Below the pieces are notes generated by a model. That model did not search any database. It was not told the DNA's origin and worked only from the letters and a program-made list of their open reading frames with translations. DNA of 64,000 bases from Onchocerca volvulus. Lineage: Eukaryota; Nematoda; Chromadorea; Rhabditida; Onchocercidae. Where the stretch lies: NCBI GenBank assembly GCA_000499405.2, contig HG738139.1, forward strand, positions 13,380,898 through 13,444,897. The letters are read 5' to 3'. The translations under genes were made by a program, and so were the position numbers. Below are positions 1 to 64,000 of the stretch, piece by piece; position 1 is the stretch's first letter; the number at the start of each line of letters is the position of its first letter.

Positions 1-489
1 AAGAAATAACACTATTTTGGGATTATTATTTAAATGAATGAAATGATTTGAAGTGAATTCAAAAACTATGTTTTTTTAAATTTCAAATATTTCCATGCAA
101 ATAGGAAGTGTAATAGCACCGAAAATATATGGATAAATGGCTTTCCAAATTTGCATGTATGACTCGTAATAATAAAGAAATGAATAAGACTTTTTATTGT
201 TTAATTTAATTCTAAAACATAGTTTAATTTCTTGATTTATCACTGATAATTTTGATTTTAATATTGAATGGTTGCTACCATTCTATTAATTTTTTAAAGT
301 AAAGGTTTCAAATCATGGTTTTGAAATTACTGTCAAAAATTTATTCGAAAAGTTTTGAAAAGAAATTAAGCGATTAGATATTCGTTCAAAGTGAAATTTT
401 GAAATAATAGTGTCTGTCGGAAAACTCCGAAAATTGAGATAAACAAGGGGTATTAAAGGTTATGAAGCGCTAATTTCAAATGCACCAAC

Positions 490-565
490 AGGCCGATAAC
501 ATTTGGGTAAACATGTTTCCCGCCAAACGCTCCAACTAAGAGGTAAACAAAGTGAGATCATGAGA
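490..565. repeat. Dispersed repeat fragment
   Basis: The segment containing AAACATGTTTCCCGCCAAA, then CGCTCC and an AAAGTGAGAT tail, closely matches about 43131-43196. Two copies 42 kb apart and outside any gene suggest a dispersed mobile-element remnant. No open frame or terminal repeat could be defined around this copy. Confidence 0.6.
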
Positions 566-2624
566 CGCCAAACTGGAGATCAGGAAAGAAGGAGGGATTC
601 CGAAAGGATATATAAGGATCGGATTTGGAGCAGAAGTATATTCTTTTTCCACTATTAGTCAACGAGCGCCTGTGTTTCTGCAGCAATCTTCTACAAGGGT
701 TTTCTACCGACATTATTGTACAGCGACCATAGTGATAATTCGATTCGAACTGACAAAACAATCCACAACAGGGATGAAAAATATTCTGTTCTACGAGCAA
801 CAAAGGAAAGAAACACATTGATTAGTCATTTGGATACTTTCGGATAATTATTTGTTCGTAATTGTTCCCCTTTTAAACTTTTTCTAACAGGAATTTTCAT
901 AGTCGCAAAAATTATTTTCACCACAATTTCAAGTACATATGTAAATTAAGACTTGATCGATGCTTTTTAAATATAGTTTATTATCATAGAAGCAATTATT
1001 TTTTTGCAATTCTGAGCATTCTGAAATGAATTAAATTGATTATTGTTTTTGATTGAATTATTTCCTCATTTTATAAATTTATCAATTATTGCGATTAAAT
1101 TGAAAAATTTTGAATCATGTATTTCGAGAATAGTATAAATTTTGTTCCCAAAAAAAAAGGTAATATAACGAACGATTATTTTAGCTTAAAATATTTTCGT
1201 ATGCATAAAGAATTAAAAATTCAATTAAAATTTTTGTTTTCAGGGGCAGATTATGTAATTGATCAAGATCATGTAATGCATATAATAAATCAAGTAATTA
1301 ATTGCTCTTCGTCTTATTAATTTTTAATTACAATTTGTTAAACGTGAAATAAATTTTGTTTTGGCATGAAATAAATTTCATTCTGCTCCATTCGAAATCT
1401 AAGTTGAACAGAGATTCTAACGTACGAATTTAAAAATTCAAATTAAATAACATTCTAGTAATATTTTTTTCAAACTTCTAATTAATTGTTCATCTTCTTT
1501 ATAATTTCTAATTACAATTTATTAAACATGAAACCGGAACGAAAGATTCTAGAATACGAACTAGTTTCATTTTTTATAAATTATGCTATTCATTATGAAG
1601 TAAAAATAGTATTTTCAAATTTCAATCCCGAAATTGATTTTAAAATCTTCAAATTAAATCATGTATCATTATGCTTATATTGATTATAAATTTTCATAAT
1701 CGATTTATTATTGATTTTGTTCAATATATACTTGATTATTCATTCATTTTAATTGTATATAAAATTAATAAAGCGCATAAATTGAAGAATAAAAATAAAG
1801 AAAGAAGAAAGATAAGAAAGATCTAATCGATCAAATCAATCTTTTTTTTTTCTAGGGATTGGAAATTCCAATGTTTTTTAAGATCTTAAATACGAAAAAT
1901 TTGGAGATAGTCAAAAAAGATATGAAATATTTTGAAAAGTTTGAAGTTATTGATTTTTTCTTTTTTTTTCGTGATGATGTTTTCATTGTGAAAGAACTCT
2001 CAGTTTTTGAAGAATTCAAATTATGTTTGTAATTTATGATCTGACTGGCGTGAATCATCTGAAGAAGGAAAATCACAAAATTTGAACTTTATTCTTTTCA
2101 TGAATAGATTGGCTATTTTAATCAAAGTGTCTTTAAAAGCCGCAAATTTTTCTGTCTTAGTTCGATCCCTTTTTTTTTTTTTATTGAAAATGTAAATTTG
2201 AACTTTTTCAACTGTTTCATCTAAAAAATAAAAGCTGAAAGTCTACCTTGTACTAATTATCTTTTATGAGCATTTTTAATAATACAGAATTTGCAAAGCA
2301 ATATCCGTTGAACTAGTTTTGCTGAAAGTGATTAGAATGAGATTACAGTTTGAGCCATAAACAATTCAATTTAATCCCTAAAATGTCCCAATTTTTAGTT
2401 GATTTTTCAAATTGAATTTCAACATTCATCATATATGGGAATTATTTGTGACACTGTAACCTTTACAATTTGACCTGACCTATAATTGCGAACGAACAAC
2501 TAATTGAACTTATAGTTATTGCTAATTTAGAACGAGTGAAAAAGTTTTTAAATTCCTAATTTCGTTCAATCGTTCATTAGAAATAGATTTTTGATTTGAA
2601 AATTGGTAAGAGCAAAAACTGTCC

Positions 2625-2978
2625 TTTTTTTACCTATTTATAATTCAAATCAATATCGGTTTGAGCTTTGAGCTAAAGGATTATTTGACGTATCCGAAGA
2701 TCTATTTTGATCTATCCAAGACGCGTGAAAGTTTATTTCACGTATCCGAAGGTGTTTGTTCATAAGATTCCTTTGAAACTTATAGCATGAATTTTTACCT
2801 ATCTATAATCCAAATCAATAAAGGTTTGAGCTTTGAGTTAAAAATTATTTGACATATCCGAAAATTAATATTTCGGATATTTCAAATAATTTTTACGTGT
2901 TTAAAGACCATAAAAGTTTATTTCACGTATTCCAAGGCATACGTTCGTAAGACTTTTTTGAAACTTACAGCACGAACT
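2625..2978. repeat. Tandem duplication, about 170-185 bp unit, two copies
   Basis: Two diverged head-to-tail copies are visible. Both begin with TTTTTACCTAT, carry GGTTTGAGCTTTGAG about 30 bases in, share GTTTATTTCACGTAT, and end near GAAACTTA(T/C)AGCA(T/C)GAA. Copy 1 covers about 2625-2791 and copy 2 about 2792-2978. Copy 2 differs mainly by carrying the palindrome at 2840-2894. No coding potential is seen. Confidence 0.8.
2840..2894. repeat. Near-perfect palindrome, 24-bp arms
   Basis: The left arm 2840-2863 (contains TTGACATATCCGAAA) and right arm 2871-2894 (contains TTTCGGATATTTCAA) are reverse complements with one mismatch in 24, around a 7-base loop. It lies inside the second copy of the tandem duplication. 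It can fold as a hairpin. Whether it is a miniature mobile element or an expansion of a shorter inverted repeat cannot be decided here. Confidence 0.85.
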
Positions 2979-5900
2979 GGAAAGAAAGCAAATCAGCATT
3001 TGAATATAAGAAATTATCGTTTGAGTATTAAAATTTCACGACCATTTCAAAAATTTTAGAGTTGACTGTTTGAAATAAAATCAGTATGTCGAAATTGTGA
3101 AAAAGTTGAAAAAAAAAGAACGAAAAGAATTGAACTCTATTAGCATATAAAGAAAAATAGCAAACAAATCTTCAGCGATTTATTTTCATTGCGAGAAATT
3201 CATGAAAGATGAAAGATGCAAGTAAAATTGCAAAAAAGCTTTTCGTAATTAAATTTACTTTCAAACGAAAATATTGCATTAGTTCATTAGAATATTTGAA
3301 AATAAAATTTGATTCATTTTAATTAAAGTTTCAGTCTTTAATTAACGGTCAAGTTTATTCAGTTTTTATTAATTCATTAAGCTTTCTTTGCCATGTCTTA
3401 TTTTTAAATATAATTGAAAAAGATTTAAACAACAAATATCTTGTTTGTACCTTCTAGTCTTAACTTGTTGATATGAGGATCGAAATTATAAATTTTGCCA
3501 ATATTTCGACATTATTTAATAATATCCTCTAGGTATAATATTTGAATTAGATTTACAGGATATGTATGACAATTTTGTTGAAAAATTCAAATGCTCCAAT
3601 TATAGAGCATTTTTTTGCAGATCAGAACTAAATGATGAAAATGTTTGATCTTGCAAAGATAATTTTTGATTAATTAAAATAGATGAAAATTTTTTAAAAA
3701 TAGATGAAAATTTTCAAATTTTTGAAGATCAAATTTTTTTTTTCAGATTTTTGAAACTTTCTCAAATGATTTGCTAAGAAATCACAAAAATTCGAACTTT
3801 TGTAGTGTGAACTGGACATTTTGGGCTCGCTTTTTCGATAATTAAATTTAGAAAAATGATTTGCATTAAAATAATTCTTGAATATATAATTCCTCCGAAA
3901 CTAATAATGCTTCAAAATGTTACCATTTTGATCATTTATCCAAAACATTTTTTAATTCGTTGTTAATTGAAAACTCTTGTGTTTAAAAAAAAAAATTAAT
4001 TATTTTAATTATTTTTTTGAGCTCGAAATTAACAATTTTTGAGTTTTTTTTTAAATTAATGAGGGGTATGAGTTTCTTTGCTTGGAAAATATGACTTGAA
4101 GTGTAGCTTCGATTTCTCATACAAATCACAAATTCTCAGCGCATCTTAACTGATATTATTACATATCCGCACAAAAAAATCGGTCGAATATCAATTGGTT
4201 TGGAAATCAAAGTGATCTGCTCAAAGTTTTTTGTTTATTATTGTATCACTTTGATTATCGGCAACATTTTACCCATAAAATTACAGTATTTCTCGTAAAT
4301 TTGTCATTAATAATATATGGAAAAAAATTATTTGCACATGACAGAATGTGCAAGAAAATATTAAATTGTAAGTTTATGGCAAAATTTTCATTTGTCAACA
4401 AAAAAGGAAATTAAAGATACTATCATCCATGTTTTCGCCTCCAACGTAGTGACAAAAAAAAAAAAAAAAAAGTGAAAAGTTCAAATTTGTTGAGAATAAA
4501 TCTCATTTGGGTCAAATTTCATTTGATTTAACAAAAATTTGCGTATATTTTTTCTAAAATGAGTGACAAGAAATTTTAACAATTCTTATAGAACGAATGT
4601 TAAGATTTTTTTTGTTTTTTACCAAAAACGTTGCGAACTTTTCGAAAACTTTTTTTTGCGAAAAATTTAAAGCAGTAGTATATAGGCGCTGTTTTGCTTT
4701 CCAGATGTTAGCAAAATTTTTTACCATATAGGATTCTCTTTTAAATTTCACTTAAAATATACAACTTATAATAGTTATTTAAGCAGGAATACTAATTACT
4801 TGTATCGCCCAGCAAAAGTTTACGGTCATTTTTTTCGGATATCGCATCATATATGATAAATTCTGGACTACTTTTAGAATTACAATGTAAGCATTAAGGT
4901 GATTGAGTTTTTTTGATATTGAAATCAATACTCGATTTTTTTATATTATGACTAATATCCGATTTTTTATTTCATGATCAATACTTTTTATATCATGATC
5001 AATATCTGATCAATATCCAACTAGTTCCTTCAACTGAAGATCATTATCCGCACTGCTAACGATTTCTAAAGATTCTGAAGATACCCAAAAACATCAGAAT
5101 CTGAAACCTTGTTCTTTTGCTCCCATTTTTTATTTCTTCTATTAATTCTATTCTTTTAAAAAGAATTTCATTTGTTAGCTACCTAAATATATAAAAATAT
5201 TGATGCTAAAAAGAAATAACAAATGGAAAATGAAAATTGAACTTTTTGTGAAGCCATTTTTCATTGTAATTTAAATTCATGGCATTAACACACACCCTTT
5301 CGTCGATAATTCTCAATTCATTTCTATTCTTATTTTCAGAAGAAATTACCTTTCATTATGAAGGTTTGTCTGTCCTTTTTATATCAAAAATATGTATCAC
5401 TCGTCATTTTCATAAACTCACGTAGCTTAAGTTCACGGAACTCACGTTAATTCACGTAGCTATATTCATTACATAACTTTCATCTTCTTATCTATTGCCA
5501 AATGTTATGGCGGTTATCCGAGAATTTCATCTCATATCGCTTTTATGATCGATAATAATTTGAAAGATGACCTTACTTGAACTTTCATTGTAATCTTTCG
5601 AAAAAATAACAATTTTTTTTCGACAAATTAATTACTGTTTTAAGGAATTATTCCTTCGTCACTTTTTCATTATTTAAGCATATTTTTGTGTTAATTCCTT
5701 ACAATCTCTTATATCATTTTCACTTTTATCATACTACATTTACTTTTTCTTGTGAAAATCTTGATATAACAATCAATTTCCAGTATTCTGTTTTATCTAA
5801 ATATCAAAAAGACAAAAATTCAATTTTCTAAAATCAATTTTAATTCCTTTTTGCAAAAAATTATGCCAAATTCATAAACATTATGGTTATTTGTATAAAA

Positions 5901-8143
5901 TTATATAACGGTTCTAACAATTAGTACGATCCGATTATTTATCTTTTCTGGCACAATTTCATGCGATAATTTTAAAATCATTGTGAATTTGTACAAAATC
6001 TTTCTCTTCGTGATGATTTTAAAGAGAAATTAGAAATTCAATCATTCCTATATCTTCGGAAATTTGTTCCAAGTTTCCACGATTTTTGTAATTTCTTCCG
6101 AAATTGCATATTTATTCGAATATTTGATCCATTTGTTAGTTCGCATCAACATCTTTGAAATATATTTATTGCTTTTCATCCTGAATTTAACATATTTATG
6201 TAACTTACTTTTTCTCTCTTGAATTATTCCAAACTCATTAATGATCCCATAAAATTCTTACTCTTCCATTCCTAAATATCATCAAAATCATCGTTTAATT
6301 TATTTTAATTTTTAATTCGGCAAACAAATTTGATATAAAAATTAACAGAGAATGGAAATTTTTGCTAAAAATTGCTGATCGCAACTTAATTGATCGAATA
6401 ATTCGTTCAAAAATGAACTCATAACAGCGGAAATAATCTATCAATTTCTGAAGGTCATCAGAAATCTTTATATAAATATAAGAAATATGTTATAAAATTT
6501 GTTTTGTTCGAAGAAAACAAATGGAAGAATTTGGAGAGAATTGTCTCTATCATTAATTTTTCTCGAACTTTTTTTTCCGTTCTTTCTTTGAATTAATTCA
6601 TTTTGATCTTTGAGATAATTCCATTAATCAGTCTACAATTGCGCTTAGATTATTGCTAGAAACAATTGTGATATTCAAAGCAAATCTTGAGAAAAAAAAT
6701 ACTTTACTTATTTACCTATTAATCGGAGGATTTGATGGTAAGTTCATATTTGAGAAGATATTTAATTGAGCAAGATGCGAATTTATTCAATATTATTTAA
6801 ATTAAAGAAATGTTACTATTATATTTTTCCTAATAATAAATATTCTATTCATTTTAAATTTTTTTATTTTTCCGCGAATTCAATTCTTATCAAAAATTAA
6901 TTTTCGATATTCCAGATTTCGTTTTTTCCTTTTTTTTTTTTTGGTTTTAAATCATTTTTATTCATATGGAAACGATGTATAATTGGAGTTTTTTTTTTTT
7001 CTTTTTTTTTTTTTGTTATTCATCCATCAAATAATACATTAAAATAAAACTTTTTTAATGTTTTGGATTAAATTATGAAAAACTTAGCCAATAAACTCTC
7101 GAGTACCAAAAAAATTTTCGTATTTCAGAAATTGGAACAATTATTATTAAATGTTACTTACTAATCAAATTCAGCATGAATTTTTACTAAAGAGAGAAAT
7201 TTGATATAATCAATTTTAGAAATAAATACCCTAAAATAACTAAAAGAAGAAAAAAAGAAAGAGATAATTATTAAAATAAGATTTTGTTTGATTTGAAGGA
7301 GGATTATTAAACTTTCTATTAAATTTTTTTTTTTTTTTAATGATGAAAATGTTGTTTGATTTGATTATTTAGCAGGAGTCTTTATTTTAAAATATCCCAA
7401 TTTGTTACTGTTTAATTTTCATATTTCATTTAAAAAATCGTTCAAAAATCAAGATAACATATAAATATCGAAAGATATATATAAAGAAAATAATAGTTAT
7501 CAGCAAATCTAAAATTGTTCATTTTAATTTATACAATTTCAGTTCATTTTAATTTCTATACACGTATTTTCATTTTTTAAAAGTAATTTTAAAAGCACAT
7601 AAAAGCACTTTCACTTGATCGCAATTGTATCTTTGCATTTTGTATGAGATAATAAAATTTAATTCATTTTATTAAATTTTTTGTGAACTTATTATTAAAC
7701 ATAAATATCTCTTAATTATTTAGAAGATGAATATTTTACTTTTTTAAATGCAAATTTAGAAATTAAAATCTCATTTCATTAATGCTTTTGAAAAAATTAA
7801 TTTGTATTTAATTCCTCAATTTATGAAAAAAATCATTTCTGAAATGAATTTAATGAAAAAATTATCACTTGATTCTCTTCTCTAGTAAGTAAGTTTGAAT
7901 ATCAAAATTTATTATAAAACAAGTTAACAATTTTTCGTCCATCATTAAATTTAATAGTAATCCATTAATTGATAAACAATCATTAAGTTCTGGAAATTTC
8001 GGATAAAAAGGAAATCCACTAAATTGCACAACTCAAAACTTTCGTTTTTATTTGTTTTTAAAATGAACTTAAACCAACAATTCTTTAATCGAATTTCTAT
8101 TTTTAAGACTAATCGATAGAAAATATCAGGGAGTTTTTAATTA

Positions 8144-11100
8144 ATGGTTTGGTTCAAAAAAATCCGTTCACCGGTTTCAAACCAAATCGATCGAGAGCGA
8201 AGAAAGAGAAAGAAGATAACATGGAACGGACGACATTTCGATCGGTCAAACATGAAACAATGTCAAACATCAATCGAAAATTTATCAGGAATGATTGATA
8301 AACAACATTTAACCGTAACAGATATAATTGATAAGGATGGAATAACCGTTACTGATAATTTTTCAATAAATTATGAAAGGTCAATTTTTTTTTCCTCAAA
8401 AAGATTTCGAATTTTTTAATTTTAATTTTAATTTTCAATTAAAATTACAAATTTTTGTTAAAAGTAAAGTACCTGTAATGGTATGCAAATTTAGCGAAAA
8501 GCAGAAAACACCACCATCATGGTTTCTGAAGCAGAAAATATTTTTTGGAACGGTATGTTTTCAATTTTATCTACTTAGGAAATTTTCAAATTTAAATGTA
8601 AAAGTTTTCGAGATGGGAAATTTTGGATGAGACTATTTGAGACCAGTAAAAAATTCGGTAAAATAAAGTTAATAATTACATAATTAAATTTAATAATTGG
8701 TATAATAAGGACATTAAGCAAATAATGCTTTTTTTTTAGGTACTTTTTCTTTAGTGATATTCAATATCAAAAAAATAGTAATAGGTACAAGTCATGATAA
8801 AATAGAAATAAGTACAAGTCATGATAAAATAGAAATAGAAACAAGTCATGATAAAAGAGAAATGGGTGCAGGTCATGATAAATTAGAAATGGGTACAAGT
8901 CATGATATATTAGAAATGGATACAAGTAAACAGGTACAAGTCATGATAAAATAGAAATAGATGCAAGTCATGATAAAAGAGAAATGGGTACAAGTCATGA
9001 TAAATTAGAAATGGGTACAAGTCATGATAAATTAGAAATGGATACAAGTAAACAGGTACAAGTCATGATAAAATAGAAACAGGTACAAGTCATGATAAAA
9101 TAGAAATAGGTACGAATTTCGCAATATAAATAGACAATATCATAGTCTCGACAATATCTAGGAATTGTGCATGGATAGATTTATTGATTAGATCATTTGT
9201 AACTTTTTTCGAATTTTCAGATCTGTGATAACAAGTTAAGCAGTAGTATCTTCTTGATTAGTCTATTATTTGCGATGCTTAGTGGTTGTAGTGTTTCATT
9301 GGTGATAATATTTCTCGGTCGTATTAAGCATATTCTCTTGACGAACGAATCAACAACTTTATCATTTCTTAACAGAATTTATCAGCAAATTATTGTCATG
9401 GCATTTGTTATTGTTTTAGCTGTTGTTGCTCATTTTGGCATGGTAATTTTTATTTAACTTTAATCAAACTTAGGCGTTAATATCTTTTTTTTTTTTAATT
9501 TCATCAAACTCAGACATAAATATGTTGCTAATAATTAGGTTAAAAGAACAGAGAAGTTGAAAAAAAAATAATTTTTAGTTTTTTTTTTTTTTGTTGAGAA
9601 TGTTGAAATATTTGAATTGATAACGATCACATTCGAGATCATGTAAACAAAAATAAACTTCTGAATTATAAATAGATTAATTATCAAATTTATCAATGCA
9701 TATATCAATTATGCTTTAGATTATCAGATCCCTGATCAATACTTTCTAATAGGGTCAAATTGTGATTTCTTCTTCAGATATGATAGATCTTTTCGATTTG
9801 TTTTGAAGTATATTTTTGGCCATCCTTGACCTTATTTACTTTAAACCACTTCTAAATTTTAGGCTATTTCAACAGATTTTACGAGAAATAATTATCAATC
9901 AGAAACTTTTTTTAATTTTTTGTAAATTTATCTTTTTTTTTTTTTTTTTTTGAAACTTATTAATAGTAGCTTTAAATTAAGCGTTTGTCAACAACAGTTT
10001 TAAGCGACAAAATTGGAAACCATTTAAAGCAACGTTATGATGGAATGCACAGCCATAAACATTTAAGCGATGAAATTATCACAAAAGTAATTGAGTAGGT
10101 TCAATTTTCTTTTGATATGATCAAAGAATTTCGATGTGATGATTAAATTATTCATTGATTTCAAAATTGCGCGTAAAAAAATGAAATTAAATTTTTTGTT
10201 TGAACTTCTAATTCGAACATTTCTTAACAGCCATGAAATTTTTCTTTGGCCTTGATAGTTTGGTAAAATAGGCAAACAATTAAATTTATATTTTTCATTA
10301 AATTTTTGATGTCCTTCGAAAACAGAAGATTGCAATAATTCACAATATCATGTAAGAACACAATTTTTATGCCTAAAAAAAAAAAAACTTGCAGGAATAT
10401 TAATTTGATAGTAAAAGGATTGGAAATTTTCGGAATGCAATGTCGAAATATTGCAATTTTCATATCATCATTGATTATTTGTTTTTGTCACGAAACTCGC
10501 TTATCATTGCTTGTATTGAGTGTTTTGTCATTGATTATAACACTAAATGTAGTTTCAAAAAAGGTGAAATTGGAAAATTTCTGAAATGAATACTAAAAAA
10601 ATTAATAAAAAGATTTCATAGATACAAAAGTTTGATGAAAATTTTCGAATTTTGAGAAATTTTTAAAATATCTATGGGAAAATAGTAATTTGTTTATAAA
10701 AGAATTTTTATTCGCTGTTAATTTTTCTCATTTACTATCTTTTTATTCTCGAATTTTTGAATTTTAATTAATGAAACTATCGTAGTTTCTCCCAGATATC
10801 ATATTTTGATCGCAAGAAAGATTAAATTTTTGTTAAAAAATTACTCTATGATTTAATTTCAACAAATCGATTGATTAATAATTACTTTTATCCTATAAAA
10901 AAATAAAATTTGTAGTTTTCGAAAAAATCAGAAATTCTTTTATCCAATAAAATTTCGCAAACGATTCAATTGGAAAAAGATTTACTATTATTGAAAACAA
11001 ATATTACAAATGATGAACGTTTGATGAAATTATCGTCGGAAGTAAGAAATTGTACTCGTTATGCTATCCTGAATCAAATCTGGAAAAATTCACATTCCGG

Positions 11101-14100
11101 AATCCTATCTTTCACCGTCTTCACATTTATCGGTTGTGGAATGCTGTAAAGTTTTCACTTTATTTTGTCAGCAACTTTTTTTTTTTTTTTCAAATTCACG
11201 TAACTCTATGAAGTCACGTAACTCCACTAAAAATCACGTAACTTTGCTAAAACTTATTTCGAATTAATTTCTTCTTTATCTAATACATCCAAAAGCTTCC
11301 AAAATATTTCATCCGGAAATTTCCAGTACCAAATACATGCATAAATTTCTAAAATATCCCATTCAAGAATTTTTAATCATAAATTTTTAATCAATTTAAT
11401 TCAATCATATTCTTATGAAATTATAGTTATGGTGGTTATCTTTTGCATACGAATCAGTTGATAAAAAAAAGCGATATATTCATTATCGTATTATCGATGG
11501 CACTTATTATAGATAGTATTTCAAGTACTTTTACAAATTACTATCAAATTCAGAAAGCTTTTCATGCCGCATTATATATTCGAAATCTTCAACAATTTGA
11601 TCATCAATGTATGGTAAGAATTCTGTGATCGATTCTTCTTGATTTTTTTCAGTATATGATAAGAATTCTGAGAGAATTTAATTTTTGATTATCAATATAT
11701 GGTAAAGATTCTGAGATTAATTCATGATAAGATACATAACAGATCAAAAAAATGATTGTGTTTTTTTTTTGATCATTTTTTTTTTTAATCCAAATTTCAT
11801 TTTACCATAATTTTGTACTTTTAAGTTAAACAAATTTGGTAGTAGACGTAATTCGATGGATGAAATAACCGTAACATTAATTACTGTCCCAGAATTCAAG
11901 AAGCCAATGATTCCATCAAAAGGAAATTCTATCGTTCGATTCATAAATGGAATTAGAAATGTTTTGCGTAATTATCATAATCATAAGTTGTTTTTTGTAA
12001 GTTTATCAGAAATATTTGAATTTTCAAATCTCACATATTTGCGTGTAACAAAGATGAAATTTATCAGGCTACGACTGAAAAGTCATTACATTAAGAAATA
12101 GATTTAATATATCGAGATTTCTTACACGAATTCACGACATTAATCATAAAATAATATCTTTAGAAATCTGTAAAATTAATTTAAAGCTACTTATTTTTCC
12201 AAAATGATTTCTGTGAAAGTTAAAAATAAGAAATTAAAATATTGAAATTTGCAATATTATAAATATTAGACATAATTGATAAACTTTTGATTGATCAATG
12301 AACTTCATGAAATGATATAAAAAGTAATTGTAATTTCAGCTGATGTGAAACAAGGCAAAGAAGATCAAGTTCAGACTAAATTATTATCTTAACTTCCGTT
12401 TGTACTTTCCTGTTTATCGTTTCAATCTTTCAATTTCGCAGTTTAAAAATTACACCTGTATTTCATATCATTTCATAAAGTCCATAGATCAATCAAAAGT
12501 TTATTATCAATTAGTTAGAATATTTGTAATATCACAAGTTTCAATATTTTTATTATCATTCCAGTTTGTTAGTTTCATCTTAGCCATTATATGCGGACTT
12601 GAACAAGCGGCATATAATATAGTTATGGGAAAAATTTTTACGGCATTTTATGAAAGAAATCCTGGTGATACGCCAAATATTCATGCCTTAACTTTTTGCG
12701 CCATTCAATTATCCGGCATTGGTTTCGCCGTTTTTATCGTACGAATCGCATCGGTCAGCATTTTTATTTCCACTTGATTGAAAATTTATTAAATCTTCAG
12801 ATGAATTCAAAATTAGAATGATAATAATAATAATATTCCGAGAAAATAAAAAATTACATCAATGGGATAGAATATTGTCTAAATATTCAACTCTTTTTTA
12901 ATGAACATAATAAAATTCAGAAAAAATTTAAGCGATATTTTGAAATATCACTCAAATATTCGGATTTGTTTTAATTATAATAAATAATTATTCATCAAAT
13001 TGTAACCAATACTATCTATATTTACAGTAACTCTATATTTACAATAACCAATTTCTAGCCTTTCTTTCATAATAAATGCAAAATAATATGTTTTGCAGAT
13101 TCAGATGAGATCAAATCTGATCAATAAGTATTCAAATTAAATTTACGATCAAATTCTCAAGTATTTTAGACTACAATAGCAGCTGTAGTATCTGAACATA
13201 TGGCTGTATCATTTCATATCATCCTATCTCGTCATTTGTTAAAAATGGCTGATAAGGAGCCATTAAGTAAGTTAAATGTCAACACTTTGGTGGATGAAAA
13301 TGTTTTACTAACATCTGAAGCAAAATCGGTAAGATATTTTTGATAGAAATATAATTAATCTATGGGGAGTAATTAAATTAAAAATTAAAACAATCATCCA
13401 ATCAATCAATCAATACAACGATTCTCCGAAAATCATAGTCAACGAACGTATTATCAATGTATCTAACAGCGGAGATACTGATATTTAGAATTTTTCAATC
13501 TGGCCAATATACAATGATACTTAAAAACCTTTTCAAACATCTTACTTTGAATTAGAAAAATGAAATTTTAATTTTAATAATCTTTTTCTGGTATATTATC
13601 GCCATTTTATGTGGAAAATAATAAAAGAATGGGAAATTTTACAGTAACTTAAATAATATTTTGTTTTTTGATGCAATAACATTACCAATTACTTTACAAT
13701 AACTTATCACTATGTATATTATAGCTTTATTACCCATATTTATCAGAATTAATGACACGCATAATTTCGGTGATAACAAATATTATTCTTGGCTTCATTT
13801 ATAGTTGGGAAGTAAGTTTCATTCGAAATTCTTTTCACTTTTATTTGGATTTCATTTGTACTAATTTGACAATGATTGATTTTTTTTTTCGTTAACAGAT
13901 AGCTTTACTCGGATTTATTTTCATTATTTTCTGTCTTTCTGTACAAATTAAAATGGAATTCGAAACATTCACCTATTGTTGCAAATGTGCGGGCGATCGA
14001 CATATTCAGGTCAATTAAAGTTTTGTATTTACTTTATAAGCATTTTAAATGCAATCATTATATTTTCATTCTTATAGCAATTTAAAGATATATCTATATC

Positions 14101-14800
14101 CATATAAATCAAAATGTAAAAAGTTCGTTGGCATTTGCCAAGCAATTTTTCAAGTTCTTCACCGATTGATTTGAAATTTTAATGCAACGTTGCATTCAAA
14201 CAGGCGCGTTTTTAAAACTTTCGGACTAACTGGAGCCGGTTCCAGTTGGTATTTTATAAGTTTATTTAAATTAAACATAGAAATGTATCAATATGTATGA
14301 ATAAATTTAATGACAAGACGAATTTAGATTTTTTTTCCAGAAAAAGACTCAACTATCAGAATCATCTGAATCTTCTATGTTTCGAGCAGTAAATTTTTTA
14401 ATTGTACAAACATCTGGATTTATATTGAAGACGATTTGCTATGCATTGACGGCTTTTATCTGTTATCACAAATACAAACATCAAACACAAGCTTTTGTGT
14501 AATATTTTGTTCAATTTTTTTTTCGTAAAATTAACTAAAAAATATTTTGCCAATAAGTGATAAGTTTCGAAAGAAATCTTATTATTCATTTGTTCCATTT
14601 TTCCACTGAAAAATGATAAATTTTTCAGAAGTATAATCGCATTATATGCTGCATGCCAAGGAGCTGTACAATTGCCAAATCTCATCCGGAAACTTTATAA
14701 ATCATGGCACGCGGTACATCGAATATTTGCTTGTATGCAGAATAAATCATCCAAAAATTGTATGCCTTCCATTTCAAGAACGATTAGGTTAGAATATTAA
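8144..14800 (+). CDS. NBD-less ABCB/P-glycoprotein-like membrane protein (14 exons)
   Basis: Exons: 8144-8379, 8465-8552, 9221-9442, 9982-10094, 10395-10563, 10916-11145, 11427-11613, 11826-11996, 12565-12753, 13170-13328, 13725-13811, 13899-14009, 14341-14498, 14629-14800. Joined phases are consistent and give 763 residues. Residues ~108-415 follow the P-glycoprotein TMD1 layout (six hydrophobic segments; NINLIVKGLEIFGMQCRNIA fits the TM3 approach). Residues ~472-740 follow TMD2 (IISVITNIILGFIYSWE and IALLGFIFIIFCLSVQIKME fit the helix 4-5 region). The ~57-residue exon at 11826 sits where NBD1 belongs, and the protein stops where NBD2 should begin. I see no Walker A, signature or Walker B motif in 8144-16160. 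Full P-glycoproteins have ~1,280 residues, so the length equals one minus two NBDs. By family it should be a multispan membrane protein; it cannot hydrolyse ATP alone. The first two exons, the exon at 9982 and the exon-9 acceptor are least certain. Confidence 0.72.
8779..9115. repeat. 27-bp minisatellite in intron 2 of the ABC-like gene
   Basis: About 11 copies of a 27-bp unit built on ACAAGTCATGATAAAATAG, with variant positions (AAAAGAG, AAATTAG). Two truncated 15-bp units reading GATACAAGTAAACAG interrupt the array at about 8921 and 9041, giving a second-order pattern of 5, 4 and 2 full units. The array lies wholly within the intron 8553-9220. A short open frame crosses part of it but shifts at the first truncated unit, so it is not treated as coding. 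Confidence 0.93.
14092..14247. mobile_element. Dispersed repeat copy in intron 12 of the ABC-like gene, Helitron-like
   Basis: The block CATATAAATCAAAATGTAAA ... CAAGTTCTTCACCGATTGAT ... TGCAACGTTGCATTC ... CAGGCGCGTTTTT matches two blocks at about 42987 and 43219. An 'accgattgatttgaaatttt' core recalls the flanks of Helitron-type elements in other animals, which is my recollection and not a database match. A short palindrome (AACTGGA-GCCGGT-TCCAGTT, 14228-14247) lies at its right side. No transposase is encoded. Confidence 0.5.
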
Positions 14801-16159
14801 ACGTAATTTAACTAAAATGCATTAAACTTAATTTAATTAAACCATTCTAAATAATTTTTCTTGACTTTCTTCATATTTGTTCCATTTCTTTTTTTTTTTA
14901 AATGTATTTTGCACATTTCAAATGAGAAACCATGTCTATTGCTTTAAGATTATCAGGTACTTGAAATGTGATTCTAAATCGACATATCAAATTATTGAAA
15001 ACTAATTGTTCTGCCAAAATCTCATACTAATTTTCCAAAAAAGCGATTAGAAGTATATTCTACAGTAGGGATAAATCATGAAATAGCTGAAAATCGCATG
15101 CATCGAAATCTGAAATCCAGAAAAATTAAGAATTTGACTTCTCCTATGCAAATTTATAAAATGAAGTATCCCGAAAACCATGCCCATATTAACTACAATT
15201 GATTTATCATATATTAATCTTAATTGTACATTCTACCTAAAAATTTCTTTTGATTAACTTATAAAAATAATGCTTGGTAAAAAAGAAAAAAAAGAACTTA
15301 AAAAACTTATTTAAAAAGCGAAAAAAAAATATTGAATTTTATTTTTTGTATCAATCTTTGATAAACATTTTTTTACTCTATTGGCTTCTGCAGCGCCAAA
15401 AGAAAACCTTAGATAAACTGATTCTTTTCTTATCAATTAGTCCATGATAAGATGTACCGAGAAAAAGAAACTGATTAATTGGTAACCATCTTTTGGAGCC
15501 AAATTTATCCCTTCTCCTTCTCCATATATTAAAAAAAAAAAAAATCTTGCAACTAAAGGAATCCTGTGTAATACCAAAACTTATTCTCAAAACTGCTAAA
15601 CATCAGCATCGTTCGCTTATCATTACGATATGAAATGAGCTTTATGAATTGACCCTTCCTTGTTTAAAACTATAAATAATAAAAATCTAACCGTATTAAA
15701 CTAATTTAACCCAAAATTTCCTCACTAGTATATTATTCGCTTCTTGAAGTTGCAACAAGCACTGACCATGTCAAGTTTATCTTACACAATACAAAGTAAA
15801 ACAAAGATCAACAATAATAGGATTGAAAATGTTGAAAACGAAAACAATATTCAAAATTCATCCAAGCAAAGAAAAGATAAGAGCTTTTCTCCAAATCTAT
15901 GAGATTTACTGACTCTTAAACTACTCTAACTTGTGTATATTCGTGCTGCGTGTAACTGGAAACAGTAGGTCTTAGTTATACAAAACATTTTTCTAATTAG
16001 CAGTTATTTTATATTTTTTATTTTTTATTGTATCTTTCCATTGTAACAAGATCAGCTCAAAAAAAAATTGGGACATTTTCCCCAGACATATGAAAAATCA
16101 TATTTTTATTATTAATATACAAAATACAAAAAGAATAGTTACTGTAAGTATCTTATATG
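14801..16159. other. Intergenic between ABC-like gene and DDX42-type gene
   Basis: I read all frames here for NBD motifs (Walker A GxxGxGK[ST], LSGGQ, Walker B) and found none. An open stretch at about 15751-15901 begins LQQALTMSSLSYTIQSK and ends at TGA 15899-15901. It follows an AAG that could be a weak acceptor, so it might be an alternative terminal exon of the ABC-like gene, but phase and acceptor support are weak. The rest is AT-rich. Confidence 0.5.
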
Positions 16160-23253
<7,094 letters not shown>

Positions 23254-26156
23254 TTTTCTAAAAAATATTACAATCTCAAAATATCTTACAAAATTGAGTG
23301 AAAAATGCACCGGAAAATACAGTAACAATCAAATCATAAGATATGTATACAATTAATTGCAGCAAAACGATTCAAATCAGTGAGAGGATGAATGACTATA
23401 TCTCGAATTGTAATGTAACTACTTGTAATATATATGTCTTGATCAGAAAACCAGTTATCAATGACACTAATATAACACGCCGCGAAATTATTTCTCAAAT
23501 CGTTTGAAGCTTTCATGTTCATCATCTAAGCATCCTTTGACATTTCCGTTTAAATATTTACGTGGTTAGGCTAACTAAAACATTAGTTTACAACTAATCA
23601 ATTCGACTAAAAATTGAAACAAAAGTAATTCCCACTCCTCTGCAACAAAGTTTACCACAATTATTCAGTCTTTGTTGTAGTTAACTAAAAAGTATTAATT
23701 CAAAAATCTCATCGATTCTCATCATTTCCTTCAACTATTAAATTTATAACACCCTTAAAACAATGGTATGTGCTTTTGGGGAAATCTCTCAATTATTTCA
23801 TTATGCTATTTTGAGTCTTCAGAATCTTTTTTGAGAACCTTTTTCTTAGAACCTCGCTTTAGATAACAATCCCTCAATCCGATCATATCAACCCTGCTCC
23901 GATTCCCGCCACCTAAGGTACCAACGCTCGATCTCAACAACTATAATTCAACAGAACATAAAACCTCCCCTTTCTTAGTTGCGGTTTCGTGGCCTGTGAA
24001 ATTTTGATTCTAAGTGCGTTATGGTGTTTGTAAAATTAGACCGAGCGGTTGGAGTGTTCTGGGAGATGGGGATGGGAAGTTTCGAGTGTTCTAAGAGACG
24101 GGCTGGAAAATTCGAGGTATTTCATGAGAGGCAAACTGGAAATTTAGGTAATTTGAGAAACATTTAAGTGAGAAGATCGGAAATTCTTGCTTTAAAGAAT
24201 CAACAAAAAATTTATGTGAGTCTGCTTGAATTTTCGACTTATTGGAAATTTAATTGAGTGAAATGTTTTATTATCTCGCTCAGCATTGCTTAATATTCCG
24301 AAAACTTTTTGTACTTTCGATTCTTTATATTATTTCTGCTAATTTTAATTTATTGACTTATTATATGGAAAATAATTGACGAGCTATTCTGTTTAAATTT
24401 TCTTGCATTAATTTTGCTCAAGTTTCCCATTTGGTTTTAGCTCTAATTTAAATCTTCGATAAATTAAAGCAAGACTTTTAATCAATATCTAATAATGCAA
24501 TGTTTTGCTTAAAAATGAAATATGATAAGACATATTTTTAGAAATTCGAATCAGCAAATTATTTTGACATCTGATTAGCTAAGGTTAGATCTTGCAAATT
24601 ACCAATAGATGATTAAAGAAGAGGATTTAAAAATTTACTATTGAGGATTTTTGTAGTTTTTTTTTCAACTATTTTACTTTGACGCTACAAATTAATTCAT
24701 CTAAACAATGAGCGATTTCAGTAATTGACTTCAGTACCGATCAGCAGAATGTATTTGTTGAGATGTGATCTTATCTGTTTCTGTTACTGTCACATTAATA
24801 ACGCTGGATATTTCTCTGATTTCTCAACAAGTTGATTTATTAAAATGGCAAATTTTTATCAAATCCTCTTTTTACTGCCATCATTGTCCTTTTCTGTGTG
24901 AGCTTTTAAATTGAAAATCATTATTTAATTGCATTAGTTTCACCTAGAGCCTACCAGACGAATCAAAGTTTAGGATAAAGTTATCGAATTGTCAGTTTGT
25001 TTCAAGAACTTGATATAATTTTACAACCTGACATAATTTTGATATAATTTTCAAAAGCTTTATATAATTTTAATGGTGACGATTTATTAAAGGTCTTGTT
25101 TCTGATCTTTATGTTCAAATATGTTCCATTTTTCATAAGTATTAACAATCCAAATCATTCGAAAGCAAAAATAAGAAAGGAATTGGGACTTGAAAAATAT
25201 TTTAATATTATAATTCCATCAATTATACCAAGCAGTCTGCAACGTCCTCAAACTTGATATTTAAACTAACTGCTGTTTTTCTACCTATGAGGAAATTATA
25301 CAAACACTTTGCATAATAATTTGTTTTATGTGTTACTATCACTGCCATATTGGAAATTCAAATATGTAAAGAAGCAATTCAAATGAGAGGATCACTTTAA
25401 AATTATGGAAATTAGGATGATTAGTTTAATCGAATTTTTTTTTACTTAAATTCCTAATATGATAGTAACTGAAGTATTTACTACCCATTTATGTAACTCT
25501 TTGAATTTCTCAAAAGAAAGATAGGTGGGATAATATGGAAATAAGTGATAAGGAAATCTTTTACTTTTTTACTTTTCATAAATACTTCATTTATAATAAT
25601 AAATTATTCATCAGATTTAAATTTTAACATTTTCATGCACTTTTTGTTTGATATTTACTTGTCGGAAGTTTTTTCTTTCTTTTTTTTTTTTTTTTTTTAT
25701 ATTTCCATAAGTTGTTAGATAATTTTTATAATTGTCAAACTTTATAAAACTAAAACTATAAAGAATTTTTTTTTTATTTTCGAAATCAATTCGCTGTAAC
25801 TTTAATCTTTACTACTTTTTCTGAACAATGTTTTGGACCAATTTTCACTGATAAATGCAAGAAATATCTTGAGTAATTAACCTGCTACTGATGGTGTAAA
25901 AATTTAATGGATTATAGCTACAAATTTCTCATGTTACTTTTACGTTCCTTCGTACTATGATTTTCACGTGTTTTTTGTTGAAGATTGAAATTGATAATGT
26001 TTGCTTCAGTTGCATTTATTAGCCAGAAAATATGCTTTAAAAAATTGGCCATGGATTGGAGCCTATCATCGAATATGATACGCAATTTGTTGCAAGAAAA
26101 GGCGAATGTAAGCGATATTTGAACGTTGAAGCAGAATCATCATTGCAGATTTTTGG
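23254..26156. other. Divergent intergenic region, DDX42 / Cramped-like
   Basis: About 2.9 kb lies between two divergently transcribed genes and presumably holds both promoters. A degenerate ~31-33-bp tandem repeat (three units) covers about 24048-24152 and is richer in G than its surroundings. A poly-T tract lies near 25679-25700. A 63-codon minus-strand frame at 23334-23525 has no support as a gene. No RNA gene was recognised. Confidence 0.5.
24048..24152. repeat. Degenerate tandem repeat, about 31-33 bp, three units
   Basis: Successive units read GGAGTGTTCTGGGAGATGGG, GAGTGTTCTAAGAGACGGGC and AGGTATTTCATGAGAGGCAA, each followed by a TGGRAAxTT-like end. Divergence between units is high, so the array is old. 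It is G-rich relative to its neighbourhood. Confidence 0.6.
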
Positions 26157-29100
26157 ATGTCGATGCAATCAGAATCAAAAGTAGATGAAGAGCCTAGATT
26201 AGAATTAGAAGCTGATACCTCCGCTGCAGCGATTCCTCGACGACGCATCGTCTATCGACCATTTCCTATGAATTCGCAAACTGCAACAACTACCGTCACA
26301 GCAACTATAAGAGATACTCTAATAGCTGTTCGAGATGCAGTTGCTGCTTCTATCCCGACTACTGCTTCATCGGATCTTCCTAAAACATCTATAAGTATCA
26401 CTGATATTACTGCCGCCGATACAGCGACCATCAATGTTAACTCTTCCGCTTCTACTATTTCCCAACAGCATGCAGTTTGTTCGATCAGTCCAGAAGCAAA
26501 TGCAAATGCAGTTGTTCCTACCACTGGTACTATCAACAAAGTACCCCGTCGATGGGAGCAATGGAATAGCTCAGAAATTAATGCATTTTTCGAGGGTATT
26601 AAATTGGTTAGTAATTTTCTGAGAAGAGATCCTCATGTCTTCATTCTATATTGAGTTTCAATTGTTTATCTAACTGTTGCGGTCTTCGGTTGGATTTCAT
26701 GGCGCTTAGATGTTTAAATAATAATCAATTTCATTCAAACATGAATTTTTTCTTTATTTGAATAATAAAAATCTACTACATGGTCAATCTCAGAAAGACA
26801 GTCCACTCATTTAGCTGTATTTATGAATCAAAAAATAAAATAAAAAAGCGCTCATCTTCGATAATGTGTAGCTGTACCAGAACACAGCAATTTCTGGAAC
26901 AACGACCAACTGTTAAATGATTCTGTAGTTCTGATTATTGCTAACTACATACCAAAGTTTCCCCAACATATAACAATTTCCAGTACGGAAAAGATTTCGA
27001 ACAAATGGCAAAATTGATGGCACGGAGAAAATTGAACAAAGATAAGGATCAAGTCCGTAATTACTATTTTAATTCGCTCAAATTGCTGCGATCCTCTACT
27101 CGTATTGATGAAAGTTGGTGTTTTCTTAATTTTAATTTTGCAACAAATTTAGATTATATCGCGAAATTTTTTGAAAAAAATCTGAACAATTTTATTATTT
27201 TTGGTCAAATATCAATCGATGAAAAACACTGATGCAATTGAAAATGCTAGATTCATTTTACATTGTACTCTATGATGCATTCTTCGGAGCAGCGAATAAT
27301 TTTGTATTCACTCAGTAAATTAAAACTTATTAAAGGGATCAGCAAGAAAATAATAGATTTTCTCTTTATCTTTTTTATATTTTAAAAACTTCAGCTTTGA
27401 TGGCGGGTGTACCACGAGATGTTAAGGAATTGTTTATTTTGATTAATGGATTTGAGTGGAAAAGAAGAGTATGCGGCAAGTTTGATCGAGCCAAATTTCA
27501 GCAGCTTGTTATGGAAGGGTTAGTATATCTTAAATTGATTTTCGAATTTCCAGTAAAGTCTAAACTTTAAAATTTTGTCTATAACAAGGATCGATTTTGT
27601 TGATATGTTCCATGACAGTCCTATGTATCATAACTTATGAAGTCTTTTCATTTCTCCTTGACGCTAAGTTACAGATCAACGTATGAAAAGAAGAGAAAGA
27701 AAAAACAATTGGTTCTAGTACGCACGCCAGTTTGTCCTTCTCTACAGAAATTTTTTCCAAGTATGTTCTTTATCTACTTCAGTTATTTTTATCATTTGAA
27801 TTATGAATTTTAAAATAAGAGATGATCCACTTTATAACACAGATTTTTATTCAATGAAAATAATATGGTTGAAAAAGCCTGCATTTCAGATGGATTTTTT
27901 CTTTTTTTTACGTTAAGTTTTTTATTGACCTCTGAAATTATTTAAAGGGAATCCATCAAGAAAACGAAAATGTACAAACCAGAAAGTCATGTTTCTTTGA
28001 AATTGAAATTGAGTTTCAACTTTTTAATTAAGTTTTATTACTTTTTTAAATGACTACATTTCAACTATTTATTATTTTCCTTGCAAATATTCTGTCTGTT
28101 TGTAGGTTGCAGCTCATCACCATTACCTTCGCATATTTTTATATGTCTCACACCGAAAACTGAAGCTGATCGTTATTTCGTGGAGCAACGTGGACAAAAT
28201 CCTTTGCTTAGGATTAGGGTCGCTATTGGCGATCAACTTAGTCGCATTTTCTCATTTCTCAAGATAAAATGGAATTTACGGATGCAAAAATTGGTATCAT
28301 TCAATTCTAAGTTGTATAGAACACAATTCAAGCACTATTGAAGATGTTATTAAATAGCCTCATGCCTGGAAAATGCTAGCAATGCAAATCGTCAAATTGT
28401 TCCGTTCAATACACAATTGATTCTCTAGAAGTTGAAAGAATTTGATTGCGGTTGATGTTGAAGTTTTTTTTTTACATTTTCTTCAAGCACGTAATAATAA
28501 AAATTGTTTAGCTTGGAACCATATCAAAAGAGGAAGAACAAGTGAAGGTGGTATTATATCCGGATAAGACGACCCGCGTAGGCAAAATTATTGTGAATTT
28601 ATATGAAGCTACGCCGACGATATTTTCGATAAATAGGCAAATTTTATTAGATTCGTATTATATGGATTAGAGCATAAAGAAAATAAGGCGAAAATTTTAA
28701 TCTCAGTCTAATCTACATACTTGATGGTTTAGAAAAAAATGCTTTGTTTTATTTCATTCGCTGCTTATGTAATTTTAAGACAACTCTGCAACTTCAATCT
28801 TCTTTAGATAATCTTTTGAATGATGTGGCACTCTAAGTTTTCTCAACGACAAATGAGCTTAACTAAGTGTAAGATTTCGACATAGTGCTTTTTTAGGTTT
28901 CTTAGCTACTTATGTGTTTCCGACGGCAATCTTTACAACTTATGTTTATTTGCTAATATTTTTTGTATCAGAATGTAATATAACTTTAGATTGATAAGGG
29001 AACTTCAGCGAACGGGAAGCATTGAACAAAGTAATGAGCCCTCTAAACGCAAGAGTGGCAATGCTGGGGAAGAAACTTCACAAGATGTAGAGATGTCCAG

Positions 29101-31656
29101 TAACACAGAAGATGATGATAATGATGGACCATTTACAATTAACGGAAATAAACTGCGTTCTGGACTTACTGAAAAAAATGTTCAAAAAGCTACTGTAACT
29201 GAACTGTACTATTTGGTATGCAATTCCTAATTTTTGAAAAATTTTGAAAGAACTTCAAATACATTTTTTTCCATTTTACCTTAAATTATTTGCAAAAATA
29301 ATGAGCTGTTCTCGTAGTTTATAATCATTTCCCAGTACTACGCAATTTTTTAATTATTAATTCACAAAATTTTTCGGATTATAATTATCAGTTTAAGTGT
29401 GGCAAGGAATCTGAAATCAAACTTGTTTATTCAACGGGAATGAAGCGAATGGGCGATCCCGAGCCATGGCGTATTTTTCTCCATCTTCTAGATCGTGGTT
29501 ACGGTGACAGTCTTTGTAAGGTAACTCTACTGTTTTGAATTTCCATCTGTTTTGTGTTTTCAGTAAACTAATTTAAACTTTGATTTAAATGGACAACTTC
29601 TGGTTGATTTTAGTGATTTTTCCAGAATGTTCAACTTGACATATGACGTTTTTTTTTTTTTTTTAGTGACTCTTCTGCTACATAACCAATTATTTAAATT
29701 GGGTTTTATCCTAATTTCTTAAACGAATGCAAGCCGTATTGTTTGAGCGATTTTTTTTAATTGTTTTTTTTCTCTATTTTGTGGCCACCGTTTCACGTAA
29801 TTAACCAATTTCTTGTAGTGAAAGACAGTTTTCCAAGTTTTTATTGTGACTACAAAATTATGTGGCTCTCGGAATTCATTCTGGACGTGTTGAAATAAAG
29901 AATAAAGTTTAGCATCGCAAACAGTTTTTTCATCTAGCAAGTAGACAGTTCTATTGAATTTAGTTGTGTCCTCCCTTCTCCTTTCAAAAAATTTCAAAGT
30001 TGTGTTGAATTTGTTAGTTTGGCGATCATATTTTTAATTAAAGTCTGATAATATTGCAGACTTTTTCTTTTTTTTTTTTTGACTCATTGAGAAATATGAA
30101 TGTCACATTGTTACATTGATATTTTTGCAGTTTCTCGCTGATCCGCAAAAAATAACAGAATCGGGTGAATCTATAGAACAAAAATGGCAGGAGCGAATTA
30201 GAAAAAGATGTAAATTAGCAAGTAACTTTCCGGAGCAATCATCTAGCGATTTGACTTCATCAGCAGAGATAACGGAAACAACTGAAGCTGCTGCACATGA
30301 AATAGTAGAAGCAGAGAATAGTGCTTTCATGCAACAGCTTGAAAGTTTGAGGGTGAAAAAACGTGCTCGTCCTTTTCATCAACGCTTTCCTGGCAAGGTA
30401 AATTTTCTCCATTTTGTGATCATTTGAATAATTGTTTGAAATGTTCCTCTTTGAGTAATATCTCTGTTTACATTACCCATTATTAATGTAAAAAACGTTT
30501 TCCAATATAATATTATATTCTCAGAAATCACTGATTTGCGCAAAAATTACATTTTTTACAGAATAGTGGAATCAAACAAGCAATTGCATTGAATTGTCCA
30601 TCAGTTCATCAACCTATAACAACTGTAGGTTATCAGTTGGCTGATCCTGTTTTTGGGTCTCAAAATGAACGAACAGGAGCAGTACAACCGGACCAATTTG
30701 CTTTTCCTGCTAATGATGCAACGAGATCCAGTGCTATTGCTTGTAAAATAGGACCCCGTGATGGTACCAGTAGAATCTGGTCTGATTTAGGGATTTCTGG
30801 TGGGTCTAAATCTGATAATTCTGATGGAATCAGATCAGAAAATGGTTACTTTGTACAGGGAACCAATGTTTCATCGCATCCAACACAAATTCAGCATGTG
30901 ACGGAAGCAAGATATCAACTAGTTAATCCTCGATTTGTGACTCATAAAGGAGCAACATCGACATCATCAGTGCAATTTGTTCCTTCATCTGACAATAATG
31001 CTGGTGGAATTGGACGCGGTATTAGTAATTTCGTACATGATAACAATGTTCCAATGGCAGCAGTACGATATGCGATGGCTGAGCCTGTATTCGTAACCGA
31101 AAACTCTCATTTGACATCACGACAATTTGTTCTTCCGATTTCTAATACAGTTAGTTCCAATAATGATCATTTTATCCAAAAGAACAACGTGATTCAGACA
31201 ATTCCAACATCAACAGAAGGTACTGCGGAACCGAGTGGAAGTTGTGATACTAATGATCATGGCAGTATGCCTTCATCACCAGTCAAAGAGAATAGTCTTC
31301 TAAGAGAATTGCATAGTGCGCCATCAATGGATAAGTCGATAGAAGTGATGCTACAGGAGAATAGCACTGAATGTTATCGTTTTGTTGAGCAATTTGCTTC
31401 AACTATGAATTCTCGATCGAATGTCGTGAACAATGTAATTAGTGCAGAAAATGAAATAACTCGCATTGCACAACAACTTGCCCAATCTGCAGGCGATGCG
31501 CTTAGATCGGTTGATGGTAGTAATGTTAAAATGGGATCTAATGATGATAATGGTTCAGCTATTTCTGTAGATGATACAGGTGTGACCAAATCCGTCGAAA
31601 CTGATACTATCGGAATTAGGTGTGGTAATGATAAAAAAGAAATGCAAAAACTTTGA
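26157..31656 (+). CDS. CRAMP1: Cramped/CRAMP1-like SANT-domain protein (10 exons)
   Basis: Exons: 26157-26606, 26984-27113, 27395-27518, 27675-27760, 28106-28293, 28512-28636, 28990-29215, 29392-29520, 30131-30397, 30562-31656. Phases match and give 939 residues. The SANT/Myb-like segment spans the exon 1-2 junction (WEQWNSSEINAFFEGIKL, then YGKDFEQMAKLMARRK and QVRNYYFNSLKLLRS) and fits the Cramped family, nuclear chromatin-associated regulators. CRAMP1 in other animals has been linked to histone gene control; that is family knowledge, not seen here. Residues ~1-130 are Ala/Thr/Ser-rich and probably disordered. The intron after 28636 needs a GC donor. The last exon carries three degenerate internal repeats. 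It is much shorter than vertebrate CRAMP1. Confidence 0.82.
30628..31206 (+). repeat. Three degenerate protein repeats in the Cramped-like C-terminal exon
   Basis: Three units start at GYQLADPVFGS (~30628), RYQLVNPRFVT (~30907) and RYAMAEPVFVT (~31066). Each is followed by a QF(A/V)xP segment and a later (Y/N)FVxxxNV or FIxKNNV segment. Spacing is about 93 and 53 codons, the first copy being longer because of a Ser/Gly/Asp-rich insertion. I know of no named domain matching it. Confidence 0.75.
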
Positions 31657-33300
31657 GCTTTCTGTATGTGCTTTTCAATTTCTTTTGATTTTCAGTTTTT
31701 ATTTGCTCATGACAGTTTTGAAATATTCTTTCGGATCAGCAAATAGCAAGAAAGTACAATAGATAATTAGTCCTCAATTTTAAAATTTTCCGTTAGCTTC
31801 TAAGAAGCTTAGGTACTCATCTATTTCCATTTTTCATTTCAGTATTTTTTTTTATCCTGATCCCTTTCATTAGTTTAGAAGACAATGGGAAAGTATTGTG
31901 CCGTTAGTTTTTGGTTTAATATATTATTTCGATTTCTTATCGAGATTATAGTAGCATGGAAATTCGGTAGGATATCAGAAGTTTTAATTGCATCCGATAG
32001 AATTTTAAAAGCCTTCCAGAATAGTACTGCAGTCATTCGGTGTAAAAAATTTTGAATTGTTTTACTGCTTGATTTGTTATTCGATATTTTATTGATAGTA
32101 GAATGTTAGAGATCTTAAATGGATGTCTTTGGAAAATATGTCTTTGTTCTAAAGTATGAGAAATTGAATTTTAATTAAAATTCTCTCAGAGAACATTCTT
32201 CAGAAATGGGTTTGTTGTTTTTTATAATTTTGAAGAGATTTTCTTTCATTTCTTCATTAAACTGCTATGCTCTTATTTCTTCTTTATTCTCTATAGTGGT
32301 TGTTTAATATCGAAATGGTTTAGCGTTTATTTATCATAAATAGAACGAAATTTAGATGTTTCGCAGTAATTAAAAGCGATCAACAGAACCACACAATCTG
32401 ATTTGGAAATTTCGGTTTAGTTTATCCTATTCATATGTTTATATTTCATTTCTATCCATTTATAAAATTTCTGGGTAACATTTGATTTGTTATGCAAAAA
32501 TACGACTTTTCGTGATTGGTACTTTTACATTTATTAGGAAGCATTTGGAATCAAAAGGACAGATTAGGGAAAGGGCGTGAAAGAATAATGAAGATTTATA
32601 GGTTGCAGTAATAATAATAATATGATCATTATTTTTGAATTATAAATTTTCGATAGTTTTGCTTGTTTTTATTTTTATGTCGGAATTTTTCTTTTTTGTA
32701 TTTTGCCATATATTATGCTAGTAAAATTTGACACAAAAATTCGTGCTGATTCATTGTACTCTATCGGATGGGGTCAAATCCATCAAATTTATTTATAAAT
32801 AAACTGTCAGCGAGAAATTTAAAAAATTTTGTTCACAGTGTTTAGACATTGTTTCGTGTTCACTGATTAAGATCAGATGGGCAATTCGGATTACTGACAG
32901 CAGATGATGAGTGGGTAAAAAAAAGATGTTCTGATGGGTATCGTGTAGGTGAAAAAAAGATTTCAGGATGTGGAGAAAAAAAGTTTCAGGATGCCTTTCT
33001 TTCTATTAAAGTTTTATATACCTTATTGGTATTTAACATATGCATAAAAAATGAAAACCATTAAGTTAAAAAAACTACTAAGGGCCTGAAAAAAAAAGTT
33101 TCAGGATGCTTCGCTTGGTGCATTAGCATGTCCGGCATGCAATAACACCGTGATTTCTGTATTCTAAATTATCTGATACTTTCTTTTCCGGATCTGATAG
33201 ACTATTTTTGCTGTAAAAAGAGCGGTGAGATTTCAGTTTCTGGATTTTCAAGTCTTAATTAAATTCTGAAACAAACAGATTTAATCTAATTCTCAGGTAA
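31657..33300. other. Intergenic, Cramped-like to TRAP1
   Basis: Contains the presumed 3' UTR of the Cramped-like gene and the 5' region of TRAP1. No coding region is supported. Four copies of a short motif built on GAAAAAAAGTTTCAGGATG occur between about 32914 and 33109. A TTCTCAG directly before the TRAP1 start (33292-33298) could be a trans-splice acceptor. Confidence 0.5.
32914..33109. repeat. Short interspersed motif, A-run plus TTTCAGGATG, four copies
   Basis: Copies at about 32918-32936 (diverged: AAAAAGATGTTCTGATG), 32950-32970, 32974-32993 and 33088-33108. Three contain TTTCAGGATG after a run of seven to nine A. The motif resembles a nematode splice acceptor but no exon follows it. 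Confidence 0.6.
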
Positions 33301-36300
33301 ATGGCATCTCGAAGAGGTGTAATAGTTTTGCTACGTTCTTTGCATCGTCGTCCGTATTTGATATCATCATCATGCAGTGCTGCTCGAGCAGTTCAATTTT
33401 TCCATACAACTCGGTCATTTGGCAAACCGAAAATGGCAGAAAATTTCGAATTTCAGGCAGAAACAAAGGATTTGTTGGATATCGTCGCAAAATCACTTTA
33501 TTCTGATCAAGAGGTTAATTTTCTGCTACTGAATGAGTGATTCTTATTTCCTTATTTTTTCTTGAGAAAAACACTAGCAATTCAATCGTATTTTGTATTT
33601 CGATCTGAATATTCTTTTGAGATTCGTATTTTTTAGTGCAAATGAATAACTCTTTACAGCTTCTCTATTAATTTTCAAGGTTTTCATTCGGGAATTGATA
33701 TCAAATGCAAGCGATGCCCTAGAGAAGAGGCGATGCAAACATCTGGAGGCCAATGAAGATACGAATATTGCTTATGAAATCAAAATAACCACAGATGAGA
33801 ATGCACGGTTGATTATTTTCGAAGATAATGGAATTGGAATGGACAAAGAAGATTTGGTGAACTGCCTAGGGACCATAGCTAAATCAGGTGAAATATTGTT
33901 TAGGATTTTTCTGTTCTTTTCGGACTGTTATAGCTTATTTATCTCTAATTGTTTGGTTTCTTTAGTTGTTTATACTTTTTCATAAAGTTATTAGGAATAC
34001 AAACATTTTTTTGTTTTTAAAATGCATTATAATTCGGATTCCCTAGCAATTTCAAACTTATTACCAGCAGTCCTCTATGTTTGGTAAGAATAATATAGTT
34101 TGAAAGGCTACTGAGAGATTTTTTTTTTGTGATTATAGAGAAAAAAAATGAATAAATATAGTTTTCGCATAACTTAATTGTTTCAGGTCACATTCGCTTA
34201 ATTAAATATTAATGATGCTATCCTGTATTGAAGCTAATTTTAAATTAGAAAAAACTAGTTTTTAATATTATTAATTGACAATTTGATTTTATTGTTTTTG
34301 CTTGTTTATGTTTATAACTGAAACAATTTTTATTTTCCCACATCAGTTTCATCTCGTTTAGGCTCCAAAAAATTTATGGAAGAGCAGTCTTCGCAGGGCA
34401 AAATGTCCACCGAAAGTATCATTGGGCAATTCGGTGTCGGTTTCTATTCTGCGTTTATGGTTGCAAATAATGTTGTAGTGAAAACACGAAAGGAAGATAG
34501 CGATAAGGGTTATTTGTGGAAGTGGAATGGGTATGTTTGAATAAAATTTTAAATCATTTGTATTTTGCATTGAGTAGTTACAAGTAATATCTTGCGTTTG
34601 CAGAGTATATGATGATATGATTACTATTTTGTTAATTTCTTTGCAGTATGAGGCTGTTTAATGGTATATTGGAAAGTTCAAAATTAGGTGAAAATAAATT
34701 TTTTAGAGGCGATTCATATTCAGTGGAAGAAACCGATTCATTACCTGTAGGTTCACGTATTGAAGTGACACTTCGTCCGGGTGATGCAGCCGAGTTTGCA
34801 AAAAAAGATAAAGTTGTGGAAGTGATCAACAAATATTCCTACTTTATCACTTTACCGATCACAGTAAATGGAGAGCGGGTAAATACCGTGGACGCAATTT
34901 GGACAATGAATCCGAAAGAGGTGACTTCCGAAATGCATGACACTTTCTTCCGACAACTTGCCAAAACGCATTTACCTCATATGGTAAATGATCGACCGCA
35001 GTATACCATTCATTATAAGGTTACTTGAATTTATTCAATATTAGATTCATTTTATTTTCTTATTACTATTTCTGCATAACTTCCAAAAACTTCTAATCTT
35101 TTGTGTTAATGATACTGTTTGCTAAGTGCTCATTTTATCACTGCACTCACATAAAAACTATGTCAGTGCATTGGGCACATACCATATCGCATATTAAATT
35201 GTGAGTTGGAATTGTCGCATTGTACTCCGCCAGTAACTAGTTGTTATCGTTGATTAAGAAATATGAAACAAAAAAATAGTTTTCAATAACTACTTCATAG
35301 ACATACGAATGATAATATTATTTATTTGACACTTTGATGTTTGCAAACGTTTTTTATGCTAGTATATATGTAGTTCAATTAAATCGAATATTAGCAGTTC
35401 TAGCATTTGATGAGTATAACTATGAAGGATTCTTCCTTTATCTTTTTACTGGTAAAGCAATAACTAACAGTTCTGGGATTTTAATGGCGATTAAATAATG
35501 AAATTTAAAAGATTGAAATCATTTAGCATTAATAAGAGAAAGTTGTTGATATTAAGCTAATTTACTAATCAAACTGTAGATTTTTTTCTCTCTTATATTG
35601 CTGTATTTCCATTCTTTTCTCATTCGTTTGTTGACGAGATTAATTTTGAAATCAAAATTCAAAAATATCTATGTTTTAAAGGCAGATGCTCCGATAAATG
35701 TCAGATCTTTACTGTATGTTCCATCTCACAGTGTGTCGCAACTTGAGTTTGCCAGTTCGGCCGATCAATCCGGAGTATCTCTATATGCACGAAGAGTTCT
35801 TATAAAGGTTTCTTTTTTTTTTTTTTTTAACTTCTATGATTGACTAACCGATTCGCTTGCTATTAAATAATTGTAAATATAATATCAGTGCTCTGCGGTT
35901 GTACTGTACATATAACAAATAAGTCAAGTGCGGAAATTTTTGAAAATTTCCTCAGTTTGAAATATAAATAGCTTAAGTTATTTTGAATGGAAAAAAGTGA
36001 TGGGGAATTTATTAATTGAAGGAATCCTTAATTCTTTATCATATTTTTTCCTTTCAGTCAAATGCCAAGGATCTTTTACCGAGATATTTGCGTTTTCTAG
36101 TTGGTGTAGTCGATTCAGAAGATATTCCATTGAATTTGAGTCGGGAAATGCTCCAGATGGATGCTGTTCTTGTGTAATAATTTTTTTCTTTTTCGTTTGT
36201 CAAACTTTCCACCTCGTATGCATATTTCTTTTAGTAGTATAAAGATCGCAAGATTTATATATCACACTTATCTATATCTTGAAAATGCTAGTTTTTTTTT

Positions 36301-38977
36301 TTTTCGGATAAGTGATCTTTTTTAGATAGCATTTTGAAAGAGCGCTTGAAATTAATGTGATATTTTGATTACAATTATTCAGGAAGTTGCGACAAATTTT
36401 AACCGATAAAGTAGTATCGTATTTTGTGAATGAAATGAAGAAAGATCGAATAAAATACAAGGAATTCTACAATGGTTATTCCTTATATTTTAAAGAAGGT
36501 ATTTGTACCGAGGGTGACCAAAACATTAAGGTTAATTTAAATTCATTCAGACTAAGGCATATTGCTATTCATCCTCATAGTACATTTATTTTTAATTTAA
36601 TCTACTCGAACTTAAAAGTTATGCTGAATATTATTTTAAAAAAAAAAAGTTAATTTTTAAATTAAGTAATTCAAACGTCAGTTTTGTGTTTAAGTGAATC
36701 TTTGTTCTTTTTTTTTTTTTTTTTTGCCCAGTATGAATTCGTTCATGATAGACTTCTGAAACTAGAGTATTTTGTGTTGTTTGTTTTAAATTTCCTGAAA
36801 GTTCTAGCTTTTCATTCAAGAGTTGGATTGCGTTTTGTATGGAAGAAGGTATTGCTGATAAATTGAGAAGAGCTGAAATTATGTAAATGGTCATTAAGTG
36901 TTTATTTTCTATTTTCCCTAATGGTTGAATCAATTAAATATAGAGTTTTAGGAACAGATTGCTTCGTTATTGTTGTTTGAATCATCAAATCTGAAAGCAG
37001 GAACTTTAACTACCTTAGATGAATATGTGGACCGAATGCAAAAGGATCAAAATGAAATTTATTACTTATTTGCTCCAAGGTGAATTTTTTATCAAATTGT
37101 ATTATTTATAATATAGTTTTTGAGATGCAGATGTTTTAAAAATGTACTTTACACAAAAATGTAGTTCACGCAGATTGTAATATGCAAATATTCCGGTTTG
37201 CAAAGTAATGCTTCCAGAGATTTTCAAATTCAAGATCAAACTGTTTTTTTTTTTTAGTATTCAATTTATAGAGAGCGGAATTCGGTTTTAATAAAACTAT
37301 TTATCCGTAATTAGATCGTCTCTTCTTTTTCCAGCCGTCAGCTTGCGGAACATTCTCCTTATTATGAAATGTTCAAATCGGAAAATAAGGAAGTTCTTTT
37401 TGCATATGATGCTGCCGATGAAGTTTGCTTATTGGCTATGCAACAATTCCGTTTGAAATCAATCAAATCAGCAGAAAACTGGACTCGTATCGAAACAGGT
37501 GGTGACTCTCAGACTGCAAGTAAGTAATATAATTTTGTACTTGCGTGCTGCATTAACTCTATTTAAAGAAAGGAATCGAACGACTAAAATGCTTCTTTAT
37601 TCTTTTATTTTTTATTTTTTTGATTAGTTGCAGATTTCAGCATTGTATATTTTGCATTATTATTTCGATTCTCTACATTTTTTTCAATAAATGTTCAAGT
37701 TGTAATAAAAACAATATTTGTCACTAAAATAAGTTTCTGTCTTCAATCGAGTGTGATAAAGTTTTTCGTTTTAAAACCTTATTATTGCAGCAGTGACAAT
37801 ACGTGATGCTGACAAAAAAGATTTGGTCGATTGGTTGAAAACTACATTGGGAAGCGTAAAAGTAAATGAAATAAAGGTATCTTGAATGCAGACTTTTAGT
37901 AACTTTTTCAATGGAATTAATGTAGAATATTGGATAATTTTGCTACAAAAAATCATTTTTTAATGGGTAATTTTTGGCCATGGCTGTTACCAGTTCTTTG
38001 CCAAAATTAAGGCGTAATAATTATAAAATCTTTAAAGAAAATTTTCTTCAACGATGCAAAAAAAAATTTTTATTCGTATGCTACAGACTTCGGGTACATC
38101 AAGTGAACATCCATGTATGATCACAATTGGTGCAGAAATGGGTGCTGCTCGCCATTTTCTTCGTGTTGGACAGGTAAAGGATATCGAGCATCTGGCTTTT
38201 TTGAAGCCAACTCTCCACATTAACTTAAATCATCCAATTATCAGTGCACTAATCAAGCTACATAAATCGGATCCGGCTACTGCCACCCTTGTTGCTGAAC
38301 AGGTGCCAATATATTTTTCATATTTATGTATTTGCAGTAGGAATTAACCTTTGCAAATTTCTAAATTAGAATATTTCAGAAACAGAGGAATGGATTCAAA
38401 TAGTAATAAACTGATTTTAAATTTTGAAATTTGATGAGGGTTCTTAATCACCCATCATTACGAATCCAAAAAAAAGTTTCAATCTACGGGTCTAAAAAAC
38501 TTTCGATCGATTTTATAAAATTTATGTCTCTTTGCACTGAATTATATAATGAGGCATTTCTTCCAGTGATCCATTTGATGTTGATTGGATGCATAAATTT
38601 CAAGTTGTCAATGAAATAATTCACAATTTCTTCAGAAAAATGTTTTTGTATCAAATATCTTTTGTTAGAGTTAGAACTTAGTCGTATATAATATGTAACT
38701 GCGCTGACAAGTAGAAAATGTGATTCAAGGAATATCTTATATCTGGTTTTCAGTAATTTAATTTCCCAATTATATTTCATAAATTTAAAATCTTCAAATG
38801 TTAAATTCGATAAAGATTTTCAAAAATCAAAAGAAGTGAAACTTTTATGATTTTCAGATTTATGACAACGCTCTGGTAACTTGCGGATTGATGAAAGATT
38901 CGTCAAAAATGGTTGACCGGGTTAATCGATTACTAAGTGAGCTTCTGAAGCCAAAATCCTCTATACTTACGCCCTGA
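33301..38977 (+). CDS. trap-1: Mitochondrial Hsp90 chaperone TRAP1 (12 exons)
   Basis: Exons: 33301-33513, 33680-33887, 34362-34530, 34647-35019, 35682-35807, 36058-36173, 36383-36530, 36952-37079, 37335-37519, 37791-37876, 38087-38302, 38858-38977. The total is 695 residues in frame; human TRAP1 has 704. The first ~40 residues are Arg/Ser-rich without acids ([17 protein letters not shown]...), a mitochondrial presequence. The GHKL ATPase motifs are intact: [14 protein letters not shown] with the Mg-binding Asn, EDNGIGM, GTIAKSG and [12 protein letters not shown]. The middle domain has the catalytic-loop NLSREMLQ, and AEHSPYYE is typical of TRAP1. The C-terminal dimer domain includes MGAARHFLR and [12 protein letters not shown], with no EEVD tail, as expected for the organellar form. 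Derlin follows 500 bp downstream on the same strand, so co-transcription is possible. Confidence 0.96.
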
Positions 38978-39477
38978 TTTTTGTACTGTTGTTGTTATTT
39001 GTTACTTTAGTTTGTTTAAATCACCGGATGATATGCTACATCAATAACTGTACACCGTGATAGTCAATGTAATTTTTCTAACATATGATATTTCTAATTT
39101 TGGTTTTCCGGAAATTCGGGAAATCAAAATAGAAATATGGTGATGAATTGATTTTCGAAATACACATAAAATTCTAGTTAAAATAGAGCATTTTGTAGTG
39201 GTGAAATTTGCCAAGTATGGTAAACTCAACTCCAGTATACTTTTTTTTTTTGTTTTGTTATTCATATTGATGTCATTTTCATCTGCTAACGGAATAAAAA
39301 TTGCCAAAAAATAAAGAGAAGTTTGTTATGTCTAGAGGATTGTAGATTCCTGTCGATATTCTTTACGTTTATTCTTTCTGCGACATTGGTTAATAGCCTT
39401 TAATCTTGAATAATGATTACGTTTCATTTCATCTATTCGAAGTCTAATCAACATTATTAATATAGACTGCTTGGAAG
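38978..39477. other. 500-bp spacer between TRAP1 and Derlin
   Basis: AT-rich spacer with no open frame of note and a poly-T run at about 39241-39252. The two genes are in the same orientation. Such spacing is compatible with an operon in a filarial worm, but I could not identify a definite polyadenylation/trans-splice pair. Confidence 0.4.
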
Positions 39478-42010
39478 ATGCAGGCTCTACTGCAAGCATA
39501 TGAGGATATGCCTCCTGTAACGAGGATTTATACGACCGCATGTGTCTTAACGACACTCGCAGTGGTAAGTATAATGAATTAGTTGAAAGATTTTTTTGAT
39601 AAAAAATTTTCTCAATCGTTTCGAAATAGCTGAAATTTCTCTTTCATAATTATATTTATTTATAATTAATGTGCATGCATTGTTTTTTTTTTAATCGTTC
39701 TTTTAGTTCCAGTTTATTAAAGGTGCAGTCTTTAATCGTCCACTTCATTTTTTGGTTTTGAATATAAAAAAGACATCATAATTTTGAAATTGCTTAGCAT
39801 CTCTTAAACTTTATGATTCGGAAATTATAAATGAGTTTTCATGCGATTTTATTAAATTTGTTAAAACGATAGTGAATTACAGTGATTTTAATTCCAGCAA
39901 TTGGACGTTGTTACTCCGTTTCATTTATATTTTAATTGGGATTTAATTATTTATGATTATCAAGTAAGTTACTTTTTTCTACAAATGAGATATGATTTAC
40001 AGCATTTGAAGTTTTTTAAATTAGTCTTCGTCATGATGAATGCAATTAAGAAATGAAACTTTCAGCTATATTGAAATATATGCTATAAAATATTAAACTT
40101 TAAAATGGAACTTGACAAATAATTTTTGGTTAGAATTTATTAACATCAATTAATGAAAAGTTGTATAAATTCACTAATAGATTATCATTTGCCGTTAGCG
40201 AAATATTTTCTTAATTATTGCAATATTTGATTAAATTTCTGACTTTTTTTATTTATATTTTTAAATTGTTTCCAGTTTTGGCGACTGTTGACATCGTTTT
40301 GTTTCTTTGGCTCATTCGGATTCAGTTTTTTGTTCAATATGATTTTTACGTATCGATATTGCATGATGCTTGAGGAGGGTTCGTTTCGTGGGCGGCGTGC
40401 TGATTTCGCTTTTATGTTCATCTTTGGAGCACTTTTTATGGTAATATTTTGTACATTGGCCTCTTTAAGGTTGGATTATATTTTTATCAAGTTATCGAAT
40501 AATTTGACAATCTTTATGTTTTAAATGTATTTGTTCATGTTTAAATTATTGATTTATGTTTATATACCAAAATAGTGGAAGGAAGACATTTTGTTTTTTC
40601 GATCAGATTTTATGAAGATTTATGTAATTTTCTGAGCTCGCATCACGCGTTTCGAAAGAATGTTCCGTATGATAAAAGTTCGAAATGTTAAGTGAGGTTT
40701 CGAATGTGCTATTTATAGTAGATTTTCAACTATTTTAAAATAAATTATTCAGTATTCAATAGATATTATGATATTTCTTACTTTATTTTGCGGAATTGTT
40801 TATTCAGAGTAAGTTTAAGTTTGCTGTTTTTGTCATTTGACAAATTTGAAAAGTTTGGTTGCTTTTTAATGTTTTCTGAATTTTTTTAAAATGGATTAAA
40901 TTAGGAAAAATTGTTTCAAAGAATCAGTTAATGAAGAGTATGGTTTTATGCAGGACAGAACATGATTTGACATGCTTCGATTTACTTATCCAGATTTACA
41001 ACAGTTTTGAAGATCATTTTCATTTGCTAAGTTGAATGGAAATCGTAGACATTGTAAGGATATAAATACAAGATATTTTGTAGGAAAAACTTTCCATATC
41101 CGATAAAGATGCAATTGACATACTCCAATCTTTATAATATAGTTGTTAATGATAAATTCGAATCTATTTGCTGTAACTTATTAATGTTTTAGATTATCTG
41201 TGGTACATTTGTACATATGGTGTTTCTTGGACAGGCTTTTACCATTATGCTTGTTTATGTTTGGAGCAGACGGAATCCATACGTACGCATGAATTTTTTT
41301 GGCGTCCTTAGCTTCAATGCTCCCTATTTACCATGGGTGCTACTTTTATTCTCGCTGCTTCTCGGTAACAATGCTATCGTTGATTTCATGGGTGAGTTGA
41401 ATTCAAATAATTTTATATACTTAATTTTTAGCTTTAAAAATTTTTCTGGAAAATTTCTTGTAAACTTCAATGCATTCTTTCTGATTTTTAATAAATTTGT
41501 GAATTTCGGATTTGAACTAGTTTTATGATTAATTTAGAATGTTAACATTTATTTACTTATTTGATTCATTATTGATGATGGCGTTAGTTCTAATAAATGA
41601 ATTATTCACCATGCATTTAAGATATGAAAATCGTTATGGTAACTTTTAATATGTAACATTCACCAAGTACTTTTCGTCATTTACTGAAACGTGTTTTCAG
41701 TGGTGCTATAACTTTAAGCCAGATATATTTTATTCTTACTATCTAGGAGATCGATTAAATTAACTCGTAAAATTTATGATTCCATAATGACTTTATATTT
41801 TGTTTCAAAACAAAATTTTTAGGAATAGCATGTGGCCATTTCTATTTCTTTTTGGAAGATGTGTTTCCATTACAACAGAATGGTTTTCGTGTTCTACAAA
41901 CACCTCAACTGTTGAAGTGGCTGCTAGATCCGGTTCCTATTGAACCCGTTGATGTAGATGAACGACCTGGTGGTTTTAACTGGGGTGAACAAGCGCCTAG
42001 AGTTGAATAG
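39478..42010 (+). CDS. der-2: Derlin-2-type ER-associated degradation protein (5 exons)
   Basis: Exons: 39478-39564, 39898-39963, 40276-40440, 41193-41391, 41823-42010. Phases match, giving 234 residues against about 239 for human Derlin-2. The start [18 protein letters not shown] and the WR motif in [11 protein letters not shown] are Derlin hallmarks. Hydrophobic segments lie around residues 18-36, 55-80, 95-113, 120-140 and 150-175, in line with a rhomboid-pseudoprotease fold; no catalytic Ser-His pair is expected. The tail [17 protein letters not shown] is hydrophilic and lacks a clear SHP p97-binding box. Derlins act in retrotranslocation of misfolded proteins from the ER. The gene follows TRAP1 as in C. 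elegans, to my recollection. Confidence 0.94.
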
Positions 42011-42986
42011 AATAGGCCTTAAAATCTGTTTTTGTTATTTTTATTTTATGTTCATTTTATTCCTTTTGAAATTGTAAATGTTTGAAAGTTTCCTACGAAC
42101 ATAATTTGAGATATTTAATGATTTTTCTCGTTTACATTTTTATTAGCACTCTTCAGTTGTTGGATTCGATTCGCATGCCTCTTTTATTGGACATATCAAT
42201 TGAATTATATTAATTGCTGTTATCAAAAAAGGAAACAAAGTAAAACGCAAACATGACATATCAGTCAGGGTTATAATATTGTTGAATCTATTTCTTGCAA
42301 TACTTTCCTAAAATTTTAGGAGCAAGAACATATCCAGCTATTTTCTTTTATTTTCTCCATCCCTGTTCCTCTGTGTTATGATATGGTCTTGAAATTTGAA
42401 TATATGAATTATTGTTTTTTTTTTTTTTGTTAAATGGGTGTATTGTATTTATGGTGAGTAAATATGATATGCGATACATTTTTATTTATTTTGATTATAA
42501 ATTAATAATTCTATTTAAAACGCTTGGTTTTATGATATAGCGAATGAAATACCACCTAGGTAACTTTTGATTTTTTTGCTATTATTTATAGTTAAAGTTA
42601 ATGGATTTTTTTTCTTACTTATTTACTTATTACTTATTTATTTCAGTATTTATTTCAAATTCAAAGTGCAACATTTTACGAAGAAAAATAGAACTTTCAT
42701 AGGAAAACACTGCGAATAGTAATGGAGATTTACTGAAAGATTATAGTAAATTATACAAAACGCCATTTACTAATTTTCACGATTCTATACGTCGATGGTC
42801 TTTTCGCGCTATTTTTGATTGTAGGTAAGAGTTTACTTTGTTTACTTTAATAAGAGTTGCATCATAAAAATACTTCCGATTTCGTACAAATCTCTGCTTC
42901 TACTAATCCTAAAGTTTATCTCATAACTTCATCTAACTTACCCGTAATCGCGAATCAATCATCGCCTGTTCTGTTCAACAAGTAAA

Positions 42987-43365
42987 TCTATATAAATAAA
43001 AATGTAAATATTCGTTGTTACTTGTCACGCAACGTTTCATGTTCTTCATTTATTGATTTAAGATTTTGATACAATATTGAGTCCGATCAGAAACGGTTTC
43101 CATATAGATATACCTACTTTTTTTTACCTGTCCGCAAGGACAAACATGTTTCCCGCCAAAACGCTCCGATTAACAGATAAACGAAGTGAGATTAACCAAT
43201 CATTGATTCATTAATAAGTAATAGTCGACAAATAATCTATACAAACAGAAATGTAAATGTTAGTTATGGCTTTTAACATAACGTTTTAAGTTCTTCATCG
43301 ATTGATTTTAAAATTCTGAAGCAATGTTGCATTGTAATAGGCGCGTATTTGAGAATTTACAAACT
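42987..43365. mobile_element. Clustered dispersed-repeat copies, Helitron-like, no transposase
   Basis: Block 1 (about 42987-43080: CTATATAAATAAAAATGTAA, ACGTTTCATGTTCTTCA, GATTTAAGATTTTGATAC) and block 2 (about 43219-43345: CTATACAAACAGAAATGTAA, TTTAAGTTCTTCATCGATTG, GCAATGTTGCATTGTAATAG, GGCGCG) match each other and 14092-14215. Between them, 43131-43196 matches 490-565 (AACATGTTTCCCGCCAAA). The order suggests at least one element contained both segments. Assignment to Helitrons rests on remembered resemblance only. Confidence 0.55.
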
Positions 43366-43391
43366 AATCAGTAATATTAATGGATATTGTC

Positions 43392-43463
43392 TGTTATTCT
43401 TATTTATTTATTAGCTGGATTTGGCCATGCGAAGTCTGGCTGAGACCAGCTATAAATAAATAA
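43392..43463. repeat. Hairpin with about 24-bp arms
   Basis: The left arm TTATTCTTATTTATTTATTA plus GCTGG pairs with the right arm CCAGCTATAAATAAATAACA plus ATAA, with one mismatch and one bulge. The ~27-base loop itself holds TGGCCATGCGAAGTCTGGCTG. It may be a miniature inverted-repeat element or a structured terminus of the neighbouring repeat. Confidence 0.8.
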
Positions 43464-43545
43464 CAATAAATAATTCCGTTAATACCACTGATTATGATCA
43501 TTAATGTGATAAACAATGAACAACAGAGTATTCTCGTGTTGTCAT

Positions 43546-43710
43546 GTTCTATTAGGTGACGTCACGGCTCATTCATTGTAATTCCACTAGATGACTCATA
43601 ACACATTCATTATTCTTATTGGGTGACAATGCGCTATATTTGTTGTATGTTCCACTTGACTGCACTACGGCACATTTGTTTTAGTTTCATTTGGTGACTC
43701 ACAACATCAC
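43546..43710. repeat. Degenerate tandem units of about 33-36 bp, about five copies
   Basis: Units begin TTCTATTAGGTGAC, TTCCACTAGATGAC, CTTATTGGGTGAC, TTCCACTTGACTGC and TTTCATTTGGTGAC. Each continues to a (C/G)CACATTCATT- or CACATTTGTT-like end. They lie about 80 bp after the hairpin. Confidence 0.7.
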
Positions 43711-44120
43711 GGGTGGCATTACTTACGTGCACGTGCGTCAGTTCACGTGTCTTCTAATTCCTTAATACTAAGATTCTCATCGTATCTAGCTAGGATTTAA
43801 CGAAGTGTTGCATCCTTATTTTAGCGGATCAGTTTAACATTTGTGACGTAATACTGGCATGCGTTTTTCATTACGACATTTACGCCACAATTGAAAACAC
43901 ATTTGAAATGAATCCTCGCGTACTCATATTTTTTGTTTAGTGATAATTATCTTAATTCTCGGACAAGGTAATCATTATTTTATCAGTTTCTGGAAACAGA
44001 GTGATATTTTTAGTTTTATATCGAAGAAGTAATAGTTTTACCTGAAAGTTAGGCAAGTATATATTTCAGGTAATAAAGTAATGAATATTGCCACTTGAAT
44101 ATTCATTTCTGTTCAACAGT

Positions 44121-47100
44121 ATGACGCTAAATGTACTGGCACATCAAAAAGATATTCTATCTGCTTACGATGTTGTACTCAAATCACCAAGTTGTGATCA
44201 CTGGTTCGTATCATTTATTTCGTTTGCTCATTTACATGGCTTCAACTTAAATAATTATTTGTTCGACAGATATTGAAATCTCTAAAATCATGTTTGAATT
44301 TGATGTTTATATAAAGTTTCTAAATCGAGATCCAGATTTATATGAACAAATAATGCATAGTATGTTCCGTCATATATTATCTTTTCAATATTTCTACATA
44401 TTAACGCATTCTTTTCAATACAATTTTTATTTATCTTTTGATTGGAAAGTTGACAAACTGTTTTGATAATTTTCGAAAATATGTAATTTTTACGGAAAAA
44501 TCCTTGAATTTCTGCATTTTAATAACATTTTATTTCCATTTTTTAGGATGATTTTGGAATATGAAAGCAATTCGAATATCATTAAAGTGGCAGATACTGG
44601 AGGTATTGTTTATTGCGATAAGCTTTAAGCAGTAGTTAGCAATGATAATTGTCTGCTGAGCTGCTAAAATAATGCTTTTGATAGATGGCGGTATGGAAGA
44701 ATTGTCAAGGAGCTTTGTAGCTGGCAAATTGCAGTATGGTATCGGAGCTGTCAAATGGGGTACTTCAACGAATGCAAAAATTGTTCTCATTCAGTGGGTA
44801 ATATTTTTGATTTGTATAATCTTGACTTGATTTCTTTACAAATTTTTCATCTGCAATCTTTTCTAATACGAAAAAAATTTTCATATTTAGTAAATGGAGT
44901 TATATCATATGATATTACACCATTTTTAATTTTTATACCTAATTGTAAAAGTACAGTACATAAGTACACTTCAGCAGGGTGAAGGTGTTCCTTCGTCGCG
45001 TTTGGTTGCAACAGCTAATCATGCCACTGAATTGAAAAGATTCTTGCGCGGCGTACATATGGTATGTTTTCAAGAAGAAAATGGGAAAATTTTTTAGAAT
45101 TAATCAATTTATTTTGTCGTAGTTTAAATGAGTCATTTTTTTTTTTTTTTTTTTTAAATAATACTTCTTACAAATGTAGTGGCAAAATATTTGTTGTCTA
45201 TTTTCTGAGTTTCATAGTCAGAATTTTTATCGCAAATGATGTCTGTTAATTGGATGGCATTTTCAACATTTTAATTATATCCTCCATAAATCAACTTTGA
45301 CATTTATCTGTTCTTCAGATTCTAATTGCTCGAAGTGAAGAGGATGTTGATATGGAAAGCATATTACATGTAGTTAGTAGATTGCCGGGTGTGAGCGAAA
45401 CTGTGCCAATATCGACAGAAACTTCGGAATCTACACATCCAAAAGCAGTCGGAACTACCTATCAACCGATAAAACCAAAAAAGTCTGTCCACATTGCTGT
45501 TATATATCACTGTGAAAATTTTTTAATATATAACGTGTTTATATAAAGGCTTTCTACAGACAAATTTATCTATGATTTTTTAATTTAATAAGCGCGCAGA
45601 ATTCTCATTTTTGTTTAGGTCGGTGCTACTGCATGACAAATTAGATTGATCATCGGTTTTTTAAAAGAAGATTATGATATTAAATGCGGTTAGATTATGA
45701 GCAATTATTCCGTTTATATTTTTAGATTATGAGCAGTTACTTCATTTGTATTTCACTGATTAATTTGCTGTAATGCCTTTGAAGTTTGTAGTTTGTGATA
45801 TTATTTTGAAAGAATTTTCTATACTATTTCTTATAGATTGATTTTTGCGAGTGCGTATGAAGTCAATATTTCCGATTTCAATGTATTTATATTCTTGCAG
45901 TGAAATCGATACAAGCAGTAGAGAAAATTTTTGGAAAGAAATAAGGGCGCAAGAGAACGATCGAATTGCTGAAGAAAAGAAGCGAGAAAAGAAAAAGAAT
46001 GAAACTGCTCTTCGTGAAAGAACTGAATTAAATGAAAGGATACATGCTCAACTGTGTTCAGAAGAAGGAACTAAGAAAGCCAGCGAACTTTCTGGCCCAA
46101 AAATATGTTAGTTTAGTTTAATAAGACTTCAAATAGTTTAATATTAAAATCTTTTTAAATAATCTAGTTACGAAAAAAAAAAAGTTTGTAAAAAGTTTCT
46201 CACGAGTATTTGAAAATCTGGCTTGTAATGATGAAAAAGTTTTTATTTATGAAATATTCAGATTTCATCGACTGCTATTGAAGAAACTGACTACCATTAT
46301 TTATTTAAATTATTGCAGATTAAGATTTCAGCACCAAGTATGTGAAAAAATACTGAAACATGCTTAATTTTATATTCATAATAAGAAGTGGAACGTTCAA
46401 CACTGATTAGAAATGTGAAATTATTCTAAAATTTATTTGATTTGAAAACTGAGTGTTTCAGCTGGAAAAAACATAGTTCGAACGAATGATTTAATACAAA
46501 GTAGAAAGGGCTTATTCGAGAAAGAATCCCAGCAATGTATCACAGAGCATCATAAAATTCTGCAAGTATCTACAGAGCAAAAGAGAAAACAACAAGCTTC
46601 TGAATGCATTTCAACTAATAAAAGCGATGTTAATGTCATCCGAGAGAATGCTGTGGAGAACAAATCTGACAGAACGTTTCATGTGGCATCTGAGATAACT
46701 CCACAGCAAAAGAAAAGTCAGCAGGAAGTTGGAATAAGCAATTTTCCTCAGGAGGATACTTTGAAGAAAGCTGAAAGCGAAGTAACTCATATAATGGAAG
46801 ATCCAAAACCGTCATACGGATTGCGTGTTATAGCTCTGTGGGATTATCAGGCCGGTAAGTTTGCTTTTCATTTTAAAGTTTTGGACAAATATTGAACAAA
46901 AACATAATGCTGATTCATTGCGATAAAATTTTCATTTATTAAAGGAATGAATGCTGTTCTGGACTAATGCGTTTTCTTAATTTTTCGAGAAAAAAGACCA
47001 TTTTATAATTAAATTTCATAAGTTTTAAATTTATAGATAGGATTTAAATAAGTAAATCACCTTGGTTTTTAGCTGACGAAACTGAAATCTCATTCAATCC

Positions 47101-47209
47101 GGATGATATTATTACGGAAGTGGACCAAATTGATGAAGGTTGGTGGAGAGGTCGAGCTCCAGATGGTCAGTATGGGTTGTTTCCAGCTAATTATGTCAGT
47201 TTGTTATAG
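44121..47209 (+). CDS. dbn-1: Drebrin-like / Abp1 actin-binding adaptor (8 exons)
   Basis: Exons: 44121-44203, 44547-44602, 44685-44797, 44975-45061, 45319-45482, 45901-46106, 46462-46854, 47073-47209. The total is 412 residues in frame, close to human DBNL (430). Residues 1-~130 form an ADF-H domain: [14 protein letters not shown], then [11 protein letters not shown] and [14 protein letters not shown]. The middle is a charged coiled-coil/linker ([20 protein letters not shown]). The last ~60 residues are an SH3 domain with [35 protein letters not shown] and the terminal VSLL. The family links F-actin to endocytosis and membrane traffic. TTCAACAG one base before the ATG may be a trans-splice or cis acceptor. 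Exon 4 has a NAGNAG acceptor. The exon 5 donor (AA|GTCTGT) was chosen by phase. Confidence 0.93.
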
Positions 47210-49119
47210 ATAGGGAAGAGGAAGATTTTCACTTTTTTCACATAATAAGACTCCCATTTTTTTCAAAAAACTTTTGATCGCCAAGCAAAATGTATATGAA
47301 GTTACTATCTTCAAAATGTGATATATTTTCTTAGTTATATCTCATTTATTGCATAATTTTGTTGTATTAGCATTGCCCTCGAATTTATTATTGTCAAAGT
47401 TTTAATTGAGTATTTGCGGCCCGTTTAAGATGTCGATCAGAAATTGATTTAGAAAATGAGAAAATGAAAATGGTAGAAGTAAGCAGTCTTCCAATCATAT
47501 TTTTTTAGAGCTGGTTTCATCGAATCTTCCTTTTGCGCATTCCCTACTTTCCAATAAATAATTTTTTTTTTGCTTACCATCGAATGTTAGTTTACTAAGT
47601 TAACATGATCTCAAACAAGTATTTTTTATTTAAAATACATTTATCTTGCATTGATGTGATTACTAACTTTCTGCTCAGCTTTTTTTTGGAAATGCGTGAG
47701 CAATCTTCATTACTTTTTGTTTCAACTTTTTAACTTTCCATTTTATCATTTTTTTAGATATTTTTTTCATCATTTAGTTATTTCAATAGTTTTTTTTTCT
47801 CTCTATTCATTAGTAATTATGATTTCATTCCTGAGATATTTTTCTTCTTTCATATTTGCTCATACTTATGTATCCGAAAGCATAGAAATGGAACATATTC
47901 TCTATGAGATATCTCATTGATTTCTGAGATCCATATTGGAAAATCATTTTGGGTAAACAAGTATATTTTTCAGATGTTAAAAAAATATCCAGACGTCTGA
48001 ACTGATAACCACTTCTGGATTTATTTCTTGAATTGTAATATCACTTCCTCTATCCAGTTAGCTCAGTTATTCTTTCTATTTTGTAATTTTCTGCAATGAA
48101 TTAGGATGTCGTTTTCCAGTTTTGTATAGCCATTCGTATATATATGTGAATTCTGTATATTTTCAATTCTTATTTTAAAGTTTACTAATTTTCTACTTGT
48201 TAATTTAATAAATGTAGTTTGCATTCTTAATCATATTCTGAATTTATCATATCAGCATCATAGTTCAGCTTTCTTATCATTCCCCCTACTCTTCTGATAA
48301 GCTCTTATCAAAAATCATAAACAACAGAGAACTCAACTGTAATCACAGATGTCACCCATGTTTGTTTCCTATTTCATTTACCGGAAGAATATTACTAAAA
48401 TGCAAGATTCTAAAACTTTTTTCTTGTCCGATAATTTGCTCCTTGCCATTTGTAGAGAAACTCCCAAATACTCTGAGATTTACACCTTTATATATTTGAT
48501 TTTGAAATTCAAAATCTTAAACTATAAAACTATACCATCCTATAGCAGACATTATTGAGTTCTTAAACTGCTGCACAAATCTAACTAATTTTTAAATCAT
48601 CCAATCTTTCCGATTTAATTTCTGTAATACTGATGAAATCAAAAATTTTAAAACAAAATATTTATGCAACTATTATTATTATCATCAGTATTAGTAGCAA
48701 AAATATTGCCAACTAAACGATTTGCAATAGCTATTTAGTAATATAATATAAAATTTGAAAATGATAAAAAGAAGAAATGATTGGCGTAAACAATCAATTT
48801 AAAATTTATAAAAGGTCAGAATTAATTGATCGGAGCTTGAAAATGCGCTTTGTCGATCGTTTTAGGAAATGCATTCTACCAATTCATGTTTATAATGTGT
48901 GTCCTCTTATTCTAGTTGGGAACATTTTGTAAATTGTACACATGCATACAAACACCATATACACAGATAGGATAGAAGAAGAAGAGGAAAACTGAAATTT
49001 TGTGAATGTTTGTATATGTATATGATAGTTTGGTGAGACGAACAACAACGACGACGACAACGACGACAACGACGACGGCGACCCGAAAAGATCGCAAAAA
49101 CTGAAGCGCAGTTTATCAA
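47210..49119. other. Intergenic, drebrin-like to PAN/SOD-like gene
   Basis: AT-rich, without a supported gene. The open frames (up to 74 codons) are low-complexity F/S/I-rich. A trinucleotide microsatellite lies at its right end. It holds the presumed promoter of the next gene. Confidence 0.5.
49036..49083. repeat. ACG/AAC trinucleotide microsatellite
   Basis: Imperfect (ACG)n with AAC interruptions, about 48 bp, ending 36 bp before the ATG at 49120. If the gene is transcribed from upstream, it is in the 5' UTR. Confidence 0.9.
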
Positions 49120-51876
49120 ATGATAACGAACAATTTGTTTATCATCGTATTTGCGGTAGCAATATTACAGCGTAAGTTCTATTAAGATTAATTTTTACTA
49201 AAAAAATTAAATATTTTTTTTATTTTTTATTTTTTTACTTATTATATATACATTTGTTAATTTATAAGAAAAAATTTTTAATTAATCATTATTTTCATTT
49301 TTAATTTTATTTGTACTTAATATTGTAGTATTTTTAAGTATTAATAATTTAATTTTTTGAAATTAATATTCAGTTTTTGAATTTTAGTTTTAAATCATAT
49401 AAGATTTTATAAATGAAGCATTATGATAATATTAGTTACGATATAATTAGTTTATGAAATAATATTTATAGACGAAATTCTAATCTTTTTTTTTGACAAA
49501 ATTACTATTTTGATTTAAATAAATTTTATTTATTTATTTTTCTCTATGATATGCCTTAAATATTATTATAGATGTAAAAAAAAATACCAATTATTTGAAA
49601 TGTATCTTTCGGAGATTAATTTTTAATCGTTATTAAATAGGAATCAATAATATCATATTTAATACAACTAAACGAGTAGAGAGGATTATAAATTTAGGAC
49701 TAGAGCACTTTTTCGATGCTGAATCATTTTGAATTGGAAAAATTAATCATCTATATTATTGAAACTTGATTCAAATTGAAAAAATTTTTTAAAAATTCTT
49801 TATAATTTATCAAACTTTTTTTTTTTTTGATTTTATTTTCAATTTGTCATTGTAATTCGATATTTTCAGTGAATAGTGTTATCGGTGATCACAAAGATCT
49901 AAATTCATGTTTTGTTTACAAGAAAAATTATCGATTAGAACTGAGTGCAGATGTTATTGAAAGTACGGAAAGTGTGGAATTTAAGGATGATTGCCTCAGA
50001 TCTTGTCTTCGATCTTTACTTTCCGGTGGTTTCGTATGTCGCTCATTGATGCATATGCCCAAAGATGAAGTCCGTTTTACCTAAATTGATTTACCGAAAT
50101 ATGAGAGAAAAAAGAATAAAAAAATTAGGGAAAGAAAATTATATGGAAGAGAAAGAGAAATAAAACGAAGGATTCCAGGATGAATTTGATTTATATTAAA
50201 TTTACATTAAAATGTTTAGGTAATGTGAATGAAATAAATTGCTATATATTTCTTAAGTCTCACATTAGAATCTGGATAATAATCGATGATTTAAGCGAAC
50301 AATTCCGTGTTAATTATTTTTTAGTTTTAAATTTTAAGCATGGATTTAGAATATCAAAAGATATCTATTTTCAAAGAAGAACTTGAGAATTATAAGAGAC
50401 AAATTTAATTCCTTAATTACTAAAATTGTTTGGCACATAAAAATTTTAAATAAAAATTTTGCAGGATTGTGTGCTTACTGCAGTAGATGGACAAAAAGCT
50501 ATCCGTACAGAAGAGAAATCACCTCAGATACCTGTGAATTTCTATGAGAATTTGTGTGCCAAATTTCCGGTAAAAGGTTAATCTAATTAATCTATTTAAA
50601 ATTACAATCCACACATGAAGTAATGATATTTCGTTTTATTTTAAAAATACATTAATGGGATCATCGTTATGCATTATGTCTGCCTAAAAATATTTGTAAA
50701 ATCGATAATAACATAATTATTCTTCTCCATGAAAAGAAAATTGCAGGAGGTGTTGTTGAAGGATTGCTAAGAGGTTTCCGAGGAGGTGATGGTATCATCA
50801 AACTAACGCAAATTCGAGGATCTAATCCATCGATACTCGTAATTCTAGATGGTGTTCATGAAAAAAAGGTCTTTAATTTCTTTACTTTTCATTTCTGATA
50901 ATATTAAAATACTCTTATAGTATGTGAAAGATAGTGGAGATCCTTCGGGAATTTTGAGTGCTTTTTGCTATTACAATATATTTTTAAGAACACATAATCA
51001 TATAATTTTTTCTCAGGATTTTGATATCACTTACCATGAGGAAGAAATTAAAGACTGTTTTAAAATGACTGATGATGAGAGACATATTGGAAAAAAGTTG
51101 ATAACTGTGGATTCCGATGCTGCAGGAATGGCTGTACAGGTAATTGAATTCCTATTTAATATTTTGAAAAAAATCTCTGAAGTATACTATAGATAAAAAA
51201 TTGGAAACTTAGCAAATTCGATGTTTTTCTTCCAAAATTATTTTCTTGAAGTATTTTTTAAAGAATTCAAATTAAAGCCATGGACTGAAATCGATTTTCA
51301 CATACTCAACGATTCAATTCTCAATAAAACGATTATTGTGACGGAGGCAAATACCGGTGAAGTGATTCTCTGCGGGAAATTAAAACTGAAAGGAAGTAAA
51401 GAGGAATGGGAAAGGGCCAAAAATGGAACACAAAGACTCAGTAAATTTTGTCTAATTACTATAATCTGTATTGTGATGAATGTTTTCAAACAAATTCATG
51501 GTCTGATTTTGATTTAAAAATTGTACATAAACTTTATACACAAATTGAGTTTCATAAATCATACGAGTTTCATACATCATGAAATAACACGGAAAATAAT
51601 AACTCCAACAATTAAAAAAAATAGCCCTGTTATGATTATATTCACTGAAATAGAGTTGGACTTATAAAATACTATGAAATCGGATAAGTATCAGACTAAG
51701 ATAAATATTTAATATTTTGAAAAAATCTCTGAACTGAAAGAAATTAAAGAATTCAAATTAAAATCATGGAATGAAATCGATTTTATTCTGCTTGCTATAT
51801 GTGATGAATCAATGCAGGCATCTCAGCAACAAACTTGGTAAATCCGCAACGACTAAACTCTAATGTTTTCCAGTAA
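49120..51876 (+). CDS. Secreted PAN-domain protein with degenerate Cu/Zn-SOD-like domain (7 exons)
   Basis: Exons: 49120-49171, 49870-50069, 50465-50576, 50747-50868, 51017-51139, 51278-51440, 51818-51876. Phases close in frame to 276 residues. Residues 1-~17 (MITNNLFIIVFAVAILQ) form a signal peptide. Residues ~25-115 have the PAN/apple cysteine layout: CFVYKKNYRLEL, DCLRSCLRSLL, FVCRSL, DCVL, YENLC. Residues ~118-235 follow Cu/Zn superoxide dismutase: KGGVVEGLLRG, DGIIKLTQI, ITYHEEEIKDC, DDERHIG, then LNDSILNKTIIVTEANTGE and ILCGKL. Metal ligands are mostly lost: FHVH reads ITYH, the VVHE histidine reads IVTE, and no HFNP or H71-H80-D83 equivalents are visible. Dismutase activity is therefore unlikely. 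The function is unknown; binding or surface roles are inference. Its 3' end lies 108 bp from that of THOC2. Confidence 0.72.
51704..51784 (+). pseudogene. Duplicated intron/exon fragment of the PAN/SOD-like gene
   Basis: TTTAATATTTTGAAAAAATC followed by CTCTGAA matches the intron at ~51154-51180. AAGAATTCAAATTAAA then TCATGGAATGAAATCGATTT matches the exon 6 start at 51261-51298 (there GCCATGGACTGAAATCGATTT). The intervening ~80 bases are missing from this copy. It sits inside the last intron and its coding match ends after IDF. Confidence 0.75.
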
Positions 51877-51984
51877 AAATAAGCTTTTTAGCCAATATCT
51901 CATTCTTTGCTGCCACAGTCAAACAATAAATTCTAATCAATGAAAACAATGTTAATGAATTACTAGAAGAATTGATTTGTTGTA

Positions 51985-54900
51985 TTATCTCGAACGATCA
52001 TGGCTTACCGCTGTTCTGAAACAAAAATAAATCGGTAACAAATAAATATGTATAAAAACTAAACCACACATGAACCACTTACGTTCGATGTGGGTCACGT
52101 CTGTGTCGAGTTGTACGAGTGGATGGCGACATTTCAGAGGATTTTGTGTCTGAAAATTAGACGAAAATGAAAAAGAATATTAAATTGCTAAATTTTCACA
52201 TGCAAGATCTTTCACAACTGTTTCCAAAGGCATATTCCAATTGTATCAGTAATTGCAAAAAATGCATTAGTTTATGTAAACGAAATTATATAAGCAATGC
52301 TAATGTCTTACTTTTCGATTCCGCACTTCTTTCCGAGCCATTGTTACCCTCACTTCGTGCTATCTTTGTATTTCCGTCACTGAAAACAGTTCTCATTGAT
52401 TATGGAATAATTTATTTCTGAATTTTAAAATCATCGATGAATTACTTACTTATCTGTGGCTTCCGCAGGTCGCTTCCATGCTCTCTCTCGCGTTTTTAGA
52501 TGATCGTCCGGAGTCTTTACTTTTCCACGGGTCTATAAAGTATGAAAGTAATCGGAACGATATTTGCAATTAACAAACGTGTGAGCTATCTATCAAGCAA
52601 GAATTACCGAAGTCGATGCAACAGATTCCCGTTTACGTTCTCTTTTTTCTTCTGTTCTCGTCCTCTCTTTCTCCCTTCTCGGAGCTTCGTCTTCCAGTCC
52701 TTTACTACTCCGGGTCTGCAGAAAAAAGTGATTGAAGCAAGATTCACAATACTGAATGCTAATCTCAGAATTCAAATAATAAAGAATAAGGACAAGCAAA
52801 TGGATCATTCAATCAAACAATATTCTAATTGTGAAGATTGGATAAAAGAAAATATTAAAATGTACAAAAAGAAACAAATAGTTACCAATATTTATATCTA
52901 TATATGTTTGTAAAATAAAATGTATTATGATAAGAAACTACCATAATACGAAATTATGATACGCAGAAACAAACATGAACATAATTTAATTATTTTCAGC
53001 AGAAAAAAATCAGGTCAAGCTGGCTCGATGAATTAAATAAAATCAACCTTTTTAGAAAATTACAATGGCAATTACTTTTTTGTGAGGTGGAAGAGCTTCA
53101 GAGTGAGAACTTGGAGGTGACGAGCCCACTTCACCCTCCTCCATTTTCAGTTCTTCTTTTTCTCGGTGTCCTTCCTTTCTAATTTCATTACGACGTAATT
53201 GCGATTCTTCGTTACATCTCTGGGCTTGAAGTTGCGGTCGATCTTCTCCATCAGGAACTTCTAGAATAATTTATAAACTTTTACTTGTAATATGGTCAAG
53301 AGTGAATAATTTTGTAAAAATGAACTTAGTAGAAACTTAAAATCTGTAATTACTCAGTTTTTTCTTTGGCATGAATTCAGTAGCCGGTGCCTCCGAAGAT
53401 CTTCGTTTTTCATCGCTTGTAACTGAAGGTTTACGCAGTTCTGCTACTCCGTTGGTCGGCCTTCGAAGTTCAGTAGTATTTCCCTCCGCAGAAATTTTTT
53501 GCTTGCTTAACTCAGTAATTTCTACAGTTGAATTCTTTGTTGTAGTTTTGACATTAGCGGTTCCATTTGCACTTTTCGTTACAACTGCACGCGCTGTCTT
53601 CTTTATCATATCAGTTAACCGCTGCAAACTAGATATGTTCATAAAGACAATAACATGACAAAGAAATCTTTGAAAATCTGAAGAAATGTTAGTTCAGGAA
53701 AATGATCTGCAAAAATTAACAAGACCATTAAATTTACTTGTTTAGCAGATACGTAAAACAAGATTTGTGTAAATGAAGCCTACCGAAATAGCTATTAGTC
53801 CACTCAGTGATTAAAGTATTGATCCTACTTTAATGGATAGATTAACAATCGTTAGAAATCTACAACTTTAACAGTGCTTACTAAATATTAGTAGTTCTAG
53901 TTCAAATTAACTCAGTAATTTATTCAAATTGAAATTATTTCACTAATTTGAGGATTGAAGAAAACAATGAAAAATTATTACATTATGAAACTGTGATTCG
54001 GTGTATGTATGAGTTTTGCGCATTCGTAAATGACCTGCATAAGAGGCAGCCATCAGAGAAAGATCATCTCTACGACCTTTCTCCGTCTCATGCACTTTGT
54101 TTACGGTCTTTTCAATGTTTGCGATGTGGTTTTCGATTAGCGGGAAATATGCCAACATCTAAAATAATCAACTCATAATCCAAAAATGTAAAAGCACAAA
54201 ACTTGTCAATGACGAGCAACTATGAGACAGACTAGAAATCACTACCTCCAATGTCTACATATAGTGAATCCGTCTCAGAAGTTAGACGACTGAAATAAAG
54301 AGAATTTTTTCACCTTTATCATGACAATTAAACAATTCCTCATCATTACATAATTCGAACCATCCAAAATCCCAAGACATGACCGAGTCATCCTGTACTG
54401 CCATTTGTGACACAGAGTTCTAGAAAAGTTATTTTAAGAATCTAAATATTATAATAATTGTAAGAAATATAACTTCTATCCAATGCTAAATGTAAAAACA
54501 GCTATTCCTATGAGTTTAGTAAAATCAATGTATAATACCTGTATGATTCATAATTCATTCCATCACTAATACTTTCGGTATTTGTTGCTTCTGGATTTCT
54601 CATATGTAATTTAGTCATGAAGCCAGGGAAGCGATAACATTCCTAAAATTTTGGTTTATTCAATCCTATTCCAAAGAATGTATAATCAACAATTTACGTT
54701 TTTATTCATTCATTATTTAATAAGTTACCTTCTCGAAAACTACTTTATCACTATGCCAATGCTGCACAGTCTCAAGCACAAGAGCCAAAAATCGTCCCAA
54801 ACAATTTGCTTCATTCTCGGTTAACGTAGCCAATATAGCACCGATGTCATTGAACAACTAAAAAACCTAGCATTATAGACACAAGAAATTCCACGCAATG

Positions 54901-57900
54901 AAATGAAGTTAATGCATGGATGTACTTGTAACCTTATCAAAGAAAAAAACAGTTTGAAAGAAGCCAGTTCGCTGTTGATGAAGTAAAAGAATGAAATGAG
55001 CACAGAATGCAGCATCCATATCAGTAAAGACCGCACGTGGCAGAATACAATGTTGCAAAAAACGTGCCATCTGCGTACCGCGAAGCTCTGAAATTTAAAG
55101 ACAGTTAAAACTTTCGAAATTTCAGTTTAAAATTAGCATGTTTTGGATCATATTATTACGATTTTGTACATCTTAAATGTAACTACAAGAAATCAGGTTT
55201 TCCTCCTAAAGCAACTTGAAAAACCAGTTATCAAAATGAGAGACAATAAGTCTACTTACTAATCATATCACTTATCATTCTAAATTAGTCGATGATGAAG
55301 CAGTACTTTCGGTTATGCCTTGAAAAATTGTATTATCCATCCTATCTTAAAATCAAATCAAATTTGATTTCATGGAAGAATTAAGACCAATTTAATGGAA
55401 TTTAAAATTATCCACTTACTTGGGCTACAATCAGCAAACAATAACTCCTTATCGTGCTTCAAAATATTTAATATGCGTTCTACATGATCATTCTGTTTCT
55501 TCAACTCATCAGTTAGTTTCTTTTCAACATTACGCAATTGCTCTTCTTCTTTTGCTCTTTTTGTTTTACTCTAAACATAGAAAATATTAATTAAAATTCA
55601 CTCTTGAAATTGGACTTTAGTAAGAGGTAATGTTCTGAATAAGCTCATTTATGGAACCATAAAAAAAAATCTAGTTGGGACATTTCGTAGGATTCATTTT
55701 TTTTTTTCAGTTCTCCTTAAGATAATTACTTGAATTTCATGTCACTAGAAAATATTTTTATTAACAGTATCTTCTATAGAATATTCATATGTAATAATAT
55801 GATACGGTTAATTTCTATCAAACTTTATTTTCTTACAATTTCAGCATTTTCAGCAACAAGAGCCAAGGATCTGCGAACACGCTGCAATTCTCGCTCATAG
55901 GTGGCTTTCGGAACAGAAATATCGTACATAGATAATACCCAGAATATTGTAAATATCCTAAAAATTAAATTTCTTTCATTTATGAAGAAGATCAACAAGC
56001 ATATTTCAAAAATTCAATTTCTTTATGACGGCTTTTCTGTATTCTCAGTTCGATATTCAAAAAATTATTTCAAGAATTCTGAAATATAAAATAAAATCTG
56101 TCAGATCGAATTTTTATATTACTCATTAAAATAATCGATTATATTTCATTACCACTATTTCTTGCTTTTTTCCAATAATTTGACTATTCTACAGTTCTTT
56201 ATAAAAATAGTGGAAATATTTAAAAATGAAGGTAAAATTTACTGACTTGGATGAAATGTCTGCCCAAATGAAATCAGGCAAGAGAGGTCGAAGGTTTGAT
56301 TCCAGTTCACCAATCATTTCATCAAAGGCATTCCGAAACAAGATTGACTTGCGGCTGGAGTCCAATTTCATTTTGCTTCCATCTGATTCGCGAAGTGATT
56401 TGCGACTTTTGTCGAAATTATTCTACAGTTTTTACTCCGTATAGAATTAAATATAAAGAAAAGAATCAGCTAAAAAGAGAAATTACTACTATAAAATTTA
56501 TTCAGTATATAGGATTATGATTGTCAGCGGTCTTCTAAAAAGACTGTTACGAAGAAATATTAGAATCTATTTTGCAGTAACATAATTATTAAAAATGACA
56601 GAGTTCATCTACTTTTAATGAAAACGTGAAATAAAAAAACAAACATAAACACGATGCATGAAGGTCGGTCTGGAAATGAAAAAGGCTGCATCCACAGGAA
56701 GATGAAAGCGACCAATGAGTTCCCAAACAAAGGGCATCCGATTGCAATATTCTTCTTGTCGCACGTTTGTACGCAGGAAGGAACCAAACTGGATCAAAGT
56801 TTCCTGGCACTGAAATTTTAAAGTCAATTTAAAAGATAAACAGGACAAAAATCGTTTAAAATAACCATAAAAGGAGCCTGAAATTACCTGATCGAGCATC
56901 TGACCAGCAAGTTTCAGAGGTATGTCTGGTGATTCGGAAAAAACTATACACTGACGCTGTTGAGCAGTCAATATGGATAAGCCTACAATGAGATGCTCTT
57001 TGAACAATGCATCACGAAGGCGCAATATAGCACGCCTGTTTGTACGAGCCGTTGAGAAAGAACCCGCCTAAATTGAAAAAATTTGAATAGTTATCAATTC
57101 ATAAGAAGAATGAATTCACATAACGGATAAAATGCCTAACTTTGCAAAAACATTTTTTTTTTTTTTAGTCCAAAACCTACAAATAAATGAATAACAATTT
57201 ACCTCCTGCCGCAGCGTATCACCTCCAGCAAGTGCTTCCAATTGATCTGCTGTTAATCCTGTGGTAGATTCAATGCCCGACATATTTTGTATAATTTCTC
57301 GTAATACCAGTAAATCGAAGCTTCAAAAAACACATATTATATCAAAATTAGAAACAATTAGTAACAAAACATTGTAATCTAAATTGAAAAAATGTCCATA
57401 CCTTTTGTTATTTTTCAACTGATTCGCTACATACTGTAAAACTCCTGTCAATTCAATGTTGTACTTCAAAAACACATTTCCAACAAAAGTGGCTAGAGAT
57501 TGTAACCATGGAGAAAGAGATCCATCTGATGCCTGAAAACCAAATCCTAAGAAAATCCTAGAAGATGATGAAATGGAGAAGCATATATATATAAAATCAA
57601 GCTCTAAATGGAGGAAATTAGTTTTGAGATATGGAAATCGAAATAATCAGTTGGATGTATATTAATATCCCATTAATATCGACAAATACGTTTGATTAAT
57701 TTTGGTAATATTCTCCAAATAACTTGTCAAATATTGTTTTATAAGTTAGATAAGATTATTGACTTTGAGTTGCTGCTTGTCCGGAGCTGCCAAATGCTCA
57801 ATAATACAAAATGAGAGTACATCAAACTCCAGATCACTGAGGAAACGTATTGATTCGACCACCGGTTCAATAAGATTTTCGAATGTTTGAATCTGCAATA

Positions 57901-60900
57901 TACTAAATTAATAGTAAACTGTGCTGCATAAAAATTTTAATATTTCATTTATTAAAGAAGAATAAATTTTGTAAAAATTACCGGTTTTTTTTTCTATTTT
58001 CACAACTATCATAAAAACTATCTCACTGAGTTTGTAAACATAAAAACAAGTCATCTTTCATTTAAACTTTTCATTTAAAATTTACAAAAATAATACTCAA
58101 TTAAATATTCAAGATATTAGAGAAACATAATATTACCTGATCTAAAATGTAATCAAAAACAACCGCAGGATGCACATGGCATAATTTTCCCAACTGACGG
58201 CCCATCATGCGTACTGTCTCCTTCGATAAACGCCTATAAATACTCCAAATGAATAATAAAGAAGCATTCCAAATAAGCTAGAGAAATAATAGAAGATCGA
58301 TTTTTATAGGATTTATAAACGAATGTGAAATAAATTGTATAAACTGAATTATTGTTTTAGTACATAGGAAAACAAACTTTAGTACATATCTCGTCATGCC
58401 AAAAGTGCTTCCTCGGCAAATGTTAATTTGAGGATGACGCATGGTGTGCACTGTTTTCCATCGTGCATATATCCGATATCGTACCGTATATGGTAAATGA
58501 CTGAGTAATTTCCACAGTTCTTGTGAATATGCAAAATTGCCATTTGCTAGAGATAATGCTGGTACTAAGGTCTCATCGATCGCATCGATCAGCGCATTGC
58601 ATACTACAAAACTTATATCTTTGGTTGGTCAACACCTAGCTTTTCGGCTGCACGAGCTTGAGCTTAAGCGGTAATAACAAAGAAATTTTCTTTCAAAAAT
58701 TGTAATCAAATTTATAGATACAGCAGGGATCTTTATGGTTTTTGCATTTTTTTTTTTTTTTTTTTGACAACATCAGACTTAAATTCTAACCTTGATAAAA
58801 AGGAGATAATAATTCGAAAAAACAATGTTTAAAATAATAAAAAAAAATTTGACCAACCAGTGTCTGCATGGGCAGTTTGTCCCCAAGTAGGATCTTTTTC
58901 TCTCTCTTCGAAAAATACTGCCATCAACCGCACTAGTTTTACAGCTGCTTTCGGTCGATAAGCAATATGTGGACCAAGGTATGCCAAAACAGGAAGAACA
59001 ACGGAGACCAATTCCGACCAGCTACCAACCTGAACTAAAGGGTGAATATACTGAAAACACTAATATAGAACAAAACTTAACGAATAAAGTTTTCTCTTTC
59101 AATTTCTCCGAAGTTAAAAGCATATCCAATTGCATTTCAACATCTTTTTACAAAATCTTAACATCTATTTGCCTAATAATACAGTTCAAAAGATTTTAAG
59201 GAACTGCACAACATACGATCTCGAGAGAATGAGTCTGGGCGAATGATGAACTTAAATTGAATGTACCGGTGTCACCCAAAGCAAATCTGGATTTCCTGTA
59301 AATGTAAACACTCATTAAAACTGAGCGCAAATAATCAACCAAATATTTCCTCAAAGTGATGCTTGTGATATTGGCGTTAAATTGGTATCACTTTCTAATT
59401 ATTTGCATCTACTTCCTCATATTTATCTATTGTTTCATCCAAAAAATAAAGATTACGAACTCTTGGTAAAAGTCATCAGTAGACCGTTCCAACAGATCCG
59501 CAATAGAGAGGGCTATAGAACGTCTGAAAGATAAACTTATTATGATTTAAAAAGCTATATAATATGAAGAAAAAAGAAATTTTTTGAAGATCACATACTG
59601 TACAGCAATAAGACAAATCTTTTTTTCATTTTGATAGAAAATCAATTCGTAATATATGATTAAAAAAGAATTATGAAAATAAAAATAGAAATTCTTTACA
59701 TAAAAAGCATTCACTAAATACGAGCAAGATTAAGCAAAAGTATGAATAAAATAATGACTAAGCGCCTTGATAAAAAATTTACGAGACATTAACAGCATAG
59801 AATTCGGGGAATCTATCGAGCATCTGTTTTGCAAATTGCCAAGCACCTCCTTCTAGCAAGGCAAACGTTAAACCAAGCTTCTGATTTTTCGCAAGTATAG
59901 CATCCTGAATTTCAAATATTGCAAATGAGTTCCATACGTAAATTACAATAAATAAAATTAATTACCGTCAGTAGCAAGCCATGAAATTAAATAAATAATT
60001 TTATTTATTATAATTTACTCGCTGCCTTTTTAAAGGAAGCTTATGCACTAAATCATGTAATTTACATCGCCAACTTATTTTCAGATAGTTCAAATCCATT
60101 TTTTTAAAATGGGATAAAAAATTTGAAAAAAACAAACATCACTCTCTTTTTCATCGATCATTTTTATGTCATCTGCATTCTGCACGGCCAATACTGAAGC
60201 AAACGATACACCCGTAATAGTAGTACTGTCGTCCATATATCCCGCTGAAGTTGCCGAAGAAACTCGTGAATCTACTGATACCATGCCGGTGGAGATGATT
60301 TCATTTTTTTTGGCTCGTTTTCCGTCTCGTTCAACACGACTTTTGTGGTCGTTCATCAAATCTTCTAGTTTCGGAGACAACTAAAAATTAGTTTTTATTG
60401 AAAAGCATTCATGTTACAATAATATAATAGGAACTATATTACAATAAAACAAAAATCATATTTCAGTGAACAAATAGATTTACGATTCCCTGCAGTAATC
60501 AATAGCCGCTTTGTGATTGCGAAAAAATGTTAATCTTTTAAAATGATAAAATACTCACAAATGTACATAGTGACAACAAATCGATAATTCTTTCATCACA
60601 TAAAGCAGCTGCTACTCTATAAAGCGATGCAGGAGTACTACCGGAATGCTGGAATTTCAAGTACATAAAGATTTGAGTTGAATAGATTTATCCAGCTACT
60701 TCATCACTTAAATCCTTCAGATTTAGTTACTAAGTAGAAAAAAAAAGAAGAAAAAACGAAGAAAAATCAAAAACATTTGAAAAGAATATAAATAAGAAAA
60801 GAACCTGGTAAAAAGTAAATTTGAATCCTAGAATACTACATATATCATCACCGCTCGCTTTGAATTCCGTTAACAAATCGATAAAAAACTTGCGTCGCTG

Positions 60901-62262
60901 CAATGTTGATTCGAAACATTCCAGAATGATGTCAATTACTCGGTTAGGGTCCAAATTGAATTGTCCTGGAATAAAGAGCAAACCATCACAAATTAGTAAT
61001 TTTTTTAATCGACAACTTTTTTAAATAATCGATATAGATAATATGAAGTACTAATTTTTTTATAATTGATAATATGATTTTTTATTTTGACAATGCAAAG
61101 AATAAAAAAATGAAATTAATACCAATTAAATGATAAAGTCGAGTTAAGGCCTTCGACACAGTGATAGAAGGATTATCAAGAAGTTCCGTTATCAATTTTG
61201 CATAACCTTCGCTTTCCTCACGTAATAAATTGAATTTCACTTGTTTGAAACTGAAAAAAAATTTACCAACATGTATATAAATTTTCCTTTTGCAATTTCA
61301 TTATAATTTTCATATACAGTGGCATCTCTTCTCAGAGCTAAGATTTTGATGAAAATAGAACAGTTAGAAATGGGACGTGAAAAGAGCCATCCCCGACCAG
61401 ATTACAGCAAAAACTGACGGCGAACATTATTGATATAATAATTTAAAGTGACTAACAAAAGCCTAGTCTTTGTTTTCACAATTCGTGATCGTGTTGTCTG
61501 TTCATTGGCACCCAGCACATCCAATTCACATTTCAGTACATCATCAGCAACAACCTGCAAATTTATAATAAAACATTTCGTCACTCTTTTAAGTTGAATG
61601 AGCGTATTCCAGAAAGAATTTTCAAGATAGAAAGATGGAACTGAAAAAATCAAATCATTTTGATCATCACATCATGAATTTTAGTCTAAAAAAAAAATTA
61701 ATAAATAAATAAAAGGAAGAAAACTATATTTTTTGACAACATAAGTTTGATACTACAATAATTCACTGTTTCTACTTACCCGATCAGTCAGATGGGATAT
61801 AAATTCTAAGAAATATTTTCGACATTCTTCATTCTTCTTTTCGGTACTCAATTCCAGATCCACAACTGCTAAAACATCCACTAGCAAACTAGGAATGTTG
61901 TCAATCGTTTTCTGCAAATGTAAAGCATTCAATCAGATACTAATTCGCAGTTGCTAAAGAACTGCTAATAAATTTAAATTTAAAAAAAACGAATCTCCAT
62001 TCGAAAAAAGTAAAAATCATGTGACAACATTTGCGACAATTTCACATAGTTCTAATTTATGAGTGATGTTAATAGTAGTGATGTTGAAATCGTGAAATAA
62101 AAGAAGGAAAATAAAAATATTTAAATGTACTGGAAATAAGCATACCATAAGTGTTCGAATAATATTGTAAGCAGCATCCGGGGCTAATTGTCCCTCGATA
62201 ACTTGTCGACATATCTGTAATAATTCTGTCTGCGGACTGAGTACTTCTGTCGTCGAACCCAT
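51985..62262 (-). CDS. thoc-2: THO complex subunit 2 (multi-exon)
   Basis: ATG at 62262-62260 ([20 protein letters not shown]), stop TAA at 51987-51985. Orthology rests on blocks along the whole gene: [20 protein letters not shown] (~61255), [16 protein letters not shown] (~60960) and [16 protein letters not shown]-like [13 protein letters not shown] (~60650), [10 protein letters not shown] (~58975), [11 protein letters not shown] and RYRIYARWK (~58500), [14 protein letters not shown] (~58170), [19 protein letters not shown] (~56980), DAAFFISRP (~56690), [20 protein letters not shown] and HWHSDK (~54810), and [19 protein letters not shown] (~54060). The Lys/Arg/Glu/Ser-rich tail (~53650-51985) resembles the charged tail of human THOC2 and ends [16 protein letters not shown]2 scaffolds THO, which couples transcription to mRNA export in the nucleus. 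I checked phase at several junctions, not all, so exact length is not given. Confidence 0.93.
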
Positions 62263-62638
62263 TCAATATTTTATTCTTCAACACTCGATCTTAGCTGAAA
62301 TTAGCTACTTATCCATTCTAACATATAGTTTTATATTACTAATAAATGTCTATGCAACGATATTACAAAGTAATAAACATGATATTATGTACCATGGAAT
62401 ATGAAGGAGAAGAAAAGATTTGAATACGTTAGCATAATAGTATATTTCTGGTTAGCATGATAGTATATTTTTTTGCGCTTCTCTACAGATATATTCTGAA
62501 GAATATATATGTCTTTTATATTATTAGTACATCTTATTGGCTATTATTATACCAATAATCTTAGTTTGCACCTTTTACTACACAATGAATACTACTGATT
62601 TCTGGTGAATTATAGTGGTCAAAAAAAGACTTTCAATC

Positions 62639-62669
<31 letters not shown>

Positions 62670-64000
62670 AAGAAAAATATTGCTCAGAGTGAATTATCTA
62701 TCGAGACTTACTAGGTTGATTAGCAGTAAAATTAGTTCTCTACTTCTTTTGTTACTAAACAACTGTGCATTCCCAACTCTGGCTTCTTCTGTGAAACTGA
62801 ACTCTTCGGGTATTACACAAATAAGTCGAGTAAATCAAATCTAATTCCAAAACTAACGATTGTCTAATCAAAATTCACTAAAATGATTGTTTAAAAAAAT
62901 ATTAATCCCTAAACTACATGTAATGTTTTCAATAATGTAACTGAAAATAATTCAACTTCACGTAATACACCAGAAAAACATTTATTAACACCAACTCATT
63001 TTCAGACCACTGAGCTTGCAGTAGTCAAAAGTACACATCGAGACAGCGGAAGTTGGTCTAATTTGGTTTTGTTGCGAATCCGTTAAGATTAAGAGGGCAG
63101 ATTTTAGCTGCAGTCAGGAATTCAAGTATACTCTGTAATTAAGGTCAGTTTGCAGTTACCCAGTGCTGTGAGGTCATTCAAGGTATTGACCTTTGCATTC
63201 ACCAATTAGACTTGCGATAATGTCGCAATTAATGACAAGATTTCATTTATGCGTAAGAAATACGAAGAATTAATGCTTGAAAATATTCTTACTCTCGATG
63301 TTAGTTGTATGTCATCTAGAGTTTTTCTTTGCCATAAGAAATATTCCTCCTAATATAGTTTGGTGCTTGATTGATAATTCAGGCAGATGATTGATTTAGC
63401 TAATTATTAAGTTAAATTATCCAACTTGTTGGGAACGTTTTAGTCCTCTAGAAATATGGCAAATTTTGAGAAATAATTTGTCGTCAAATCGGCTCTTATT
63501 CATGCAGAAAGCAGCCAAAGTTCTGGTCGTAAAATTAATCGAAAAAAAAAAGAAAGAATTCAGGTCGAAATCCTGCATCCAGAATGGTCACATGCAATTG
63601 TACCCGATGGATTTTGCGGTTTTACGAAATTGTGTTTTTTTTAAGCCATTGAAAATAACTTTTTGCAGATGCTTAAATTCATCATTTTTAATCAGTTATG
63701 TACTCGAGATCCCAAGATTTCTTGGGCTTGTTCTGAGAATACTGCTTAAATGCTAACTGCTATTATAATCAAAGAGAAACATTCCTATCGAAATTGATAA
63801 TGAAAAGTGACAATTTGATTTTTAGAATATCCAGAAATCTCAATTGTTGCAAGAATCTATCCTCATCTTTATAATACGGAATCTACTATCAACTTCAATT
63901 GATTCACAAATAATATGTTGCCGGATTCACATTTTCTATGAGCATTATATTCGTTATCCATTTCGAATCATTTGTTTTTGTGGCAATCCTGATTGCATGT
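62263..64000. other. Upstream region of THOC2, no gene supported
   Basis: AT-rich sequence with a CAAA/poly-A tract at about 62637-62672. A 96-codon frame at 63466-63756 lacks a recognisable domain or flanking phase-matched exons. The THOC2 promoter should lie here. Confidence 0.5.

Follow-up and report, generated by a model that had tools for sequence, protein, structure and literature searches.

P-glycoproteins (ABCB exporters) carry two ABC_membrane transmembrane domains (TMDs) in a single chain, TMD1 followed by TMD2, together with two nucleotide-binding domains (NBDs) with Walker A, signature, and Walker B motifs and conserved loops that couple the TMDs to the NBDs. In many bacterial ABC transporters TMD-only subunits work with a separate NBD protein. 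The SbmA/BacA peptide transporters have an ABC-exporter-like fold, lack NBDs, and are functional; they are bacterial, proton-driven homodimers with a single TMD. The TMDs of human P-glycoprotein are reported to still bind drug and to reach the cell surface without NBDs. Here we describe a gene of Onchocerca volvulus that we consider, with a probability of roughly 60%, to be an NBD-less derivative of a P-glycoprotein still maintained as a coding gene. The predicted protein would resemble SbmA/BacA in having an ABC-exporter-type membrane fold without NBDs. Three Pfam families were listed for it at E ≤ 10, none of them the SbmA/BacA family that Pfam presumably includes.

The gene occupies positions 8144-14800 on the + strand of the window, that is, of the whole 64-kb stretch of DNA analyzed, which lies within contig C4, one of the 115 contigs that make up the 94.7-Mb genome. 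Its 15 exons total 2280 nt including the stop codon (14798-14800) and encode 759 amino acids. All 14 introns are of the GT..AG type with consistent phases. Splice sites were set by eye, with the general sequence of P-glycoprotein proteins as a guide, and were settled before any paralogue of the same genome was read. Three P-glycoprotein paralogues of this genome, modeled ab initio and each containing two Walker A motifs, are referred to below as A, C, and D. The original prediction of a gene open in frame stands; its count of 14 exons and 763 residues becomes 15 exons and 759 residues with the addition of a 26-nt microexon. The exons are as follows.

8144..8379, + strand: exon 1, N-terminal cytosolic region with the start codon; missed by the gene finder
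8495..8552, + strand: exon 2, end of the N-terminal region; both ends found by the gene finder
9221..9442, + strand: exon 3, TM1 and TM2 (hydrophobic segments 110-128 and 154-172); gene-finder support; the intron on its 3' side matches an intron of paralogue D
9982..10086, + strand: exon 4, intracellular loop 1; AAG acceptor; missed by the gene finder
10326..10351, + strand: exon 5, 26-nt microexon; poor acceptor score; missed by the gene finder
10395..10563, + strand: exon 6, TM3 and TM4; support from gene finder and intron comparison
10916..11145, + strand: exon 7, intracellular loop 2 plus the greater part of TM5; start recovered by the gene finder
11427..11613, + strand: exon 8, TM6 and end of TMD1; exon end recovered by the gene finder
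11826..11996, + strand: exon 9, 57-codon linker at the NBD1 position; weak alignment with the linker of paralogue A; start recovered by the gene finder
12565..12753, + strand: exon 10, TM7 and TM8; support from gene finder and intron comparison
13170..13328, + strand: exon 11, intracellular loop 3; support from gene finder and intron comparison
13725..13811, + strand: exon 12, TM9; missed by the gene finder
13899..14009, + strand: exon 13, TM10 plus the first part of intracellular loop 4; support from gene finder and intron comparison
14341..14498, + strand: exon 14, shortened intracellular loop 4 and TM11; support from gene finder and intron comparison
14629..14800, + strand: exon 15, TM12 and stop codon; start recovered by the gene finder

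The microexon at 10326-10351 was added because exon 4 ends in phase 0, whereas the exon starting at 10395 requires two bases carried over. The sequence directly 3' of it is GTAAGAAC. The phase-2 intron on the 3' side of the microexon is common to the models of A, C, and D, which supports the assignment; the intron on its 5' side has no counterpart in these models. A self-trained, homology-free gene finder agreed with the model at both ends for 7 of the 15 exons and at a single end for another 4; it missed exons 1, 4, 5, and 12, placed five extra exons inside the gene, and merged neighboring genes. Because it was trained partly on this window, it provides only partial support. The result given is that of a second training, the first having been discarded for over-predicting tiny exons. 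Scores from a matrix built from 79 paralogue introns were uneven: the acceptor of intron 4, that of intron 8, and the donor of intron 14 were poor, reaching at most roughly the median score of AG or GT dinucleotides in the window.

Several introns contain repeats. A 27-bp minisatellite in intron 2 (8772-9113) is open in frame in stretches, giving TSHDKIEIG-like 9-residue repeats; a genome search that skips simple repeats showed no other copy. Intron 9 contains a 323-bp inverted repeat (12232-12554) between the linker exon and TMD2. Its RNA is predicted to form a long hairpin (-97.7 kcal/mol; z -11.35, with 0 of 100 shuffles as good), and no other genomic copy was shown by a search that skips very common words. 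This element could give rise to small RNAs or be the relic of an inverted duplication. An Rfam search of window positions 1-20000 gave no match. Further along the window are an HSP90-like gene (PF00183, HATPase) and a Derlin-like gene (PF04511), at 33650-35028 and 41193-41528, both within 30 kb of the NBD-less gene, which could serve as synteny anchors.

The spliced 759-residue protein matched the ABC_membrane profile with a score of 37.3 bits (E 3.3e-9; cut-off 28). Scored separately, the linker plus TMD2 reached 28.5 bits and TMD1 27.0 bits, the latter just below the 28-bit cut-off. P-glycoprotein A scored 248.3 bits with the same profile, indicating that the NBD-less protein is very divergent. 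All 39 sequences listed in a PDB search at E ≤ 10 were named as ABC transporters, the best being C. elegans PGP-1 (E 0.0062), as were all 42 listed in a search with the linker plus TMD2. The nearest of the three paralogue models is A (C5:7.527-7.537 Mb). Without composition-based statistics, residues 67-369 matched residues 50-325 of A (20% identity over 311 columns, E 2e-10) and residues 419-746 matched residues 673-1028 (16% over 358 columns, E 3e-7); with these statistics on, the TMD1 match had an E of 1.6e-8 and the TMD2 match an E of 0.12, which is not significant. The second match begins within the linker, at a point where A also has a linker. The order N-terminal stretch, TMD1, linker, TMD2 is shared with A and with C. 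elegans PGP-1 (PDB 4f4c). The profile match and the collinear match to A bear out the earlier reading of the gene as containing both TMDs of an ABCB exporter, with TMD1 preceding TMD2 in one chain. ABC_membrane regions are likewise present in the models at C2:1.617 Mb and C3:21.88 Mb, which we take to be ABCB-type half transporters. These have one TMD and an NBD, whereas the present protein has two unlike TMDs, which correspond in order to TMD1 and TMD2 of full P-glycoproteins.

Other searches with the NBD-less protein gave only short matches to paralogue C (best E 0.009) and no match at E ≤ 10 to paralogue D. A search of the whole genome with the spliced protein returned 14 pieces of the gene itself and one chance-level row (E 0.75), with no second copy or close paralogue. 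None of the places listed in a genome-wide ABC_membrane search lay within the window, so exon-by-exon profile scans overlook this gene. A search of NCBIfam found no family for the protein, and PADLOC, run with the first 411 residues, gave one weak unrelated match. The 19 pattern matches in prokaryotic contigs (bacteria and archaea) included no relative, a result that is uninformative on worms.

Hydropathy analysis gave 12 segments over 1.35, six on either side of the linker. Twelve or more hydrophobic segments were found in 1 of 300 shuffles of the protein but in 58 of 300 sequences of random codons of intron composition. Since random AT-rich coding sequence often gives 12 segments, the count by itself proves little, and it was dropped as stand-alone evidence.

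The strongest evidence of descent comes from intron positions. The alignment of both TMDs with paralogues A, C, and D relied on residues only, and 13 of the 14 introns fall in aligned stretches. Eight of the 13 coincide in exact column and phase with an intron of A, C, or D, and seven with an intron of A. None of 20,000 random intron placements was as good at the exact column in either half. At a tolerance of ±1 column the coincidence had p values of 0.0005 (TMD1) and 0.00005 (TMD2), and at ±3 columns of 0.010 and 0.0026, respectively. The models of A, C, and D were made ab initio and have flaws (A apparently has no TM2 exon), which should blur intron matches, not create them. With the ABC_membrane match, the collinear TMDs, and the common introns, the proposed P-glycoprotein ancestry of the NBD-less gene can be regarded as well supported.

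The two NBDs of a P-glycoprotein, with their Walker A, signature, and Walker B motifs, were found neither in the protein nor in the flanking introns nor elsewhere in the window. No ABC_tran match was obtained with the spliced 759-residue protein, or in introns 8 and 9 and the region 14798-16160, each searched in its three + strand frames. A home-made NBD profile, built from six NBDs of P-glycoproteins A, C, and D, gave seven rows with a best E of 1.3 over all six frames of the 64-kb window. As a positive control, the same profile found nine pieces at E ≤ 1.7e-10 in the locus of paralogue A. A genome-wide ABC_tran search listed none within the window (19 of 77 candidates scored). The original prediction had placed a 57-codon linker exon (11826-11996) where NBD1 would be, between introns of 212 bp (left) and 568 bp (right), and these figures are exact. 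An NBD concealed in intron 8 or 9 was ruled out, there being no ABC_tran match in their 212 and 568 bp, and the absence of both NBDs, likewise predicted, is confirmed for the protein, for these introns, for the 1.36 kb downstream, and, with the NBD profile, for the window. The end of exon 15 lies close to the phase-0 intron that precedes NBD2 in the models of A, C, and D. Two further candidates for TMD-only genes, at C2:19.49 Mb and C3:10.72 Mb, were rejected because NBD sequence is present in or beside the models; by our own reading, made by eye rather than by family search, these look ABCC-like.

An artifact, in which NBD exons were missed in the gene model or lost in assembly, is improbable. 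There is a single assembly, and the model was made manually and recovered in part by the gene finder, which leaves room for error. However, introns 8 and 9 match no NBD, the NBD profile is silent over 64 kb yet detects the exons of a paralogue, and two separate losses would be required.

The chief rival to a maintained gene is a young pseudogene, a divergent P-glycoprotein whose NBD exons were lost recently and in which stops have not yet gathered. We consider this unlikely, though a serious contender. It is consistent with the single copy found in the genome, with the weak splice sites, and with the low GC content at codon positions 1 and 2, but the disruptions of a pseudogene are absent: no stop or frameshift occurs in 759 codons over 15 exons, and phases are kept over 14 introns. 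The coding sequence was evolved neutrally in silico toward intron composition, indels not being counted. Under this drift 167 of 400 runs were still without a stop at 0.005 substitutions per site and 58 of 400 at 0.01; 19 of 400 were open at 0.02 and 1 of 400 at 0.03. Given the lack of stops, drift free of constraint can have amounted to no more than about 2% substitutions per site. In one run, the TMD coding sequence of A decayed to 20% identity acquired 38 stops in 628 codons. GC content at the three codon positions is 0.355/0.329/0.271, compared with 0.234 in introns. In A, C, and D the values for the TMDs are 0.42-0.46 at position 1 and 0.36-0.39 at position 2; the NBD-less gene lies below these values and has thus shifted toward AT, as would be expected from faster or relaxed evolution. 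Taken together, the drift and GC figures indicate that any loss of constraint was recent; they give no date for the loss of the NBDs.

A further indication comes from the loops that couple the TMDs to the NBDs. With stretch borders chosen in the coordinates of A after the alignment had been viewed, and with TM1-TM2 excluded (A and C are incomplete there), the columns identical in A and C are retained in 5/24, 1/15, 1/15, and 0/4 cases in the four loops (7/58 in all), compared with 22/74 in the helices (Fisher p 0.019). Loop 1 is the best conserved of nine stretches between A and C (24/44); in the NBD-less protein 7/42 positions there are identical to A. Gaps fill 28 of the 54 columns of loop 4 in the alignment to A. 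Counting against such erosion, loops (28/180) and helices (53/316) show the same plain identity to A (p 0.80). The NBD-coupling loops are not conserved as in a P-glycoprotein, and the protein differs from a full P-glycoprotein also in the absence of both NBDs and in a TMD identity of ~18%. Intron 13 was considered as a place for the missing residues of loop 4 and rejected, since it consists largely of a dispersed repeat and no fitting reading frame was seen. This repeat (14080-14290, ~130-150 bp) has at least 42 genomic matches including itself (40 of 994 candidates scored), the others being 78-89% identical.

Erosion of the coupling loops argues that loss of the NBDs is not brand new. Time appears to have elapsed since the loss, as the 28-column gap in loop 4 also suggests, and this stands against a young pseudogene. 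The eroded loops also make it unlikely that an NBD acts in trans. A TMD-only subunit working with a separate NBD protein would fit the TMD cores, which are still open, and the genome does have other ABC proteins. Nevertheless, the loops at which such a partner would dock keep few of the A/C-identical columns, loop 4 is short, and no NBD was found in the 64-kb window; we regard this arrangement as very improbable. On balance, the protein seems to have had a period of evolution in which NBDs were already gone and the frame stayed open. That the gene has been retained, as was originally proposed, gains only indirect support, from the open frames, the codon-position composition, and the eroded coupling loops. 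The roles suggested originally, as a receptor, partner, or dominant-negative protein, are speculative.

The simplest history of the maintained gene begins with an old P-glycoprotein (ABCB) duplicate. NBD1 may have been lost when the exons between TM6 and the linker were deleted between two introns, and NBD2 by truncation after TM12, an order and manner of loss that we infer. The membrane core would have remained an open, spliceable gene after these losses. Having no Walker A, signature, or Walker B motifs, the product should not hydrolyze ATP, and, lacking a motor and with its coupling loops worn, it is not expected to go through the pump cycle of an ABC transporter. If made, it would most probably be a membrane protein that works without ATP: at most, lipophilic ligands would be retained in its TMD cavity rather than pumped, making it a sink or sensor, or would equilibrate passively. 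The linker contains an RRNS stretch, which presumably fits a protein-kinase-A site. A functional non-transporter is a plausible reading. A ligand-holding role taken singly is doubtful. We offer as a tentative proposal, somewhat less probable than its opposite, that selection may have kept a eukaryotic ABC exporter fold without an ATPase, derived from a fused four-domain transporter and serving as an ATP-independent sink, sensor, or facilitator for lipophiles.

For annotation, P-glycoprotein counts for this worm could miss or miscount the NBD-less gene. If the gene is expressed, it would mean that the membrane core of a P-glycoprotein can persist without its motor, and it would provide a natural test of the function of the core itself.
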